Of a stretch of DNA of 64,000 nucleotides, positions 1 through 64,000 are shown in pieces. Position 1 is the first letter of the stretch, and each line of letters starts with the position of its first letter. Source of the DNA: Halobellus clavatus (GTDB lineage Archaea > Halobacteriota > Halobacteria > Halobacteriales > Haloferacaceae); assembly GCF_900107195.1 (NCBI RefSeq), contig NZ_FNPB01000001.1:1-64000 (forward strand). Direction: 5' to 3'. The position numbers were made by a program, and so were the translations under genes. The notes beneath the pieces were generated by a model. It searched no databases and was not told the DNA's origin. It saw nothing but the letters and a program-made list of their open reading frames with translations.

Positions 1-546
1 GCCGCAATCGCGGCCGGCGTCCTCGTGAACACGGCCGGCTTCCTCCAAGCGACCGCGGAGGACGCTGGTCAAGAGAGCGTCGACAAGGTCACGAACCGTG
101 TCGAAGTCATTAACCAACACGGCACGGTCGGACTGAACGATACGATCTCCAATATGACGCTGACGGTGCGGCTCGCCGCTGGATCGAGCGCTGTCGATAT
201 GGATCAAACCTCGATCAAATACCTCAGCGACGATCAGGTCACGACGCTGACCAACAGCTCAAGTAGTATGGAGTACGCTGCTGGGAATGCGTCGACATTC
301 AACCTAACGGCAGTCGAAGGAACCGACAGCGACAATTCCTTCGGCGTGCTCAACAGCGGGGCCGACCGCTACGAGGTGACGATCAACGCCTCCGCGATCG
401 AAGGGGGCGACCAGTACAATGGACTCGACACCGGTGACAAGATCCAACTCGACATCACGAGTCAGACTGGCGGCACCACGCAGGTCATCCTGACGATGCC
501 CCAGCAGCTTGCAGGGAAGGACTCGGGCGAACCGGTCAAGCTCTAA
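1..546 (+). CDS. arlA: Archaellin (archaeal flagellin), 3' part
   Basis: This is the C-terminal 181 residues of an archaellin, the subunit of the archaellum filament; the start, class III signal peptide and N-terminus lie off the left edge. It opens in frame with AAIAAGVLVNTAGFLQATAE, the hydrophobic helix end and following segment typical of haloarchaeal archaellins. The rest is an acidic, Thr/Ser-rich outer beta domain with several N-x-S/T sequons (NDT, NMT, NSS, NLT, NAS), possible N-glycosylation sites. It stands apart from the arl motor operon by a minus-strand ATPase gene. Family assignment is sure; which paralogue it is cannot be told from the fragment. Confidence 0.93.
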   Translation, partial: AAIAAGVLVNTAGFLQATAEDAGQESVDKVTNRVEVINQHGTVGLNDTISNMTLTVRLAAGSSAVDMDQTSIKYLSDDQVTTLTNSSSSMEYAAGNASTFNLTAVEGTDSDNSFGVLNSGADRYEVTINASAIEGGDQYNGLDTGDKIQLDITSQTGGTTQVILTMPQQLAGKDSGEPVKL

Positions 547-580
547 TCCGGTTCCACTTCCGCACCGACGCGATCCGCGA

Positions 581-594
581 TTCATTTTCTCTTG
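581..594 (+). terminator. T-rich stretch after archaellin
   Basis: A short pyrimidine run (TTCATTTTCTCTTGC) begins about 35 nt after the archaellin stop codon. Archaeal transcription often stops at T-rich sequence without a hairpin, so this may be the terminator. The rest of the 190-nt spacer to the convergent KaiC-like gene holds nothing else recognisable. Confidence 0.35.
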
Positions 595-737
595 CTGCTA
601 CCTAGGTAGCGATAAGAACGCTGGCACAGTCAGATATCGTAATCGCGTCTGCTAACCATCTAACTATTCGCCGGGCTACAGATATCTCAGATAAGAGATG
701 CCGATCGACGAATGGATCATCTCGGGAAGAGCGTCAG

Positions 738-1499
738 CTACTCCAGTCCGCCTGCGCCGCCGCCCTCGCCTTCGCTGAACATCGGCGGCGATTCGCCGAC
801 CATCGAGAACCCGGCGGCCTGTTCGTACACTTTGAGACCACCATCATCGATCTCGAGGGGAAACATCGAGTTCTTGATCGCCTGCTTCCGCATCTTCGCG
901 ACCCAAACGTAGCGGTTCGACGTCGAACCTGCGGGCGATTGGATCAGGTAGATGTTCCCGTCGGTCAGGAAGTTCTCAAGGCCGATCTCGGTCTCGGGGA
1001 AGACCGCCGACTGCTCCATCGTCAGGATCGACGTGAGGCCGCTGTCCTTCAGGATGTCGATGAACTTCAGCAGGTACTGCCGCTGTTCTTTCTCGTCCTC
1101 GAAAAAGAGCTGGAACATCGTCAGCGGATCGAGGACTAAGCGATCGTACTTCGTATCCTGTAGGTCCTCCAAGATCGTATCGAGTGTCTCCGAGAAGTCG
1201 CCACTCTTCAGCAGCGTGCGTTTGTCGTAGATTTTGATGCGGCCCTCCTCGACAAAGTCGTCCCACTTCTCGAAGCCGATGGACTGTGCGGCCTGGCTGA
1301 TGTCGTCTTTGGACTCTTCGAAGGTGAGATAGATTCCCCCTTCGTCGAACATATCGACGCCGTTGTAGAGATACTGCAGCCCTAGCAGGCTCTTGCCGGT
1401 CCCGGGGTTGCCGCTTACGAGCACTGCTGCGTTCTCGACGATGCCGCCGTTGAGAATCGAATCGAGGCCCTCGATCCCTGTTTTGACAAATTCTGGCAT
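738..1499 (-). CDS. Single-domain KaiC-like RecA-superfamily ATPase
   Basis: A 253-residue KaiC/RadA-like P-loop ATPase. Walker A is GNPGTGKS (residues 30-37). A KaiC-type catalytic glutamate pair follows in YLTFEES (EE at 61-62), and the Walker B strand is RLVLDPL near residue 120. The start is set at ATG before PEFVKTGIEGLDSIL, the usual KaiC-domain opening; the frame stays open upstream but without family-like sequence. It lies antisense between an archaellin and arlCE. The motor protein ArlH is also KaiC-like, so this may be a regulatory paralogue linked to motility, but that role is inference. The C-terminus ends in a Gly/Glu-rich tail. Confidence 0.85.
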   Translation of the reverse strand: MPEFVKTGIEGLDSILNGGIVENAAVLVSGNPGTGKSLLGLQYLYNGVDMFDEGGIYLTFEESKDDISQAAQSIGFEKWDDFVEEGRIKIYDKRTLLKSGDFSETLDTILEDLQDTKYDRLVLDPLTMFQLFFEDEKEQRQYLLKFIDILKDSGLTSILTMEQSAVFPETEIGLENFLTDGNIYLIQSPAGSTSNRYVWVAKMRKQAIKNSMFPLEIDDGGLKVYEQAAGFSMVGESPPMFSEGEGGGAGGLE

Positions 1500-1827
1500 A
1501 CGTGTTGTCACTCCCTCGCGGAGGTTGGGTGGGTGGTCCGTCCCGCATCCGGATAATTCTTCGCACGGAGACAGGCCGCAAGAGAAACCATCTGCGAATC
1601 GACAGACCAATACGTGGCCGATCTGCGTATCTGGTTCTATCACGAGCGATAATTTGGAGCGAACCTTCTTGTACCGATACTGGGATAAATTAGCTAATGC
1701 TACCTGTTCCATCGAGACCGGGCGACCCAGTCGGCGGACCCGCCCCGTCGGCACGGACGCCAGAGGGAGACAGGCCTCAGCAGCGGTTGCGCCGAAAGGC
1801 GGCTGAGCGTCGTCGGGGGGGATTGGG
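1500..1827. other. Divergent intergenic region, KaiC-like / arl operon
   Basis: This 328-nt spacer has no convincing gene. It must carry promoters for both the minus-strand KaiC-like gene and the plus-strand arl operon. The only AT-rich part is about 1640-1700; the remainder is GC-rich. Confidence 0.6.
1640..1700. promoter_or_regulatory. AT-rich island with candidate TATA elements
   Basis: Within a GC-rich spacer this island has GATAATTTGG and GGATAAATTAGC, which offer TATA-like elements on both strands (AAATTATC and AATTTATC on the minus strand, TAAATTA on the plus strand). It is the best candidate for the divergent promoters of the KaiC-like gene and the arl operon. Leaders would be about 110-160 nt, so the assignment is tentative. 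Confidence 0.4.
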
Positions 1828-3333
1828 ATGGGCGTGATGAACTGGATCGACGGCGACAGCGACGACGAGGAGTCCGATACGCTCGCTACCGACGGGCTCG
1901 GGTTCGACGAGGACCTCGACGACCTCGACGGTGAGATGGGCGATCTCGACGGCGGAGGTGACGACAATCTCGGCGGCGGAATGGACGATTTCGACGACGG
2001 GATGGGTGACTTCGACGGCGAGATGGACGAGATGGGCGACCTCGACGGCGGTGGCGGCGACGACTTCGGGGGCGGTGGCGGCGACTTCGGTGGCGCGGAG
2101 GTCGATCCCGATACCATCGCGGAGATGGAGGACCGCATCTCCGAACTCGAGAACCAGGTCAGTTCGACCACGTCAGAGATGAACACGGTCCGCGAGGAGA
2201 ACAAACAGATCGGCGAGACCGTCGAGGAGCTCGACGAGACCGTCCGAAAGCTGCTCGACATCTACGAGATGGTGACGCGTGGGATCAACCCCTTCGTCGA
2301 CGACGCCCGGGAGATGGGCGGCCTCGAAGGCGACGGCGCGTTCGGCCTCTTCGAGATGGAAGAAGAGACCGAAGAGAGCCTCGATTCGGAAGTGGCGAGC
2401 GCCGACGCCGAATCGTTCTTCGACGAGGACTTCGGCGACCTCGACGCCGCGGAAGACGAAGCCGAACTCGCCGCCGAAGACGAACTCGCCGACGAAGAGC
2501 GGGTCGACCCCGCCGAAGCGCTCGACGAAGATGACGACGACGCGGCGGACGGCGACACCGGCGGCGGGGCCAGCTTCGACGATCTGAAGTCCGAATACGA
2601 GGAGAACGAAGGCTGGGACGAGATGGAAGAGGCCGACGCGGCGGCCGAGTCGGCGGACGAAGAGGCGGAGTTCGACGAGATGCAGGACCACGTCGGCGGT
2701 GACCTCGAGGGCGACGACGCTGACGCGGACGAGACGGAGGACGAGGAAATGACGGCCGAAGAGAAAATCGACGACGCGCTCGACGGGATGGACGCCGCCG
2801 AAGAGATCGAGGCCGACGAGTCGCTCTTCGAGGCCGAAGACATCGACGAGACCGAGGACGCGGTCGAGGACGCCGGAACGGAAGCCACGAACGGGACCGC
2901 CGAGTCCACGCACGCTCACTCCGCAGCGGACGCGGGCGACTCGGCAGCCGAACCCGGAAGCGCGTCGCGACAGGAGGCGCCGGCCGACACCGACGCGTAC
3001 CTGACGGAACTGCCGGCCAGGTACACGGCGGAGTCGGTCGCCCTGGAGTGGACGCGGTTCCTCGTCGACGTCGGCGGCGCGATCGGCGCGGCTCGCGCTC
3101 TGCGCCAGTATCGCTCGCTCGGGTGGATCACTCGTAACGTCGAGCGAACGATGTGTGAGCACGTCCGCAACGCCGCTACGGCCGGCGAGACCGAACGGCC
3201 GGAGGATCTTCGGGCCGAACACCACAGAGAGAGCCTGACGTACATCAGTCGGCTTGCTGGCGACGTCAGCGAGGCGCGGCTCCTCGATGAGTTGTCAGCG
3301 CTCGGAGGTGGTGCTCGTGGGATTCGGCGTTAG
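1828..3333 (+). CDS. arlCE: Archaellum accessory protein ArlCE (FlaCE fusion)
   Basis: A 501-residue, very acidic protein joining ArlC and ArlD/E parts, as in haloarchaea. It begins with an Asp/Gly repeat-like stretch (about 25-90). A coiled coil with the ArlC signature (EMEDRISELENQ, then LLDIYEMVTRGINPFVDD) covers about 93-165. A long Glu/Ala/Asp linker follows, and the ArlD/E domain (YLTELPARYTAESVALEWTR to the end) covers about 395-500. In haloarchaea these proteins link the motor to chemotaxis through CheF. ATG 1828 follows a G-rich stretch; a second in-frame ATG at 1837 is an alternative. It is the first gene of the arl operon and overlaps arlF by 17 nt. Confidence 0.9.
   Translation: MGVMNWIDGDSDDEESDTLATDGLGFDEDLDDLDGEMGDLDGGGDDNLGGGMDDFDDGMGDFDGEMDEMGDLDGGGGDDFGGGGGDFGGAEVDPDTIAEMEDRISELENQVSSTTSEMNTVREENKQIGETVEELDETVRKLLDIYEMVTRGINPFVDDAREMGGLEGDGAFGLFEMEEETEESLDSEVASADAESFFDEDFGDLDAAEDEAELAAEDELADEERVDPAEALDEDDDDAADGDTGGGASFDDLKSEYEENEGWDEMEEADAAAESADEEAEFDEMQDHVGGDLEGDDADADETEDEEMTAEEKIDDALDGMDAAEEIEADESLFEAEDIDETEDAVEDAGTEATNGTAESTHAHSAADAGDSAAEPGSASRQEAPADTDAYLTELPARYTAESVALEWTRFLVDVGGAIGAARALRQYRSLGWITRNVERTMCEHVRNAATAGETERPEDLRAEHHRESLTYISRLAGDVSEARLLDELSALGGGARGIRR
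3304..3310 (+). promoter_or_regulatory. Ribosome binding site deciding the arlF start
   Basis: GGAGGTG lies 6 nt before GTG 3317, inside the end of arlCE. It supports the GTG start over the in-frame ATG at 3287, which has no comparable site. Confidence 0.65.
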
Positions 3334-3760
3334 CGGTTCGACGGCCGTCATCTTCCTGGGCGTCCTGATCGCGTCGGGAACGTTCTACACGGCTGCAGCC
3401 GGGAGCGCAGAGCAGATCACCGACGCGCACGACGGGGAGTCCGAGGATCTGCTTGACCGTCGGAACACCGCGATCGACGTGACGAGCGTGCTCTACAACG
3501 AGTCGAGTAGCAATCTCTCGATCGAGGTCAGCAACACCGGCACGACGGCGCTCTCAGTCGAGGATACCACCCTCCTCGTCAACAACTCCCACGTGGTCCC
3601 CGATACTACGTCGGTCGGCGGGGACTTCGAGACCGATGTCTGGGCGGCGGGACAGACGCTGACGCTGAACGTCACCAACACGTCCCCGCCCGAGGACGTC
3701 AAAGTCGTCGCGGAGAACGGTATCGCCGCCAGCAACGCAACGGTCGAGGTGGTGAACTAG
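3317..3760 (+). CDS. arlF: Archaellum stator protein ArlF (FlaF)
   Basis: A 147-residue protein with an N-terminal transmembrane helix (GFGVSGSTAVIFLGVLIASG) followed by an extracytoplasmic beta domain rich in N-x-S/T. This is the ArlF architecture; ArlF binds the S-layer and anchors the archaellum motor. GTG 3317 was chosen because GGAGGTG lies 6 nt upstream and the protein then begins at the family's usual (M/V)GFGVSGS opening. Earlier in-frame ATGs at 3254 and 3287 would add residues encoded within arlCE. It is directly followed by arlG (TAG then ATG). Confidence 0.87.
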   Translation: MGFGVSGSTAVIFLGVLIASGTFYTAAAGSAEQITDAHDGESEDLLDRRNTAIDVTSVLYNESSSNLSIEVSNTGTTALSVEDTTLLVNNSHVVPDTTSVGGDFETDVWAAGQTLTLNVTNTSPPEDVKVVAENGIAASNATVEVVN

Positions 3761-4210
3761 ATGGCCGACGTCTCCGTCCCGAGTCTGATCCTGTTCATCG
3801 CAAGCATCGTCGTCGCTGCGGGCGTCTCCGGTGTCCTGATCGACACGGTCACCGGCATCAGCGGCGCGCTCGACGATCAGGGTGCGGACGTGGCGGAGAA
3901 CATCAGGACCGACATCGAAGTCATCAGCAGCTCGGACGGGAACGTCTACGATGGGGCCAACATCACGCTGTACGTCAAGAACACGGGGAGGCGAACGATC
4001 CCAGCGACGGCGGAAACGTTCGACGTCATCGTGGATGCACAGTACCGGACGAACGTCACAGTCACGACCGTCGACGGTAGCGATCCGGACTCGTGGGCAC
4101 CGCACGACGTCGTGCGAATCGATATCGGCGACTCGGATCTCAACAGCGGTGACCACCAGGTCACACTGACCGTCGACGGCGACGAAGAGACCTTCCGATT
4201 CAATGTCTAA
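3761..4210 (+). CDS. arlG: Archaellum stator protein ArlG (FlaG)
   Basis: A 149-residue single-pass protein. Residues 1-30 form a membrane helix (PSLILFIASIVVAAGVSGVL), followed by DTVTGISGALDDQG and a beta-rich outer domain with NITLYVKNTG and NVTV. ArlG pairs with ArlF in the pseudoperiplasm as part of the motor's stator. Its start codon abuts the arlF stop with no spacer, so translation is probably coupled. Confidence 0.9.
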   Translation: MADVSVPSLILFIASIVVAAGVSGVLIDTVTGISGALDDQGADVAENIRTDIEVISSSDGNVYDGANITLYVKNTGRRTIPATAETFDVIVDAQYRTNVTVTTVDGSDPDSWAPHDVVRIDIGDSDLNSGDHQVTLTVDGDEETFRFNV

Positions 4211-4213
4211 TCT

Positions 4214-4966
4214 ATGGGAACGAATCAATACTCGCTCGGACTGAAAGACCACGATCGCCTCGAAAAAGAACTCGGCGGCGGCATCCCCAAGGGATCGATC
4301 GTCCTCATCGAGGGCGATTACGGGGCCGGCAAGAGCGTGCTCTCGCAACGCTTCACCTACGGGATGACCCAGGAAGGCGTCGTCACCACGCTCGTCTCGA
4401 CGGAACTCGGCGTCCGCGGCTTCCTGGATCAGATGCACTCGCTGACCTACGACGTGGTCAAGCCGCTGCTCGACGAGCAGATCCTCTTCATTCCGGCAGA
4501 GATCGACGCGTCGGGGGCCCTGACCGGCGGCGACGAGGACGACGAGCGCAAGCAACTCCTCCGGCGGATGATGGAGGCCGAGACGATGTGGGAGGGCGAT
4601 GTCATCATCGTCGATACGTTCGACGCCATCCTCCGGAACGATCCCAAGTTCGAGGCGCTCGTCAGGCAGAACGAGGAGCGGCAGGCCGCACTCGAGATCA
4701 TCTCGTTCTTCCGCGAACTCACCACGAAGGGGAAGACGATCGTCCTGACGGTCGACCCCTCGACGGTCGACGACGAGGCGATCGGCCCCTTCAGATCGAT
4801 CGCTGACGTCTATCTCGAACTCGAGATGGTCGAGGTCGGCAACGACGTCCGTCGGAATATCTTCGTGAAGCGCTTTGCCGGGATGGGCCAGCAAGTCGGT
4901 GACCGCGTCGGCTTCTCCGTCCGTTCTGGCATCGGAATCGTCATCGAGTCCAGGAGTGTCGCCTGA
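4214..4966 (+). CDS. arlH: Archaellum motor regulatory ATPase ArlH (FlaH)
   Basis: A 250-residue KaiC-like ATP-binding protein that assembles as a ring beneath the ArlI motor. Walker A is GDYGAGKS (residues 34-41) and Walker B is [11 protein letters not shown] near residue 130. The KaiC catalytic pair is reduced to STEL ([10 protein letters not shown]), consistent with an ATP-binding switch rather than a fast ATPase. Three nt separate it from arlG and its TGA overlaps the arlI ATG by one base. Confidence 0.94.
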
Positions 4967-6636
4967 TGGCAACCGAACACGGCTCTGCGAGCATCGACAA
5001 CGAACTGAAGCGCCACGCGCAGAAGTGGGGGCACCTCCGGGAGCACCTCAAGCGGTTTCGGCAGATCACCGGGGAGTTTCCGATGCTCGTCGACGAACCG
5101 GACGGCTACGAATCGCGGCGGCCGAACATCATCTACCACCTGGGCGGGCCGGTCTACTGCCAAGTGTACGGGAACTTCGGCGAGACGACGAAGTACTACA
5201 CGATCGAGCCGGAACTCGACGACGAGGAACGCAACCTCTTCGGCCAAGTCAAAGACAAACTCCTCGAGCGGTCCGTCGAAAAGCCAGCCCCTGCTGAGGA
5301 CACCGAGTACGAAGAGCGGATCAAAGAACTCCTCGAAGAGATCGTCACGCTCGAAGAGGCGAACACCGGCCGACTCAACGAACTGATCCAGCGGCTCGAA
5401 CTCGGTCCACTCGAAGTGACCGAAGAGACCTACGAGAAGGTACAGTACCGGCTCGTCCGCGACATCGTCGGCCTCGGCCCGCTGGAACCGATTATGCGCG
5501 ATCCGGCGAACGAGGACATTCACGTCATCGGGCCCCGTCAGGTCGACGTCGACCACGGGGAGTTCGGGCTCTTAGAGACCACCGTCGAGTTCGACTCCGC
5601 CGACCAGTTCGACAACTGGCTCCGGAATATGGGCGAACGGATCGGCGACCCCGTCTCTGACGCGCATCCGATCGTCGACTCGACGCTGCCGGACGGGTCG
5701 CGTATCAACATCATCTACTCAGACGACGTGTCGCTGAAGGGCTCCTCGCTCACGATCCGTCAGGGCGACGACGTGCCGCTCTCGGTCTTCCAGATCGCGA
5801 AGTGGGGAACGCTCTCGCCGGAGTTGGCGGCGTACCTCTGGATCGCCCTCGAAAACGAGCGGACGGTGTTCGTCGTCGGAGAGACCGCCTCGGGGAAGAC
5901 CACGACGCTGAACGCGATCACGTCGTTCATTCCGCGGGACTCGAAGATCTACACCGCAGAGGACACCGCCGAGGTGCTGCCGCCGCACGACACCTGGCAG
6001 CAACTCCTGACCCGCGAGGGTCGCGGCGCGGACTCGTCGGTCGACATGTTCGACCTGGTCGCGGCAGCACTGCGGTCACGCCCCGACTACATCATCGTGG
6101 GGGAGGTCCGTGGCGAGGAGGGACGGATGGCCTTCCAGGCGGCCCAGACGGGTCACCCCGTGATGCTGACGTTCCACGCCTCGGACATCGTCTCGATGAT
6201 CCAGCGGTTCACCGGTGACCCGATCAACGTCCCGGAGACGTTCATGTCGAACTGTGACATCGCGCTGTTCCAGAATCGGGTGAAGCGCGGCAACGAGACG
6301 CTCCGGCGGGTGACCTCCGTCCAGGAGATCGAGGGGTACTCGAAGGAGATGGGCGGGGTCGTCACCCGGGAGGCGTTCTACTGGGATCCCGTCGAGGACG
6401 AGGTCGTCTTCCAGGGCCGGAACAACTCCTTCATTATGGAGGAGAAGATCGCCACGCTGCTCGGGTACGACGACACCCGAAAGATCTACGAGGACATCGA
6501 ATTCCGGACGGAGATCATTCGGCGGGCGATCCAAGAGAACATCGTCGGCTACCACGAGGTCAACGAACTCATCCAGGACTTCCAGCGCGACGGCACGGAA
6601 GGACTCCCGTTCGACATGACGAGGATCGAAGGATGA
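4966..6636 (+). CDS. arlI: Archaellum motor ATPase ArlI (FlaI)
   Basis: A 556-residue secretion-type ATPase of the GspE/PilB superfamily. It drives filament assembly and rotation. The N-terminal domain (to about residue 250) includes the Glu-rich helix around ERIKELLEEIVTLEEANTGR. The RecA-like domain has Walker A GETASGKTT (about 305-313) and IIVGEVRGEEG (about 375), followed by the TGHPVMLTFHA segment. Length matches haloarchaeal homologues. The start overlaps the arlH stop as TGATG. Confidence 0.95.
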   Translation: MATEHGSASIDNELKRHAQKWGHLREHLKRFRQITGEFPMLVDEPDGYESRRPNIIYHLGGPVYCQVYGNFGETTKYYTIEPELDDEERNLFGQVKDKLLERSVEKPAPAEDTEYEERIKELLEEIVTLEEANTGRLNELIQRLELGPLEVTEETYEKVQYRLVRDIVGLGPLEPIMRDPANEDIHVIGPRQVDVDHGEFGLLETTVEFDSADQFDNWLRNMGERIGDPVSDAHPIVDSTLPDGSRINIIYSDDVSLKGSSLTIRQGDDVPLSVFQIAKWGTLSPELAAYLWIALENERTVFVVGETASGKTTTLNAITSFIPRDSKIYTAEDTAEVLPPHDTWQQLLTREGRGADSSVDMFDLVAAALRSRPDYIIVGEVRGEEGRMAFQAAQTGHPVMLTFHASDIVSMIQRFTGDPINVPETFMSNCDIALFQNRVKRGNETLRRVTSVQEIEGYSKEMGGVVTREAFYWDPVEDEVVFQGRNNSFIMEEKIATLLGYDDTRKIYEDIEFRTEIIRRAIQENIVGYHEVNELIQDFQRDGTEGLPFDMTRIEG

Positions 6637-6661
6637 CCCACCGCGAGCAGTCACGGCCGAT

Positions 6662-6669
6662 GGAGGTGA
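6662..6669 (+). promoter_or_regulatory. Strong ribosome binding site for arlJ
   Basis: GGAGGTGA, a full match to the anti-Shine-Dalgarno end of archaeal 16S rRNA, lies 4 nt before the arlJ ATG in the 37-nt gap after arlI. It stands out because many genes in this window have no such motif. Confidence 0.7.
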
Positions 6670-6673
6670 GCCA

Positions 6674-8446
6674 ATGAGCGAGACCAACGACTCCGCGCAG
6701 GGCCCCGAATCGAACGTCGGGATCGGCGCGCAGCGAGAGCAACTCAGGAACTTCGTCTCGTCGGTGCTCGACTCCTACGAGCGGATGCCGATGGAGAACC
6801 GAAAGTACGCGATCGTCGTACTCTTTCCGACGCTGTTCCTGTTCGTGCTCAGCGTCGTCGGGGCAATCGCGCTTCCGCTTCCGGTGTTGGTCCGGATCCC
6901 GATCTTCCTGCTCGGGCTCTTGATGCTACTCGCCGGATTGCTCTACCCGCGACTGCTCGTCGAACAACAGCGCCGTGGCCTCGAGAACCAACTGCACCTC
7001 GTGATCACCCACCTGACGGTGTTGTCGACGACGAACATCGATCGGGTCGCCGTGTTCAGACAACTCGGCCGCGAGGAGGAGTACGGCGAACTCGCCGTCG
7101 AGATACGGCGGATCACCGAACTCGTCGACACGTGGAACCAGTCGCTCGACGACGCCCTCCGTCGCCGGGCCCGGCTCGTTCCATCGAAGGAACTCGGTGA
7201 CTTCCTCGATCGGCTGGCGTACTCGCTGAACGCCGGGCAGAGCCTCGACGACTTCCTCCTCGGCGAACAGGAGACGATGATCGACAAGTACGTCACCGTC
7301 TACGAGGGGGCGCTCGGCAACCTCGAGGTGATGAAGGACCTCTATCTCTCGATGATTCTGTCGATGACGTTCGCCATCATCAACGCGATCGTCCTACCGA
7401 TCCTGACGGGGACCGACGCGACGATGACGATCGCGGCCGTCATCGTGCTCTTCATCTTCGTCCAGTTGGGGTTCTACTTCGTCATCCGGACGATGTCGCC
7501 GTACGACCCGCTGTGGTATCAGCAGGACGACTACCGGACGAAGAAAGACCGGCAGATCGACATCGCTCTCTACGGGGCGGTGGCGCTGAGTATGACCTTC
7601 ATCGGCGTGCTGGGCCTCGGGACGATGGGCTGGACGCCGATCGGCCAGTCGGTCCAGCAGGTGATGCTCGATACGCCGATCCCACTGTTGATCGCCATTC
7701 CGGTGACGCCGCTCGCGGTGCCCGGACTGGTCGCCAGACACCACGAGAACGGCGTCAAAGAGCGCGACGAGGAGTACCCGGGGTTCATCCGTGCACTCGG
7801 GGCCTCCGAGAGCGCGAAGCAAGCCACGACGCGAGCCGTCTTGGAGACGCTCCGTGAGAAGGACTTCGGGGCGCTCTCCCGGGAGATCGACCGGCTGTAC
7901 GTCCGACTTAATATGCGGGTGGCTCCCGACCGGTCGTGGTACTTTTTCAGTGCCGAGACCAGTTCTTACCTCATCCAGAAGTTCTCTGAGATGTATCTGG
8001 TCGGCCGGCAGATGGGGGGGACGCCGAAGCAACTCGGCGAACTCATTTCCAGCAATATGAACGAGGTCATCAAACTCCGTCGGCAGCGTCAGCAGGCGAC
8101 GGTGACGCTGATCGGCGTCCTCTACGGCATCACCGCCTCGTCGGCGTTCGCCTTCTTCATCGGCCTCGAGGTCGTCGAGATCCTCGCAACGTTCTCGACG
8201 AACCTCAACCTCGAACAGCTCGAGTTCGGGAAGCTCATCTACGCCGGCGTCTACGACATCCCGCTCATCGAGTACCTCCTGACGCTCATTATCCTGTTCA
8301 ACGGCGTGCTGTCGTCGCTGATGATCCGGATGGTCGACGGCGGTCACAAGACGAACGCGTACCTGCACTTCGTCGTGCTGGTCTGGATCGGCTGTGGCAG
8401 CGCGGTCCTGACCTCGTCGCTCGCCGGGGGGCTGATCAGCGTATGA
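6674..8446 (+). CDS. arlJ: Archaellum platform membrane protein ArlJ (FlaJ)
   Basis: A 590-residue polytopic membrane protein with two GspF/TadC-like domains. It is the platform through which ArlI assembles and turns the filament. Hydrophobic clusters occur at about 50-100 (VVLFPTLFLFVLSVVGAIAL), 225-275, 295-360, 475-510 and 530-585, with long cytoplasmic stretches at about 105-220 and 365-470. Length is that of haloarchaeal ArlJ. The stop overlaps cheF by four bases. Confidence 0.93.
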   Translation: MSETNDSAQGPESNVGIGAQREQLRNFVSSVLDSYERMPMENRKYAIVVLFPTLFLFVLSVVGAIALPLPVLVRIPIFLLGLLMLLAGLLYPRLLVEQQRRGLENQLHLVITHLTVLSTTNIDRVAVFRQLGREEEYGELAVEIRRITELVDTWNQSLDDALRRRARLVPSKELGDFLDRLAYSLNAGQSLDDFLLGEQETMIDKYVTVYEGALGNLEVMKDLYLSMILSMTFAIINAIVLPILTGTDATMTIAAVIVLFIFVQLGFYFVIRTMSPYDPLWYQQDDYRTKKDRQIDIALYGAVALSMTFIGVLGLGTMGWTPIGQSVQQVMLDTPIPLLIAIPVTPLAVPGLVARHHENGVKERDEEYPGFIRALGASESAKQATTRAVLETLREKDFGALSREIDRLYVRLNMRVAPDRSWYFFSAETSSYLIQKFSEMYLVGRQMGGTPKQLGELISSNMNEVIKLRRQRQQATVTLIGVLYGITASSAFAFFIGLEVVEILATFSTNLNLEQLEFGKLIYAGVYDIPLIEYLLTLIILFNGVLSSLMIRMVDGGHKTNAYLHFVVLVWIGCGSAVLTSSLAGGLISV

Positions 8447-9555
8447 CGGCCGCTGGCTCCGGCGGCGAGAACGGCGGGGAGGAACGGCCCGACAGCGGCA
8501 CCGAGCACGGAGACGTGGCCGAGCAGCGATCGGAACTGCTCGAAGCCTACCGGAAGCAGAACAGCAAGGACGGGCAGTCCGACGCCGGATCGGCGAAGGG
8601 TTCCGGGGGCTCGAAGTCGCGCTCGAACGGGAAGTCAAAGTCGAAGCAGCGCCCGAAGGCCGACGACGGCGAGTCGATCATCGTCGACTTCATCGCGAAC
8701 TTCGTCGCCGGCGGCGATGCGGCGTTCGATCCGGTGAAGGGCCGGGTGCTGATGAGCGAGCGGCGCCTCGTGCTCGCGACCTCGGAGACGAGGACGACCG
8801 TCCCGATCGCGTCGATCTTCGACATCGCGGTCGGGCAGGTGCCCCCCGAAGTCGAGGAGTTCTTCGACTACACGGTGATGGTGGGATACATCGACGGCGA
8901 CTACCGTCGGACGACCGTCATCGGCGGCGATCGGGAGCTGATCGAGAAGTTCTCCCTGTTGCTCTTCCGCGCCACTCTCAACGGATCGACCGCGCTCGTC
9001 ACCCACCCCGCGAAGGTGGGCGGCCGGGTGATGGACACGCCAACGCGGAAGACCGGACTTCACCTCGATTACGAGTCGGTGACGTTCACCGGCGGCAACA
9101 TCAAAACCGAGCAGGAAGAGCCGTTCTCGATCGACCTCGCGTCGGTCATCTTCTTCGAGGTGATGGAGCGGAGTACTGACGACGGCGAGACGCTGCTCGT
9201 GCTCTCGGTACAGCACGTCGAGAACGGCCAGACCGTCACCTCGGAGATCTCGATGACGTCGCGGCGGAAGATGAACATCCTGGGACGATACCTCCGCTTG
9301 ATCTACCACTGGATCAAGAGCGACGTTCGCGACGTGGAGGTCGAAGAGCACGAACTGGAGGTCCTCGTCGGGCTGTATTCGACGGCCGAAGACATCGACC
9401 TCGCGTCGCTGCTCGACATCGACACCGCCGAACTCGAAGCGCGGTTAGAATCGCTTCACGAGGACGACCTCATCACCGACGAGGAGACGCCGGTCGACCT
9501 CACGCCGCAGGGGCGGTTCATCGTCAATGAGGAGTTCGAAGACATCAACGTCTGA
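8443..9555 (+). CDS. cheF: Chemotaxis adaptor CheF
   Basis: A 370-residue CheF (DUF439) protein. In Halobacterium CheF binds CheY and the Arl accessory proteins and so relays chemotaxis signals to the archaellum. Residues 1-75 are a charged, low-complexity lead. The conserved core begins at ESIIVDFIANFVAGGDAAFDP and runs through VLMSERRLVLATSE and RRKMNILGRYLRLIYHWIK. The last about 70 residues look like a winged helix (IDLASLLDIDTAELEARLES). ATG 8443 overlaps the arlJ stop, placing CheF at the end of the motor operon. Confidence 0.92.
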   Translation: MTAAGSGGENGGEERPDSGTEHGDVAEQRSELLEAYRKQNSKDGQSDAGSAKGSGGSKSRSNGKSKSKQRPKADDGESIIVDFIANFVAGGDAAFDPVKGRVLMSERRLVLATSETRTTVPIASIFDIAVGQVPPEVEEFFDYTVMVGYIDGDYRRTTVIGGDRELIEKFSLLLFRATLNGSTALVTHPAKVGGRVMDTPTRKTGLHLDYESVTFTGGNIKTEQEEPFSIDLASVIFFEVMERSTDDGETLLVLSVQHVENGQTVTSEISMTSRRKMNILGRYLRLIYHWIKSDVRDVEVEEHELEVLVGLYSTAEDIDLASLLDIDTAELEARLESLHEDDLITDEETPVDLTPQGRFIVNEEFEDINV

Positions 9556-9599
9556 GAGCGACCCGAGCACCCATCCGGGGTGAGCAGTTTTCCCGATCG

Positions 9600-9827
9600 C
9601 TATCGCAGCTCGTCGAGTGGGACGAAGGCGTCGGCGTCCGCTGCGAGCCACGCCTCGATTCGCTCACAGCAGCTCTCCCGACGAGGGTAAACCGTACACC
9701 GATCGGGCTGGTGCTCGTAGCGGACGACGACGCTCCGGAGGTCGAACCGACGGTCGGCCGCTCGGGCGTCGCGTTCCGTACTCGATCGCGAAGCGCGGTT
9801 TCCCGGATTGCTGAAGGTGTCGGACAT
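9600..9827 (-). CDS. Small haloarchaeal conserved protein (DUF7511-like)
   Basis: A 75-residue protein whose second half, SVVVRYEHQPDRCTVYPRR through EAWLAADADAFVPLDELR, matches a small widespread haloarchaeal family of unknown function (I believe DUF7511). The start is ATG 9827, placed about 37 nt after a TATA-like GTTTAATA. An in-frame extension to 9953 lacks family sequence and would run through the promoter. The molecular role is not known. Confidence 0.72.
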   Translation of the reverse strand: MSDTFSNPGNRASRSSTERDARAADRRFDLRSVVVRYEHQPDRCTVYPRRESCCERIEAWLAADADAFVPLDELR

Positions 9828-9860
9828 CTCAGTCCACAGTGCAACCGACGTCGTCGACGA

Positions 9861-9868
9861 TATTAAAC
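9861..9868 (-). promoter_or_regulatory. TATA element for the DUF7511-like gene
   Basis: On the minus strand this reads GTTTAATA, the only AT-rich octamer in the divergent spacer. It sits about 35 nt before ATG 9827, giving a leader of about 10 nt. Confidence 0.45.
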
Positions 9869-9982
9869 GGCTCCTGTTGGGCCGACTGGGACTGCCCGGG
9901 GGGTGTTGCCGTCGGGTCGGCATCGACGCACCACGGCCGTTCGACAGTCTCAAGTGTGCCGGCGCGCCAACGACTCGGAGAG

Positions 9983-10165
9983 ATGGTTGACCCGACTTCG
10001 GACCTTGGTGAAGACGTCGACGAAGCCGACGCCCCCGAGTGTGAGCACTGCGGAGCGAAGATCGTCCAGTCGCCGACGCACCGCGTCGTCACCTGGGTCG
10101 AAGGCGGAGCCGTCGAATCCACGCACTTCTGTTCTGCGGAGTGTCGCGACGCGTACGATCAATAA
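9983..10165 (+). CDS. Small zinc-binding haloarchaeal protein (DUF7576-like)
   Basis: A 60-residue acidic protein with CEHCG and FCSAEC, the CxxC...CxxxC spacing of a treble-clef or TRASH-like zinc site, ending RDAYDQ. Such very small zinc proteins are common in haloarchaea and often lack an assigned role. The ATG follows GGAGAG. It ends 6 nt before the convergent helicase gene's stop. Confidence 0.72.
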   Translation: MVDPTSDLGEDVDEADAPECEHCGAKIVQSPTHRVVTWVEGGAVESTHFCSAECRDAYDQ

Positions 10166-10171
10166 CGGCCG

Positions 10172-12562
10172 CTACGCCGAATCGACGGTCGACCAGAACT
10201 GTTCGACGCCGTAGCCGAGCAGATCCGAACTGACCGGGTCGAACTCCTCGCGCTCGGTCTCCGGGAGGTACTCGCGGACGCTGTCCCACGAGGCGCGGGC
10301 GTACCGGGCGTCGACGAGCGCGCGGATCCCCACCTCGTCGGGGCCGCGGATGACGCGCCCGATGGCCTGCCGGGCTTTCCGGACTGCGGGCACCGTGAGC
10401 GCGGTTTCGAATCCGCTGCGGCCCGACTGTCCCTCGGAGCCGAACCGCCGATCGTAGGCCGTCCGCAGGGCTCTGGTCCGCGGACTGGACGTGTCGATGA
10501 GCGGGACTCCGCAGACGGCAGCCGCGGCGAGGCGATCGCCCCGGTAGTCGACGCCCTCCGTGAGGGTGCCCCGGAGGCTCGTCACCAGCACCTTGGGCTC
10601 GCCGCCGAAGAACTCGGCTTTGAGCGCTTCCGTCTCGTCGTCGCCTGAGGATTCGTCCAACAGGACCGGGCGATCGAGTTCGTCACGGAGCCCCTCGGCC
10701 ATCCACGCCGCCTCCGCGTAGTTCGGCATCCCCACGAGGACGTTCCCCGGCGAGCGCGCGATCGCGACGACGGCGTCGACGTGCGCCTGGCGCGTCGGGT
10801 TCGACTCCCCGCGCCCGCCCCGGTTCTCGTGTGTGAACTTCGGGACGTCGACCGCGAACGACGCCCGATTCGTCTCCGGGAACGAGAGTCCGTACGTTCG
10901 CTCTTCGACCGGCCTTCCAGCGTCCGCGAGCGCGTCGAGGCCCGTCACTTCGCGGAAGACGTCCATCGGTTCCAGCGTCGCCGACATCAACACGCCGCCA
11001 CCGAACTCCCCGAGTCGGTCGGCGATCGCTTCGCCGGGAACGCAGTTGTGCAGCGCCAGTCGGGCGTTGTACGCGCGCCGCCAGGCGTTTTCGCGCTCGG
11101 TCTCGTCCCAGGTGCGCGACAGTTCGATCTCGCGGAAGTACGACACGTGGTCGGTGCGGGCCCAGTTCGCCAGCGTGCGTCCGGCGGCAGGGGCAGCGCG
11201 GCGGACGTCCTCGTCTTCGGCCTCGTTCAGGATCCGGGCGACGACCGCGCCGACGGCTTCCGCACGTACCCAGGTCCCCTCGTCGTAGCCGGCATCTGCG
11301 GCCCACTCGGTCAGTTCGTCGACCGCGGGCTCCTCGGGGTCACGGAGCGGGAGTTCGTCGTCGTCCAGTCGCGTGAGATCCGCCCGCCAGTCCGGGAGCG
11401 TCCGGTCCAGGTGCGCCTTCACGCGCCGGTCGATCTCCGAGCGGAGGTCCGAGACGAACTCCCTGACCTCGCGGAGTTCCGAGAGCGTCACGTCCGCGTC
11501 GCCGAGTTCGCCCCGGATCAACGCCGCGTCGGCGTTCTCGGTCTGTGTCGACTCCGACCCCGACTCCTCGAATGCGACGGGTTGGATCACGCGCGTCAGT
11601 TCCTGTTCGGCGTCCCGAAGCGTCTCCATACCGACGCCATCGCTCACCAGATCGCGGACGCGCGGTTCGAGCATATGGGCCTCGTCGCAGACGACGAACG
11701 TCTCCTCGTCGACGAGCGCGCCGGTGAACGACCCGACCGTCTGGGGGTCGAAGGCGTGGTAGTAGTTTCCGAGGACGACTTCGACGTGCGGGAGGACTGC
11801 CCCCATCACCGAGTGGGGACAGGTGCCGTAGCCGGCGCTCAGTTGGACGAGTTCCTCCGTGTCGATGTGTCCGCGGTCGGTCAGGTCGAAGGGGACGGCC
11901 TCGATCGGCTCTCCGTCCTCGGGCAGATCGTCGAGGAAAGTGGCGTAAAACGGGCAGTACTCGGTGTCTTCGTAGTCGGCAGTCTCGGGCAGATAGGGCG
12001 TCGGTTCGCCGGCCGCAGAGAGGTACGCCGGGCCGTCGGTCGCCCCCGAATCGAGGAGGCCCGTCTGTGTGCTGCGGGCCTCAGAGACGAGAGCGCCGGC
12101 CGAGGTAGCGCCGTCCTCGCCGACGAGGTTCCGGGTTCGGTCGCGGAGCCCCTCACAGCGATCGTACACGGTTTCGTCGTCGATGCCGGCGACGTTCGCG
12201 CGACTGTAGGGACAGACGTCTGCCTTGCCCACGAGGGTCAGGCCCGAAACGGGCCGCCAGTCTTCGGGGAGGTTGCCGTTGATCGTCTGGAGATCAGCCT
12301 CGAACTGCCGGAGTTGCTGTTTGACGCTCGTCAGAACGACCACGCGCTCGTACGTCGAGTCGGGATCCCGAACGCGGTCGATTCCGGCGGTGAGCGCGAG
12401 CATCGTCTTGCCGGTGCCGCACGCGCCCTCGACGACCAGGAAGCCGTCGTCGGCGGCGGCTTCGATCGCGGCGTCGATGCCGTCGGCTTGTTCGGGGTAC
12501 GGCTCGTCGTGGCCGAAGACCGCCTGCCAACTCACGTCATCGAGTCGCTGCGCCGCGTTCAT
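10172..12562 (-). CDS. Rad3/XPD-family ATP-dependent DNA helicase
   Basis: A 796-residue superfamily 2 helicase. Walker A is GACGTGKT (46-53) and the DEAH box is VCDEAHML (near 293). Four cysteines between them (VCPYS, RCEGL, YCPFY, TCPHS) are placed to bind the Fe-S cluster of XPD/DinG helicases. C-terminal motifs include GVLMSATLEPM and ARQAIGRVIRGPDEVG. It likely acts in DNA repair as a 5'-3' helicase. Archaea often carry several paralogues, so it is not named XPD outright. A TATA-like TTCATATCC lies about 30 nt upstream of the ATG. Confidence 0.9.
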   Translation of the reverse strand: MNAAQRLDDVSWQAVFGHDEPYPEQADGIDAAIEAAADDGFLVVEGACGTGKTMLALTAGIDRVRDPDSTYERVVVLTSVKQQLRQFEADLQTINGNLPEDWRPVSGLTLVGKADVCPYSRANVAGIDDETVYDRCEGLRDRTRNLVGEDGATSAGALVSEARSTQTGLLDSGATDGPAYLSAAGEPTPYLPETADYEDTEYCPFYATFLDDLPEDGEPIEAVPFDLTDRGHIDTEELVQLSAGYGTCPHSVMGAVLPHVEVVLGNYYHAFDPQTVGSFTGALVDEETFVVCDEAHMLEPRVRDLVSDGVGMETLRDAEQELTRVIQPVAFEESGSESTQTENADAALIRGELGDADVTLSELREVREFVSDLRSEIDRRVKAHLDRTLPDWRADLTRLDDDELPLRDPEEPAVDELTEWAADAGYDEGTWVRAEAVGAVVARILNEAEDEDVRRAAPAAGRTLANWARTDHVSYFREIELSRTWDETERENAWRRAYNARLALHNCVPGEAIADRLGEFGGGVLMSATLEPMDVFREVTGLDALADAGRPVEERTYGLSFPETNRASFAVDVPKFTHENRGGRGESNPTRQAHVDAVVAIARSPGNVLVGMPNYAEAAWMAEGLRDELDRPVLLDESSGDDETEALKAEFFGGEPKVLVTSLRGTLTEGVDYRGDRLAAAAVCGVPLIDTSSPRTRALRTAYDRRFGSEGQSGRSGFETALTVPAVRKARQAIGRVIRGPDEVGIRALVDARYARASWDSVREYLPETEREEFDPVSSDLLGYGVEQFWSTVDSA

Positions 12563-12667
12563 ATCGGTGTCGGTGAGTGGTCCCGCCTTCGGATATGAAG
12601 CTTCGGCTGTGAGAGATCGAACGCTCCCAGTGGCGGGCGGTGCCCAATACGGGAGAAGGCCGGCGGG

Positions 12668-13042
12668 TCAGCGGTCGTCCGGGCGGCCATCGGTCGTCGA
12701 CGGGTCGCCCACACAGACGACGAGGGACTCCCGCGTGGGCGCGTACACGTTCATCTCCCGGCCCTTCACCGAGTAGCGTGTGCCGACCACGCGGACCAGG
12801 TCGGCGTCGCGGAGGTTCTGGAGGTGGTGTCGGACATTCTGCAGCGATGTGCCGACGGCGTCAGCGAGTTCCGAGGCGGTCGATGCGTCGTCGTGGAGGG
12901 CCGAGAGCGTCGAGCGGGCCGTGTCGGAGGAGAGACAGTTGAGCAGGCGCGCGGCCTCCTCGTCCTCGATCGGGAGGACCCGGACGTCGTCGACGTCCTC
13001 GGCGCCGTCGCGCTGTGTCTCGGACGGCAGTAACCCCGACAT
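12668..13042 (-). CDS. ArsR-type winged-helix transcriptional regulator
   Basis: A 124-residue protein with a winged helix: LLNCLSSDTARSTLSALHDD, then ASELADAVGTSLQNVRHHL as helix-turn-helix and LRDADLVRVVGTRYSVKG as wing. This ArsR-like layout is very common in haloarchaea. No metal-binding cysteine motif is present, so the ligand is unknown. ATG 13042 is chosen; a frame extension to 13093 begins MCKKCETF but is poorly supported. It is divergent from nnrDE. Confidence 0.83.
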   Translation of the reverse strand: MSGLLPSETQRDGAEDVDDVRVLPIEDEEAARLLNCLSSDTARSTLSALHDDASTASELADAVGTSLQNVRHHLQNLRDADLVRVVGTRYSVKGREMNVYAPTRESLVVCVGDPSTTDGRPDDR

Positions 13043-13149
13043 AGCCCTTCGTACCGGGTTCTCCGACCTAAACGTTTCGCATTTCTTACACACGTCCGAT
13101 CACGCGTGATCGGACCGATCACGCCGCAGTGGCCGCCGGGTACCCGTCG

Positions 13150-13157
13150 CTTTTTAG
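13150..13157 (+). promoter_or_regulatory. TATA element of nnrDE
   Basis: CTTTTTAGG lies about 30 nt before ATG 13183, the position expected for a leaderless haloarchaeal transcript. Confidence 0.5.
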
Positions 13158-13182
13158 GCCGTTTCGCTCCGACCTTTCGTCG

Positions 13183-14619
13183 ATGATCACGAGCGAACGG
13201 ATGGCCGCAGTGGATCGCAACGCCGAGGCGCTCGGCGTGCCCCGCAAGCAGTTGATGGAGTCGAGCGGGAACGCCGTGGCGCGGGCGATTCACCGACTGG
13301 CCGACCCAGAGGCGTCCGTCGCCGTCGTCGCGGGTCGCGGCAACAACGGCGGTGACGCGCTCGTCGCGGCCCGGTTCTTAGCCGAGTACGACGTGACCGT
13401 GCACCTGCTCGGGCGACCCGAAACGATCGCGACCGATATCGCTCGCGAGAACTGGGCCGCGCTCGAGGCCGCCGAGTACGACACAGAGACCGTGACCGAC
13501 TCGGCTGATCTGGCCCTGGGCGACCCCGACGTTGTCGTCGACGCGATGCTCGGTACCGGTGTCACCGGCGCGCTCAGAGAACCCGAGGCGACCGCGGCGA
13601 CTGCCATCAACCGCACCGACGCGACCGTCGTCGCGGTCGACGTCCCCTCGGGCGTCGACGCCGATACGGGCGACAGCACCGGCGTCGCAGTCGACGCCGA
13701 CTCCGTCGTGACGTTTCACGACGACAAGCCCGGGCTGGCGTCCGTCGACGCCGACGTGACCGTCGCGGAGATCGGAATCCCCGAGGCCGCCGAACGGTTC
13801 ACTGGCCCCGGCGACCTCCTCGCGCTCGGGCGGCCCGAGCAGAGCCACAAGGGCGACTTCGGGGAGGTACTCGTGGTTGGCGGCGGTCCCTACACGGGCG
13901 CGCCGGCACTGACCGCGCGGGCGGCACTCAGGGCGGGTGCGGATCTCGTCCGGGTAGCCTGCCCCGAATCCATCGCTCGGGAGGTCCAGAGCTACAGCGA
14001 GAGCCTCATACTCAGGCCCTATCACGGGGACCGCCTCGCGGCCGCGAACGTAGATCCCGTCTTAGACCTCGCGGCCGATCACGACACGGTCGTGATCGGT
14101 CCGGGACTCGGCAGTCACGAGGAGACGCTCGCCGCCGTGAGCGACATTCTGGAGGCGTACGAGGGCACGGCCGTCGTCGACGCGGACGCCCTCCAGGTCG
14201 TCCCGGCGGTCGAGACCGACGCCACGCTGATCTGTACGCCGCACCAGGGAGAGTTGCGGAAGATGGGCGGCGAGACCGACGAGGACTGGCGAACGCGGAC
14301 CGACCTCGTCGTGGAGTTCGCCGCGGAGTTGGGACACGTCCTCCTCGTGAAGGGCGCCTACGACGTGATTGGCGACGGCGGCGAGCATCGGGTGAACCGG
14401 ACCGGGAACCCGGGAATGACGGTCGGCGGCACGGGCGACGTCCTCGCCGGGGCGGCCGGCGCGCTGGCGTGCGTCCTCGCTCCCTTCGAGGCGGCGGCCG
14501 TGGCGGCGTACGCGAACGGACGCGCGGGCGACGCCGCGGTCGAAGACAGCGGACACGGACTGGTGGCACCGGACCTGATCGATCGGCTGCCTGCGGCGCT
14601 CTGGGAGGGAGATGAATGA
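13183..14619 (+). CDS. nnrDE: Bifunctional NAD(P)H-hydrate repair enzyme
   Basis: A 478-residue fusion that repairs damaged NAD(P)H hydrates. The N-terminal epimerase domain (about 1-210) has VVAGRGNNGGDALVAARFL and DVPSGVDADTG. The C-terminal dehydratase domain (about 215-475) has HKGDFGEVLVVGGG, VVIGPGLG and the nucleotide-binding GNPGMTVGGTGDVLAG. ATG 13183 is preferred over GTG 13129 because of the TATA element and the family-like start MITSERMAAVDRN. The stop overlaps moaC by four bases. Confidence 0.93.
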   Translation: MITSERMAAVDRNAEALGVPRKQLMESSGNAVARAIHRLADPEASVAVVAGRGNNGGDALVAARFLAEYDVTVHLLGRPETIATDIARENWAALEAAEYDTETVTDSADLALGDPDVVVDAMLGTGVTGALREPEATAATAINRTDATVVAVDVPSGVDADTGDSTGVAVDADSVVTFHDDKPGLASVDADVTVAEIGIPEAAERFTGPGDLLALGRPEQSHKGDFGEVLVVGGGPYTGAPALTARAALRAGADLVRVACPESIAREVQSYSESLILRPYHGDRLAAANVDPVLDLAADHDTVVIGPGLGSHEETLAAVSDILEAYEGTAVVDADALQVVPAVETDATLICTPHQGELRKMGGETDEDWRTRTDLVVEFAAELGHVLLVKGAYDVIGDGGEHRVNRTGNPGMTVGGTGDVLAGAAGALACVLAPFEAAAVAAYANGRAGDAAVEDSGHGLVAPDLIDRLPAALWEGDE

Positions 14620-15149
14620 GCGACGACGAGCAGGCGAGCGGCGGAGAGCAGGCGATCGAGGATGGGAGCGAACTGACGCACGTCGACGAGACCGGCGACG
14701 TCCAGATGGTCGACGTCGGCGCGAAACCCGATACGAACCGCCGGGCGGTCGCCCGGGGGACGATCCACCTCACCGAGTCGACGATCGATGCGATCCGCGA
14801 CAGCGAGATCGGGAAGGGCGACGTCCTCGCGACCGCCCGGGTCGGTGCGGTGCAGGCGGTCAAGCACACCTGGGAGACGATCCCGATGTGTCACCAGATC
14901 CCGATCACGAACGTCGATACCGACTTCGACGTCCGCGCGGACCGGGTCGTGCTCACGGTCACCGTCGAGACGACCGGAAAGACCGGCTGCGAGATGGAGG
15001 CCCTGGAGGGCGTTACGACCGGACTGAACGTCGTCTGGGATATGGTCAAGGCCGCAGAGAAGACCGAATCGGGCCAGTATCCCGACACTCGGATCGACGA
15101 CGTGCACGTGGTCCGAAAGGAGAAGCGGGCGATCGACGGTGACGACTGA
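14616..15149 (+). CDS. moaC: Cyclic pyranopterin monophosphate synthase MoaC
   Basis: A 177-residue MoaC, which completes the first stage of molybdenum cofactor synthesis. Diagnostic stretches are KHTWETIPMCHQIPIT and CEMEALEGVTTGLNVVWDM. About 15 acidic residues precede the conserved LTHVDETGDVQMVDV. ATG 14616 overlaps the nnrDE stop, so the two genes are probably co-translated; this pairing is common in haloarchaea. Another molybdopterin-linked gene lies at 23.1 kb. Confidence 0.95.
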   Translation: MSDDEQASGGEQAIEDGSELTHVDETGDVQMVDVGAKPDTNRRAVARGTIHLTESTIDAIRDSEIGKGDVLATARVGAVQAVKHTWETIPMCHQIPITNVDTDFDVRADRVVLTVTVETTGKTGCEMEALEGVTTGLNVVWDMVKAAEKTESGQYPDTRIDDVHVVRKEKRAIDGDD

Positions 15150-15215
15150 GCACTAACTGACAGGGTCGGATTGAACGCTCGTCACGGTGGGCAGTGCACG
15201 AGTCAGAGCCAATTC

Positions 15216-15296
15216 ATACTGTCGGACAGAAGTTCGTGAATCATTTTGGCACCCACGAGGTGCCGATGATTTTCACATAGTTCTGTCCGACAGTAT
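15216..15296. repeat. 81-bp near-palindromic MITE-like element
   Basis: The ends are a perfect 16-bp inverted repeat, ATACTGTCGGACAGAA and its complement. Inside them a second near-palindrome (GTGAATCATTTTGGCACC against its mirrored partner) closes on GGCACC...GGTGCC. The whole could fold into one long hairpin. This looks like a miniature inverted-repeat element or fused IS ends, but no flanking target duplication is visible. It sits in a non-coding, lower-GC stretch after moaC. Confidence 0.7.
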
Positions 15297-15345
15297 CAGC
15301 GATGTGAACCGACCGGCGAGGCGCGCACGATTCGGTATCGGGTCA

Positions 15346-15663
15346 TCAACTTCGCCTCCAGTCCGCTGGCAACCGCCGCCAGAGCGGCACAAAGATGCCG
15401 TAGAACGACCCAATGACGACAGCAACTGCGATCGCGGCGACCTCAACCCCTGATCGTTGTAGAACGTCCAACGCGATCCGGAGGACGATGAGAACGCTGA
15501 GCCCCCAGACAGCCGGGGCAATCCGGTGGGTGAGGGCCTGATTCGAGCACCACGGCCTGAGGTGTTCACCCGACAGGCCTGAATTTTGAGCGGGGAGTGC
15601 CGACGCGTTCCGAACGGGTCGCTCGGTCCGGGAGTTGTACTGGGCGGTTCGACTCGGAGGCGA
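15346..15663 (-). pseudogene. Hydrophobic reading frame without a start codon
   Basis: Reading the minus strand in the same frame as hflX, just past the hflX stop, an open frame ends at TGA 15346-15348. Its last 60 residues look like real membrane protein: IAPAVWGLSVLIVLRIALDV, then AAIAVAVVIGSFYGIFVPLW and WRRLPADWRRS. No ATG, GTG or TTG occurs between the hflX stop and this hydrophobic part. It is most likely the 3' remnant of a small two-helix membrane protein in a scarred region next to the 81-bp element. Function is unknown. Confidence 0.4.
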
Positions 15664-17046
15664 TTACCGGTCGACGCTCGGTTCCGACTCGACTGACTCC
15701 GACTCGACCGACTTCGAGTCGGCCGCGGCGGCGTGCGGCGATTCCGCCGAGGCGCGGACGTCGCCGGCTTTCGCCCGTGCGCGTTCGACGATCGCAGGGC
15801 GGGCGGTGAACTCGACGATGACCTCCTCGCCGGTGTACTCCTCGTCCCGGACGTTCCCGTGGTCGTAGACCCACGAGACCAGACTCATCGCCTCGTCCGA
15901 CAGCGGGAGCAGGAGCCGCTCCTCGCGCCAGTCGGGGAGCTCCGCTTCGATCCGATCGGTGAGTTCGCCGACGTTCTCACCGGTGAGCCCTGAGACGCAG
16001 ACGGGATTGGGTGCGAGCGCGTCCAGCGCGTCGCGTTTCGCGTCCAGTTCCGTGTCGTCGACGCGGTCGATCTTGTTGAGAACGGTGACGATCGGGGCCT
16101 CGTTGCGCTCGTAGAGCGTATCGTGGCTCGTGACGAGTTTCTCGCGCATCTCGGCGATCGGCTCCGACGCGTCGACGACGAGCAGCACGAGGTCTGCGCG
16201 ATACACCGAGTCCAGCGTCGACTCGAAGGACTCGACGAGCCAGTGGGGGAGATCCGAGATGAACCCGACCGTGTCCGTCAAGAGCACGTCCCGCGTGCCG
16301 GTGTCGGCCCGGCGCGTCGTGGTCCCGAGCGTGGTGAACAGCCGGTCCTCGGATTCGGCAGTCGGATCCAGATCCGGATGCAGGTCCTCGTTCTCGCCGA
16401 CGTCGAGGTCGTCAGCGAGTCGGCGCATCAGCGTCGACTTGCCCGCGTTGGTGTAGCCCGCGAGTGCGACCAGGTCGAATCCGGACTCCCGACGCTGTTC
16501 GCGGCGAGTCTCTTCTTTGTCCGCGATGGCGTCCAGTTCCTGCTTGATGCGGGAGATCTGGGCTTTGATGTCCTGTTCGCGGCTCTCGTCGTACTCGCCG
16601 AGGCCCATAAACCCGGGACGCTCGTCGCGCTTCGCCAGCGAGGTCTTGGCCTCCGCGCGCGGGAGTTCGTAGCGTAGCTCCGCGAGTTCGACCTGCAACT
16701 GGGCCTTGCGGGTGTTCGCCCGCTGGCCGAAGATCTCCAGGATGAGCGTGAACCGGTCGATGACCTCGACGCCCTCGGGGAGTTTGCCGCCGATGTTGTA
16801 GGTCTGATACGGACCGAGTCGGTTGTCGACGATGACCGCCTGCGCACCGGTTTCAGCGACCAGTGCGGCGAGTTCGTCGATTTTTCCCTCACCGAAATGG
16901 TAGGCGGCGTCCTCCGTGCGCGACTGTGAGAGCGTCGCGACGACGTCGTAGCCCGCCGCTGCAGCGAGGTCTGCGATCTCTGTCAGATCTGCGCTGTCGC
17001 CGCCGTCGACCCGCTTGGCGACGACAACGGGATCCTCGTCGGTCAT
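15664..17046 (-). CDS. hflX: GTPase HflX
   Basis: A 460-residue ribosome-associated GTPase of the Obg-HflX superfamily. The N-terminal HflX domain (about 10-170) includes FGEGKIDELAALV, VIDNRLGPYQTYN and RANTRKAQLQVELAEL. The G domain has G1 GYTNAGKST, G3 DTVGFI and G4 NKID. HflX splits or rescues ribosomes in bacteria; the archaeal role is probably similar. The C-terminal tail repeats Glu-Ser motifs (SKSVESESVESEPSVDR). ATG 17046 is chosen since the upstream extension is not family-like. Confidence 0.92.
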   Translation of the reverse strand: MTDEDPVVVAKRVDGGDSADLTEIADLAAAAGYDVVATLSQSRTEDAAYHFGEGKIDELAALVAETGAQAVIVDNRLGPYQTYNIGGKLPEGVEVIDRFTLILEIFGQRANTRKAQLQVELAELRYELPRAEAKTSLAKRDERPGFMGLGEYDESREQDIKAQISRIKQELDAIADKEETRREQRRESGFDLVALAGYTNAGKSTLMRRLADDLDVGENEDLHPDLDPTAESEDRLFTTLGTTTRRADTGTRDVLLTDTVGFISDLPHWLVESFESTLDSVYRADLVLLVVDASEPIAEMREKLVTSHDTLYERNEAPIVTVLNKIDRVDDTELDAKRDALDALAPNPVCVSGLTGENVGELTDRIEAELPDWREERLLLPLSDEAMSLVSWVYDHGNVRDEEYTGEEVIVEFTARPAIVERARAKAGDVRASAESPHAAAADSKSVESESVESEPSVDR

Positions 17047-17134
17047 ATGTTCCCCGTGGGAGCCGCGATATCTGTCACCTGCACTGTCTCTCACCGAATA
17101 GGCGGCCGATGCACTTGAACGCTACCCGCCGAGC

Positions 17135-17170
17135 GCCGAAGCACCGGATTTGAACCAATGACCACAGAGC
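17135..17170 (-). other. tRNA 3'-end-like fragment
   Basis: On the minus strand, ATTGG-TTCAAAT-CCGGT forms a T-arm (five pairs including G-U) around the invariant GGTTCAAATCC, followed by GCTTCGGCG as a would-be acceptor strand. No matching 5' acceptor strand or D and anticodon arms are visible upstream, so this is not a full tRNA. Integrative elements leave such 3' tRNA fragments at att sites. The match is short and could be chance. Confidence 0.35.
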
Positions 17171-17252
17171 CGAGGGTATCTCACATCCAGTTCTACTTAT
17201 TTCGTTTAATCCTGTATTGATAACGGTTAATACCCCTATTGTTAGAGATAAG

Positions 17253-17259
17253 TTTAAAC
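17253..17259 (+). promoter_or_regulatory. TATA element of the DMT transporter gene
   Basis: TTTAAAC lies 32 nt before ATG 17288 in an AT-rich spacer, predicting a leader of only a few bases. Confidence 0.5.
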
Positions 17260-17287
17260 AGGTCCGGCTTTTAGAAGAGATATCTTG

Positions 17288-18361
17288 ATGATTCGACGCG
17301 ATACGTCCCGATTTATCCCACCGGACGCGCTCCTGTTCGTCGCACTCGCGACCATCTGGGGGCTCTCGTTCGTGGCCATCGAAGCCGGACTCGAAACCGT
17401 CCCACCGCTGTTTTTCGCTGCGATTCGCTACGCCCTCGCCGGGGTCCTCGTGTTGGGGTACGCCGCAGCGACGACCGACCGCGTCCGCCCACGGGGGCGG
17501 ACCGAGTGGCTGAACGTGGCTGTCGTCGGTGGCTTGCTGGTCGCCGGCTACCACGCGCTGCTGTACATCGGCCAGACGTTCGTCCCCGGACCCGTGGCGG
17601 CCGTCGTGGTCAGCCTCTCGCCGGTCCTGACCGCCGTCTTCGCCGCCACACTCTTAGAGGACGCGCTCGACGCGACGGCTGCCGGCGGCTTCTTGCTCGG
17701 ACTCGTCGGCGTCGCCGTCGTCGCGGATCTCGATCCGGGGAACCTCCTAGGGGCGGACGCCACCGGGATCGCCGTGCTGTTCGGCGCGGCCGCGACCTTC
17801 GCGCTCGGGGCGGTCCTCTCGACGCCGCTCCGGACCACACTCGCCGACGTGTCGATGCAGGCCTGGGCGATGCTGTTCGGCGCGGGGATCCTCATCGGCG
17901 CCTCCCTCGCCCGCGGCGAACCGGTGAGGACTGTCGCCTGGACGCCGACTGCCGCCCTCGCGCTGGCCTATCTGACGCTGTTTTCCGGCGTCATCGGATT
18001 CCTCCTGTACTTCGCGCTCCACGAACGCATCGGGCCCAGCGAGACCAACCTCGTCGGCTACTTCCAGCCCGTCGTTGCCGCGCTCGCGGGATGGGCGCTG
18101 TTCGGACAGGCCGTTACCCCGGAGACGGTCGTCGGTTTCCTCGCCATCCTCGCGGGGTTCGTGATCGTCGAGCGCGAACTCCTCCGGCAGACGATCGGCC
18201 CGGTGCGCTTCCATCCGGACAGTCTGCGGTACCGACTCCGGAAGCGCTTCCCGAGACTGCTCGGTCGGACGTACGGCCGATCGGTCGCGGGTCGGGTCGC
18301 CCCCGACGCCGTGTACGAAGACGATGCGACCAGCGCGGAGTACGGATACGACGCGGACTGA
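17288..18361 (+). CDS. EamA/DMT-superfamily transporter
   Basis: A 357-residue polytopic protein with two EamA repeats and about ten membrane helices. Repeat 1 begins at LLFVALATIWGLSFVAIEAG and includes the helix PGPVAAVVVSLSPVLTAVFA; repeat 2 ends with the helix EETVVGFLAILAGFVIVER-like near residue 285. The last about 60 residues are a charged cytoplasmic tail. Members export metabolites or drugs; the substrate here cannot be read. The start is ATG 17288 rather than the TTG one codon earlier. Confidence 0.86.
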   Translation: MIRRDTSRFIPPDALLFVALATIWGLSFVAIEAGLETVPPLFFAAIRYALAGVLVLGYAAATTDRVRPRGRTEWLNVAVVGGLLVAGYHALLYIGQTFVPGPVAAVVVSLSPVLTAVFAATLLEDALDATAAGGFLLGLVGVAVVADLDPGNLLGADATGIAVLFGAAATFALGAVLSTPLRTTLADVSMQAWAMLFGAGILIGASLARGEPVRTVAWTPTAALALAYLTLFSGVIGFLLYFALHERIGPSETNLVGYFQPVVAALAGWALFGQAVTPETVVGFLAILAGFVIVERELLRQTIGPVRFHPDSLRYRLRKRFPRLLGRTYGRSVAGRVAPDAVYEDDATSAEYGYDAD

Positions 18362-18514
18362 CCGGCGCCGATCGGAACTGACGGGGGCTCCTCGGTCGTC
18401 GCGGGGCCAGACGGTTCCTCTCGGTTGTAGCGGAGACTCGTTGCGCTACTCGATACATCGGACCTGCGCGGATCTCACTGGATCGGATCCCAGTCGAAAC
18501 CGCGGCGGTCGAGT

Positions 18515-20440
18515 CTACTCCTCGATGAAGTCGGGTTCGATCCGCTTTTCCTCGTACTCGGACTCGAGGTGCGTCCGGAAGGTCTCGACGTCGACGTCAC
18601 CGCGCTCGCGCTCCTTGCGGTCACGGACCGAGATGGTTCCCGCTTCCTCCTCGTCGCCACCGACGATGATCATGTACGGCACGCGATCCTCCTGCGCCTC
18701 ACGGATCTTGCGGCCCAGCGTCCACGACCGGTCCTCGACGTCGACGCGGAAGTCGCCGAGTTGGTTCTTCACGCGGTGCGCGTAGCCGAGTTGATCGTCG
18801 CTGATCGGGAGGATCCGGACCTGTTCGGGGGCGAGCCACAGCGGGAACTTCCCGTCGAAGTGCTCGATGAGCACCATAAAGAACCGCTCGTAGGAGCCGT
18901 ACAGCGCGCGGTGGATCATCACCGGGCGGTGGTCCTCGTTGTCCTCGCCGGTGTAGGTGAGCTCGAACCGCTCGGGCATATTGAAATCGAGTTGGACGGT
19001 CGGACCGTCCCACTTTCTACCCAGGGCGTCCTCGAAGGCGAAGTCGATCTTCGGGCCGTAGAACGCGCCGTCGCCGGGTTCGAGGTCGTAGTCGATGTTC
19101 TGGTTTTCGAGCACCGAGCGGAGCTGGGATTCGGCTTGCTCCCAGATTTCGTCGCCGCCGACGGACTTCTCCGGCCGCGTCGCGAGCGCGACGTGAGCGT
19201 CCAGACCGAAGGTGTCGAGCACCTCGTAGATGGCGTCCATCACCTGATTGACTTCCTGTTCGATCTGCTCGGGCCGGCAGAACAGGTGCCCGTCGTCGAT
19301 GGTGAACGACCACACGCGCGAGAGCCCCGAGAGCTCGCCGCGCTGTTCTTTGCGGTAGACCTTGCCGTCCTCGAAGTACCGAACGGGTAACTCCCGGTAG
19401 GACCAGGACTTCTGATCGAAGATCGTCGCGTGTCCCGGACAGTTCATCGGCTTGAGGCCGTACTCCTCGTCGTTGACGTCCAGCAGGAACATGTCGTCGA
19501 CGTAGTTGTCGTAGTGGCCCGACTTCTTCCACAGTTCCGTCCGGAACAGATGCGGCGTCTCGACGGGGTCGTATCCAGCGTCGACGTTGAGGTCGCGCGC
19601 GTACGCGGAGAGTTCGTCGAGGATCTTCTTGCCGTTCGGGTGATACAGCGGCAGCCCGGGCCCCGTGACGTCGGGAATCGAGAACAGGTCGAGTTCCTGC
19701 CCGAGTTTCCGATGATCACGCTCTTTGGCCTCCTCCCGCAGCGAGAGGTACTCTTCGAGGTCGGATTCGGACTCGAACGCGGTCCCATAGACCCGCGTCA
19801 GCGTCTCGTTGTCCTCGTCGCCGCGCCAGTACGCCGAGGAGATGTTGAGCAGTTTCACCGCACCGATATCGCCGGTCGACTCGACGTGGGGGCCCTGACA
19901 GAGGTCCTCGAAGTCGCCCTGGACGTAGAACGAGACGGGATCTTCGCCGGCGGCCTCGTTCTCGAGGATCTCCTGTTTGTACTCGTTGTCGTCGTAGGTT
20001 TCGAGCGCCTGCTCTCGCGGGCGGTGTTCCCGTTTGATCGGCAGGTCGTCTTCGAGGATCTCCTGCATCTCGGCTTCGATCGCGTCGAGGTCGTCGGCGT
20101 CGAGGTCAACGTTCGCGACGTCGTAGTAGAAGCCCTCGTCGGTCGGCGGCCCGATCGCCAGTTTCGCCTCGGGATACAGCCGCTGGAGCGCCTGTGCGAA
20201 GACGTGCGCCGCCGAGTGCCGCAGGACGCGGAGATACTCGTCGCTCTGGTCGGTCACGATGACGACCTCCGCGCCGTCGTGGACGGGGTCGGCCTTGTCG
20301 ACGAGTTCACCGTCGACGACGCCCGCGACCGTGTCGCGTCCCAGTCCGGGCCCGATCTCGTAGGCGACGTCCGCCACGGTCGCGTCCTCCGCGACGGAGA
20401 GTTCCGATCCGTCGGGGAGGCTGACAACGATTTCGCTCAT
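18515..20440 (-). CDS. thrS: Threonyl-tRNA synthetase
   Basis: A 641-residue class II synthetase. It has an N-terminal TGS domain (1-62), then the editing domain with [11 protein letters not shown] (HxxxH) and [12 protein letters not shown] (CxxxH). The catalytic core has [17 protein letters not shown] as motif 2. The C-terminal anticodon-binding domain begins near [19 protein letters not shown] plus this editing domain is the bacterial/eukaryotic type rather than the D-aminoacyl-deacylase-like editing domain of many archaea. It stands alone between unrelated genes. Confidence 0.95.
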
Positions 20441-20516
20441 ACGCGTTGGGAGTGCGAGCGCACGAATAAGTGTTTTCGAGTCGTGTGCGCCGCCGTTCAG
20501 TGGCGCCCGTGGACGA

Positions 20517-21035
20517 TCAGCAGATGGCGTAATATGGGTAGAGTTCGCCCTCGTCGGTGACCTCGACGTAGGCGTTGCCGTAGCACGCGTTCGTCTCGAG
20601 TGTGACGCTCTCGGTCGTGTTGCGAGCGGTCGCGATCACGCGGAAGGACTCGATGCCGTCCGGATCGGCGTCGGCGAGCGAGTACACCTCGCGGTCCGCG
20701 CCCGGTTCGAACGTCGCCGTCTCGTCGTAGACGGTTTCGTTCGTGGCCTCGCGGACGACGCGGATCCGGATCTCAACGCTCCGGTTCCATCGGTTTTCGA
20801 CGGAGACGACCTTGTCGGCGTCGGGGATCTCGGCGGCCCGTTCGGTCGACGTCCACTCGTCCGTGTCGGTCTCGCCCGGCGTCGGATCGGGCGTCGGCGT
20901 CGGGGACCCAGAAACGACGGTGGCCGTCGGGGTCGACGTCGCCGATCCGGGAGTCTCCGATTGCGTCCCGCCCAGACAGCCGGCTGTGAGCACCAGAATC
21001 ACGAGGACGATGACGCCGATTCGGACTCGTCGCAT
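20517..21035 (-). CDS. Predicted lipoprotein, haloarchaeal
   Basis: A 172-residue secreted protein. It has a basic N-terminus (MRRVRIG), a hydrophobic helix and a lipobox (LTAGCLGG, Cys near 21). A Thr/Pro/Ser-rich linker follows, then a beta-sandwich-like domain with [22 protein letters not shown] and two late cysteines (NACYGNAY and the C-terminal YYAIC) that may pair. Similar small lipoproteins are common in haloarchaea without assigned function. ATG 21035 gives a compact signal peptide. Confidence 0.78.
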
Positions 21036-21093
21036 CACGGACCGATAGACAGCAGTGGGCGATAAGGGCCTTGTGGAGACCAAAAGAAGCGCG

Positions 21094-21912
21094 TTAGGAG
21101 CCCGATTCGTCGGTCCCCTCGGGTGCCGCGGCGGACTCGGCTTTCACCTCGTCGGCGTACGCGTCGGCGAGTCGCGTCGGCTCCGGGAGTTTGTAGCCGT
21201 CACAGAGCCGTTCCACCAGATCGGTCGCGGTTCCAACGCCCACGCGGTGGCCGGGGCTGACGAAGACGGGGTTGATGATGGGCCGGGAATCGTACTGGCG
21301 CGACTGGAGCGCGTGACCGAGGACGGTTCCCGGATCTGCGTTCTCGACCTCGCTGTCGGCACGGATCGGGGTCCGCCAGCCCGCGGGTCGTTCCGCGAGG
21401 TCGTCCTCTGGCGTTCCACACAGGAGCCCCTTGGCGACGCCGACGCTCGGCACGTCGAGCGTCGCGCCGATGTGCGTCGCCAGGCCGGCCTGTCGGTAGT
21501 GGATGCGACCGCTCCCGTCGAAGACGACGAGGTCCGGTTCACAGGACAGGTCCGCAACGGCCGCGAGGATCGGGCCGCCCTCGCGAAACGCCAGCAGGCC
21601 GGGGATGTAGGGAATCTCGAGGGCGGTGACGGCGTGGGCGCGCTCGACGACCGCGTCGCCGCGGCGGACGACGACGACGCTCACCGCTCGGTCGTCGAGG
21701 AACGCCTGGTCGACGCCGGCGACGAGTGGGGGCTCGCGCGTGCGACGACCCGTGTCGTCGAGCGTCCGCTCGGAACGGGTCGAGACCGCTTCGGGATCGA
21801 ACGCGAACGCGTCGTCCCATATCGCGGCCGCAGCGACCTCGTGCTGGAGCGACTCCATCTCCTCGCGCGTGGCCGACGCATCGGGGACGAACTCGGGACG
21901 AGCGGGGTCCAT
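21094..21912 (-). CDS. nfi: Endonuclease V
   Basis: A 272-residue deoxyinosine 3' endonuclease for repair of deaminated adenine. Metal-binding acidic residues are in VAGVDQAFL, ALEIPYIPGLLAFREGGP and DLVVFDGSGRIH; VGVAKGLLCG and SPGHRVGV (the conserved His) follow. The usual DGHGxxHPR is here DGSGRIHYR, a local variation. About 35 extra residues extend the C-terminus. It is 9 nt from the rhomboid gene on the same strand. Confidence 0.92.
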   Translation of the reverse strand: MDPARPEFVPDASATREEMESLQHEVAAAAIWDDAFAFDPEAVSTRSERTLDDTGRRTREPPLVAGVDQAFLDDRAVSVVVVRRGDAVVERAHAVTALEIPYIPGLLAFREGGPILAAVADLSCEPDLVVFDGSGRIHYRQAGLATHIGATLDVPSVGVAKGLLCGTPEDDLAERPAGWRTPIRADSEVENADPGTVLGHALQSRQYDSRPIINPVFVSPGHRVGVGTATDLVERLCDGYKLPEPTRLADAYADEVKAESAAAPEGTDESGS

Positions 21913-21921
21913 CGGATCGGT

Positions 21922-22869
21922 TCAGCGGCGGCCGGGACCGCCGGGGCCACCGGGACCGCCGGGACCGCCCATCCCGCCGCCGCCACGACCGAACTGCAGC
22001 GAGTTGGGGACGCCGACGCGCCCTTTCACGCGAGCGCCGTAGGCGAGTCCGATCACCAGGCCGGCGAGGTGCGCGAGGTGCGCGACGTTGCCGCCCATAA
22101 GGCCGCCGCCGGCGGCACCGAATCCGGCCACGATGCTGAAGGCCGCGAAGCCGAAGGTGAGCAGCCACAGCGGCATCGGGATGATGAAGTAGAGGTAGAC
22201 CTTCAGGCTGGGGTTCAGCACGGTGAGTACGCCGAGAATGCCCATAATCGCCCCGGACGCGCCGACGACGCCCGCGCCGAACGGCCCGACGGTGAAGAGC
22301 GTCGACAGGACCTGAGCGAGTCCCGCGATGATCCCGGCGCCGAAGAAGAGCGCCGTGAATCGTTTCGTGTCGAGGTACTGCTCCACTACGGGACCGAAGA
22401 AGTACAGCGCGATGCTGTTGAACGCGATGTGAGTGAAGCCGCCGTGCGCGAAGATAGACGTGATCCACGTCCAGACGAACTCGATCTGTCCGGGCGAGAG
22501 GACGAACACGCTCCGCCAGAGGAGGCTTCGCGGTCCCGCGCCCAGGAGGAAGGGGAAGATGAAGTACTGGAGCGCGAAGGTGATCCACATCGCGCCGAGG
22601 AAGACGTAGCTCATATTCCCGCGGAAGTAGCCGAGCGGGCCGCCGGTCCCGAAGAGGCGGTCCGTCAGACTCTGTGCGGACTGTCGGCCGGGGTTTTGCA
22701 CGGAGTCGTCGAACCCGCTGTCGAAGACGCCGGAGGGATCGTTCCACTCGTTGAGCCCCGGACAGTCGTGATTTTCCGGGAGCCGATGTTCAGCACAGAA
22801 GGTATCTCCGCACCGTCGGCACTGGTACGGCATATTTTCGTGCTTCCCGCACTCATCGCAGGTAGCCAT
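21922..22869 (-). CDS. Rhomboid intramembrane serine protease with N-terminal zinc finger
   Basis: A 315-residue protein. An AN1-like zinc finger comes first (CDECGKHENMPYQCRRCGDTFCAEHRL in pattern, residues 4-40). The rhomboid domain follows with six helices, catalytic Ser in GASGAIMG and catalytic His in AHLAHLAGLVIG, plus HGGFTHIAFN. The C-terminus is a Gly/Pro-rich repeat of GGP. It probably cleaves membrane proteins; in Haloferax a rhomboid affects surface-protein glycosylation. ATG 22869 sits right before the zinc finger. Confidence 0.92.
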   Translation of the reverse strand: MATCDECGKHENMPYQCRRCGDTFCAEHRLPENHDCPGLNEWNDPSGVFDSGFDDSVQNPGRQSAQSLTDRLFGTGGPLGYFRGNMSYVFLGAMWITFALQYFIFPFLLGAGPRSLLWRSVFVLSPGQIEFVWTWITSIFAHGGFTHIAFNSIALYFFGPVVEQYLDTKRFTALFFGAGIIAGLAQVLSTLFTVGPFGAGVVGASGAIMGILGVLTVLNPSLKVYLYFIIPMPLWLLTFGFAAFSIVAGFGAAGGGLMGGNVAHLAHLAGLVIGLAYGARVKGRVGVPNSLQFGRGGGGMGGPGGPGGPGGPGRR

Positions 22870-23054
22870 CACTCTCCGTAGTCGCGGCGTGAGTAAAAGC
22901 GGTTCCCCTCGTGTCTCCAGTCTGTCGGAAGCGAGACACCGTTCGACGCGAACGGGCCCGCCGCGCAGTCCAGTTCCGGTCGGGACAGCGAGTGAGCCAC
23001 CGGCCGAAGCCGTTCGCGATAACGACTTTATCCGGTGCGCACCGACGGCGGATC

Positions 23055-23555
23055 GTGACGGGACTCGAATCACACGACGTGCCCGCAGCGGTCGATCCCG
23101 CGAACTGGGAACTCCGGGTAACCGGAGCGGTCGCCGATCCGCTCCGGATCGACCGATCGTGGTTGAGCACGTTCCCCGCGGAGACGTTCACACAGGACTT
23201 CGAGTGCGTCGAGGGGTGGACGGCGGCCGGATTGACCTGGCGAGGGTTCCGCGTCGGACACCTCCTCGAGCGGGCGAAGCCGACGGTCCAGAGCGGTCAC
23301 GCGCTCGTCCGCGCGATGGACGGCGAGTACGCGTGCGCCTTCCCCATCGAACGCCTCGCGTCGGCCGTCCTCGCGACCGAACTGGACGGGGAGCCGCTCG
23401 GCGTCGACCACGGCGGACCGGCCCGGTTGATTCCGACCGAATCCGAGTCGGACTGCTGGGAGAGTGTCAAGTGGGTGGCCGAGATCGAGATCTTGGAGTC
23501 AGAGCCGACCGATGCAGACACCGCTGAGGCGCTCGCGCTGTCGCGGATCGAATGA
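23055..23555 (+). CDS. Molybdopterin-dependent oxidoreductase-domain protein
   Basis: A 166-residue sulfite-oxidase-fold domain (SUOX-Mo). It has QDFECVEGWTA with the cysteine that binds molybdenum in this family, RGFRVGHLLE and VDHGGPARLIPTESESDCWESVKWV. GTG 23055 is preferred since a TATA-like ACTTTATCC lies about 28 nt upstream and the upstream in-frame sequence looks non-coding. It has no partner subunit or signal peptide, so it is probably a soluble stand-alone enzyme of unknown substrate. Confidence 0.84.
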   Translation: MTGLESHDVPAAVDPANWELRVTGAVADPLRIDRSWLSTFPAETFTQDFECVEGWTAAGLTWRGFRVGHLLERAKPTVQSGHALVRAMDGEYACAFPIERLASAVLATELDGEPLGVDHGGPARLIPTESESDCWESVKWVAEIEILESEPTDADTAEALALSRIE

Positions 23556-23577
23556 ACCGAGCGGCGCAACGGGCAGT

Positions 23578-23655
23578 GTTTCGCAACTCGCTTCGGACGT
23601 CCGGGAGCGGCGCAGCGGACGGCGTTTCGTGACTGTCCTTCGACGTCCGGGAGCG
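23578..23655. repeat. Two imperfect 32-nt direct repeats
   Basis: GTTTCG...ACT...CTTCGGACGTCCGGGAGCG at 23578-23609 recurs at 23624-23655 with a few changes, period 46 nt. The inner ACGTCCGGGAGCG is identical. Its role is unknown. Confidence 0.5.
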
Positions 23656-23681
23656 AACGCCCCACTGGAAGAGCGGCGTAG

Positions 23682-23813
23682 CTACGACGAGCGTTCCGTG
23701 CGGTGATCCGGGTCGTCGCCGGTCGGGGCCTCGTCAGCGTCACCCATCCCCGGGTGGTTGCCGGGGACGACAGTCGGATGCGCAACGGCGAGGCGCGGCG
23801 TATTGGCTGACAT
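23682..23813 (-). CDS. Possible 43-residue small protein
   Basis: An ATG-initiated frame encodes MSANTPRLAVAHPTVVPGNH and continues with an acidic, haloarchaea-like tail (MGDADEAPTGDDPDHRTERSS). Its codon third positions are GC-rich, as in real genes here. I see no domain. It could be a real small protein or chance; confidence is limited by its length. Confidence 0.33.
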   Translation of the reverse strand: MSANTPRLAVAHPTVVPGNHPGMGDADEAPTGDDPDHRTERSS

Positions 23814-23947
23814 CACAACTGACGATTCGTGCCCTGGGCGCAAAAGATTACCCATACGCATAACGAATGCCGTGAGCCGAGGCGTATTCACCGAGGTTAT
23901 ATGCCGGACTATCCGGTCGAGAGAAACGCGAGAGAACGAGAGCGGCG

Positions 23948-24481
23948 TTACGCGAAGTGCTCGTCGTAGAGGTCCATCGCGTGTTCGATGGCGTCTTTCG
24001 CGGCGTCGGCGTCCTCCCAGCCGAGCGTCTCCGTCTCCTTGCCCGCTTCGAGGTTCTTGTACGTCTCGAAGAACTCTGCAATCTCGGCTTTCTGCTGGTC
24101 GGTGAGGTCGTCGACGTCCTCGACGTGGTCGTAGCGGGGATCCTCGTCGGGGACCGCGATGACCTTGTCGTCTTTCTCGCCGTCGTCGTCCATCCGCATC
24201 AGCGCGACTGGGCGGGCCTCGATGACGCAGCCCGGGAACGTCTGGTCCTCGACGAGGACGAGGATGTCGAAGGGGTCCTCGTCGTCGTAGTACGTCTGCG
24301 GCAGGAAGCCGTAGTCCGAGGGGTAGTGGACGTTCGAGTGGAGGACGCGGTCGAGGACGACGCCCGGAACGTCCTTGTCGTATTCGTATTTGTTCCGTTC
24401 GCCTTTTAGGCACTCGACGACCGCGTACACGACGTCCGGCGCGTCCGGACCCGTCTCGAGGTCTTCCCAGAGGTTGGTCAT
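23948..24481 (-). CDS. ppa: Inorganic pyrophosphatase
   Basis: A 177-residue family I soluble pyrophosphatase, which hydrolyses pyrophosphate to drive biosynthesis. The active-site segments are ERNKYEYDKD, HSNVHYPSDYGFLPQTYYDD and DEDPFDILVL. Acidic residues are spread over the surface in halophile fashion. ATG 24481 begins MTNLWEDLETGPDAPD, the usual haloarchaeal start. Confidence 0.95.
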   Translation of the reverse strand: MTNLWEDLETGPDAPDVVYAVVECLKGERNKYEYDKDVPGVVLDRVLHSNVHYPSDYGFLPQTYYDDEDPFDILVLVEDQTFPGCVIEARPVALMRMDDDGEKDDKVIAVPDEDPRYDHVEDVDDLTDQQKAEIAEFFETYKNLEAGKETETLGWEDADAAKDAIEHAMDLYDEHFA

Positions 24482-24600
24482 ATTGGCTCTGTCTCCGAAC
24501 GTGCAAAAAGTCCTTTCGCATCGCGGCGGTGGCCGCATATCGGCACTGCTGCCACGGGGTGATGTGTTGATGAACCCCTCGCCTCGAGCGGTAGTATTCT

Positions 24601-24620
24601 AAGATTCTTCGGCGAATCTT
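24601..24620. repeat. Inverted repeat upstream of the PadR regulator
   Basis: AAGATTC-TTCGGC-GAATCTT is a perfect 7-bp inverted repeat with a 6-nt loop, followed by TC. It lies between the pyrophosphatase promoter and the PadR promoter and could be a terminator-like hairpin or a protein site. Confidence 0.45.
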
Positions 24621-24738
24621 TCAAGCAACCAACCATCGTATCCCGCTCGCCGTCAAGCGGTGTCGAATCGTTGTATAACGGCTACTGAGGGCCCCTAGAC
24701 CGGATAATTCGCGATGTTCTCATATCAGGTAATAAGGG

Positions 24739-24746
24739 TTAAATAT
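24739..24746 (+). promoter_or_regulatory. TATA element of the PadR gene
   Basis: TTAAATAT is centred about 26 nt before ATG 24768, so the transcript is probably leaderless. Confidence 0.6.
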
Positions 24747-24767
24747 CCCGCCTACCTCTCACGAGGT

Positions 24768-25127
24768 ATGTCAGAGGCACAAACAGTTACTGACACCGGC
24801 AGCGTGGTGCGCGACCTCACCGCATTTCAGCAGAACATCCTCGTCATTCTGGCTGAGGAACCGATGTACGGCCTCGCGATCAAGCGGCAACTCGAGACGT
24901 ATTACGGAACCGAAGTGAATCACGGGCGACTCTATCCCAACCTCGACGACCTCGTCGAGATGGGTCTCGTCGAGAAGAGCGAACTCGACAAGCGGACGAA
25001 CCAGTACGAACTCACGTCCGAGGGTCACGACGCACTGCTCGATCAGTTCGAGTGGATGGTCAAGAAGTTCGTCACCGGCGAAGAACGGGCCGCCGAACTC
25101 ACCGACCTCATCAGCGCGCACCAGTAA
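24768..25127 (+). CDS. PadR-family transcriptional regulator
   Basis: A 119-residue PadR winged-helix protein. FQQNILVILAEEPMYGLAIK, YYGTEVNHGRLYPNLDDLVE and GLVEKSELDKRTNQYELTSEG are the helix-turn-helix and wing segments typical of the haloarchaeal PadR group. There is no large ligand-binding domain. ATG 24768 fits a leaderless start from the TATA element. No obvious target neighbours on its strand; autoregulation is possible. Confidence 0.9.
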   Translation: MSEAQTVTDTGSVVRDLTAFQQNILVILAEEPMYGLAIKRQLETYYGTEVNHGRLYPNLDDLVEMGLVEKSELDKRTNQYELTSEGHDALLDQFEWMVKKFVTGEERAAELTDLISAHQ

Positions 25128-25140
25128 CGACGACTGGACT

Positions 25141-25800
25141 TCAGGTTCCGGGCACTTCGTCGTCGAGACCACCGACGACTAGGTCGACGCTCTCGGCGAC
25201 GATAGATTCCTGTTCGCGTGACGGCCAGGCGTTCCGTGGGTAATACTCCGTGAGGAACTCCTCTTGCTCCGCCAGCGTTGCGTCGGTGACCGGTTTCAGG
25301 TAGTGGTTGCCCATGAAGTCTGCAAACGCGCGGACGTTCGCCGCGTGCGCCTGCCCGTACGCGTCAGCGACGGCGTCGACGATCGCTCGGTTCTGTTCCT
25401 CGACAGCCTCCCACTCGGCCCCGTGATCGGGCCCCGACAGCGACACCTCCACCGCGCGGTCGGTGTCCTCGATCGCCTCGAACTGGACGACGCCGTCTTC
25501 GACCCACTCATCGGGGTAGAGGACGAGCGTATCGTCTTCCTCGCGCACCCGCGCGGTGAAGTCGTGTTCGGCCACGACGTCCGCACGGCGCTCCCGATAC
25601 GCCTCGGCGGCGTCTGTCACCGCGGCTTCCTCGGCGAGTCGCGTCAGCCGTTCGGCCTCCTCGATCGCGTCGCTGGGGATCTCGGGGTCAGCAGCCGCCT
25701 CGTCGACGGCGCGGTCGGGCTGTCGCCCCGCCGACGACTCCGCTGATCGCGCGCCGCTGTCGGTGCCTCGTTCCATCGACCGGTCGCTATCGTCAGCCAT
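25141..25800 (-). CDS. RnhA-operon conserved protein (DUF7108-like)
   Basis: A 219-residue acidic protein of the haloarchaeal family named for its place beside rnhA. The first about 45 residues are disordered. A helical domain (IEEAERLTRLAEEAAVTDAA) and a beta segment (DDTLVLYPDEWVEDGVVQFE) follow, then ANVRAFADFMGNHYLKPVTD. Function is unknown; conserved linkage suggests a role near RNA-DNA hybrid processing. It overlaps rnhA by 8 nt. Confidence 0.83.
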   Translation of the reverse strand: MADDSDRSMERGTDSGARSAESSAGRQPDRAVDEAAADPEIPSDAIEEAERLTRLAEEAAVTDAAEAYRERRADVVAEHDFTARVREEDDTLVLYPDEWVEDGVVQFEAIEDTDRAVEVSLSGPDHGAEWEAVEEQNRAIVDAVADAYGQAHAANVRAFADFMGNHYLKPVTDATLAEQEEFLTEYYPRNAWPSREQESIVAESVDLVVGGLDDEVPGT

Positions 25801-26389
25801 CGTCGAGCGCCTCGTTCGCTAGTGAATCGGCGCGGTCGTTTACCGCTCTCGGTACGTGCTCGATCGACCACCGGTCGAACTCCGCAAGTAGTTCGCGCAC
25901 GCGGACGCGCCGCTTCTGCAGTTCCGGATTGTTGGTGTCGTACTCGCCGGTGACCTGCCGGACGATCAACTGCGCGTCCCCGCGCACGTCGACCTCGTCG
26001 AAGCCGTGGTCGCGCGCCGCCTCCAGCGCGCGCTCGAGGGCCTCGTACTCGGCGCGGTTGTTCGTGGTCTCACCGATGCGCTGGCCCCCCTCGGCGACGA
26101 TGCCGTCGCCCGTGACGATGACCCAGCCGATCGCTGCGGGGCCCGGGTTCCCCCGGCTCGCCCCGTCGAAATAGACGTGCGCGCGACCGCCCTGTTCGCC
26201 GCGGAGCAGCGCCAGCAAGTCTGTCGGGCGGGATCCCTGGACGACGACCGTCTCGTCGTACGCGACGGCGTTCGCGTCGCCGCGCTCGGCGCGCCACCGC
26301 TCGTGGTCGGTGTTGCCCGGTTCGATCGCGACGCCCGCGGCCTCCAGACGCTCGCGAGCGGTCTCCGGGTCCAGCTCTACGCTTGGCAT
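25793..26389 (-). CDS. rnhA: Ribonuclease HI
   Basis: A 198-residue RNase HI that degrades RNA in RNA-DNA hybrids. The DEDD catalytic residues are seen in VYFDGASRGNPGPAAIGWV, NNRAEYEALERAL, VRGDAQLIVRQV and NDRADSLANEAL. About 65 N-terminal residues (from MPSVELDPETARERLEAAG) form the extra domain usual in haloarchaeal RnhA. It is co-transcribed with the DUF7108-like gene and divergent from tfb. Confidence 0.94.
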   Translation of the reverse strand: MPSVELDPETARERLEAAGVAIEPGNTDHERWRAERGDANAVAYDETVVVQGSRPTDLLALLRGEQGGRAHVYFDGASRGNPGPAAIGWVIVTGDGIVAEGGQRIGETTNNRAEYEALERALEAARDHGFDEVDVRGDAQLIVRQVTGEYDTNNPELQKRRVRVRELLAEFDRWSIEHVPRAVNDRADSLANEALDDG

Positions 26390-26474
26390 ACCAGAGGGAG
26401 TTGGAGCGGCGGAAAGAAGGGTTCGGTCCGTCGATCGATCGCCGATAGCGGTACGGAGCCAGATCGGCAGAGGG

Positions 26475-26480
26475 TTTAAC
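26475..26480 (+). promoter_or_regulatory. TATA element of the zinc-ribbon-less tfb
   Basis: GGTTTAACC is centred about 32 nt before ATG 26510. A second AT-rich block (AATATAAAAATG) sits immediately before the start and gives an open, leader-poor region. Confidence 0.5.
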
Positions 26481-26509
26481 CGTATCGAGATAACGAATAT
26501 AAAAATGCG

Positions 26510-27493
26510 ATGACACGGCCCACCCGCCAGCGGGAACAGGACGTCGACAGGACGCGATGGCAGGGCGAACGCGAAGACGAGGCGGACGAAGCGGAAGACG
26601 ACATCGACATCGAGGATATGGACGAGGAAGACCTCGTCCGCACGGGAGACGGGGAACTCATCCACGAGCCGACGGGGATCGTGGTCGAGGAAGAACAGAT
26701 CGACCCCGGCCCGGAGTGGCGGGCGTTCAACCACTCCGAGCGACAGTCGAAGTCCCGCGTCGGCGCGCCGACGACGCAGACGATGCACGACAAGGGGCTG
26801 ACGACGACGATCGACTGGAAGGACAAAGACGCCTACGGACGCTCGATCTCCTCGCGAAAGCGCTCGCAGATGCATCGCCTGCGAAAGTGGCAAGAGCGCA
26901 TTCGAACGAAGGACGCGGGCGAGCGCAACCTCCAGTTCGCGCTCTCGGAGATCGATCGGATGGCCTCCGCACTCGGCGTCCCGCGGTCGGTACGGGAGGT
27001 CGCCTCCGTGATCTACCGACGCGCGCTCAACGAGGACCTCATCCGCGGCCGCTCGATCGAGGGCGTCGCCACCTCCGCGCTGTACGCGGCGTGTCGGAAG
27101 GAAGGGATCCCTCGCTCGCTCGAGGAGATTTCCGAGGTTTCGCGCGTCGAGCGCAAGGAGATCGGCCGGACGTACCGCTACATCTCACAGGAGCTCGGCC
27201 TGGAGATGAAGCCGGTCGACCCGAAGAAGTACGTCCCGCGGTTCTGCTCGGAACTCGGCCTCTCGAAAGAGGTGCAATCGAAGGCCGACGAGATCATCGA
27301 GACGACTTCGGAGAAAGGCCTGCTCTCGGGGAAGTCACCGACGGGCTTCGCGGCGGCGGCGATCTACGCGGCCTCGTTGCTCTGCAACGAAAAGAAGACC
27401 CAGCGCGAGGTCGCCGACGTCGCCCAGGTGACTGAAGTCACCATCCGCAACCGGTACCAAGAGCAGATCGAAGCGATGGGCATCCACAGTTAA
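26510..27493 (+). CDS. tfb: Transcription initiation factor IIB paralogue lacking the zinc ribbon
   Basis: A 327-residue TFB. Both cyclin-like repeats are intact ([20 protein letters not shown] and [20 protein letters not shown]), as is the B-finger/linker ([20 protein letters not shown]). At the N-terminus, where TFB has CPEC...CxxCG, this one has an acidic run and then [20 protein letters not shown]: no zinc-binding cysteine remains, and the four cysteines are absent rather than shifted. The ribbon normally contacts the polymerase dock, so recruitment may differ. Haloarchaea use several TFBs for separate gene sets. An intact paralogue is at 34.9 kb. Confidence 0.93.
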
Positions 27494-27874
27494 CGGCCCG
27501 ACGCCACGGGCGCAGCGGCCGGGGCCGCTTGTCTCCGGTCGCCGACGGACGCACTCGGTCGCTCGCGACCGACTCCGACTCGGGCGCGAGCGGTTCGTGC
27601 GCTCCGAACCCCGGGTGCGTCTCCGCCATCCTGCGGACGACGACCGCACCCGAGAGAACCATCTCTGCATCGCCCGGAACGGCCAGCAGATTCGGATAGC
27701 GAAGCGCCATCCTGAACCCCGAACCCCTGCAAGGGCGGCCCAGGAGACCAGGCCGTCAACGAACCCCGTCACGAGCACGAGGAGGACGTGCAGCGAGAAC
27801 TGTCCCGGAGCCTCGCGGAGAATCTGTGTGGGATCGTCAGGAGAGCCGATATTGTCGCTATTCGAACTCCACAC
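27438..27874 (-). pseudogene. Frameshifted small membrane-protein gene
   Basis: From GTG 27874 one frame encodes MWSSNSDNIGSPDD, then the helix FSLHVLLVLVTGFVDGLVSW and AALAGVR. After 27717 protein-like sequence continues only in another frame: GFRMALRYPNLLAVPGDAEM, then VLSGAVVVRRMAETHPGFGA and an acidic tail. Adding one G to the GGGG run (C run at 27717-27720 on the plus strand) rejoins them as AGVRGFRMALRYP. So this is a one-base frameshift or a sequencing error. The tail would overlap the convergent tfb end. The family is not recognised. Confidence 0.5.
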
Positions 27875-27922
27875 GGTGTCGTTTCCAGGTCGGTCACGAG
27901 GACGCGCCGTCGACGCCGAAGG

Positions 27923-27930
27923 TTCATATC
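27923..27930 (+). promoter_or_regulatory. TATA element of nreA
   Basis: TTCATATC is centred 27 nt before ATG 27954, consistent with a leaderless transcript. Confidence 0.5.
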
Positions 27931-27953
27931 CGTTGCCGACCCACGCTTCGGTG

Positions 27954-29216
27954 ATGGACTTAGACGAGTACGTCGACATCGAACGCAACGAGCGGGCAGA
28001 GCGTCGACGGCTCGCCGAGAAGAAATCCTACGACATCCTCGATCACCTCGAGACCTTCCAGGACCGGTTCGAGGAGACCGTGCAGGGCGACTCCCTGTAC
28101 GGCGGCGTCTCGCCGTCGATCTTCGTCGGGACCGCGAACTATCCGCGCGTCTCGACGGGACTGCTCTCGCCCGTCGGTCACGACGAGGACGCCGAGCGCT
28201 TCGAGACGTCCGGTGCGTGGTACGACGAGGGCGTCTCGATCGACGACGTCTTCGCGCGGCGCACGTCGCTGTTGAACTCCAACCGAACCCAGGAGGTCAC
28301 GAACGTCGCCGACTCGTGGAACGGCTTTCTGGGGGCACAGCGCGAGGTCGCCATCGCCGATCGCCCCGTGACCGTCGAGATCGGTCTCGACGAGCGACCG
28401 GACGTCGATCTCGACGTCGGCGTCGAGGACGTCGCGACGCCGGTCGGTCCTCGCGCCCGGGCCGAATCGGCCGAACTGGCGGAGAACCCCCACGTCCCCC
28501 GACTCGTCGAGAAGACACTCGAAGACGACGACTGGAACGCGCAGGGCGCGATGACCTACCTCTATCGCCGCGGCTTCGACGTCTACGACATCAACACGAT
28601 CCTCTCGGCGGGCGCGCTCGGACAGACCCAGCAACGGAGACTCGTTCCGACGCGGTGGTCGATCACCGCCGTCGACGACACCGTCGGGCAGTACCTCCGG
28701 GGACGCATCCGCACGAACGCCGAGATCGGGCGTGTCGAGGTCCACCGCAACGAGTTCCTCGGCAACGCCTTCTGGGTGATCCTCGCGCCCGGGAAGTGGG
28801 AGTACGAACTCGTCGAGATGAAAGCCCCCGGCAGCGTCTGGAACCCCGATCCGGAGGCGGGGATGTACCTCGCCGCCGACAGCGAGGGCAGAGAGGGCCG
28901 TACGGGCTACGTCGAGGAGACGGCCGGCGCGTATCACGCCGCCCGGTTGGCGGTCCTCGAACACCTCGACGACCGCGGGCGACAGGGGAAGGCGCTCGTC
29001 CTCCGGCACGTCTCCGACGACTACTGGGGGCCAGTCGGCGTCTGGCAAGTCCGCGAGGCCGTCCGCGACGCCTTCGCCGCCGAGCACGGGAGCGCCGAGA
29101 CGTTTGCCGAGGCGGTCCGTGGCGTCGCCGACCACCTGCCCGTGTCGCTGGGGACGCTCCGTCGGAAGTCGACGATGGCGGCCGGCCTTCAGACGACGTT
29201 CGGCGACTTCGGATAG
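27954..29216 (+). CDS. nreA: DNA repair protein NreA
   Basis: A 420-residue Nre protein, an archaeal factor that in Haloferax works with UvrABC in repair of mitomycin C damage. Landmarks are DSLYGGVSPSIFVGTANYP, SLLNSNRTQEVTNVADSWNG, RRLVPTRWSITAVDDTVGQY and HRNEFLGNAFWVILAPGKWE. It ends with LQTTFGDFG, a C-terminal PIP-box-like motif (Q-x-x-F-x-x-F) expected to bind PCNA. The start is ATG 27954; the long upstream open frame is the antisense of the broken membrane gene. Confidence 0.93.
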   Translation: MDLDEYVDIERNERAERRRLAEKKSYDILDHLETFQDRFEETVQGDSLYGGVSPSIFVGTANYPRVSTGLLSPVGHDEDAERFETSGAWYDEGVSIDDVFARRTSLLNSNRTQEVTNVADSWNGFLGAQREVAIADRPVTVEIGLDERPDVDLDVGVEDVATPVGPRARAESAELAENPHVPRLVEKTLEDDDWNAQGAMTYLYRRGFDVYDINTILSAGALGQTQQRRLVPTRWSITAVDDTVGQYLRGRIRTNAEIGRVEVHRNEFLGNAFWVILAPGKWEYELVEMKAPGSVWNPDPEAGMYLAADSEGREGRTGYVEETAGAYHAARLAVLEHLDDRGRQGKALVLRHVSDDYWGPVGVWQVREAVRDAFAAEHGSAETFAEAVRGVADHLPVSLGTLRRKSTMAAGLQTTFGDFG

Positions 29217-29320
29217 GGAGCGGATGATTCGCCGACAACCCCAGAACCGGCACACCGAGGGCCGCAACGGGCGGTACTACTTTAACAATCCGCAGCGAAC
29301 TACCCGTGGAGGTCTACACG

Positions 29321-29719
29321 GTGGAAATCTCAGATAAACTCCTGTGTCTGTTCAACGCTGACGTTCGCGCCGAAGAGGACCGATACGTGGTCGAGGTGCC
29401 GAAGCGCGAAGTCGACACCGGCTCGATCGAGCCGGACGAAACCTACCGCGTCGCTCTCATCTCTCGTGGCACCGACTCCTCGTCGGAATCGACCGAAACC
29501 GAGCGGCCGTCCTCGGAGCCGCAGCCACCGGTCGAACCCGGCGAGCTACGCTACGTCGAGATCGAAGACATCGGGAAACAGGGAGACGGTATCGCTCGCG
29601 TCGAGCGCGGCTACGTCATCATCGTCCCCGACACGGAGGTCGGTGACCGCGTGAAGATCGAAGTCTCGGAAGTCAAATCGAACTTCGCGGTCGGCGAAGT
29701 CATCGAAGAAGAGCTCTGA
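29321..29719 (+). CDS. TRAM-domain protein
   Basis: A 132-residue protein. The N-terminal part EISDKLLCLFNADVRAEEDR carries a short conserved haloarchaeal segment. The C-terminal TRAM domain (about 75-132) has YVEIEDIGKQGDGIARVERG and VGDRVKIEVSEVKSNFAVGE. Stand-alone TRAM proteins bind RNA and act as RNA chaperones in archaea. GTG 29321 was chosen because GGAGGT lies 7 nt upstream and homologues begin M-E-I-S-D; GTG 29306 is a leaderless alternative, given TTTAACAA at 29281-29288. Confidence 0.87.
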   Translation: MEISDKLLCLFNADVRAEEDRYVVEVPKREVDTGSIEPDETYRVALISRGTDSSSESTETERPSSEPQPPVEPGELRYVEIEDIGKQGDGIARVERGYVIIVPDTEVGDRVKIEVSEVKSNFAVGEVIEEEL

Positions 29720-29734
29720 GGGAGCGGACTCGTT

Positions 29735-31468
29735 TCAGTCCGCACTCGGTTTCTCGTCTGTCGGATATCCACCGGTGAACGTCGCGAAATCGACTTCCGG
29801 CGACGGCACGGCCGCCGGGGAGTCGTACGGTCGGTTGACGACGATGTCGCCCGCCGTCCGATCGCCGATACCCGGAATCGCCGTGAGTTCGGCCAGCGAC
29901 GCCGCGTTCGGATCGAGGGGGTACGGAACGCCAGTCAACGAGCGGTAGCCGTGGTCGACGACCGCGACGTCGATCGTCTGTCCCAATTGGCGCTCGCCCG
30001 GGATCCCCACGAGAAGAGGGTACGTCCCGAGCTGTCGGCCGAACGTCCGTCCGTCCTGGTGGTACTCGAGGTGCACGTCGGGCAGGACGGTTCCGATGGG
30101 TGCGAGCCGCCGCAGCATCGGCTGGTCGATCTCCTCGCGGATCTCGCGTTTGTACTCCTTGAACCGCTTCTTGTGCTCCTTGGCGATGGCGGCACCCTCG
30201 TCGGCCATCTCGGTCCCCTCGAAGGCCATCACCTGGCGGATGTTGATGCGCCGGACCATCAGCCCCGCATCGTAGACCCGCTCGAGGAACTGCCGGTTGT
30301 GCTCGAACGTCTCCGCGCGCTCGCCCTTCAGCCCGTGGAGGAGGTTGATACCGGGCAGGAGCTTCGGGAGGCGGTTCGCGGCGTCCGCGCCGTGGGTCGG
30401 CGCGTTCGCGGGGTCGTCGCCCGGCCGCCAGCCGGCCTCCTCGTTGACGATCTCGATCGCGCGGAAGCACTCGTCGGCAGTGACATTCAGTTGGTTCTCT
30501 TCCTGGACGAGCGGGTCGGCGGATTCGAGGCCGAACGCGGCGGTGTCTCCGGGCGTGTTGTGTTCGGCGATGATCCGGATCCCCTCTCTGGCCTGCTCGG
30601 GCCACTTCACGACCGTGATGGGATTCATGTTGTCGAGGTGCAGCGTCTCCAGATCGGGAGCGACCTCGCGGATTCCGCCGTAGAGCTCGCGGAGCGCGTC
30701 GGGATTCGGCGCCTCGCCGTCGCCGCCGTACGCGAGGATGTCGGCCTGGCGGCCAAGGCGGAAGTGGCGGACCCCCCGATCGGAGAGAGAGCCGACCTCG
30801 CCGACGACCGACTCGGGATCCCGGAATCCGGGATCGCCGTACATCGGTTCCGTGCAGAACGAACACCGGTAGGCGCAGCCGCGAGACGTTTCGAGTTCGC
30901 AGATCAGGTAGTCGGGGTGGTTCGGGTGCTGTTCGACGACGAAGGCGCCCTTGGCCGCCCAGCGATCGAGTTCGTCGTTGTCCCGGTAGCGGTTCTCGAA
31001 GCCCTCCAACTCGTTGCTGACGAGGTCGTAGGCCGCGGCTTCGACGTCGCCCATCGCGAGGAAGTCGTAATCGAGGTCCTGTCGCTCCATCTCCTGCGCA
31101 CCGGCGTTCTCCTCGCCGACGCCGAACCGGATGGGGCCGCCCATCACCGACATCCCGTCGGCGGTCCAGGCGAGTTCCCGGACCTCGTCGGGCTCGGCGG
31201 GCGTACCGCCGACGTACTTGCCCGGGACGGTCATCCCGCCGAGATAGATGAAGAGGTCGGCGTCGGCCACGTCGGCCCACTTGTTTCGCTCGTCGCGGAG
31301 TTCGTCGATCGTGTGGTAGGTGACGTTCGACTCGGGGACGCCGGCGTCGACGATCGCACCGGCCGTGAACCGCGGGTACGTCGAGATGTACGGCGGCACA
31401 CCGAAGTGCGCCGGCTCGTCGACGTAGCCGTCGACGAGCGTCACCGAGAGATCGGCCGGATCAATCAT
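29735..31468 (-). CDS. Radical SAM protein with C-terminal helix-hairpin-helix
   Basis: A 577-residue radical SAM enzyme. An N-terminal cobalamin-binding-like domain (about 1-190) precedes the cluster motif CAYRCSFC (CxxxCxxC). The radical SAM core follows, with HLDNMNPITVVKWPEQA and GINLLHGLKGE. The C-terminus has a helix-hairpin-helix, SLAELTAIPGIGDRTAGDIV, which suggests nucleic-acid binding. It belongs to a large archaeal family without a firm reaction; tRNA or DNA modification is a guess. ATG 31468 starts the conserved IDPADLSVTLVDGYVD. Confidence 0.85.
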   Translation of the reverse strand: MIDPADLSVTLVDGYVDEPAHFGVPPYISTYPRFTAGAIVDAGVPESNVTYHTIDELRDERNKWADVADADLFIYLGGMTVPGKYVGGTPAEPDEVRELAWTADGMSVMGGPIRFGVGEENAGAQEMERQDLDYDFLAMGDVEAAAYDLVSNELEGFENRYRDNDELDRWAAKGAFVVEQHPNHPDYLICELETSRGCAYRCSFCTEPMYGDPGFRDPESVVGEVGSLSDRGVRHFRLGRQADILAYGGDGEAPNPDALRELYGGIREVAPDLETLHLDNMNPITVVKWPEQAREGIRIIAEHNTPGDTAAFGLESADPLVQEENQLNVTADECFRAIEIVNEEAGWRPGDDPANAPTHGADAANRLPKLLPGINLLHGLKGERAETFEHNRQFLERVYDAGLMVRRINIRQVMAFEGTEMADEGAAIAKEHKKRFKEYKREIREEIDQPMLRRLAPIGTVLPDVHLEYHQDGRTFGRQLGTYPLLVGIPGERQLGQTIDVAVVDHGYRSLTGVPYPLDPNAASLAELTAIPGIGDRTAGDIVVNRPYDSPAAVPSPEVDFATFTGGYPTDEKPSAD

Positions 31469-31611
31469 AGCGTAGCAAAGACGGCCGAGCGGTAAAACGC
31501 TCACTCTCTGGAGGTGACCGTCCTGGGCTCCAGCGGCGGGCCGACACGGCGACGAGCGGGAGCACGAGGAATCACCACTTTCACCATCACAGCGGGCACA
31601 ACACACCCCGA

Positions 31612-32361
31612 ATGGCTCGATCGTTCACCGCCCTGTCTGGCATCTCGCGGAATCGGCTCGCGGAGACGGTGACCCCGCTCGAACCGATCGGTGGCGCGTG
31701 GGCCCTCGCCGCGGTCGCACCGCTCGGAGTGACGCTGCTCGTCATCACGGCTGGCTACGCCGTGGGCGGCGGGACCGATCCGGGGTTCCCGCCGCACTTC
31801 CCGACGCTCTGCTACGGTGTGGCGAACGTCGCGGTCGTCGCCGCGCTGTTCGCGGCATGGGAGCGAGAGCGATTCGAGGTCGTCGCCCGCTTTCGACGCC
31901 CCTCGCGCCGGGAGGTGGCTACGGGGCTGGTCGCGACGGTCGTCGGCGTCGTCGTCGGGTGGCCCGCGACGACGGTGCTCGCGGACGGACTGGGCGTCGC
32001 CCGATACACGCCGCCGACGCTGACGACGACGGCCGGGATCCTCGCCGTGGGGTTCGGTGCGGTCGTCGTCGCGCCCGTCGCCGAGGAGATCCTCTATCGA
32101 GGGTTGCTCGTCGGCCTCGGTCTCGAACGCGGCCACGGCCCGCTCGCAGTCGGCGTCGCGTCGCTGATCGTCTTCGCCGTGGCGCACGTGTTCACCGGCG
32201 GCGTCGCCGGGGTCCTCAACGCCCTCCTCCTCGGTTCGTTGCTCACGTGGCTCCGCCTCCGCTTCGACAACCTCGTCGGCGCCTGGCTGTTGCACGCGCT
32301 GAACAACCTCCTCGAACTGTTGGTGGGTCTCGCACTCGTCCCGTCGCTGTACGCGCTCTGA
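31612..32361 (+). CDS. CPBP-family intramembrane metalloprotease
   Basis: A 249-residue polytopic protein of the CAAX protease / bacteriocin-processing family. The catalytic motifs are EEILYRGLLVGL (EExxxR), AVAHVFTGGVAGVLNALL (conserved His) and NLVGAWLLHALNNLLEL (second His, Asn). About seven helices. Substrates of haloarchaeal members are unknown. It is divergent from the radical SAM gene. Confidence 0.88.
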   Translation: MARSFTALSGISRNRLAETVTPLEPIGGAWALAAVAPLGVTLLVITAGYAVGGGTDPGFPPHFPTLCYGVANVAVVAALFAAWERERFEVVARFRRPSRREVATGLVATVVGVVVGWPATTVLADGLGVARYTPPTLTTTAGILAVGFGAVVVAPVAEEILYRGLLVGLGLERGHGPLAVGVASLIVFAVAHVFTGGVAGVLNALLLGSLLTWLRLRFDNLVGAWLLHALNNLLELLVGLALVPSLYAL

Positions 32362-32421
32362 ACCCCGTGGGGCCCGCATCGAATCAGAAAAGCAGTAACC
32401 GTCGAACGGCCTCGACACGGT

Positions 32422-33027
32422 ATGGACGACAGCGTCGATGCCGACGTCAGACTCCGCGTCGCGACACCCGAGGACGCGGCCGCCGTCCGGCGGATCTACG
32501 CACCGTACGTCCGCGACTCGCCGGCGACGTTCCGAACCGAGGTGCCGGCCGTCGAACGGATGCGACGAAAAATTCGCGAAAAGCGTGCGGCCGACGAGTA
32601 CCCGTGGTACGTGGCCGTCGCCGACGATCCCGACGCCTCGGACGGGGCCAAACCGAAAGTCGTGGGCTACGCCTACGGCAGCCAACTCCGCGAGCGGCCG
32701 GCGTACCGCTGGGCGGTGGAGACGTCGATCTACGTCGACGCCGCGGCCCAGCGTGACGGGATCGGGACGCGCCTGTACGAGCGCCTGCTCGGGACGCTCC
32801 GACGGCAGGGGTACTGCTCGGCGTACGCCGCCCTGGGGATGCCGAACCCCGAGAGCGAGGCGTTTCACGAACGGCACGGGTTCGAGCGCGTCGGAACGTT
32901 CCCCGCCGCGGGCTTCAAACTCGGTGACTGGCACGACGTCGTCTGGTACCACCGCCGGCTCCGGGAGCCCGACGGCGACCCCGACGAGCCGGCACCGGTC
33001 TCGCGCGTCGAGGAAGCGTCGGCGTAA
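32422..33027 (+). CDS. GNAT-family N-acetyltransferase
   Basis: A 201-residue acetyltransferase resembling the phosphinothricin acetyltransferase (PAT) subgroup. It has LRVATPEDAAAVRRIYAPYV, AVETSIYVDAAAQRDGIGTR with the acetyl-CoA loop QRDGIGTRLYERLL, and FHERHGFERVGTFPAAGFKL then WHDVVWYHRRL. The natural substrate in archaea is unknown. A promoter-like sequence is not clear. Confidence 0.88.
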   Translation: MDDSVDADVRLRVATPEDAAAVRRIYAPYVRDSPATFRTEVPAVERMRRKIREKRAADEYPWYVAVADDPDASDGAKPKVVGYAYGSQLRERPAYRWAVETSIYVDAAAQRDGIGTRLYERLLGTLRRQGYCSAYAALGMPNPESEAFHERHGFERVGTFPAAGFKLGDWHDVVWYHRRLREPDGDPDEPAPVSRVEEASA

Positions 33028-33095
33028 CGCGCACCGCGGCAATCCTCCGCAGAGTCGCCACGTTCAAGCGCGCCGCCCGAGTTGCACCGACAACG

Positions 33096-34298
33096 ATGAC
33101 ACGAAGCGTCTGGCTCAAGGCCGACGACGAGGTCGGCGACTGGGAGACACGCAAGCGACGGATCACGGCCGGTCTGGAGGCCGGCGTGGACTGGGTGCTC
33201 GTCGACGAGGCCGACGTCGACCGCGTCCGCTCGCTGGGCGACGTGTCGGTCGCGGCCTTCCGCACCGACTCGGGGACCGCGCTGATCGACGACGTCGACG
33301 CGGGCGGGGGCGACGACGGGGAGAACGACGCCGGGTCCGGCGATGAGGCGGACACGTACATCGTCGGCAAGAACGGCGAGGGCGACGGGACCGCCGATCT
33401 GCCGCCGGACTTCTCCGGGTCTGCGGACCTCACGACGCTCCGCCGCGAAGACGACCGGGCGGGCGGTGCCTACGTCCGCATCTTCTCCGAGGAGTACGAG
33501 GCCTTCGCGGAGGAGGCCGCCGCGGACGCCGACTACACCATCGTCGTCGGCGAGGACTGGACGATCATTCCCCTGGAGAATCTGATCGCACGGATCGGCG
33601 ACGAGACCGACCTGATCGCCGGCGTCACGACCGCTGAAGAGGCGCGGACGGCGTTCGAGACCCTCGAGATCGGGGCCGACGGCGTCCTGCTCGACACCGA
33701 CGACCCAGACGAGATCAGAGAGACCGTCGAGGTCCGCGACGAGGCCGAGCGCGAGACGCTCGACCTCCAGTGGGCCACGGTGACCGCCGTCGAGCGCACC
33801 GGGATGGCCGACCGCGTCTGCGTCGACACGGGGAATCTGATGGAACACGACGAGGGGATGCTCGTCGGTAGTATGAGTCGCGGGCTCTTCTTCGTCCACG
33901 CGGAGACGGCGGAGTCGCCCTACGTCGCCTCACGGCCCTTCCGCGTCAACGCGGGCGCGGTCCACGCTTACGTCCGGACGCCGGACGGCGGCACGAAGTA
34001 CCTCTCGGAGTTGAAGAGCGGCGACGAGGTCCAGGTCGTCGACAGCGAGGGGAAGACCCGCGAGGCCGTCGTCGGGCGCGTGAAGATCGAGAAGCGGCCG
34101 ATGTTCCGCGTCGAGGCCGAGGTGGACGGCGACCGCGTCGAGACCTTACTCCAGAACGCGGAGACCATCAAGGTCCACACCCGCGAGGGGCGGACGGCGA
34201 TCACCGACCTGGAGGCGGGCGACGAGGTCCGCCTGTTCTACGAACAGACGGCTCGACACTTCGGCGAGGCCGTCGAAGAGAGTATCATCGAGAAGTGA
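33096..34298 (+). CDS. 3-dehydroquinate synthase II (archaeal type)
   Basis: A 400-residue enzyme of the archaeal route to aromatic amino acids. It converts 2-amino-3,7-dideoxy-D-threo-hept-6-ulosonate to 3-dehydroquinate with NAD. It opens MTRSVWLKADDEVGDWETRK, has FRVNAGAVHAYVRTPDGGTK and KYLSELKSGDEVQVVDSEGK, and ends in the beta-rich C-terminal domain with RVEAEVDGDRVETLLQNAET. A Gly/Asp-rich insert (about 66-95) looks like a halophilic addition. No other pathway gene is adjacent. Confidence 0.93.
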   Translation: MTRSVWLKADDEVGDWETRKRRITAGLEAGVDWVLVDEADVDRVRSLGDVSVAAFRTDSGTALIDDVDAGGGDDGENDAGSGDEADTYIVGKNGEGDGTADLPPDFSGSADLTTLRREDDRAGGAYVRIFSEEYEAFAEEAAADADYTIVVGEDWTIIPLENLIARIGDETDLIAGVTTAEEARTAFETLEIGADGVLLDTDDPDEIRETVEVRDEAERETLDLQWATVTAVERTGMADRVCVDTGNLMEHDEGMLVGSMSRGLFFVHAETAESPYVASRPFRVNAGAVHAYVRTPDGGTKYLSELKSGDEVQVVDSEGKTREAVVGRVKIEKRPMFRVEAEVDGDRVETLLQNAETIKVHTREGRTAITDLEAGDEVRLFYEQTARHFGEAVEESIIEK

Positions 34299-34312
34299 CG
34301 AAAGCGGCCCGC

Positions 34313-34765
34313 TCAACGGCCGTCCGCACTCCGGCCCGAGTCGACCTCGCCGCGGTCTGCGTCGCGCAGTTCCGTCGTACACCAGGGACAGAACGAGATC
34401 TCCGGATCGAGTTCACCACCGCAGTGCGGACACGTCGCTTCGTCGGGCGTGCGGCTGTCCTGTGTTGCCAACCGGTAGGCGTCGAGCGCGTTCAGAAACA
34501 GGAGTCCGAACACGGGCACGGTGACCGCCGTCGGCAGCGTTTCGGGATCGACGCTCGCAATCGCCGTGGGGTCGGCGAGGCTGAGCGTCGTGGGATCGGC
34601 GAACACCGACAGCAGCACGATCGTCGCGCCCACGACGAACGAAAACCAGGCGGCTGCACGACGCCACTTCCGGAGATAGAGGTGGCCGGCCCCGGCGACA
34701 CCGACGCTGGCACCGAGCACAGCCACCAGCGCCGCAATCATCGCACGGCGACGGGTGTCGGTCAT
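34313..34765 (-). CDS. Zinc-ribbon membrane protein
   Basis: A 150-residue protein. Two hydrophobic helices lie at about 8-27 and 39-57, with another near 80-97. A C-terminal zinc ribbon follows: CPHCGGELDPEISFCPWC (two CxxC pairs). This layout occurs in many haloarchaeal genomes without known role. It converges on the DHQS II gene with a 14-nt gap. Confidence 0.8.
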   Translation of the reverse strand: MTDTRRRAMIAALVAVLGASVGVAGAGHLYLRKWRRAAAWFSFVVGATIVLLSVFADPTTLSLADPTAIASVDPETLPTAVTVPVFGLLFLNALDAYRLATQDSRTPDEATCPHCGGELDPEISFCPWCTTELRDADRGEVDSGRSADGR

Positions 34766-34872
34766 ATCCGTGACCGATGCGGTGGGGACGGTTAAAAGGT
34801 CCGGGAATCGTGGGGCCGCGGCGCGGCCGCTCAGATCCGAGCGCTCCGCAGCAGGGCCGCGACCGTCTCGGA

Positions 34873-35922
34873 TTACGCCAGTCCGATGCTCTCCTCGGCT
34901 TCGAGGAGTTCGTGGTACCGGTTGCGGATCGTGACCTCAGAGATGTCGGCGACCTCGCTGACGGCGGCCTGCGTCGTCTTCTCGTTGGTGAGCAGTGCTG
35001 CCGCGTAGACCGCGGCCGCGGCGAGTCCGACCGGCGACTTCCCGGAGTGGACGCCTTTCTCCTTGGCGTTCTTCAGCAGCTGTCGCGCACGGAGTTTCGC
35101 CTCGTCGGAGAGGCCGAGTTCGGACGCGAACCGCGGGACGTACTGCTCGGGGTCCGCGGGCTTGACCTCGAGCGAGAGTTCCCGGGCGATGTACCGGTAG
35201 GTGCGAGCGACCTCGCTCTTGGGGACTCGGGAGACCTCCGCGATCTCGTCGAGCGAGCGGGGGACGCCGGCCATCCGGGCTGCAGCGTAGACACACGAGG
35301 TGGCGACGCCTTCGATAGAGCGGCCGGGGAGGAGATCTTCGTCGAGGGCGCGGCGGTAGATGACAGAGGCGGTCTCGCGGACGTTCTCCGGGAGGCCGAG
35401 CGCGGAGGCCATCCGGTCGATCTCGCCGAGCGCCTGCTTGAGATTGCGCTCTTTCGAGTCGCGGGTGCGGAACCGTTCGTTCCACTTGCGGAGGCGCTGC
35501 ATCTTCTGTCGCTGATTCGACGACAGGGAGTTGCCGTAGGCGTCGCGGTCGCGCCAGTCGATGTTGGTCGACAGCCCCTTGTCGTGCATCGTGTTCGTCG
35601 TCGGCGCGCCGACGCGGGACTTCTGGTCTTTCTCCTTGGCGTCGAACGCCCGCCACTCGGGCCCGCGGTCGACGGAGTCCTCGGTGATGACGAGGCCACA
35701 GTCGTCACACACGGTCTCGCCGTGTTCGTCGTCGACGACGACGTTGCCGCTGCACTCCGGGCACACCAGTTCCTCGTCGGTAGATTCGGATTCGGTTTCC
35801 TCTTGGTCCTCGCCGGGTCGGACCCAGCGCTGACCGGCCGAGTTGTCGTCTCGGCCTTCGTTCGTTTGCGATTCGTCTCTCGTTCTCGCGTTCGTGCGAG
35901 TGTACGTACTCTTCTCGCTCAT
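34873..35922 (-). CDS. tfb: Transcription initiation factor IIB (intact)
   Basis: A 349-residue TFB with every expected part. An acidic 50-residue lead is followed by the zinc ribbon LVCPECSGNVVVDDEHGETV and CDDCG, the B-finger [20 protein letters not shown], and two cyclin repeats ([20 protein letters not shown] and LLKNAKEKGVHSGKSPVGLA), ending [21 protein letters not shown]. It recruits RNA polymerase to TBP-bound promoters. About 55% of the core looks identical to the paralogue at 26.5 kb. A TATA-like CTTTTTGTAA precedes it by about 80 nt. Confidence 0.96.
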   Translation of the reverse strand: MSEKSTYTRTNARTRDESQTNEGRDDNSAGQRWVRPGEDQEETESESTDEELVCPECSGNVVVDDEHGETVCDDCGLVITEDSVDRGPEWRAFDAKEKDQKSRVGAPTTNTMHDKGLSTNIDWRDRDAYGNSLSSNQRQKMQRLRKWNERFRTRDSKERNLKQALGEIDRMASALGLPENVRETASVIYRRALDEDLLPGRSIEGVATSCVYAAARMAGVPRSLDEIAEVSRVPKSEVARTYRYIARELSLEVKPADPEQYVPRFASELGLSDEAKLRARQLLKNAKEKGVHSGKSPVGLAAAAVYAAALLTNEKTTQAAVSEVADISEVTIRNRYHELLEAEESIGLA

Positions 35923-36081
35923 CGGTATCGCGACGAATGCCCCGTGCCGGGGATCAGTACGAAGGCCCGGAGCGGTCCGTATCACTTCCACCGACGGAGA
36001 TTACAAAAAGCGTTCGGAATCGCCTTCCCGAACGGAACGCACAGCCTCTCCGACGGCTTTCCAGCAAATCGACCGTTACAA

Positions 36082-36088
36082 TTTATAT
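36082..36088 (+). promoter_or_regulatory. TATA element upstream of the BtuF-like gene
   Basis: AATTTATATG is the strongest TATA-like sequence in the tfb/btuF divergent spacer. It predicts a start of transcription near 36112 and a leader of about 40 nt to ATG 36153. Confidence 0.5.
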
Positions 36089-36152
36089 GTGTGAGAGAGC
36101 CCGGGCAAATCCGTCCGCAACGCCCTTGCCCGTTGGCGTCCGCTACTCCCGT

Positions 36153-36926
36153 ATGAACGCCGCTCCCGCGAGCGACCAGTACGACGACGTCGAGCGGATC
36201 GTCTCGCTCGCGCCCAGTACCACAGCGACGCTGGCGGCGATGGGCAGCGCGGACCGTGTCGTCGGCGTCACCGCCCATTGCGACCTCGACCGCCCGGTTG
36301 TCGGCGGCTGGTTGAACCCCGACTACGACCGCCTCGCCGACCTGGATCCCGACGTGGTCTGCACTGCCGACGGACTCCAGCACGAGATCCGCGACGAACT
36401 CCGGGAACGGGGGTACGAGGTCTGCCACGTCGAACCGGATCGACTCGATGCCGTACTCGGCTCCATCGAGCGGATCGGGCGCGCCGTGGGTCGACCCGCG
36501 GCCGGCGACGCGCTCGCCGCGGACCTCCGCGATCGGATCGATGCCGTTCGGGACGAGACCCCCGACGCCGCCGCGGATCGACCGATCGTCTACTGCGAGG
36601 AGTGGGGAGAGCCGCCGATGGCCGCGGGTAACTGGGTCCCGGATGCCATCGAGGCCGCGGGCGGTCGGTATCCGTTCTGCGAGGCCGGCGAGCGCTCCCA
36701 GGAGGTCTCAGTGGAGGGCGTCACGGCGGCTGACCCCGACCACGTGGTGCTTCACCACTGCGGACACGGTGACCGCATCGATCCGGCCCTTCTCGACGAC
36801 CGCGGCTGGGACCTCGACGCGACCGTGCACGTCCTCGACGACGACCTCCTGAACCAACCGAGCCCCGCGCTCGTCGACGGGATCGAAACGCTCGCAGCGA
36901 GGCTCCACGGCGAGGACGGCGACTGA
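36153..36926 (+). CDS. Cobalamin-binding BtuF-like protein, no signal peptide
   Basis: A 257-residue helical-backbone substrate-binding domain. VERIVSLAPSTTATLAAMGS, RVVGVTAHCDLD and DPDVVCTADGLQHEIRDELR are the BtuF hallmarks. It has no signal peptide or lipobox. ABC-transporter binding proteins of this family are normally exported, so this is a cytoplasmic member, perhaps in cobalamin salvage. No transporter genes are next to it. An in-frame ATG at 36088 exists but falls within the TATA element. Confidence 0.85.
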   Translation: MNAAPASDQYDDVERIVSLAPSTTATLAAMGSADRVVGVTAHCDLDRPVVGGWLNPDYDRLADLDPDVVCTADGLQHEIRDELRERGYEVCHVEPDRLDAVLGSIERIGRAVGRPAAGDALAADLRDRIDAVRDETPDAAADRPIVYCEEWGEPPMAAGNWVPDAIEAAGGRYPFCEAGERSQEVSVEGVTAADPDHVVLHHCGHGDRIDPALLDDRGWDLDATVHVLDDDLLNQPSPALVDGIETLAARLHGEDGD

Positions 36927-36974
36927 GACGGCGGAACCGACACACGTATTGTTCGAGCGGCGGGACACCGGCGT

Positions 36975-37493
36975 ATGCGAATCGGAGTCGGCAGCGGGAA
37001 CCCCGTGAAACGCGATGCGACCACGCGCGTCTTTCCGGACGCGACCGTCGTCGCCGAACCGGTCCCCTCCGGCGTCTCTGAGCAGCCGATCGGGCACGCT
37101 GAGACGCGGACGGGCGCGCTTAACAGAGCCGAAGCGGTGCTCGACGCGGACGACGAGTACGACCTCGGGGTGGGGATCGAGGGCGGCGTCGTCGACGTCG
37201 ACGACGGCTCCGCCACGGCAGGCCTGCACCTCGTGATGTGGGGCGCGGTCAGCGACGGCGAACGCCACGGCGTCGGCGGCGGACCGAGCCTTCCCGTCCC
37301 GCCCTCGATCGCGACACGGGTCCGCGACGGGGAGGAACTGGGGCCGGTGATGGACGACGTCCTCGGCGAGTCCGACGTCGCGAAGAAGCAGGGCGCGGCG
37401 GGCGCGTTCACCGGCGGCGAGATGACCCGGACGGACGCGCTCGCGGCGGCGGTGACGGCCGCGGCGTCGCCGTTTCTGAGCGATCTCTACTAG
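36975..37493 (+). CDS. Inosine/xanthosine triphosphatase (DUF84, YjjX-like)
   Basis: A 172-residue house-cleaning nucleotidase. It begins MRIGVGSGNPVKRDATTRVF, then ETRTGALNRAEAVLDADDEY, LGVGIEGGVVDVDDG and GEMTRTDALAAAVTAA, all conserved in the YjjX/DUF84 family. It hydrolyses ITP and XTP to keep damaged purines out of nucleic acids. It converges on the AglD-like gene. Confidence 0.9.
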   Translation: MRIGVGSGNPVKRDATTRVFPDATVVAEPVPSGVSEQPIGHAETRTGALNRAEAVLDADDEYDLGVGIEGGVVDVDDGSATAGLHLVMWGAVSDGERHGVGGGPSLPVPPSIATRVRDGEELGPVMDDVLGESDVAKKQGAAGAFTGGEMTRTDALAAAVTAAASPFLSDLY

Positions 37494-37504
37494 CGCACCG
37501 TCGC

Positions 37505-39403
37505 TCAGTCGAGTTCGGGCGCTTCGTCTCTGGCGTCACGCACGTCTCGGGTCTCCTCGACAGCGGTCGTCAGCGAGACGTTGAGCCCGAGCATCGCGGC
37601 GTAGCCGCCGACGACCGTGACGATATTCTTCACCGCGTGATCGAGCACCGCCGCACCGAGTGCCAGTTCCGGCGAGAGCGGCGTGAGGCCGACCACGAGC
37701 AGCGTGAACGCGCCCTCGTAGAGTCCGACGCCCCCCGGCGAGAGCGGGAGCACCTTCGCGAGGTTGCCGACGCTGACCGCGAAGAAACTCACCGCGACCA
37801 GTTCGACGGCCGCGAGCCCCGGCGTGAACGCGGCGAGCACCAGGAGTGCGGTCACGACATCCAGCGTCCACACGGCGACGCTCGAGGTGCCGACGCGGGT
37901 GAAGCCGCGACGCGTGCCCGCGACCGTCTGGAGGTCGTCGACGAATCGCCCGATGACGCCGGCAACGAAGTCGGCGTACGAGTCGGTGCTGATCCGATAG
38001 ACGACCGCAGCGACGAAGTTGCGGTCGCTCCGCGCCGAGAGCGCGATGCCGACGACGGCCGCGAGCGCGACGAGGCCGACGCCGAGCGCGACGATGACGG
38101 CCACCCGGCCGGCACCCGCCGCGCCCGTGACTGTCCGGGCGAGTTCGGCCGTCTGCCCGGTCGCCGTGTAACCGATGAGGACCACCCCGGCCATCGAGGC
38201 GATGGTCAACAGGTCGAAGACGCGTTCGGCCGCCAGCGACGCGAACCCGGACGGGTACGGGATGCCGCGCCGTGCCTTGACGACGTAGGCGCGGATCAGA
38301 TCACCCGCTCGGGCGGGAAAGACCAGGTTTCCGGTCTGACTGATGAAGACGGCCCCGGTGAGGAACGGCACGGTCTCGCGGTACCCCAACTCTTCGAGGA
38401 TGTCGCGGTAGCGCACGCCGCGAATCGGCCACGAGAGCAGGTAGACGACGGCCGCCGCGGCGACGAACAGCGGGTCGGCGTCGCCCATCTCCGAGAGGAC
38501 GGTGCCGAAGTCGATATACTGCGTCATCAACACTAACGCGAATACCGCCAGGAACGCGCCGGCGACGAGGCCGACGCGGCGAGAGAGCCGCGGCCGGACG
38601 GAGAGCTGCCAGAACGTCCGCAAGATCTGACTGCCCATCCCGAACACGTCACGGACGAGGTCCACCTTGGTGTCGCCTTTCGGCGTCCACTCGACAGGGA
38701 ACTCCGCGACGGTGAAGCCGGCCCGTTGCGCCCGCACGAGCATCTCGGTGTCCCAGAACCAGTGTTCGTCCTCGACGTCCTCGGCGAGCGTCTCGAACGC
38801 CTCGCGGCTGAAGGCCTTGAATCCGCACTGGTGGTCGCGGAGGTCCGAGCGGAGGAGCGTCCGGACGAGGCCGTTGTACACCCGGCTGGGGACGCCGCGC
38901 TTGGCCGGCCGGTCCGCGACGTTGCCGGGGAGCCAGCGGGAGCCCGTGGCGACGTCGGCCTCGCCGATACGGATCCGATCGATCAGCTCTTCGAGATGGC
39001 TGATGTCGGTCGCCAGATCCGTATCGAAGTACGCGAGGACGTCGCCGCGGGCCGCCTCGAACGCGCGTTCGAGCGCACCGCCGCGGCCCAGTCGCGCGTC
39101 GCTGTGGACGTGTCGCACGCGCTCGTCCGCGGCCGCGAGTCGGGCGGCGATCTCCGGGGTCCGGTCCTCACAGCCGTCCTCGGCGACGAGCACCTCGAAC
39201 GATTCCGCCGGAAGGAATCCCGCGAGCGTCCGCAGCGTCGTCGCCACAGTCGATTCGATCGTCTCGGCCTCGTTGTAGGCCGGGAGGACGACGCTGACCG
39301 AGACGGACGACGCATCGGCGGTGTCGCTGTCGGCCTCGATCGCGCCGTTCGCTGACTCGCCGGCGGGCGTTCCGGGAGCGGTACTGTCGCGGGGACTGCC
39401 CAT
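37505..39403 (-). CDS. aglD: AglD-like glycosyltransferase/flippase-like fusion
   Basis: A 632-residue protein in two parts. The GT2 domain (about 35-270) has VVLPAYNEAETIESTVATTL, VLVAEDGCEDRTPEIA and the metal-binding DTD in LAYFDTDLATDISHLEE, as in dolichol-phosphate mannose synthases. The second half (about 285-610) is a UPF0104/LPG-synthase-like membrane domain with about eight helices. Haloferax AglD has this same layout and length and acts in the last mannose step of S-layer N-glycosylation. The first about 30 residues are a disordered lead. The orthologue call is inference from layout. Confidence 0.85.
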   Translation of the reverse strand: MGSPRDSTAPGTPAGESANGAIEADSDTADASSVSVSVVLPAYNEAETIESTVATTLRTLAGFLPAESFEVLVAEDGCEDRTPEIAARLAAADERVRHVHSDARLGRGGALERAFEAARGDVLAYFDTDLATDISHLEELIDRIRIGEADVATGSRWLPGNVADRPAKRGVPSRVYNGLVRTLLRSDLRDHQCGFKAFSREAFETLAEDVEDEHWFWDTEMLVRAQRAGFTVAEFPVEWTPKGDTKVDLVRDVFGMGSQILRTFWQLSVRPRLSRRVGLVAGAFLAVFALVLMTQYIDFGTVLSEMGDADPLFVAAAAVVYLLSWPIRGVRYRDILEELGYRETVPFLTGAVFISQTGNLVFPARAGDLIRAYVVKARRGIPYPSGFASLAAERVFDLLTIASMAGVVLIGYTATGQTAELARTVTGAAGAGRVAVIVALGVGLVALAAVVGIALSARSDRNFVAAVVYRISTDSYADFVAGVIGRFVDDLQTVAGTRRGFTRVGTSSVAVWTLDVVTALLVLAAFTPGLAAVELVAVSFFAVSVGNLAKVLPLSPGGVGLYEGAFTLLVVGLTPLSPELALGAAVLDHAVKNIVTVVGGYAAMLGLNVSLTTAVEETRDVRDARDEAPELD

Positions 39404-39588
39404 TGGTGTGTCCTGGCTCTGCGGCGGGTATGAACTTTCTGCCTCGGGGCGGCCCGATTAGGCGACCGTACCCCCCAGCGGTCGACGGAGGGTCGAAACG
39501 CCCCGATCGGACCAGTAAACCGCATCACAGCGCGGTGTTAGCCGTATGTACCAAATCGCTCATAGGGGGAAGTACCGTGGTACCGGAT

Positions 39589-39834
39589 ATGAGCGCCACA
39601 GTCGCTTCGGCACCCGCCGCGGACCTCAGCGAGAAACAGGACCGGATCCTCGAGTACCTGCGGACGAACGTCGAGGAGCGGACCTACTTCAAGTCGCGGC
39701 TGATCGCCCAGGACCTGGATCTCTCCGCGAAGGAGGTCGGCTCGAATATGCGCGCCATTCTCGAGGCGGACGTCGGCCTCACCGTCGAGAAGTGGGGGTA
39801 CTCCTCGGGGACGACGTGGAAAGTCACTGCGTAA
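39589..39834 (+). CDS. Small winged-helix-like protein (DUF7123-like)
   Basis: An 81-residue protein: MSATVASAPAADLSEKQDRI, then YFKSRLIAQDLDLSAKEVGS and LTVEKWGYSSGTTWKVTA. The pattern suggests a compact winged helix. It matches a family found throughout haloarchaea with no assigned role. GTACC-GT-GGTAC, a 5-bp inverted repeat, lies just before the ATG (39572-39583). Confidence 0.78.
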   Translation: MSATVASAPAADLSEKQDRILEYLRTNVEERTYFKSRLIAQDLDLSAKEVGSNMRAILEADVGLTVEKWGYSSGTTWKVTA

Positions 39835-39858
39835 TCGGGCGCGCAGCGGGGTGAAAAG

Positions 39859-40482
39859 TCAGAACTCGTATCGCACGAGCGAGTCGGCTTCGGCGGCCAG
39901 TTCGACCGCTTCCGGGCCGAACGAGTCGGCGAACCTGACGACCAAGAGGAGCAGCGTCTCGGGGCGCTGGACGGTGTAGCCGCCGTCGCGCGAGAGCACA
40001 CCGGCTTCGTCGAGTTCGCGGGCGTAGCCGCTCACGGTCGCCCGGGAGACGTCGAGATGGGCGGCGAGATCGGCGCCGGAGGATCCCGGCTGCCGGAGGA
40101 GTTCGACGAGCATCCCGCGCGGCGTCCGGCGACGGAGGTAGCCGAGCGCGACCTGCTCGAACGCGGAGAATCGGCCGGCCGAAAAGAACCGCTTGTAGTC
40201 GCCGTCGCGACGCGAGACCAGCACGTCGTCGTCGACGAGCGTCTGGAGGTGGTGCTGGGTCTCCCCGGTTCCCAGTTCCAGATCGTCACGGATCTTCGAG
40301 AAGTGCGCACCGGGCGTCGAAGAGACGTACCCGACGATCGCGTCACGGGCGTCGCTCGTCGTCTCGGTGTCGGCAGCCGCCGTGTCACTGGCTCCGAGTC
40401 CAGCGAGCGGCGAGGCTGCGCCGAGCGCGGCAAAGCGCCGGAGCGTCGCCCGCTTCTCTTCGTCGACCTGTCGGTCTGGCAT
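39859..40482 (-). CDS. Double winged-helix protein with Tat-like N-terminus
   Basis: A 207-residue protein with two winged helices: IVGYVSSTPGAHFSKIRDDL (about 50-110) and MLVELLRQPGSSGADLAAHL (about 122-180). This pairing is common in haloarchaeal MarR/ArsR-like regulators. The first 40 residues read KRATLRRFAALGAASPLAGL then GASDTAAADT, which resembles a twin-arginine signal. Export of a DNA-binding protein would be odd, so the lead may be a fusion remnant. Targets are unknown. Confidence 0.78.
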   Translation of the reverse strand: MPDRQVDEEKRATLRRFAALGAASPLAGLGASDTAAADTETTSDARDAIVGYVSSTPGAHFSKIRDDLELGTGETQHHLQTLVDDDVLVSRRDGDYKRFFSAGRFSAFEQVALGYLRRRTPRGMLVELLRQPGSSGADLAAHLDVSRATVSGYARELDEAGVLSRDGGYTVQRPETLLLLVVRFADSFGPEAVELAAEADSLVRYEF

Positions 40483-40598
40483 TCGGTTCGGTTAGAGAAC
40501 GGGTGATAGCGACAAAAGCGCTTCGTTCGTGGCTACGAGTCGGTTCTGTGTCCGCTGAACGGGGGGTGACTGCTGGGGGTCCTCCCGACGACGCGGAA

Positions 40599-41867
40599 TT
40601 ATTCGGTCTCTTTCTCGACGGCGGGCTCCTCGTCTGCGTCCCCGGCGGTCTCGGTGTCCTCATCGCTCGCGGCGTCGGGGACCGTCGAAGCGGCCTGATC
40701 CGGCTCCGCTGCCGCAACGTCCGGGTCAGAGACTACCTCGTCGGGGTCTTTGATCGAGTTCTCTCCGGGCACGCCCGCCTCCTCGATGACGGCGTCGGAG
40801 TCTTTGAATTCCGTGTCCGCACCCTGCTTGATCGCCTCGGCCTCCTGTTCGAGTTCTTCGACGTCCATCTCGGTGGCCTGGTCGATCTGTCCGAGGATCT
40901 CCTCGATGTCGTCGAGGCCGAGCAGTTCGCGGGTCTCCGAGTCGAAGTCGAGGCTGTCGAGACCGGCCTGCTCTTGGACGTCGGAGTCGGTGAGCTGTCG
41001 GCCGTAGCGGCCGAGGAGGCTCGTGAGTTCCTGCGGGAGGACGAACGTCGTCGACTCGCCCTGACCGATCGTTTCGAGGCTCTCCATCCCCTTCTCGATG
41101 ATCGCGCGCTCGCCCATCGACTCGGCGGACTTCGCACGCAGCACCGTCGAGATGGCGTCACCCTGTGCCTCGAGGATCTGGCTCTGCTTCTCACCCTGGG
41201 CGCGGATGATGTTGGACTGCTTCTCGCCCTCGGCTTCCTCGACCGCAGAGCGCCGTTCACCCTGCGCTTCGAGGATCATCGCACGCCGGCGACGCTCCGC
41301 GGACGTCTGCTGCTCCATCGCCTGCTGGACGTCCTTGGAGGGGTTGACTTCCCTGACCTCGACGCTCTCGACGCGGACGCCCCACTCGTCGGTGGGTTCG
41401 TCGAGTTCGCGCCGGATCCGACCGTTGATTTCCTGCCGCTTGTTGAGCGTATCGTCGAGTTCCATATCGCCGATGACCGCCCGGAGCGTGGTCTGTGCGA
41501 GGTTCGAGACGGCGCGCTTGTAGTCGTCGACTTCGAGGAAGGCCTTCTTCGCGTCCATCACCTTGATGTAGACGACGGCGTCGGCGGTGACGGGGGAGTT
41601 GTCCCGCGTGATCGCTTCCTGGCGAGGGACGTCGAGCGTCTGGGTCCGCATATCGAACGGGTAGGTTCGCGCGACGAACGGCGGGATGAAGTTGATACCC
41701 GGTTCGAGCAGCTTCCGGTACTCGCCGAACACCGTCAGCGCCTCCTTCTCGTAGGCGTCGACGATCTCCACCATCTGGTAGACGGTGACGATCGCGAGGA
41801 GAAGCACGAGTAGCCCGATCGCCGGGAGACCGATGCCTGTCTGGAGTACAACGGGGCCAACTACCAT
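40599..41867 (-). CDS. SPFH/band-7 membrane protein (stomatin-like)
   Basis: A 422-residue stomatin/prohibitin-like protein. An N-terminal helix (GLPAIGLLVLLLAIVTVYQM) is followed by the SPFH domain (about 35-210: GEYRKLLEPGINFIPPFVAR, QTLDVPRQEAITRDNSPVTA, RVESVEVREVNPSKDVQQAM). A long Glu/Ala coiled coil of repeated AQGE(K/R)(Q/R)S units (about 210-270) and an acidic tail complete it. It would form oligomeric membrane scaffolds. It follows an NfeD gene, the usual partner. Confidence 0.92.
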   Translation of the reverse strand: MVVGPVVLQTGIGLPAIGLLVLLLAIVTVYQMVEIVDAYEKEALTVFGEYRKLLEPGINFIPPFVARTYPFDMRTQTLDVPRQEAITRDNSPVTADAVVYIKVMDAKKAFLEVDDYKRAVSNLAQTTLRAVIGDMELDDTLNKRQEINGRIRRELDEPTDEWGVRVESVEVREVNPSKDVQQAMEQQTSAERRRRAMILEAQGERRSAVEEAEGEKQSNIIRAQGEKQSQILEAQGDAISTVLRAKSAESMGERAIIEKGMESLETIGQGESTTFVLPQELTSLLGRYGRQLTDSDVQEQAGLDSLDFDSETRELLGLDDIEEILGQIDQATEMDVEELEQEAEAIKQGADTEFKDSDAVIEEAGVPGENSIKDPDEVVSDPDVAAAEPDQAASTVPDAASDEDTETAGDADEEPAVEKETE

Positions 41868-41935
41868 AGCTGAACTTAGTGTGTGCGTCTGATAAGCGTT
41901 GGCCCGCACCGTTCGGGTGCGGTCCCGGAGATCCG

Positions 41936-42622
41936 TCAGGTGCGCTCGGTCTCGAACTCCGGGTCGTCGTCGGCCGTCGTTTCGGACGGGTCGGTCTGGT
42001 CGTCGTCGGGGGATGCGTCGGCGGAAGATGTGTCGGTGGCGGCGGCATCGCCGGTGCTCTCCTCCCCGGTTTCGCCGTTGCTCGCGGCGCGACCGCGTTC
42101 CAGTTCACGGTCGATCTCGTCGTACTCCGTCGACAGCGACGCCACGGTCACGACGTTGCCCCCGCCGGGATCGACGACGACGACTTCGGTCCCCTCTTCG
42201 AGTTCGCCGTCGACCGAGCGGGCGGCGTAGTAGGGGTTGAACCCACCCTCGTCGAGTTTGACCTCTCCGTCGGTCGGGCTGACGGTCTCGGTGACGCGGC
42301 CGGTGCGGCCCCGGAGGCTCGCCGAGTCGCTGGTCTGCTCGGTTCCCTTCCCGCCGTAGAGGTCGAATTCGCGGTAGCCATACAGCGTCAGTGCCCCGAA
42401 GACGAGCACCAGGCCGGCGAGGATGACCGGCGAGGCGATCGAGCCCAGCACGAGGCCGACGAGTCCGGCGGCGAGAAGTGAGACCCCGAGCACGATGAAG
42501 TGCGCCCCCGGCGCGAGCGCTTCGAGGAAGCTGACGCCCAGTCCCGCAGCGACGAGGAGGAGCGGCAGCGTCTCGGGTGGGACGGAGAGTTGCAGGGCGA
42601 CCCAGAGCGCTCGTAGGAGCAT
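41936..42622 (-). CDS. NfeD-family membrane protein
   Basis: A 228-residue NfeD protein. Four hydrophobic helices fill residues 1-90 (PLLLVAAGLGVSFLEALAPG, VLGVSLLAAGLVGLVLGSIA). The NfeD OB-fold comes next (SLRGRTGRVTETVSPTDGEV, EGTEVVVVDPGGGNVVTV). An acidic tail of about 60 residues ends it. NfeD proteins pair with SPFH proteins in membrane microdomains. The stop is 68 nt before the SPFH start, same strand. Confidence 0.9.
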   Translation of the reverse strand: MLLRALWVALQLSVPPETLPLLLVAAGLGVSFLEALAPGAHFIVLGVSLLAAGLVGLVLGSIASPVILAGLVLVFGALTLYGYREFDLYGGKGTEQTSDSASLRGRTGRVTETVSPTDGEVKLDEGGFNPYYAARSVDGELEEGTEVVVVDPGGGNVVTVASLSTEYDEIDRELERGRAASNGETGEESTGDAAATDTSSADASPDDDQTDPSETTADDDPEFETERT

Positions 42623-42675
42623 ACTCGGAATTAGTCTGGCGAGGGATTAAGGGTTGTCACAGCCCGGACGCCGGT

Positions 42676-43854
42676 TCAGCCGCTGTCGGCCGTCGTCGCC
42701 TCGGGCGTCAGTCCGGTGTCGCGGACGAACGTGATCTTCAGGTCGCCGTCGTAGACCAGGGTCGCGCTCGCCGCCGACTCGGGGACGCTGAAGACGAGCC
42801 ACACCTCGCGGCTCTCACCCGGTTCGAAGAGCCCGGCGCTCGGGAACCCGGTGACCCCGTCGAGCGGCTGGTGGCCGTACCGCTGTCCCGCGACTTCGAC
42901 GGCGAACGCCGACTGGCTGAGCTGCGTGGGGCTCCCCGCGCCGTTAGTGACGTTCAGCCGAACGAGCACGAAGGTCTGGTTCGCTGGCGGGTCGTAGGCG
43001 GTCCCATTCACCGACAGCGATCCCGCGGTCTTGGCGTTCCACCGGGCCTCGACCGTCGCGTTAGCCCCCGCGGTCGACATCGCCGAGACGGCCACATCGT
43101 CGCCCCCGCCGCCGGCAAACAGCCCGCCGCCGAGGCCGACCGCGGGGCCGACGGTCGCGCCGAGTAAGAAGGCGACGACGAGTACCACCGGGAGGAGTCC
43201 GGTCGGGACGGACCCGCCGGTCAGTCCACCGACCCGGGACCTGATGCCGTCCAACCGGGAGCCGTCACCACTCCCCGCGGCCCCGTCGCTCCCACCGCTC
43301 CCGCCGCCGGACTGGCCGCCGGAATCACCCGACTCGCTGCCGCCGTCGCCACGGTCGAGTTTGGCCCGGAGTGACGCGATCGTCGCGCTCGGGTCAGGGA
43401 GTTGCGCCGCCAGCCCCTCGGGCACCGGGACGCCGGCCTCGCGGAGGCGCTCGAAGAGAACCGCGAGACTGTCGGTCGCTGTGTACTGCGCCAGAAGATC
43501 CTCGAAGCCGCCCTGTTCGACGGTGTTCGCGAGCTTCGCGCGGTTGAGGAGGTGGACGCTGCGCTGAGTGGCGAGCCGCTGGGCCTCCTTGGCGAACGCC
43601 CCCTGGGTGGCGACGACCGCCACGTCGATCCCGCGCTTCCGACAGAACCCCACGAACTGCTTGATGTGTCGCTCGGTGACGGTCGCGGTCGTCGTAGGGA
43701 ACACGTAGATGACGCCGCGCTTGCCGTCGCCGCGTTTGCCGATCACGAAGTGCGTCTCGTCGGCGCGTTCGTTGGCCGAAACCTCCCAGCCTCGCTCGCG
43801 CCAGAGGTCACTCAGGAACGAGACGAAGTCGTCGGGTTCCATCTCGGGGATCAC
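42676..43854 (-). CDS. Mrr-like domain membrane protein with extracytoplasmic domain
   Basis: A 392-residue protein. Residues 1-130 resemble an Mrr/restriction-endonuclease fold (FVSFLSDLWRERGWEVSANE, TERHIKQFVGFCRKRGIDVA). The usual Q-x-K catalytic strand reads VIYVFPTTT, so nuclease activity is doubtful. A Gly/Ser/Asp linker (about 170-205) leads to a membrane helix (LLPVVLVVAFLLGATVGPAV). A DUF4352-like beta domain follows (QTFVLVRLNVTNGAGSP). The start ATG overlaps the surface-protein stop by 4 nt; a second ATG is at 43842. Confidence 0.75.
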   Translation of the reverse strand: MIPEMEPDDFVSFLSDLWRERGWEVSANERADETHFVIGKRGDGKRGVIYVFPTTTATVTERHIKQFVGFCRKRGIDVAVVATQGAFAKEAQRLATQRSVHLLNRAKLANTVEQGGFEDLLAQYTATDSLAVLFERLREAGVPVPEGLAAQLPDPSATIASLRAKLDRGDGGSESGDSGGQSGGGSGGSDGAAGSGDGSRLDGIRSRVGGLTGGSVPTGLLPVVLVVAFLLGATVGPAVGLGGGLFAGGGGDDVAVSAMSTAGANATVEARWNAKTAGSLSVNGTAYDPPANQTFVLVRLNVTNGAGSPTQLSQSAFAVEVAGQRYGHQPLDGVTGFPSAGLFEPGESREVWLVFSVPESAASATLVYDGDLKITFVRDTGLTPEATTADSG

Positions 43855-45617
43855 GACGCATCACCCCGGCGGGCTAAGAACGCACCCAGCGCGAGCACTG
43901 CCGCAATCGCCACCGCGGGCGACAGCGGGACGCTGGACTGCGTCGCCCCCGACGGCGGCAGCGGCGTCCGCGTCACTACGGGGTACGGCGTCGCGGTGGG
44001 CGTCGGCGTCGCCGTCTGCGTTGCTGTCTGCGTCGGCGCTGGCGTCTCGGTGGGGGCTGGCGGGAAGTCGACGACTGCGGTGTCGTTGACGACGTAGCCG
44101 TCGGTGGTGTAGGGCTCGACGTTCGCCCGGTACGACTCGTCTTCGTCGGCCGGTACCAGTTCGGCACGGAGGCGCTGCGCCTCGAACAGCGGCGTGCTTA
44201 GCTCTGCGGTGGCGTTCGCGTGTCGCCCCGGTTCGAGGTAGTCGCTGCGACCCACTGGTTCGCCCGCGGCGTCTTCCAGCCGGACGAATCCACCGTTGGG
44301 GATCTCGGCGGCACCGACCTCGATTGCCGTCCCGTTGGCAGTCTGGTTGTCGATCCGAACCGACGGGTCGGGTGCGACCAGGTGCACCTTCTGTTTCGTC
44401 TGCAGGAAGTACTCTTGCACCCACAGCGTCGCGTTCGTCCCGCGCGAGACCGAGCCGAGATCGAAGGCGGCCTCGAAGGTGCCGCTCTGGTCGACGGTGG
44501 CATCCTGCAGTTGGAGGAACGCGTTCGGGTCGGGCGAGCGGAGGCGGACCTCCAGTTCGGTGCCGGGCGCGCGGTTCGTCTTCCCGGTGACCGGGAACGT
44601 CGCGTTATCCCACGGATAGTGCGTCGCGTCTTCGACGGGCGACAGTGACATCGACGGCTCTTCGAGCGTGAACGTCGTCGTCGCGAGCGTGGTCTCGGAT
44701 TCGACCAAGCCGCTCTCGTCGGTGAGTGCGAACGTCGCCTGGTACTGATTGCGTCCCGACTGCGTCTCGATCGGGACTGCACTCGTGTTCCAGAGGACGT
44801 AGAGACGGTCGTTCGAGAACGACGGGAGAACCGACACGTTCCCACCGTCGGTCGCCACGTACTCGCGTGCCGCGTGGTTGGGACCGGGGTCGGTCTGGGT
44901 GAAGTTGAGTTTGAGTCCGTTGGCGGCGGCACTGCCGGTGAGATCGCTCTCGTTCAACGCGGTTTCGAGGCCGCTCTCCTCGAACCGGATGACGGCGTAA
45001 TCACCCCGGGCGACGGTCGAGCCCTCGCTCATCGCCGCCTCGAGCGGCCCGACGTCGGCGTCGCCGTCCTCGCCGCCGCCGGTGTACTCCGCGGGGGCGA
45101 ACGACTCCGGCGCGCGGAAGGACGCCGCTGTGGTCTCGCCACGGGGTTCGACAGTGAGCGTGCTGAGGTCCTGTTCGACGCCGTCGACCTCGAGGCGGAG
45201 GAGGTACCGCTCAGGTTCGAGTGCCTCGTCGAGCGGTGGAGAGTGCATCGTCGCCGACCCGCCGTCGATGAACTCCGCGGGGTCCGACGCGGTCGTCGCG
45301 CGCGTGTCGAGGACGACCTCGGTGGTCCCGCTGCCACCCAGGTCGACAGTCACGTTGAATCCGTACTCCGAACCGCCGATCGTGAGTGTCCCGCTCCCCG
45401 AGTGAGAGACCGCGATCGTCACCTCGTTGCCGCGGGTGACAGTCAGATTGCCTTCCGTGAACGATCCCGACGCCTCCTCCGTCTGTGCGCTGACGGGCGA
45501 GTCGAGCGCGCCAGCCGTCGACCCCGCCGTCCCGGCGGCGGTCAGTCCCGCGACGGGAGCGACGCCACTGAGCAGGAGGGCGGCGACGACAGCGAGAGTG
45601 ACGGTGGCGTGGGACAT
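43851..45617 (-). CDS. Haloarchaeal surface protein (BGTF-like)
   Basis: A 588-residue secreted protein. The signal peptide is MSHATVTLAVVAALLLSGVA. Repeated beta domains follow (GNEVTIAVSHSGSGTLTIGG, GTNATLWVQEYFLQTKQKVH), with many N-x-S/T sequons. A Thr/Pro stalk (PAPTQTATQTATPTPTATPY) and a C-terminal helix (PLSPAVAIAAVLALGAFLAR) anchor it. The C-terminus resembles PGF-CTERM proteins but the PGF tripeptide that archaeosortase recognises is absent. It is coupled to the Mrr-like gene by ATGA. Confidence 0.83.
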   Translation of the reverse strand: MSHATVTLAVVAALLLSGVAPVAGLTAAGTAGSTAGALDSPVSAQTEEASGSFTEGNLTVTRGNEVTIAVSHSGSGTLTIGGSEYGFNVTVDLGGSGTTEVVLDTRATTASDPAEFIDGGSATMHSPPLDEALEPERYLLRLEVDGVEQDLSTLTVEPRGETTAASFRAPESFAPAEYTGGGEDGDADVGPLEAAMSEGSTVARGDYAVIRFEESGLETALNESDLTGSAAANGLKLNFTQTDPGPNHAAREYVATDGGNVSVLPSFSNDRLYVLWNTSAVPIETQSGRNQYQATFALTDESGLVESETTLATTTFTLEEPSMSLSPVEDATHYPWDNATFPVTGKTNRAPGTELEVRLRSPDPNAFLQLQDATVDQSGTFEAAFDLGSVSRGTNATLWVQEYFLQTKQKVHLVAPDPSVRIDNQTANGTAIEVGAAEIPNGGFVRLEDAAGEPVGRSDYLEPGRHANATAELSTPLFEAQRLRAELVPADEDESYRANVEPYTTDGYVVNDTAVVDFPPAPTETPAPTQTATQTATPTPTATPYPVVTRTPLPPSGATQSSVPLSPAVAIAAVLALGAFLARRGDAS

Positions 45618-45715
45618 CTGGGGACAGCCGTTTCCCTACGCTACCCAGTACGCGGCATAAAGCACTACGGTCGAAGCATCAGATGTGATAACCAAACGGG
45701 CGACGGAGGCGGCGC

Positions 45716-46003
45716 TCAGAGCGCGCCGGGCACGATCGCAGTCGCGAGCAGCCCAACCGTTCCGAGTACTCCTAAGACGACGAAGAGGGCGTTCTCCGCG
45801 GTTGGGTCCTCGGGTTCGATCGGCGGCCGCTCGAACGGGAGTCCCGTTTCGAGTTGCCCGCCCGCCACGTCGTCCTCGGTCGCCTCGTCGTGGCCCGGAT
45901 CGGTTCCGTCTGGGCTGTCGGGTCCCGCAGGTGAATCGGAGACAGAAGTTCGGGCGCTGTCGTCGTCTGCCCGGTCGGCGTCTATGTCGGGGCCGCTCAT
46001 CAT
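45716..46003 (-). CDS. Small C-terminally anchored acidic protein
   Basis: A 95-residue haloarchaeal protein. The first about 65 residues are acidic and disordered. LPFERPPIEPEDPTAENALF leads into one C-terminal helix (FVVLGVLGTVGLLATAIVPG). ATG 46003 and ATG 46000 are both possible starts. It lies 28 nt after pyk on the same strand and may be its operon partner. Function is not known. Confidence 0.75.
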   Translation of the reverse strand: MMSGPDIDADRADDDSARTSVSDSPAGPDSPDGTDPGHDEATEDDVAGGQLETGLPFERPPIEPEDPTAENALFVVLGVLGTVGLLATAIVPGAL

Positions 46004-46031
46004 CGGAGGAACGGTCGCCGAGAAGAAAGGC

Positions 46032-47813
46032 CTACCGCTCGGGGAGGCCCGCGCCCTCGCCGCTGCGGTTCCGGTGGCGGATCACGTCGCCCTCGTAGAC
46101 GATGCCTCGCTCGGCGTGGAGCGTCAGCGTCGTCCCGGGCGACACCGCGTTCGGGAGGGGGGCCCCCGAAATCATCGGGAGTCCGAGTTCGCGCGCGACC
46201 AGCGCCGGATAGCCCGTCATTCCCGGGCGCGCGTCGACGATCCCGCCCAGTTTGGCCGCATCACCGTCGAACTCGCCGTCGAAGTTCGCCGGCAGCGAGA
46301 GGATCGCGCCGTCCGGAACGTCGGTCAGATCGCCGTCCACAGAGACGGCCAGCGGGCCGGAAACCCGACCGCCGACGACCTTGCGCCCGGTGGCGACGGC
46401 CTCGGCCGCGACGTGGAGTTTCAGCATGTTCGTCGTGTTCGTCCCCTCCAGTTCGGTCATCATACCGGAGAGGACGACGAGGGTGTCGCCGGAGGACGCG
46501 ACGCCGGCTTCGAGCGCGGCGTCGACGGCGTCGTCCATCATCTGATCGATGTCGTCGCGATAGGAGGAGTATTCGGAGATCACGCCCCACGAGAGCGCGA
46601 GTTGCCGGCGGACGCGGTCGGTCGGTGTGGTCGCGACCACCGGGACCGCGGGGCGGAACTTCGCCGTCTTCCGGGCGGTGTACCCCGACTCGGAGGCCGC
46701 GACGATGGCGCTCGCTCCGACGTCGCGCGCGAGGTACCGCGCCGAGCGGGCGAGGGCTTCGGTCCGAGAGTCCTCCTCGGAGTTTGGAATTCGTCGTTCT
46801 CTCCCCTCGGCGTACTCGTCGCTGGATTCGACCTGCCGGACGATGCGATCCATCGTCTCGACGACCCGGACGGGATCGTCCCCGATGGCGGTCTCACCGG
46901 ACAGCATCACGGCGTCCGTGCCGTCGAGCACCGCGTTCGCGACGTCGGAGGCTTCCGCGCGCGTCGGCCGCCGGGCGCGGACCATCGAGTCCAGCATCTC
47001 GGTCGCGGTGATCACGGGCGTCCCCGTCTCGTGACACCGACGGATGATCCGCTTTTGAATGATCGGGACGTCTTCCAGCGGCATCTCGACGCCGAGGTCG
47101 CCGCGGGCGACCATCACGCCGTAGGCGGCGTCGATGATCTCCTCGAGATTCTCGACCGCGCCGGCGCGCTCGATCTTCGCGACGATCGGGATGTCCGCCC
47201 CGAGGTCGTCGAGCGCGTCGTTGATCGTGTATATATCCGACGCCGAGCGGACGAACGAGGCCGCGACGAAGTCGGCCTCGGTCTCGGCGGCGACGCGGAG
47301 TTCCTCGCGGTCGGTCTCGGTGATCAGATCGATGTCGAGGTCGACGCCGGGGAGATTTACCCCTTTCCGTCCGGCGAGTTCGCCGCCGGAGTTGATCCGC
47401 GCGACGACGGTGTCGCCGTCGACGCGGCGAACGGTCGCTTCGATCCGCCCGTCGTCAAGGAGAATCCTGTCGTCGGGTTCGGCGGCCGCGATGGAGTACG
47501 AGAGACCCACGGTCTCCGGTGTCGCCTCCTCGCTCTGAACGAACTGAACGTCCGAACCGGTTTCGAGATAGATCGGCTCGTCTAACGGCGCGGTCCGGAC
47601 CTCTGGCCCCTGGAGGTCGACCATCGCCGCGACCGGACGCTCGGTGACCTCGTCGGCCGCGCGGATCCGCCGGATGACCTCCCGGCGGTGCGCTGGCGTC
47701 CCGTGGCTCGCGTTGAGCCGTGCGACGCTCATCCCCGCGTCCGCGAGTGCCCGGATCGTCGACTTCTCGTCGGACGCCGGGCCGAGCGTACAGACGATCT
47801 TCGCGTTTCGCAT
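46032..47813 (-). CDS. pyk: Pyruvate kinase with extra C-terminal domain
   Basis: A 593-residue pyruvate kinase, the last step of glycolysis (PEP + ADP to pyruvate + ATP). Core motifs are AKIVCTLGPASDEKSTIRAL, VARLNASHGT, IVAKIERAGAVENLEEIIDA, ARGDLGVEMP and VMLSGETAIGDDPVRVV. Beyond the usual about 475 residues is a PEP-utilising mobile domain: GLPMISGAPLPNAVSPGTTL and VYEGDVIRHR. ATG 47813 starts MRNAKIVCT, and a TATA element lies 27 nt upstream. A TrmB-like site overlaps that promoter. Confidence 0.96.
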   Translation of the reverse strand: MRNAKIVCTLGPASDEKSTIRALADAGMSVARLNASHGTPAHRREVIRRIRAADEVTERPVAAMVDLQGPEVRTAPLDEPIYLETGSDVQFVQSEEATPETVGLSYSIAAAEPDDRILLDDGRIEATVRRVDGDTVVARINSGGELAGRKGVNLPGVDLDIDLITETDREELRVAAETEADFVAASFVRSASDIYTINDALDDLGADIPIVAKIERAGAVENLEEIIDAAYGVMVARGDLGVEMPLEDVPIIQKRIIRRCHETGTPVITATEMLDSMVRARRPTRAEASDVANAVLDGTDAVMLSGETAIGDDPVRVVETMDRIVRQVESSDEYAEGRERRIPNSEEDSRTEALARSARYLARDVGASAIVAASESGYTARKTAKFRPAVPVVATTPTDRVRRQLALSWGVISEYSSYRDDIDQMMDDAVDAALEAGVASSGDTLVVLSGMMTELEGTNTTNMLKLHVAAEAVATGRKVVGGRVSGPLAVSVDGDLTDVPDGAILSLPANFDGEFDGDAAKLGGIVDARPGMTGYPALVARELGLPMISGAPLPNAVSPGTTLTLHAERGIVYEGDVIRHRNRSGEGAGLPER

Positions 47814-47822
47814 AGCAGGGTA

Positions 47823-47838
47823 TACTCGGTAGTGAGTT
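47823..47838 (-). promoter_or_regulatory. TrmB-like operator at the pyk promoter
   Basis: On the plus strand this is TACT-CGGTAGT-GAGTT; on the gene's strand it is AACT-N7-GAGTA. The TrmB consensus of Halobacterium is TACT-N7/8-GAGTA, so each strand has one mismatch. It sits just downstream of the TATA element, overlapping it by two bases, the position where TrmB represses. Confidence 0.65.
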
Positions 47839-47843
47839 AAAAA
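47837..47843 (-). promoter_or_regulatory. TATA element of pyk
   Basis: TTTTTAA on the minus strand is centred 27 nt before ATG 47813, predicting a leaderless transcript. Confidence 0.65.
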
Positions 47844-47930
47844 GACCGCCGGTGACGGATCGACAGTAAACAATTGTGCCCGGCACGCTGCGATCGCTCC
47901 AGTCCTTCGCGAGTGCGACCGGCCGGTGGA

Positions 47931-50006
47931 CTACTTGATCTTCGTGCCCGGTTCGGCGTCCTCGTGCGTGGTCAACAGGTCGGCCTGTTCGCCCGCGGCG
48001 AGGAGCATCCCGTTGGACTCGACGCCGAACAGTTCGGCCTTCTCGAGGTTGGCGACGACGACGATCCGCGTGCCGGGGAGCGAATCGAGGTCGTGAAGTT
48101 GCTTGATGCCGGCGACGATCTGGCGCTCTTCGACGCCGATGTCGACGGTGAGTTTCGCGAGTTTGTCCGCGCCGTCGACGCCCTCGGCCGCGAGAATCTC
48201 GCCGACTCTGATGTCGAGGTCCTGGAAATCCTCGAAGCCGATCCGCTCGTCGGCGATCGGTTCGAGGTCGGCGGCCGCGTCGTCGGATTCGGCTGCCTCG
48301 TCGTCTTCGTGTTCCGTCTCGGCCTCGTCGTCAGCCGTGGCCTCGGCGACGCGCGCCTCCAGTTTCTCGTTCAGTTCCTCGACGCGCTCTTCGGGGATCT
48401 TCTCGAAGAGTTCGTCGGGTTCGTCGAACTCGTCGCCGGGCGCGTCGAGCGCGGCGTCGACCTCGACCGCGTGGACGTCGCCGTCGGCGTCGAGGTCCGC
48501 CCAGAGTCGCGCCGCCGTCTCGGGAACCACGGGCTCGAAGAGGACGGCGACCGCCGTCGCGATCTGGACGCAGTCGCGGATGACCTGCGCCTTCTCGGGG
48601 TCGTCGTCGTCGAGTTTCCAGGGCTCGTTCCGCTGGATGTACTCGTTGCCGAACTGCGCGAGGCGAACCGCGCTCTCGCCGACGTCCCGGACGGAGTAGT
48701 CGTTGACGCCCGCCTCGAACTCGGCGATGGCCTCCTCGATCCGCTCGCGGACCTGCGGCGAGAGGTCCGCGTCGGGCGTGCCGCCGAACTCCCGGGCGGC
48801 GAAGAGCAGCGAGCGGTAGGCGAAGTTGCCGACAGTACCGACCAGTTCGTTGTTCACGCGCTCGCGGAACCGCGCCCACGAGAAGTCGACGTCCTGCTGG
48901 AAGCCGCCGTTGGTCGCGAGGTAGTACCGAAGCAGGTCGGGACGGAAGCCCTCCTCGAGATACTCGTCGGCCCAGACGGCGCGGTTCCGCGACGTCGAGA
49001 ACCCCTTGCCCTCGAGCGTGATGAAGCCGGACGCCATCACGGCTCTGGGCTCGGTGTAGCCGGCCGCGTGGAGCATCGCCGGCCAGAAGACGGTGTGGTG
49101 CTGGATGATGTCCCGCCCGATGATGTGGACGATGTCACCGTCTTCGCGCCAGACCTGCTCCCAGTCGAAGGCGTCGCGTCCGACGCGGTCGGTGTACTGC
49201 TTCGTCGAGGAGATGTACTCGATCGGCGCGTCGACCCAGACGTAGAGGACCAGGTCCTCGTCGTCGGGGTGGTCGACCCCCCAGTCCATGTCGCGGGTGA
49301 TACACCAGTCCTGGAGTTCGCCTTCGACCCACTCGCGGGGCTGGTTCTGGGCGTTCGAGGTTCCCTCCAGGCGGTCGAGGAATCCCGAGAGGTACTCCTG
49401 GAGGTCGGAGACGGCGAAGAACTTGTGTTCGCGCTCGTGGTACTCCGCGGGGTTGCCCGTGATGGTCGAGACGGGATCTTCGATCTCGCCGGGTTCGAGA
49501 TGGCGGCCACACCCTTCGTCGCACTCGTCGCCGCGGGCGTGTTCGCCGCAGTACGGGCAGGCGCCCTCGACGAAGCGGTCGGGGAGCCACTGATCGGCGT
49601 CAGGGTCGTAAGCGACGGGGATCTCCTTCTCGTAGACGTAGCCTTCCGACTCCAGCGTGCGGACGATCTCCTGGGTCGTCTCGACGTTCGTCTCGTCGTG
49701 CGTGTGTCCGTAATTGTCGAACTCGACGTCGAACTTCGGGAACGTCTCCTCGTAGGCCTCGTGGTGCCGCAGGGCGAACTCCTCGGGCGTGACGCCCTCC
49801 TGTTCGGCGTTGACCGCGACGGGCGTCCCGTGCATATCCGATCCCGAGACGAAGGCGGTCTCTTGGCCGAGTCGCTTCAGCGCGCGGCTGTAGATATCGC
49901 CACCGACGTAGGTGCGAAGGTGACCGATGTGGAGGTCGCCGTTGGCGTACGGCAGCCCACAGGTCACCACCGCCGGCTCGTTGGTGGGGAAGTCCTCGTG
50001 GCTCAT
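47931..50006 (-). CDS. metG: Methionyl-tRNA synthetase
   Basis: A 691-residue class I synthetase. HIGH motif: LPYANGDLHIGHLRTYVGGD. The zinc knuckle has CPYCGEHARGDECDEGC. The KMSKS loop is degenerate (GKGFSTSRNRAVW). The anticodon-binding helical domain follows. A C-terminal OB-fold tRNA-binding domain (about 585-690: FQDLDIRVGEILAAEGVDGA, DLDSLPGTRIVVVANLEKAE) is fused after an acidic linker. ATG 50006 (MSHEDFPTNEPAVVTCG) is preferred to ATG 50033. Confidence 0.96.
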   Translation of the reverse strand: MSHEDFPTNEPAVVTCGLPYANGDLHIGHLRTYVGGDIYSRALKRLGQETAFVSGSDMHGTPVAVNAEQEGVTPEEFALRHHEAYEETFPKFDVEFDNYGHTHDETNVETTQEIVRTLESEGYVYEKEIPVAYDPDADQWLPDRFVEGACPYCGEHARGDECDEGCGRHLEPGEIEDPVSTITGNPAEYHEREHKFFAVSDLQEYLSGFLDRLEGTSNAQNQPREWVEGELQDWCITRDMDWGVDHPDDEDLVLYVWVDAPIEYISSTKQYTDRVGRDAFDWEQVWREDGDIVHIIGRDIIQHHTVFWPAMLHAAGYTEPRAVMASGFITLEGKGFSTSRNRAVWADEYLEEGFRPDLLRYYLATNGGFQQDVDFSWARFRERVNNELVGTVGNFAYRSLLFAAREFGGTPDADLSPQVRERIEEAIAEFEAGVNDYSVRDVGESAVRLAQFGNEYIQRNEPWKLDDDDPEKAQVIRDCVQIATAVAVLFEPVVPETAARLWADLDADGDVHAVEVDAALDAPGDEFDEPDELFEKIPEERVEELNEKLEARVAEATADDEAETEHEDDEAAESDDAAADLEPIADERIGFEDFQDLDIRVGEILAAEGVDGADKLAKLTVDIGVEERQIVAGIKQLHDLDSLPGTRIVVVANLEKAELFGVESNGMLLAAGEQADLLTTHEDAEPGTKIK

Positions 50007-50081
50007 ACTGGGTGATGGAGACGGCGACACCAAAATCCCGCTGGTTCGAAGTCGCCGACGCCGGTGTGTCGGCGGCCGGCG

Positions 50082-50684
50082 TCACACGATCGACAGCACG
50101 GTGCCGACGCCGACGAGCGTCACGAGCAGGCGACCGACGCTGCCGGCGAACGTCGCGGCCGCGAACTTCGGATAGTCCTCTTCGAGGACGGCGAACGCGT
50201 AGATCGACAGCGTGTCCGGGAAGAAGGGGACCGAGAGCGCCACCGCGAGCCCGGCGTATCCCCACCGCTGGGCGATCTCGACGGTCCGACGCTCGGACCA
50301 CTCGACCACGTCGAAGCGGGAGTTGCGCAGGAAGCGGATGACCGGCCCGGATTCTTTGACCTCCTGACCGATGTGAAACGCGAAGACGCTGCCGGCTGCC
50401 TTCCCGATCGCACTCGACAGGATGATGACTGTGAGTCGCCCGGCCTCGCCCAACCCGAGATTGAGCGGCGCGAGGAGCACGACCTCGCTGACGCCGGGCA
50501 GCGCGAACGCGATCAGGAACGAGTAGACGACGATGATCCCCACGCCGGGCCAGCCGGTCGCGGTCTCGACCGCAGCGGAGAGCCAGCCGAAGTCCGGCCA
50601 CAGATCGCTCGCGACGGCGAGACCGGCGGGGCCGGCCGTCTCTGCGAGCGGTTCGAGCACAGCGACCACGGCGGGGACTGACAC
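50082..50684 (-). CDS. VTT (DedA/SNARE-associated-like) membrane protein
   Basis: A 200-residue polytopic protein with the VTT-domain pattern: VVYSFLIAFALPGVSEVVLL, LGEAGRLTVIILSSAIGKAA, WGYAGLAVALSVPFFPDTLS and AATFAGSVGRLLVTLVGVGT. Acidic and Pro residues near helix 2 and the Arg near the C-terminus fit the family, whose members move phospholipids or ions. GTG 50684 is chosen: upstream in-frame sequence is antisense to nothing coherent and has no membrane features. Confidence 0.8.
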   Translation of the reverse strand: MSVPAVVAVLEPLAETAGPAGLAVASDLWPDFGWLSAAVETATGWPGVGIIVVYSFLIAFALPGVSEVVLLAPLNLGLGEAGRLTVIILSSAIGKAAGSVFAFHIGQEVKESGPVIRFLRNSRFDVVEWSERRTVEIAQRWGYAGLAVALSVPFFPDTLSIYAFAVLEEDYPKFAAATFAGSVGRLLVTLVGVGTVLSIV

Positions 50685-50841
50685 GTGTGAGAGGCACTGA
50701 GACACACGGGGAGGTAAGTCTTGAGATTCGTGGACGGACGCCGGGTGCGCCCGGTTCGAAACGGACGGCAGCGGTCGGGGGCCACCGTCGGGAGCGGGAG
50801 GGCCCTGCGGGTGTCGGCAGCACTCCGTCCGCCAGACGCGG

Positions 50842-52038
50842 CTACCGGACGTCGTCGAGGTCAGCGAGGAAGGACCGCAGTCCGTTCTCTGTGACGTGGG
50901 GCATAACGACGATCCGCGCGAGGCCGGAGCCGGTCCGCGAGAGCCGCCAGCCGCGGTCGCGAAGCGCCTCGAAGGTTCCTGGGGCGACGTCGGCGACGAC
51001 GATCGGGAGTTCCACCGCGGGGACGTCGTAGTCGCGGCTGCGGAGTTCGTCGGCGAGCCAGCCTGCCAGTCGGTCCGTCCGCTCGTACTCCCGACGGTAG
51101 CCGTCGGGCCACAGCTCCTCGATGGCGGCCGCGGCGCTCGCAACGCCCGCACCGCTCCGCGTGCCCGTGAGCGACGCCTGCGACGTGGACTCCAGATACG
51201 GGGTGTCCACCGCGAGCGCGTCCATGCCCTCGGGGTCGCGAAAGAGCAGGCCGCCCGCGGGGATGGCCGCTCGGCCGCACTTGTGTGGATCGATCGTCAG
51301 CGAGTCGATGCCCGCGTGAGCGAAGTTCCAGGCGTGGTCGGTGAACGGGAGGAGAAAGCCCCCCCAGGCGGCGTCGACGTGGCAGTACGCCCCCTCGTCG
51401 TGAGCGATGGCCGCCAGTTCCGGGATCGGATCGACGCGACCGTACTCGGTGCTGCCGGCGACGCCCACGACAAGGACCGTCTCTTCGTCGACGGCGGCCG
51501 CGACGCCGTCGAGGTCCGCGCGGTGATCTGCGTCGGTCGGGACCGATCGGAGTTCGACATTGAGGAGGTCGGCCGCCTTGGTGAACGAGAAGTGCGCACT
51601 CTCGGGGACGACGACGTTCGGCTCCGCGACGGCGCAGCGTTCCCGCGCCGAGCGGACGGCCTGGATGTTCGCCTCGGTGCCGCCGCTCGTCACGTAGCCG
51701 TGCGGTTCGGCACCCGCATCGCGGACGCCCTCGCTGTCGACGCCGACCGCGCGTCCGCCCAGCGACTCGGACTCGTCGGGACCGCGATCTACGGTCTGGG
51801 AGTCGTCGGGGTCGGACGCACCCTCCGGCGGGGCGGACTGTGGCGGGACGTCGAGGCCGGCCAATCGCCCGAGTTCGGTGACGACGCGCGCCTCGAGTCG
51901 GGCGATCTCGGTGTAGGTCGCCGGATCGCCCGGGTTCGTCGCGAGAAATCGCTCTGCGGCCTCTCTCGCGGCAGGATGTGGTTCGGTACACATCGACGAG
52001 AGAACACGGTCGAACTCCTGCGGGGCCGCCCGCTGCAT
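50842..52038 (-). CDS. mfnA: MfnA-like pyridoxal-phosphate decarboxylase
   Basis: A 398-residue group II PLP decarboxylase. Archaeal MfnA acts on tyrosine in methanogens; in non-methanogens it is thought to decarboxylate aspartate to beta-alanine for coenzyme A. PLP lysine is in [32 protein letters not shown] and [20 protein letters not shown] are also typical. About 40 acidic residues (about 74-113) are inserted between [10 protein letters not shown] and the SGGTEAN region. ATG 52038 ([20 protein letters not shown]) matches relatives. Confidence 0.9.
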
Positions 52039-52220
52039 AGCACTGTGTACCATCCCGTCGCGTTTAGGTATTCTGTTCCGGGAAAAGCAGGAAGCAAAGC
52101 GAGAGGAGCGAGACGAACAGTGGCTGGTAGCTGTCCGCGACGGCTCCTCGTGGACCGGTGCAGTCCCGGAGATCGCAGATCCGGCGGCCCGATCACCGAG
52201 ATGGGGTTACGCCGAGCGCC

Positions 52221-54524
52221 TCACCGAACGGAGTCCAGCAGGAGCCGCTGTTCGACCCGCTTGACTTCGTGTTGGACGTCGCGGACGGCGTCGATGTTGG
52301 CCGATACCGACGAGACGCCCTTCTCGACGAGGAACTGGACCATCTGCGGCTTCGAGCCGGCCTGCCCACAGATGCTCGTCTTCACGTCCAGTTCGCGGCA
52401 CGTCTCGATGGTGTCGCCGATGAGCTTCAGGACCGCGGGGTGGAGTTCGTCGAAGCGGTTGGCGACCCGCTCGTTGTTGCGGTCGACCGCGAGCGTGTAC
52501 TGCGTGAGGTCGTTCGTCCCGAAAGAGACGAAGTCGATTCCCTCGGCGGCCATCGACTCGACTTCGAGCGCGGCCGCGGGCGTCTCGACCATCACGCCCC
52601 ACGTTCGCTTGGTGGGATCAACGCCGGCCTGTTGCATCAGGTTCCGGGCCTGAGCGACGTCCTCGGCGTCGTTGACGAGCGGGAACATCACCTCGACGTT
52701 GTCGTAGCCCATATCGAAGATCCGCTTGAACGCCTTGAGTTCGTGCGTGAACAGGTCGGGGCTCTCGAGCGAGCGACGGATGCCGCGATAGCCGAGCATC
52801 GGATTGTGCTCTTTCGGCTCGTCGCCGCCGCCCTCCAGTTGCCGGAACTCGTCCGTCGGCGCGTCGAGCGTCCGGACCCGCACTGGGCGGGGGTAGAACT
52901 CCTCGGCCGCCGTCCGAATCCCGTCGACGAGTTCGTCGACGTACGCGCGCTCGCCGTTCTCCTCGATGTACTTCGTCGGCGTCTGCCCGAGCGACAGGAC
53001 CATGTGTTCGGTCCGCAGGAGTCCGACGCCGTCTGCGCCGGTCGCTGCGGCGCGCTCGGCCGCCTCGGGGATCGAGACGTTGACTTTCACTTCCGTCGCC
53101 GTCATCGGTTTGACCGGCGTCTTCGGGCGCGCCTCCTCGATGGGCTCGAACTCGTCTTCCGGCGGTTCGGCCCCCTTGCGAACGGTTCCCTTGTCGCCGT
53201 CGATGGTGATCGGCTGGCCGTCTTCGAGCTGGCGCGTCGCCGATCCCGCGCCGACGACGGCCGGAACCCCGAGTTCGCGGGAGACAATGGCGGCGTGGGA
53301 GGTCATTCCGCCCTCGTCGGTGACGATCCCCGCCGCGCGCTTCATCGCGGGCACCATATCGGGCATCGTCATCTCGGTCACGATGATGTCGCCGTCGCCG
53401 ACCTGATCGAGGTGATCGAGCTTGGTGACGATCCGGGCCTCACCGGAGACGATGCCGGGGCTGGAGCCGAGCCCGCGGAAGAGCACGTCGTCAGACTCAC
53501 TGTCGTCGGCACCGTTGGCCGATCCGCCGTCTGCATCCGCGGCCGCCGTCGCGTCCGCTTCAGCGGATGCCTCGTCCTCCTCGTCGATGGTGGTGATCGG
53601 GCGCGACTGCAGCATATACATCTCGCCCTCGTGGACGGCCCACTCGACGTCCTGTGGCGTCTCGTAGTGGTCTTCGACGCGCTCGCCGAGTTCGACGAGT
53701 TCCTCGATCTCCTCGTCGGAGAGCACGCGGATGCTCCGCTTGTCGTCGGGAACCGGCTGCTCGATCGTCTCGCCGGTCGCCTCGTCTTTGAGCATCATCG
53801 TCTTCTTGTCCGCGACGGTGATCGTCTCCACCGCACCGCTCTCACGGTCGATGACGTAGTTGTCCGGCGAGACCGACCCGGAGACGACCGCTTCTCCGAG
53901 ACCCCACGCGGCCTCGATGATGATCTGTGATTCGCCCGTCGAGGGGTGTGAGGTGAACATGACGCCCGACTTCTCGGCGTCGACCATCTCCTGGACGACG
54001 ACCGCGATGTCGACCTTCTCGTGGGGGAAGCCCTGGCGGTTGCGGTAGTAGATCGCGCGCTGGGAGAACAGCGACGCCCAGCACTCCTTGACGCGCTCGA
54101 CGAGGGCGTCCGCCTGAACGTTCAGGAAGGTCTCCTGCTGGCCCGCGAACGACGCGTCGGGGAGGTCCTCCGCCGTCGCCGACGAGCGGACGGCGACGAA
54201 CCGTTCCCCGTCTCCGAGATTTCGGTACGCCGAGAGGATACCCTCTCTGACGTCGTCGGGGACCGGCGTCTCCATAATGAGTTCGTGAGCGCGCTCGTGC
54301 GCCTCGCGCAGTGCCTCGGTGTCCTCGTGGTCGACATCGACAGCCGCGAACAGTTCCTCGTCGATGCCGGCGTCCTCGATGAACTCGCGATATGTCCCGG
54401 CGGTCACTACGAACCCCGACGGGACGGGGAGCCCCGCGGCGGTGAGCTCGCCCAGCGAAGCCCCCTTCCCGCCGACGTTGTCGATGTCGGTGGACCGCAC
54501 GTCGTCCAGCCAAGCTACAGCCAT
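52221..54524 (-). CDS. ppsA: Phosphoenolpyruvate synthase
   Basis: A 767-residue PpsA, the gluconeogenic enzyme turning pyruvate and ATP into PEP. ATP-grasp: DNVGGKGASLGELTAAGLPV and AVRSSATAEDLPDASFAGQQ. Phosphohistidine domain: DEGGMTSHAAIVSRELGVPA. PEP-binding barrel: GVGLLRTEHMVLSLGQTP, DFVSFGTNDLTQYTLAVDRN and SICGQAGSKPQMVQFLV. An acidic insert (about 315-340 in DEEDEASAEADATAAAD) interrupts the linker. ATG 54524 starts MAVAWLDDVRSTDIDNVGGK. A TrmB-like site lies upstream of its TATA element. Confidence 0.96.
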   Translation of the reverse strand: MAVAWLDDVRSTDIDNVGGKGASLGELTAAGLPVPSGFVVTAGTYREFIEDAGIDEELFAAVDVDHEDTEALREAHERAHELIMETPVPDDVREGILSAYRNLGDGERFVAVRSSATAEDLPDASFAGQQETFLNVQADALVERVKECWASLFSQRAIYYRNRQGFPHEKVDIAVVVQEMVDAEKSGVMFTSHPSTGESQIIIEAAWGLGEAVVSGSVSPDNYVIDRESGAVETITVADKKTMMLKDEATGETIEQPVPDDKRSIRVLSDEEIEELVELGERVEDHYETPQDVEWAVHEGEMYMLQSRPITTIDEEDEASAEADATAAADADGGSANGADDSESDDVLFRGLGSSPGIVSGEARIVTKLDHLDQVGDGDIIVTEMTMPDMVPAMKRAAGIVTDEGGMTSHAAIVSRELGVPAVVGAGSATRQLEDGQPITIDGDKGTVRKGAEPPEDEFEPIEEARPKTPVKPMTATEVKVNVSIPEAAERAAATGADGVGLLRTEHMVLSLGQTPTKYIEENGERAYVDELVDGIRTAAEEFYPRPVRVRTLDAPTDEFRQLEGGGDEPKEHNPMLGYRGIRRSLESPDLFTHELKAFKRIFDMGYDNVEVMFPLVNDAEDVAQARNLMQQAGVDPTKRTWGVMVETPAAALEVESMAAEGIDFVSFGTNDLTQYTLAVDRNNERVANRFDELHPAVLKLIGDTIETCRELDVKTSICGQAGSKPQMVQFLVEKGVSSVSANIDAVRDVQHEVKRVEQRLLLDSVR

Positions 54525-54580
54525 TAACGTCTGTACGTCCTCAGATATCCCTAAAGTACTTTCCGAAGATTGCAACGATG

Positions 54581-54588
54581 AATTAAAC
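54581..54588 (-). promoter_or_regulatory. TATA element of ppsA
   Basis: GTTTAATT on the minus strand, about 60 nt before ATG 54524, predicting a leader of about 30 nt. Confidence 0.6.
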
Positions 54589-54589
54589 A

Positions 54590-54605
54590 TACTCGGATCC
54601 GAGTT
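54590..54605 (-). promoter_or_regulatory. TrmB-like operator upstream of ppsA
   Basis: Plus strand TACT-CGGATCC-GAGTT; gene strand AACT-N7-GAGTA. Its core ACTCGGATCCGAGT (54591-54604) is a perfect 14-bp palindrome. It abuts the upstream side of the ppsA TATA element, the position where TrmB activates. Same arms and spacing as the site at pyk. Confidence 0.65.
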
Positions 54606-54702
54606 TTCTTTTCCGGCCACCGACGCTCGGTGACCGACCGCGCCGGCGACCCGTCTGGCCGCGGGCGAGAAGTTCTTTAGTGACCCACCCTTCTGTTCGC
54701 CT

Positions 54703-55302
54703 GTGCTTCCGGAGTGGGTCTCGCTGTTGCCGCCGTGGCTCGTCTTCGGACTCCTCGGCGGCGGTGCTGCCTCCGCTGTCGCGGCCGGCGTCTTCCTGAT
54801 CGGCGGCCGTCTGTTCCCCGGCAAGCCGACGGCGTCTGGACAGCGAATCGACGGTCCGACGCGGCGACGCACCGAGATCCGTCGGTATCTCCGCACCGTC
54901 GGCGAACCCTTCACCGAGGACTACGAGCGACACGGTGAGACCGTCGAGTTCTACCTCCCCGAACGGGACGTCGCGCTCACGTTCGACGCGCAGGCGTACT
55001 TCCGGTTAGAGCGGAACGGTACCTACACCGTGCTGTGCGAGCACGAGATGCCGGTCCACGCGCTCGGCCGACGGTTGCCGTTCGAGGTCCCGACGCGAGA
55101 GACTGCGTCCACCGCGGGCGAGAACCCGGTCGACGAAGCGTTCGCGTATCTGGGGCTCTCACGGCCGGCGACGACCGAGGAGGTCAGAGACGCCTACCGG
55201 GACCGGGTCCTGTCGGTTCACCCCGATCACGGCGGCTCGCAAGCGGAGTTCAAGCGGCTGCAAGAGGCGTACGCGACCGCTCGCGAACACGCCGCCGGAT
55301 GA
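54703..55302 (+). CDS. Membrane-anchored J-domain protein
   Basis: A 199-residue protein from a GTG start. An N-terminal helix (WLVFGLLGGGAASAVAAGVF) is followed by a middle beta domain (FTEDYERHGETVEFYLPERD). The C-terminal J domain (about 140-195) has AFAYLGLSRPATTEEVRDAY, VLSVHPDHGG with the HPD motif, and FKRLQEAYATAREHAA. It would stimulate DnaK at the membrane. It is divergent from ppsA with a 178-nt spacer. Confidence 0.87.
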   Translation: MLPEWVSLLPPWLVFGLLGGGAASAVAAGVFLIGGRLFPGKPTASGQRIDGPTRRRTEIRRYLRTVGEPFTEDYERHGETVEFYLPERDVALTFDAQAYFRLERNGTYTVLCEHEMPVHALGRRLPFEVPTRETASTAGENPVDEAFAYLGLSRPATTEEVRDAYRDRVLSVHPDHGGSQAEFKRLQEAYATAREHAAG

Positions 55303-55698
55303 GGCGAGGGTTCTTACACGGGCGCGCGGCCAGACCCCGCGTGACCTGACTGAAACCACGGCGCGTGCAGCGGGAGTGCGGTGCGCCGCGCCGTTGGAGC
55401 CGACACTGAGGGGCGAGCGTCGGCCGAGCACCGCCTGTCAGCCACGACCGGACGAGCTGAGCGCCAGTCAGTGCGATACTCTCGGTGCTCGATCCGATGC
55501 GTCGAATAAACACTCTCCGTGCGGCGTCCGACCAGCACTCTCCGTGCAGCGTCCACACCGAGACTGTCCACACGCACGGGCCGCACCGAGGCTGTCCACG
55601 CACAGGCGACACCGAACCGCGTCGACAGCGACGAGCCACCGCGGCAGCGGGCTACGAGTCCGTTTCAACCGGCATCGGGGGAGCCCGAGCGCAGCATC
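55303..55698. other. Intergenic region with tandem repeats
   Basis: About 400 nt without a convincing gene. Apart from the imperfect tandem repeats at 55511-55640 I see nothing recognisable; short open frames here have no family-like sequence. Confidence 0.5.
55511..55640. repeat. Imperfect tandem repeats, 25-28 nt units
   Basis: CACTCTCCGTGCGGCGTCC (55511) recurs directly as CACTCTCCGTGCAGCGTCC (55536). These are followed by units starting CACCGAGACTGTCCACACGC, CACCGAGGCTGTCCACGCAC and CACCGAACC. The units drift, so this is a degenerate minisatellite-like array rather than a CRISPR. Confidence 0.55.
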
Positions 55699-56523
55699 TC
55701 ACTGGGCCGATCGAGTCGACTCCTCGCCACCGCGATCCGAGAGCGGGGCATCGGCCACCTCGTAGAGGACGTCGCCGTCGCGGAGCGCGTCGGTCACGCG
55801 ACCGACCGAATCAGGGGTCGCGACGACGACGCTGTCGACCCCGCGGGCGGCTGCGTCGGCAGCGACGTCGCCGGCGGCGAAGGCGGTCTCGACGTCGACG
55901 TCGGCATCACGGAGCGCGACCACGGCCTCAACGCCCGCCGCGACGACGACCGCAGCGTCGGCACAGCGGTCGGCCAGTTCGGCAGTCACCACTGCATCGC
56001 TTCCACCTGAGCGAGCCGCAGGCACCTGGATCACAGTGACGGACCCGGGATCGATCTCCATAACGCCCTCGAAACCGGTGACGCTCACGTCTTCTCCTGC
56101 GTCCGCGGCCGTCGTGGCCACACCGGTCGCGGGGCCCGAATCGCCGGGGGAGGCGTGAAGCAGGCCGTCGCGGAGCGACAGCGTCACCGTCTCGCCCGCC
56201 TGGATGGCCGCCGTCGCGATCGCGGCGTCCTCCTGCACGCTCTCGAGGACGTCGTCGGTGACGTGCTCGGCGAAGCGGCGGAGTCCGCGCGCTTGCTGAA
56301 AGAGCCAGTCGACGCCCTCTTTGGTCACGCGGTACCGCGAGCGGGCTTCCTTGTCGACGTACCCGTCGTCGACGAGTTCGCGGATGTACTCGCTGACTGC
56401 CTGACTCGTCACCCCGACCGCCTCGGCGATTTCGCCCTGGCTCACCGCCGGCTGACGGTCCGCGATCTCGACGAGGATGCGAAACCGGGTCGCGGTCCGC
56501 TTGTCTTCCAAAGCACCGCTCAT
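55699..56523 (-). CDS. MarR-like winged-helix regulator with C-terminal domain
   Basis: A 274-residue regulator. The winged helix (about 8-75) is RILVEIADRQPAVSQGEIAE, VGVTSQAVSEYIRELVDDGY, RSRYRVTKEGVDWLFQQA. A larger C-terminal domain of alternating beta and alpha elements (ITVTL-like TVTLSLRDGLLHAS, VTVIQVPAARSGGSDAVVTA, VVVAAGVEAVVALRDADVDV) likely senses a ligand. This long form is a conserved haloarchaeal family; the ligand is unknown. It is divergent from the phosphoesterase. Confidence 0.85.
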   Translation of the reverse strand: MSGALEDKRTATRFRILVEIADRQPAVSQGEIAEAVGVTSQAVSEYIRELVDDGYVDKEARSRYRVTKEGVDWLFQQARGLRRFAEHVTDDVLESVQEDAAIATAAIQAGETVTLSLRDGLLHASPGDSGPATGVATTAADAGEDVSVTGFEGVMEIDPGSVTVIQVPAARSGGSDAVVTAELADRCADAAVVVAAGVEAVVALRDADVDVETAFAAGDVAADAAARGVDSVVVATPDSVGRVTDALRDGDVLYEVADAPLSDRGGEESTRSAQ

Positions 56524-56654
56524 ACCGACGTATCGATCGCCGCGGAGAAAAATCCCCGCGGGCGGTGCGGGATGCCCGGGGTGTCACTTGCGGGCGACGA
56601 CGCGCCACGAACCGGAGCCGCTGCGGATATGTCGCTCCGCGCTCAAGGCGTCCT

Positions 56655-57350
56655 GTGGACGGTATCGAGTACCGAACGCGGGCGGCGTTCCTCGAGGACG
56701 CGGAGACGCTCGTCGTCGCCGATCTGCACGTCGGACGGGCCGACGCGTCGGGGGTCGCGTTCCCGATCGGCGAACGGCGCGACCTCACCGAGCGGCTGGC
56801 GTCGCGACTCGACGAGTTCGATCCGGAAACCGTCGTGTTCGCCGGCGACGTCCTCCACCGGTTCGGAACGATCACCGAGCGGAGCCGCGAGACGGTCAGC
56901 GCGCTCGCAGACGCCTGCCGGAATGCGGGAGCAACGCCCGTGTTCGTCCGCGGGAACCACGACACGGCTCTGGAGGCGATCGACGAAGACGTACACGACG
57001 CCTTCGTGGCCAGCGACGCGCCGCGGACCGTGGTCTGCCACGGACACGAAGCGCCCAGCGTCGACGCGGAGCGCTACCTGGTCGGTCACGATCATCCGGC
57101 GATCACGATCGAGGGGCGAAAGCGGCCCTGTTTCTTGAATGCACCGGACGCGTTCCGGGAGGCCGACGTCCTGATGTTGCCGGCGTTCTCGCGCGTCGTG
57201 TCCGGCGTCGTGGTCAACGACGCACGCGGATCGGACCTGCAATCGCCGCTGCTCTCCCGGCTCGGCGACGCGCGCCCGATCGTCTACGACGAGGGGAGCG
57301 AGGAGGCGCTCACCTTCCCGCCGCTGGACTCGTTCCGCCGACTGCTGTAA
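56655..57350 (+). CDS. Metallophosphoesterase
   Basis: A 231-residue calcineurin-like phosphoesterase. The metal-binding motifs occur in order: VVADLHVGRADASG, VVFAGDVLHRFG, FVRGNHDTAL, VVCHGHEAPS and LVGHDHPAI. This is the archaeal YfcE/ICC-like group often found near Lhr helicase genes. GTG 56655 starts VDGIEYRTRAAFLEDAETLV; upstream in-frame sequence (from 56565) runs into the divergent promoter and is not family-like. Confidence 0.88.
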   Translation: MDGIEYRTRAAFLEDAETLVVADLHVGRADASGVAFPIGERRDLTERLASRLDEFDPETVVFAGDVLHRFGTITERSRETVSALADACRNAGATPVFVRGNHDTALEAIDEDVHDAFVASDAPRTVVCHGHEAPSVDAERYLVGHDHPAITIEGRKRPCFLNAPDAFREADVLMLPAFSRVVSGVVVNDARGSDLQSPLLSRLGDARPIVYDEGSEEALTFPPLDSFRRLL

Positions 57351-57365
57351 GGGCGCAGCGGGGGA

Positions 57366-58640
57366 TCACCGGTCCCGCTGGACCGCTCGGGCCGCCTCGC
57401 GCCCGCTCCGCATCGCACCCTGAATCGACGACCACGCGGTGTAGTCACCGGCCAGGTACGTCCGCCCGCCGGGCGCTCTGACGTCCGGGAGTTCCTCGTG
57501 GATCCCCGGGGGCTGATCGAACTGTGCGAACTCGATCCGGTGCGTGCGGACGGGCGCTAACTCCTCAAAGTCCCGGTCGGGGTACCACGATTCGAGCGTC
57601 AGCCGCGTCTCCTCGGCGAGCGCCGCCTCGTCACGGTCGAACGCGGCGTCCTCGAGGAAGGTCGCGTTCAGGAGCGCCGCCCCGTCGGGGGCGTACTCGG
57701 GTGCGACCTCCGACATCGGGACGATGGTGTTCGGCGATGGATCGCCCGCGTTGAGCAGCAGCTTCCGGCCCGTCGTCGGCGCGATCTCGCTCGGGAGTCG
57801 GTAGTGCTGCGTCACACAACTTCGGGTCGCTGTCGGAATTGAGTCCGTGCCGGTCAACTGCCGGGCCGTCTTCGGATCGGTCGCGACGACGACGGCGTCG
57901 GCCGTGATGGCGTCGCCCTCGACCTCGATGGTAACGCCGTCGTCGTGGTCGGTCACGTCGACGACGCGTTCGCCGAGGCGGATCGACGCGCCGGCGCTGC
58001 GGGCCGCATCGGCCAGTTGCTCGGGGATCGCCTGCATCCCACGGGCCGGAAGCGCGATCCGGCCTTCGGAGAGCGACTTGAACGTGTACTCGAAGACGCG
58101 CTTGGACGTCGACAGCGACCGATCGAGCGTGATCCCGCCGTAGAACGGGGCGACAAAGTTCTCGATGTAGGACTCCGAGAACCCCCACTCCCGGAGGTAT
58201 TCGCGGATCGATTTGTCTGCGCTCCGGAAGATCTCGACCTCGGTCCGCGTGCCCACGTCCTGTCTGAGTAACAGCGTCCGGACCTTGTCGGTCTGGGTGA
58301 CCTCGTGGTTCCGCAGCGACGCCAGCGCCGACTGCGGGTCGCGGAGGGGGTCCGAGAGCGTCGAGCGCGACCCGGGGCGGGCGATGACCGCCCCTGGGGT
58401 GAAGTACCGGAGATCGAGCGCGTCGAGGTCGAGTTCGGTTCGAACGGCCGGATAGCCGGTGAAGAGCACCTGGAATCCCCGATCGAGGGTGAACCCCTCC
58501 CGGTGCTCCGTGCGGACCCGGCCGCCGACCGAATCGCGCCGTTCGAACAGCGTCACGTCCGCGCCGCCGGTGGCGAGCCGACGGGCCGCGACGAGTCCGG
58601 CGAGTCCACCGCCGACGACCGCGACGGAATCAGCAGTCAT
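57366..58640 (-). CDS. FAD-dependent amine-oxidase-like oxidoreductase
   Basis: A 424-residue flavoprotein of the phytoene desaturase / protoporphyrinogen oxidase superfamily. The dinucleotide-binding motif VAVVGGGLAGLVAARRLA is at the N-terminus, followed by FERRDSVGGRVRTEH. The C-terminal FAD motif is TYLAGDYTAWSSIQGAMRSG. SYIENFVAPFYGGITLDRSL marks the central domain. The substrate is not evident and no carotenoid or heme gene is nearby. ATG 58640 is chosen over 58667. Confidence 0.87.
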   Translation of the reverse strand: MTADSVAVVGGGLAGLVAARRLATGGADVTLFERRDSVGGRVRTEHREGFTLDRGFQVLFTGYPAVRTELDLDALDLRYFTPGAVIARPGSRSTLSDPLRDPQSALASLRNHEVTQTDKVRTLLLRQDVGTRTEVEIFRSADKSIREYLREWGFSESYIENFVAPFYGGITLDRSLSTSKRVFEYTFKSLSEGRIALPARGMQAIPEQLADAARSAGASIRLGERVVDVTDHDDGVTIEVEGDAITADAVVVATDPKTARQLTGTDSIPTATRSCVTQHYRLPSEIAPTTGRKLLLNAGDPSPNTIVPMSEVAPEYAPDGAALLNATFLEDAAFDRDEAALAEETRLTLESWYPDRDFEELAPVRTHRIEFAQFDQPPGIHEELPDVRAPGGRTYLAGDYTAWSSIQGAMRSGREAARAVQRDR

Positions 58641-58761
58641 ACGCGGGTGTTCAGCCGGGACGCACAAAGGGACTGCGAGTGGCCGACGGCGTGGTCGAGT
58701 GATCGATCGCGGGCGTCGGATGGCCAGCGACGGCGCTCGGGCGTCCGGGCCGGGCAGTCAA

Positions 58762-58782
58762 CGGGGCCCCTCCGCGGCCCCG
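58762..58782. repeat. GC-rich inverted repeat
   Basis: CGGGGCC and GGCCCCG flank a 7-nt loop, upstream of the threonine-synthase-like gene. It has no trailing T run, so it is not a clear terminator. Confidence 0.4.
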
Positions 58783-58824
58783 CCCGATGAATAGGGATTT
58801 GAGCGTCGGACCGAACGTCGAGGT

Positions 58825-59997
58825 ATGGGAACGAGCGAGGCGTTTCGCGGGTTACGGTGTACGGCGACCGACGAGCGCTACGACGCGACGGCGACCGGTG
58901 AGACCGACGCGGGCGCGCGACTCGAAGCGACCTACGAGTACGACGCTGTCGACTGGGCCGACGACGCACTCGACGGAGCGCCCCAGTCGATGTGGCGGTA
59001 CGCGGAGCTCCTCGCCTTCGGGGACCCAGTGACCTCGGGCGAGGGCGGGACGCCATTGGTGTCGGCTCCGACACTCGCCGCGGAGGCCGACGTCGGGAGC
59101 CTCACGATCAAAGACGAGAGCCGGAACCCGACGGGGACGGTCCTGGACCGCGGCCTGGCGGCGGCGGTGACGGCAGCGCGCGAGGCCGACGCGGACCTCG
59201 TCGCGCTCGCCGCCCCGGGGAACGCGGGACAGTCAGCCGCCGCCTACGCGGGGATGGCCGACCTCCGATCGTACGCGTTCGTCCCCTCGCGCGCGCCGTT
59301 CTCGAACAAGGCGATGGTGAACGTCCACGGCGGCGAGATGCGCGTCGCCGGGGGCCGCTACCCGGACGCCGAGGCCGCGCTCGACGACCAGTTACAGTCG
59401 GAGTGGTACACGCTGCAGGAGTTCGACAACCCACACCGCCACGACGGGCTCAAGACCGTTGCCTTCGAGATCGCCGAGTCCCTCGCGTGGACGGCACCGG
59501 ACGCAGTTGTCGTCCCCGCTGGCACCGGTGAAGTCGTCGCGGGCGTCGGCAAGGGGTTTCGGGAACTCCAGGCGATCGGGATGATCGAATCGGCCCCCAC
59601 GCTCTACGCCGCACAGCCCGCCGGGTGTGCGCCGCTCGTGGCCGCCGCCGAGCGAGGTGACGACGAGATCGAGCCGTGGTCGTCGCCGGATACGATCGTC
59701 GGCGAACTGGAGATTCCGGCGCCGAAAGGTGGAGCCGCAGCGCTCGCCGCCGTCGCCGAGACCGACGGGCGGTTCGTCGCGGTCGACGACGACGACAGCC
59801 TCGAGAGCGCCGTCGTCGCCGCGCAGGAGGCGGGCCTAGAAGTCGGGGCGGCCGGCGGCGTCGCACTGGCGGCCGCCGGACAACTCGGCGACGACGGAGT
59901 CCTGGGCTCCGAGGACGACGTGGTCGTGCTCAACACCGAATCCGGAACGAAGACCGCAGACGTGCTTCGAAGCCACCTGATGGGAAAAGGAATCTAG
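58825..59997 (+). CDS. Threonine-synthase-like protein lacking the PLP lysine
   Basis: A 390-residue fold-type II protein aligned throughout with threonine synthase: RYAELLAFGDPVTSGEGGTP, LTIKDESRNPTGTVLDRGLA, LAAPGNAGQSAAAYAGMADL, YTLQEFDNPHRHDGLKTVAF and VVLNTESGTKTADVLRSHLM. The lysine that binds PLP in NPTGSFKDR is Leu107 here (NPTGTVLDRG), and the Gly loop reads PAGTGEV. Normal catalysis is therefore unlikely. It may be a regulatory or divergent homologue. The N-terminal zinc-finger cysteines are also reduced to one. Confidence 0.9.
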   Translation: MGTSEAFRGLRCTATDERYDATATGETDAGARLEATYEYDAVDWADDALDGAPQSMWRYAELLAFGDPVTSGEGGTPLVSAPTLAAEADVGSLTIKDESRNPTGTVLDRGLAAAVTAAREADADLVALAAPGNAGQSAAAYAGMADLRSYAFVPSRAPFSNKAMVNVHGGEMRVAGGRYPDAEAALDDQLQSEWYTLQEFDNPHRHDGLKTVAFEIAESLAWTAPDAVVVPAGTGEVVAGVGKGFRELQAIGMIESAPTLYAAQPAGCAPLVAAAERGDDEIEPWSSPDTIVGELEIPAPKGGAAALAAVAETDGRFVAVDDDDSLESAVVAAQEAGLEVGAAGGVALAAAGQLGDDGVLGSEDDVVVLNTESGTKTADVLRSHLMGKGI

Positions 59998-60084
59998 CAG
60001 TGAGACCGGATCCGGCCCGAGATCGTTCGCTTTCACGGTAATCAGTCACACAGAGACAGTTGTTTCGACCGATAGACTAATATT

Positions 60085-60100
60085 TTTAGAGTGGTCTAAA
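60085..60100 (+). promoter_or_regulatory. Inverted-repeat operator of the DtxR-family gene
   Basis: TTTAGA-GTGG-TCTAAA is a perfect 6-bp inverted repeat with a 4-nt spacer. It covers about -22 to -7 relative to ATG 60107, overlapping the end of the TATA-like TAATATTTTT (60078-60087). Its form resembles DtxR/MntR-family operators, so autorepression is likely. Confidence 0.65.
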
Positions 60101-60106
60101 CCATCT

Positions 60107-60811
60107 ATGTTGAGTGACGTGATGGAAGACTATCTCAAAGCCATCTACCAGTTACAAGCCCGGACCGGGCCGCCCGTCTCGACGTCTGCGATCGCCGACA
60201 CGGTGGGGAAGACGCCTGCGACGGTGACGAGTATGCTCGAGACGCTCGAAGAGCGCGGACTCGTGGCACGCGAGAAGTACAAGGGAGCAGAACTCACTGC
60301 GGAGGGCGAGACGGTTGCACTCGAGGTGCTCCGGCACCACCGACTGCTCGAATGCTATCTCGCCGAACACCTCGATTACGCCTGGAGCGAGGTCCACGAG
60401 GAAGCCGACGCACTCGAGCACCACATCAGCGAGGAGTTCGAGCGGCGCGTCGCCGCCGCACTGGACGATCCGGTCGTCGATCCGCACGGGGACCCGATCC
60501 CGTCGGCCGATCTCTCGCCGCTGGATGAGGACGACGCGACCCCGCTGACGGCCCACGATGTCGGGAGTCGGGTCGTCGTCTCGCGCGTCAGCGACCGCGA
60601 CCGCGAGGAGTTGGAGTACCTCGCCGACGCGGGTGTGACGCCGGGGACCGTCCTCGAGATCGTCGACATCGCGCCGTTCGGGATGGTCACGGTTCGGACC
60701 GAGGACGAGGCCGAACAGAGCCTCCCCGAGTCCGTCGCGGACGCGATTTCGGTCCGTCCTGCCGCGGAGGCGGGCGCGGCCGCCGGCCCCGGCGAGGTGA
60801 CTGACGCGTGA
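60107..60811 (+). CDS. DtxR/MntR-family metal-dependent repressor
   Basis: A 234-residue regulator. The winged helix (MEDYLKAIYQLQARTGPPVS, PATVTSMLETLEERGLVARE), the dimerisation and metal-binding domain (HHRLLECYLAEHLDYAWSEV, EEADALEHHISEEFERRV, DPHGDPIPS) and a C-terminal FeoA/SH3-like domain (LEYLADAGVTPGTVLEIVDI) are all present. It would repress metal uptake or efflux genes when Mn or Fe is bound. The next gene, a predicted Mn/Ca transporter, starts within its stop codon (GTGA). Confidence 0.93.
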   Translation: MLSDVMEDYLKAIYQLQARTGPPVSTSAIADTVGKTPATVTSMLETLEERGLVAREKYKGAELTAEGETVALEVLRHHRLLECYLAEHLDYAWSEVHEEADALEHHISEEFERRVAAALDDPVVDPHGDPIPSADLSPLDEDDATPLTAHDVGSRVVVSRVSDRDREELEYLADAGVTPGTVLEIVDIAPFGMVTVRTEDEAEQSLPESVADAISVRPAAEAGAAAGPGEVTDA

Positions 60812-61518
60812 GCAGCTACCTCGAGATCCTGGTCGTCGCGTTTGTCGCACAGCTGGCGGTGCTCCCCGGCGAGAAGGTTCAGTTCATCATCGCGGGGCTC
60901 TCGACGCGGTACGATCCCCGCGTGGTGGTCGCGGCCGCAGGTTCCGCCTTCGCCGGGTGGACCGCCATCGAGATTCTGTTCGGCCGCGCGCTCCAGTCGC
61001 TGCTGCCGCCCGTCGTCCTCGATACCGTGACTGCCGGGCTCTTTCTCGCGTTCGCGGTGCTGCTCTATCGCTCGGCACCCAGTCAGGGCAGTGGCACGGG
61101 CCTGAACGAGGCGACCGAGACCGACGGCGGCTTCGTCGATCTCGCGGGGAAGGACCTCCCGGGTCCGCTGAACCGATTTTCCGGTTCGTTCGGCGGCTTC
61201 CTGCCGATCTTCGTGATGATGGTCACCGGCGAGTTCGGCGACAAGACGCAACTCGTCACGATCGGATTGGCAGTCCAGTACGGCGCGACCTCGGCGATCT
61301 GGGCGGGCGAGATGCTGGCGATCATCCCGATCAGCCTCGCGAACGCGTACTTCTTCCACACCTTCGCCCACCGGTTCGATATGCGGAAAGCCCACTTCGC
61401 CTCTGCGGCGCTGTTCGCGTTCTTCGGCGCGGACACCGCGCTCTCGATTCTGACTGGGTTCTCCCTCTGGGAGACGTTCATCGGCTCGGTCAGCGCGGCC
61501 GTGGCGGTGCTCCTGTAA
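60808..61518 (+). CDS. GDT1/TMEM165-family cation transporter
   Basis: A 236-residue membrane protein with two repeats of about three helices. The second carries the family signature in VTGEFGDKTQLVTIGLAVQY (E-x-G-D-K-T). The first repeat reads VLPGEKVQFIIAGLSTRYDP, a degenerate form. The family moves Mn2+ or Ca2+; bacterial relatives (MneA) export Mn. Its GTG start overlaps the DtxR-family stop by 4 nt, so expression is coupled to that repressor. Confidence 0.88.
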   Translation: MSSYLEILVVAFVAQLAVLPGEKVQFIIAGLSTRYDPRVVVAAAGSAFAGWTAIEILFGRALQSLLPPVVLDTVTAGLFLAFAVLLYRSAPSQGSGTGLNEATETDGGFVDLAGKDLPGPLNRFSGSFGGFLPIFVMMVTGEFGDKTQLVTIGLAVQYGATSAIWAGEMLAIIPISLANAYFFHTFAHRFDMRKAHFASAALFAFFGADTALSILTGFSLWETFIGSVSAAVAVLL

Positions 61519-61534
61519 GGACCCGCCATTTCGG

Positions 61535-61546
61535 TTCTTTTTTCTC
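61535..61546 (+). terminator. T-run terminator after the GDT1 gene
   Basis: TTCTTTTTTCTC with six consecutive T residues lies 17 nt after the stop codon, a typical archaeal terminator, and separates the operon from the LysE gene. Confidence 0.5.
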
Positions 61547-61569
61547 GATTCCGGTCCTCGGACCGGTCG

Positions 61570-62265
61570 ATGACGAGTCTTCTCGCGACGCTTTCGGCGG
61601 GGGTAGTCTTCGGCGTTGCCCTCGCCGCTCCGCCCGGCCCGATGAACGCGATCATCGCCGAAGAGAGCGTGGTCAGAGGATGGCTCGCGGGATTCAAAGC
61701 CGGCCTCGGGGCGATGAGCGCCGACGCGATCTTCTTCGTGCTGGCGGCACTCGGCGTCGTTGCGTTCGTCGACCGCTTCCCGCTCGTGCGGGCGGCGATG
61801 ATCGGCGTGGGCGGCCTGCTGATGCTGTACTTCGCGTACGGTGCGGCCGCGGACGTCCGCTCCTCGTTCCGCCCGGGTGAGGGGCCGACCGACGAGTCCG
61901 ATCCCAGAGTCGGCACCGGGTTCAGGAAGGCGTTCGTCCTGGCGCTCACGAACCCGTATCAGATCCTCTTCTGGCTCACGATCGGCGTCGGGCTCCTCCA
62001 GTCGGGCACGGTCGACATCCTGGCGCAGACGCCGTACGTCGGGAACACGCTGGCCGGGCTCTTGGTCGTCGAGACGGGGTCGCCGGCGCTCGTCGCCGGC
62101 TTCTTCGGCGGGATCGTCCTCTGGATCACCGGATTCCCGGCCGCGCTCGTCGGTGCGGAACGCCGCGTCGAGGCCTTCGCGCCCCTGGTCGCCGGTCTCA
62201 GTGCCGTCGTCCTCGCGGGGTTCGGCGTGGTCTTCCTCGCCGAGAGCGTCGCGGTGCTCGCTTAA
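61570..62265 (+). CDS. LysE-family exporter
   Basis: A 231-residue membrane protein with six helices. FGVALAAPPGPMNAIIAEES holds the PGP motif of the LysE/RhtB family; GLGAMSADAIFFVLAALGVV and FVLALTNPYQILFWLTIGVG (NPxxxxFW) are also typical. Members export amino acids or related metabolites; the substrate is unknown. It lies only 51 nt after the GDT1 gene but beyond a T-run, so it may be separately transcribed. Confidence 0.9.
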   Translation: MTSLLATLSAGVVFGVALAAPPGPMNAIIAEESVVRGWLAGFKAGLGAMSADAIFFVLAALGVVAFVDRFPLVRAAMIGVGGLLMLYFAYGAAADVRSSFRPGEGPTDESDPRVGTGFRKAFVLALTNPYQILFWLTIGVGLLQSGTVDILAQTPYVGNTLAGLLVVETGSPALVAGFFGGIVLWITGFPAALVGAERRVEAFAPLVAGLSAVVLAGFGVVFLAESVAVLA

Positions 62266-62328
62266 CCCGACGTCGAACCCACAGGTGTCGGAGCGATCAG
62301 TGCCGCTCGGAGCCACCGTCGAACGGGC

Positions 62329-62336
62329 ATAAACTA
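62329..62336 (+). promoter_or_regulatory. TATA element of the small-gene pair
   Basis: ATAAACTA lies about 33 nt before ATG 62365. Confidence 0.45.
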
Positions 62337-62364
62337 TGTACCAGCAGGACCCTAATTATCTACG

Positions 62365-62586
62365 ATGTCAGACTCACAGCCGCCCGACGAGCGCATCGAC
62401 GAGACGACGACCTGGCCCGAACTCGCGATCGGTCTCTACGACAGACTGACCGGGCGCGGAGCGGAGATCACGTACGACTTCGAGGATATGGAGGTCGAAG
62501 TCCCGAGCGGAACCGGCGACGACGCCGAGCACGCGCGGTGGCGCGTCGACGGCACGCTCCGCGTCACGACCCGGGAGCGTGACTGA
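62365..62586 (+). CDS. Small acidic haloarchaeal protein, unknown
   Basis: A 73-residue soluble acidic protein: TTTWPELAIGLYDRLTGRGA, then ITYDFEDMEVEVPSGTG and WRVDGTLRVTTRERD. The pattern suggests a helix followed by a small beta sheet. I do not recognise a named family. It overlaps the next gene by 8 nt and forms a two-gene unit with it ahead of egsA. Confidence 0.72.
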   Translation: MSDSQPPDERIDETTTWPELAIGLYDRLTGRGAEITYDFEDMEVEVPSGTGDDAEHARWRVDGTLRVTTRERD

Positions 62587-62956
62587 CGCGCACGCCGAGG
62601 AACAGTTCCCGCCCCTCTCGGTTGCTGCGGACCTGACCCTCGAGGTCGCCGGGACCCAGGCCGAGGTGCAGTCCACCGGGGAGCGGTTGTTCGTGCTGTT
62701 TCCCTCGCTCCCCGGAGCGGTCCGGGCGCTGCGCCGACTCCCCGAGGGCGGCGAGACGCGTCTGGACGAACTCCTCCGACTGACGGATCTGACCGTCGAG
62801 ATTCGGATTCGCGACCGGACGGTGGCCGTCGCCGGCGTCGGAGCCGACCCGGGCGTCGTCTCGACGCAACTCGGGACCGCACCGATCGAGGTCCGGATCG
62901 GCGGACTGCTCGGCGCTGTCGGCCGCGAACTCGTGGTCGCGCTCCGTTCGGTGTGA
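62579..62956 (+). CDS. Unknown protein paired with the preceding gene
   Basis: A 125-residue protein from GTG 62579. Two beta-rich segments (LSVAADLTLEVAGTQAEVQS and LTDLTVEIRIRDRTVAVAGV) and ERLFVLFPSLPGAVRALRRL and APIEVRIGGLLGAVGRELVV suggest a compact alpha/beta fold with internal repetition. No membrane helix or catalytic motif is seen. The start lies within the upstream gene, so translation is likely coupled. Function is not known. Confidence 0.72.
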   Translation: MTDAHAEEQFPPLSVAADLTLEVAGTQAEVQSTGERLFVLFPSLPGAVRALRRLPEGGETRLDELLRLTDLTVEIRIRDRTVAVAGVGADPGVVSTQLGTAPIEVRIGGLLGAVGRELVVALRSV

Positions 62957-63029
62957 GCGTCGACTCCCGTCCTCGGAGCCTCGCGTCCCTGCCCCCCGAG
63001 CGTGGCGGGCCGGGACGGAGACCCTCATC

Positions 63030-63037
63030 TTCTAAAT
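63030..63037 (+). promoter_or_regulatory. TATA element of egsA
   Basis: TTCTAAAT is centred about 27 nt before ATG 63060, consistent with a leaderless transcript. Confidence 0.55.
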
Positions 63038-63059
63038 GGTGCAGCGAAGTACGTGTGCT

Positions 63060-64000
63060 ATGTTCGATAAGACGACGTGGATCAAACTCCCGCGGAACGT
63101 GCTCGTCGGGCACGGCGTCCTCGACGACCTCTCCGACGCGCTCGGAGAACTCCATCTCGCCGGCCGTCCGCTCGTCGTCACGAGTCCGACGCCGAACGAG
63201 TTGGCTGGCGACCGGGTCCGTGCGCAGTTCGACGATCCGGCGACGGTCACCGTCGCGTCGGCGAGTTTCGACGCCGTCGAGCGCGTCATCGACGTCGCGG
63301 AGGCCGAAGACGCCGGCTACCTGGTCGGCCTCGGCGGCGGAAAGCCGATCGACACGGCCAAGATGGCTTCCGACCGGCTGGGGTGCGGCTTCGTCTCTGT
63401 GCCCACGGCTGCCAGCCACGACGGCATCGTTTCGGGCCGGTCGTCGATTCCGGAGGGCGACACCAGACACTCGGTCGCCGCGGATCCGCCGCTGGCGGTC
63501 GTCGCCGACACGGAGATCCTCGCGGAGGCGCCGTGGGACCTCACCACGGCGGGCTGTGCGGACATCGTCTCGAACTACACGGCGGTGAAAGACTGGCAGT
63601 TGGCCCATCGGTTGAAGAACGTCGAGTACAGCGAGTACGCCGGCGCGCTCTCGAAGATGACCGCCGAGATGCTCGTCGAATCCTCTGACGCGATCAAACC
63701 CGGGTTCGAGGAGTCGGCGTGGCTGGTGGCGAAGGCGCTCGTCTCCTCCGGCGTCGCGATGTCGATCGCGGGGTCGTCCCGGCCCGCGTCGGGCGCGGAG
63801 CACCTCATCTCACACCAACTTGACCGACTCGTCCCCGGACGCGCGCTGCACGGCCACCAGGTCGGCGTCGCGGCCATCGTCACCGAGTACCTCCACTCCG
63901 GCGAGCGCGGCGAGTGGGCCGACATCCGCGCCGCGCTCGAAGACGTCGGCGCGCCCACGACCGCCGAGGAACTCGGGATCGACGCGGAGACGTTCCTCGA
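63060..64000 (+). CDS. egsA: sn-Glycerol-1-phosphate dehydrogenase, 5' part
   Basis: The first 313 residues of the enzyme that makes sn-glycerol-1-phosphate, the archaeal lipid backbone, from dihydroxyacetone phosphate and NAD(P)H. The gene runs off the right edge. NAD-binding: YLVGLGGGKPIDTAKMASDR. Substrate and zinc region: FVSVPTAASHDGIVSGRSSI, LTTAGCADIVSNYTAVKDWQ, SGAEHLISHQLDRLVPGRAL and HGHQVGVAAI with conserved histidines. The start MFDKTTWIKLPRNVLVGHGV is the haloarchaeal form. Confidence 0.95.
   Translation, partial: MFDKTTWIKLPRNVLVGHGVLDDLSDALGELHLAGRPLVVTSPTPNELAGDRVRAQFDDPATVTVASASFDAVERVIDVAEAEDAGYLVGLGGGKPIDTAKMASDRLGCGFVSVPTAASHDGIVSGRSSIPEGDTRHSVAADPPLAVVADTEILAEAPWDLTTAGCADIVSNYTAVKDWQLAHRLKNVEYSEYAGALSKMTAEMLVESSDAIKPGFEESAWLVAKALVSSGVAMSIAGSSRPASGAEHLISHQLDRLVPGRALHGHQVGVAAIVTEYLHSGERGEWADIRAALEDVGAPTTAEELGIDAETFL

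Follow-up and report, generated by a model that had tools for sequence, protein, structure and literature searches.

A palindrome at the ppsA promoter of Halobellus clavatus is a predicted operator of the sugar-sensing regulator TrmB, paired with a site at pyk and widespread in Halobacteria

The ppsA and pyk promoters in the genome of Halobellus clavatus

The window, a 64,000-nucleotide stretch of the genome of Halobellus clavatus, carries the genes for phosphoenolpyruvate (PEP) synthase (ppsA) and pyruvate kinase (pyk) on the reverse strand, each with a palindrome at its promoter (Table 1). The ppsA product is 89% identical to its counterpart in Halobellus inordinatus. As read from the sequence, the ppsA palindrome is TACT-N7-GAGTT on the forward strand and AACT-N7-GAGTA on the reverse strand, and its perfect 14-bp form is nested inside a 16-bp form. 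An element of this kind with a perfect 14-bp core upstream of ppsA, and a pyk site with like arms about 6.7 kb away, had both been proposed in the original prediction, and both were borne out, the two centres being 6,767 bp apart. TACT-N7-GAGTW matches the window at these two places only, against 0.13 matches expected, and at least two matches were found in 1 of 100 shuffled windows. The ppsA operator sits in a divergent intergenic region (54525-54702) common to ppsA and a DnaJ-domain gene (54703-55302, forward strand), and TrmB might have an effect on the latter gene too.

Table 1. Features of the ppsA and pyk loci in the window, and the trmB gene of the same genome
Feature	Position	Strand	Basis or remarks
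ppsA, PEP synthase, 767 aa	52221..54524	-	NCBIfam PRK06464 and TIGR01418, above cut-off; ATG at 54524
Conserved ppsA core promoter element (BRE and TATA)	54551..54565	-	CGGAAAGTACTTTAG; alignment of 95 ppsA promoters
T-rich TTTAATT beside the ppsA palindrome (TATA of the original prediction)	54581..54587	-	promoter alignment
ppsA TrmB operator (predicted)	54591..54604	-	perfect 14-bp palindrome ACTCGGATCCGAGT; 16-bp form 54590-54605, TACTCGGATCCGAGTT on the forward strand
pyk, pyruvate kinase, 593 aa	46032..47813	-	NCBIfam TIGR01064, above cut-off
pyk TrmB operator (predicted)	47824..47837	-	ACTCACTACCGAGT; 16-bp form 47823-47838, TACTCGGTAGTGAGTT; directly downstream of pyk TATA
pyk TATA, TTTTTAA	47837..47843	-	about 27 nt before ATG at 47813; transcript presumably leaderless
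Haloarchaeal TrmB gene	G000:C20:41020-42078	-	NCBIfam NF047392, 583.5 bits against a cut-off of 500

Located some 30 nt ahead of the ATG, a class-wide consensus, CG(G/C)AA-N4-CTTTA, emerged from the alignment of ppsA promoters and is also present in palindrome-free genomes. Because of this short distance to the ATG, the ppsA transcript is probably near-leaderless. The palindrome had originally been thought to abut the ppsA TATA box, and the interval assigned to it (54581-54605) also took in the T-rich stretch. That arrangement did not hold, as the conserved core TATA lies 43 bp from the palindrome centre. The T-rich element is kept (as TTTTATT-like sequences) only in the window's own family, f1, in which it may serve as an additional TATA or have an accessory role. 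Measured upstream from the core TATA, the palindrome centre is at 42-46 bp in most families; in f4 and f7 the usual value is 38 bp, and one genome has 36 bp. The palindrome is thus placed upstream of the core promoter, as required of an operator at an activated gene, activation itself being assumed by analogy.

The regulator in question is encoded in the same genome (Table 1). TrmB of Halobacterium salinarum recognizes TACT-N7-8-GAGTA and acts as an activator at ppsA and as a repressor at pykA, both effects being reversed by glucose within minutes (PMC3794607; PMC4158304). The ppsA palindrome of the window agrees with this published operator in all but one outer base. H. salinarum TrmB (VNG1451C) is comparable to the system described here in its assignment to the TransRegTrmBHalo equivalog, in its targets ppsA and pyk, and in that these two genes lie a few kb apart. 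Binding in the absence of glucose and release in its presence are published for both H. salinarum and Haloarcula hispanica (PMC3794607; PMC10817205). The TrmB family regulators TrmBL1/Tgr of Thermococcales likewise activate from sites upstream of TATA and repress from sites downstream of it. Nevertheless, their operator, the TGM (TATCAC-N5-GTGATA), differs from the haloarchaeal site and was not matched by the ppsA palindrome. We also noticed that TACT-N7-GAGTA occurs without mismatch ahead of trmB, 33-48 nt from its ATG (L028 1501-1516 = G000:C20:42111-42126), which suggests that trmB is autoregulated in H. clavatus, like the gene reported in H. salinarum.

Conservation of the palindromes and joint loss with TrmB

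Promoters were compared in 80 named relatives and in a class-wide sample of 106 genomes, and TrmB was sought in the same 106. We scored a palindrome as present when at least seven of the eight arm letters of ACTC-N6-GAGT, the part of the ppsA palindrome conserved in the cross-genome alignment, were found within a fixed span; the shuffle background of this scoring was about 2%. Of 80 genomes with TrmB, 64 had the ppsA palindrome, against none of 15 lacking TrmB (Fisher's test, 3e-9, kinship ignored); for the pyk palindrome, the counts were 48 of 80 and none of 17, respectively (3e-6, kinship ignored). When counted by genus, the corresponding figures were 25/33 against 0/9 for ppsA (5e-5) and 21/34 against 0/9 for pyk (1e-3). 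Since related genomes are not independent, these counts are not either, and clean contrasts, in which the sister group of a lineage carries the sites, number only about four, independent losses being read from genus and family groups. For instance, all five TrmB-bearing genomes of Halobacterium in the sample have both sites, whereas the two without TrmB (G005 and G014) have neither. This group (g17) was recognized as Halobacterium through the plasmids of three members, which identify G069 as H. hubeiense, G125 as H. litoreum and G126 as H. noricense. Further contrasts of this type were found between g3 (including Halopenitus malekzadehii), which lacks TrmB and the sites, and the rest of its family, between g31 and the rest of f4, and between g15, g19 and g44 and the pair of g17 and g29 in f2. 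That the trmB gene and the sites have disappeared together in Halobacterium, Halopenitus and elsewhere argues for TrmB as the protein that binds them. As the core promoter element persists after the loss of TrmB (e.g., in G095 and G045), it is the operator that was lost, not the whole promoter.

Sixteen TrmB-bearing genomes have no clear ppsA palindrome, and many of them carry a diverged TrmB (45-66% identity). In two f8 genomes (G046:C15:95956-98025 and G075:C3:113822-115892), pyk is immediately preceded by trmB in the same orientation, with a gap of 124-145 bp. This adjacency counts in favour of TrmB as the regulator, but neither of the two has a palindrome at the ppsA or pyk promoter. Separately, the trmB frame is interrupted by one in-frame TGA in G026 (C1:641990-643039) and G046 (C15:95956-97002), so that the gene may be decaying in these genomes, or the assemblies may be in error.

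The spacing between the arms is narrowly defined. Among ppsA promoters, ACTC-Nk-GAGT occurred with k = 6 in 47 (16 genera), with k = 10 in 12, and with each remaining value between 0 and 14 in none or one; among pyk promoters, k = 6 was found in 35 and any other k in at most two. The central bases differ freely between genomes, as an operator would be expected to show. In Natrialbaceae (f4), the left arm at ppsA is mostly ATTC instead of ACTC (e.g., L104 and L112), and many promoters carry an extra ACTC 4 bp farther out, giving ACTC-N10-GAGT in 12 genomes of seven genera. Judged from its sequence, this arrangement is a lineage variant of the predicted operator. In the H. clavatus genome, ACTCG-N4-CGAGT was found at 30 sites, most of them in coding DNA by rough gene calls. 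Because exact matches are this common in coding DNA, comparing promoter and coding frequencies within one genome, which the original prediction had named as a refuting test, has low power. We dropped such single-genome pattern scans as proof, as the reversed-pattern control is unfair in a GC-rich genome and most matches are coding.

Position of the pyk palindrome around the TATA element

A T-run at -26 to -28 was found in nearly all palindrome-bearing pyk promoters, and allowed the position of the palindrome to be compared between lineages. Within the class sample, the five genomes of g1, which are Halobellus and one Haloquadratum-like genome, have the palindrome centre 10 bp downstream of TATA. 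The same holds for the named Halobellus pyk loci, except for Halobellus rufus, in whose pyk promoter the palindrome is lost, and for the Haloquadratum loci, in which the left arm is degenerate. In all other lineages with a measurable pyk palindrome, the site is located 20-26 bp upstream of TATA, mostly 22 bp; it is upstream in Haloferax, and about 22 bp upstream in 11 of 13 Halobacterium genomes examined. The window therefore differs from the layout of Halobacterium. The proposal that ppsA and pyk carry their operators on opposite sides of TATA stands for the Halobellus/Haloquadratum group and fails elsewhere, where the pyk site is upstream as well. Thus, this layout fits the clade of the window, not the switch in general. 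As a separate observation, the pyk palindrome of Halorubrum has decayed to a half operator, ACTCGGGAGCGACG, in many genomes (e.g., G013, G029 and G040), and the same genomes keep TrmB and the ppsA site.

These data bring up the idea that distance rather than side sets the sign of TrmB action, with sites about 40 bp upstream of TATA activating (ppsA), those about 22 bp upstream repressing (pyk), and the pyk operator of the Halobellus/Haloquadratum group relocated across TATA. We regard this idea as tentative, and lean slightly against it. If it is the case, the relocated pyk operator alters how repression works, or even its sign, with the regulator and its ppsA partner unchanged. By analogy, H. 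salinarum would have pyk repressed from 22 bp and ppsA activated from about 43 bp upstream of TATA, provided that it is laid out like its congeners.

TrmB as the reader of the palindrome, and alternatives

The palindrome at the ppsA promoter is almost certainly, judging from these comparisons, a docking site of TrmB, and the whole explanation, in which it is the ppsA operator and is paired with the pyk site in a switch set by sugar, is very probably correct. When sugar is scarce, a TrmB dimer would bind the ppsA palindrome, whose centre is about 43 bp from the core TATA on the upstream side, and help to recruit the transcription machinery, so that PEP synthase is made for gluconeogenesis. Simultaneously, TrmB on the pyk site, between the TATA and the start codon, would block initiation at the pyruvate kinase gene. 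Sugar would release TrmB and reverse both effects. Both the activation of ppsA and the repression of pyk in H. clavatus are assumed here from the related systems. That a single TrmB operator is common to the two genes, as originally predicted, is supported by the encoded TrmB, the joint loss and the chromatin immunoprecipitation (ChIP) data of Har. hispanica (PMC10817205).

In Har. hispanica, the ppsA promoter (HAH_2323) is a motif-bearing TrmB (HAH_1548) ChIP peak (PMC10817205). We recognized G086 as the strain used in that work from a 4-kb segment of its C2 replicon that matches pHH400 without a difference. At ppsA, this genome has ACTCGAAATCGAGT, the same palindrome as in H. clavatus, 46 bp from the core TATA. 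Unlike the window, neither G086 nor the other Haloarcula genomes examined have a palindrome at the pyk promoter, and control of pyk by TrmB was reported to be absent in Har. hispanica (PMC10817205). Furthermore, ppsA expression was unchanged in the trmB deletion strain though the promoter is TrmB-bound (PMC10817205). Activation at ppsA is therefore not universal, and the outcome of binding may differ between species.

In one alternative, TrmB is bound but represses ppsA or leaves it unaffected, the T-rich stretch being the real TATA and the palindrome lying over its BRE. The T-rich element is indeed conserved beside the palindrome in f1, and the motifs at TrmB-repressed genes of Har. hispanica overlap the BRE (PMC10817205). 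Nevertheless, the core element near the ATG, some 30 nt away from it, is kept across families, including genomes that have neither the T-rich element nor the palindrome, and TrmB activates ppsA in H. salinarum (PMC3794607); we therefore consider this alternative unlikely. Binding by another protein, GfcR, alone or in competition with TrmB, is still less probable. GfcR is a phosphoribosyltransferase-type sugar regulator that activates pyk and the gene for GAPDH I in Haloferax volcanii (PMC11519228), and the palindrome upstream of TATA at Haloferax pyk is in a spot suited to an activator. No GfcR binding motif was found in the literature covered. The loss of the palindrome, however, follows the loss of TrmB, which is the regulator traced across the genomes, the ppsA promoter of Har. 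hispanica is occupied by TrmB, and both genes depend on TrmB in H. salinarum (PMC3794607). A loss of GfcR along with TrmB would, for its part, leave the same pattern. Finally, the palindrome could be a product of chance, or a coding or compositional artefact, as ACTCG and CGAGT are common words in a GC-rich genome and their exact matches are mostly coding. This is contradicted already by the comparison, in which place and spacing are conserved over many genera, the centre is variable and the loss is joint with that of TrmB, and we give it practically no weight beside the TrmB operator.

A flux switch between ppsA and pyk was already published for H. salinarum (PMC3794607), and the switch as such is therefore not new. 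What this analysis adds is the class-wide conservation and joint loss with TrmB, the relocated pyk operator and the corrected ppsA core promoter. We found no earlier report of the class-wide co-loss or the relocation in our partial coverage of the literature, and claim no priority. The comparison provides independent genomic evidence that TrmB reads the palindrome, and widens the range of the switch from two model species to most of Halobacteria. The natural series of geometries (36-46 bp upstream, about 22 bp upstream and 10 bp downstream of TATA) makes a position rule for archaeal activators and repressors testable.

Two further sites were noticed in the H. clavatus genome. One, ACTCGAAACCGAGT, precedes the start codon of a gene for an ADP-forming acyl-CoA synthetase by about 45 nt (L011 1502-1515 = G000:C15:29063-29076) and a TATA-like GGATTTAAG by about 25 bp, a geometry as in pyk promoters elsewhere; the gene is possibly a further target repressed by TrmB. 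The other, ACTCGCCCCCGAGT, precedes the gene for a malic enzyme (L147 1501-1514 = G000:C27:59469-59482) and is about 77 nt from its ATG, a spacing close to that of the ppsA site; this gene is a possible further target of TrmB activation.
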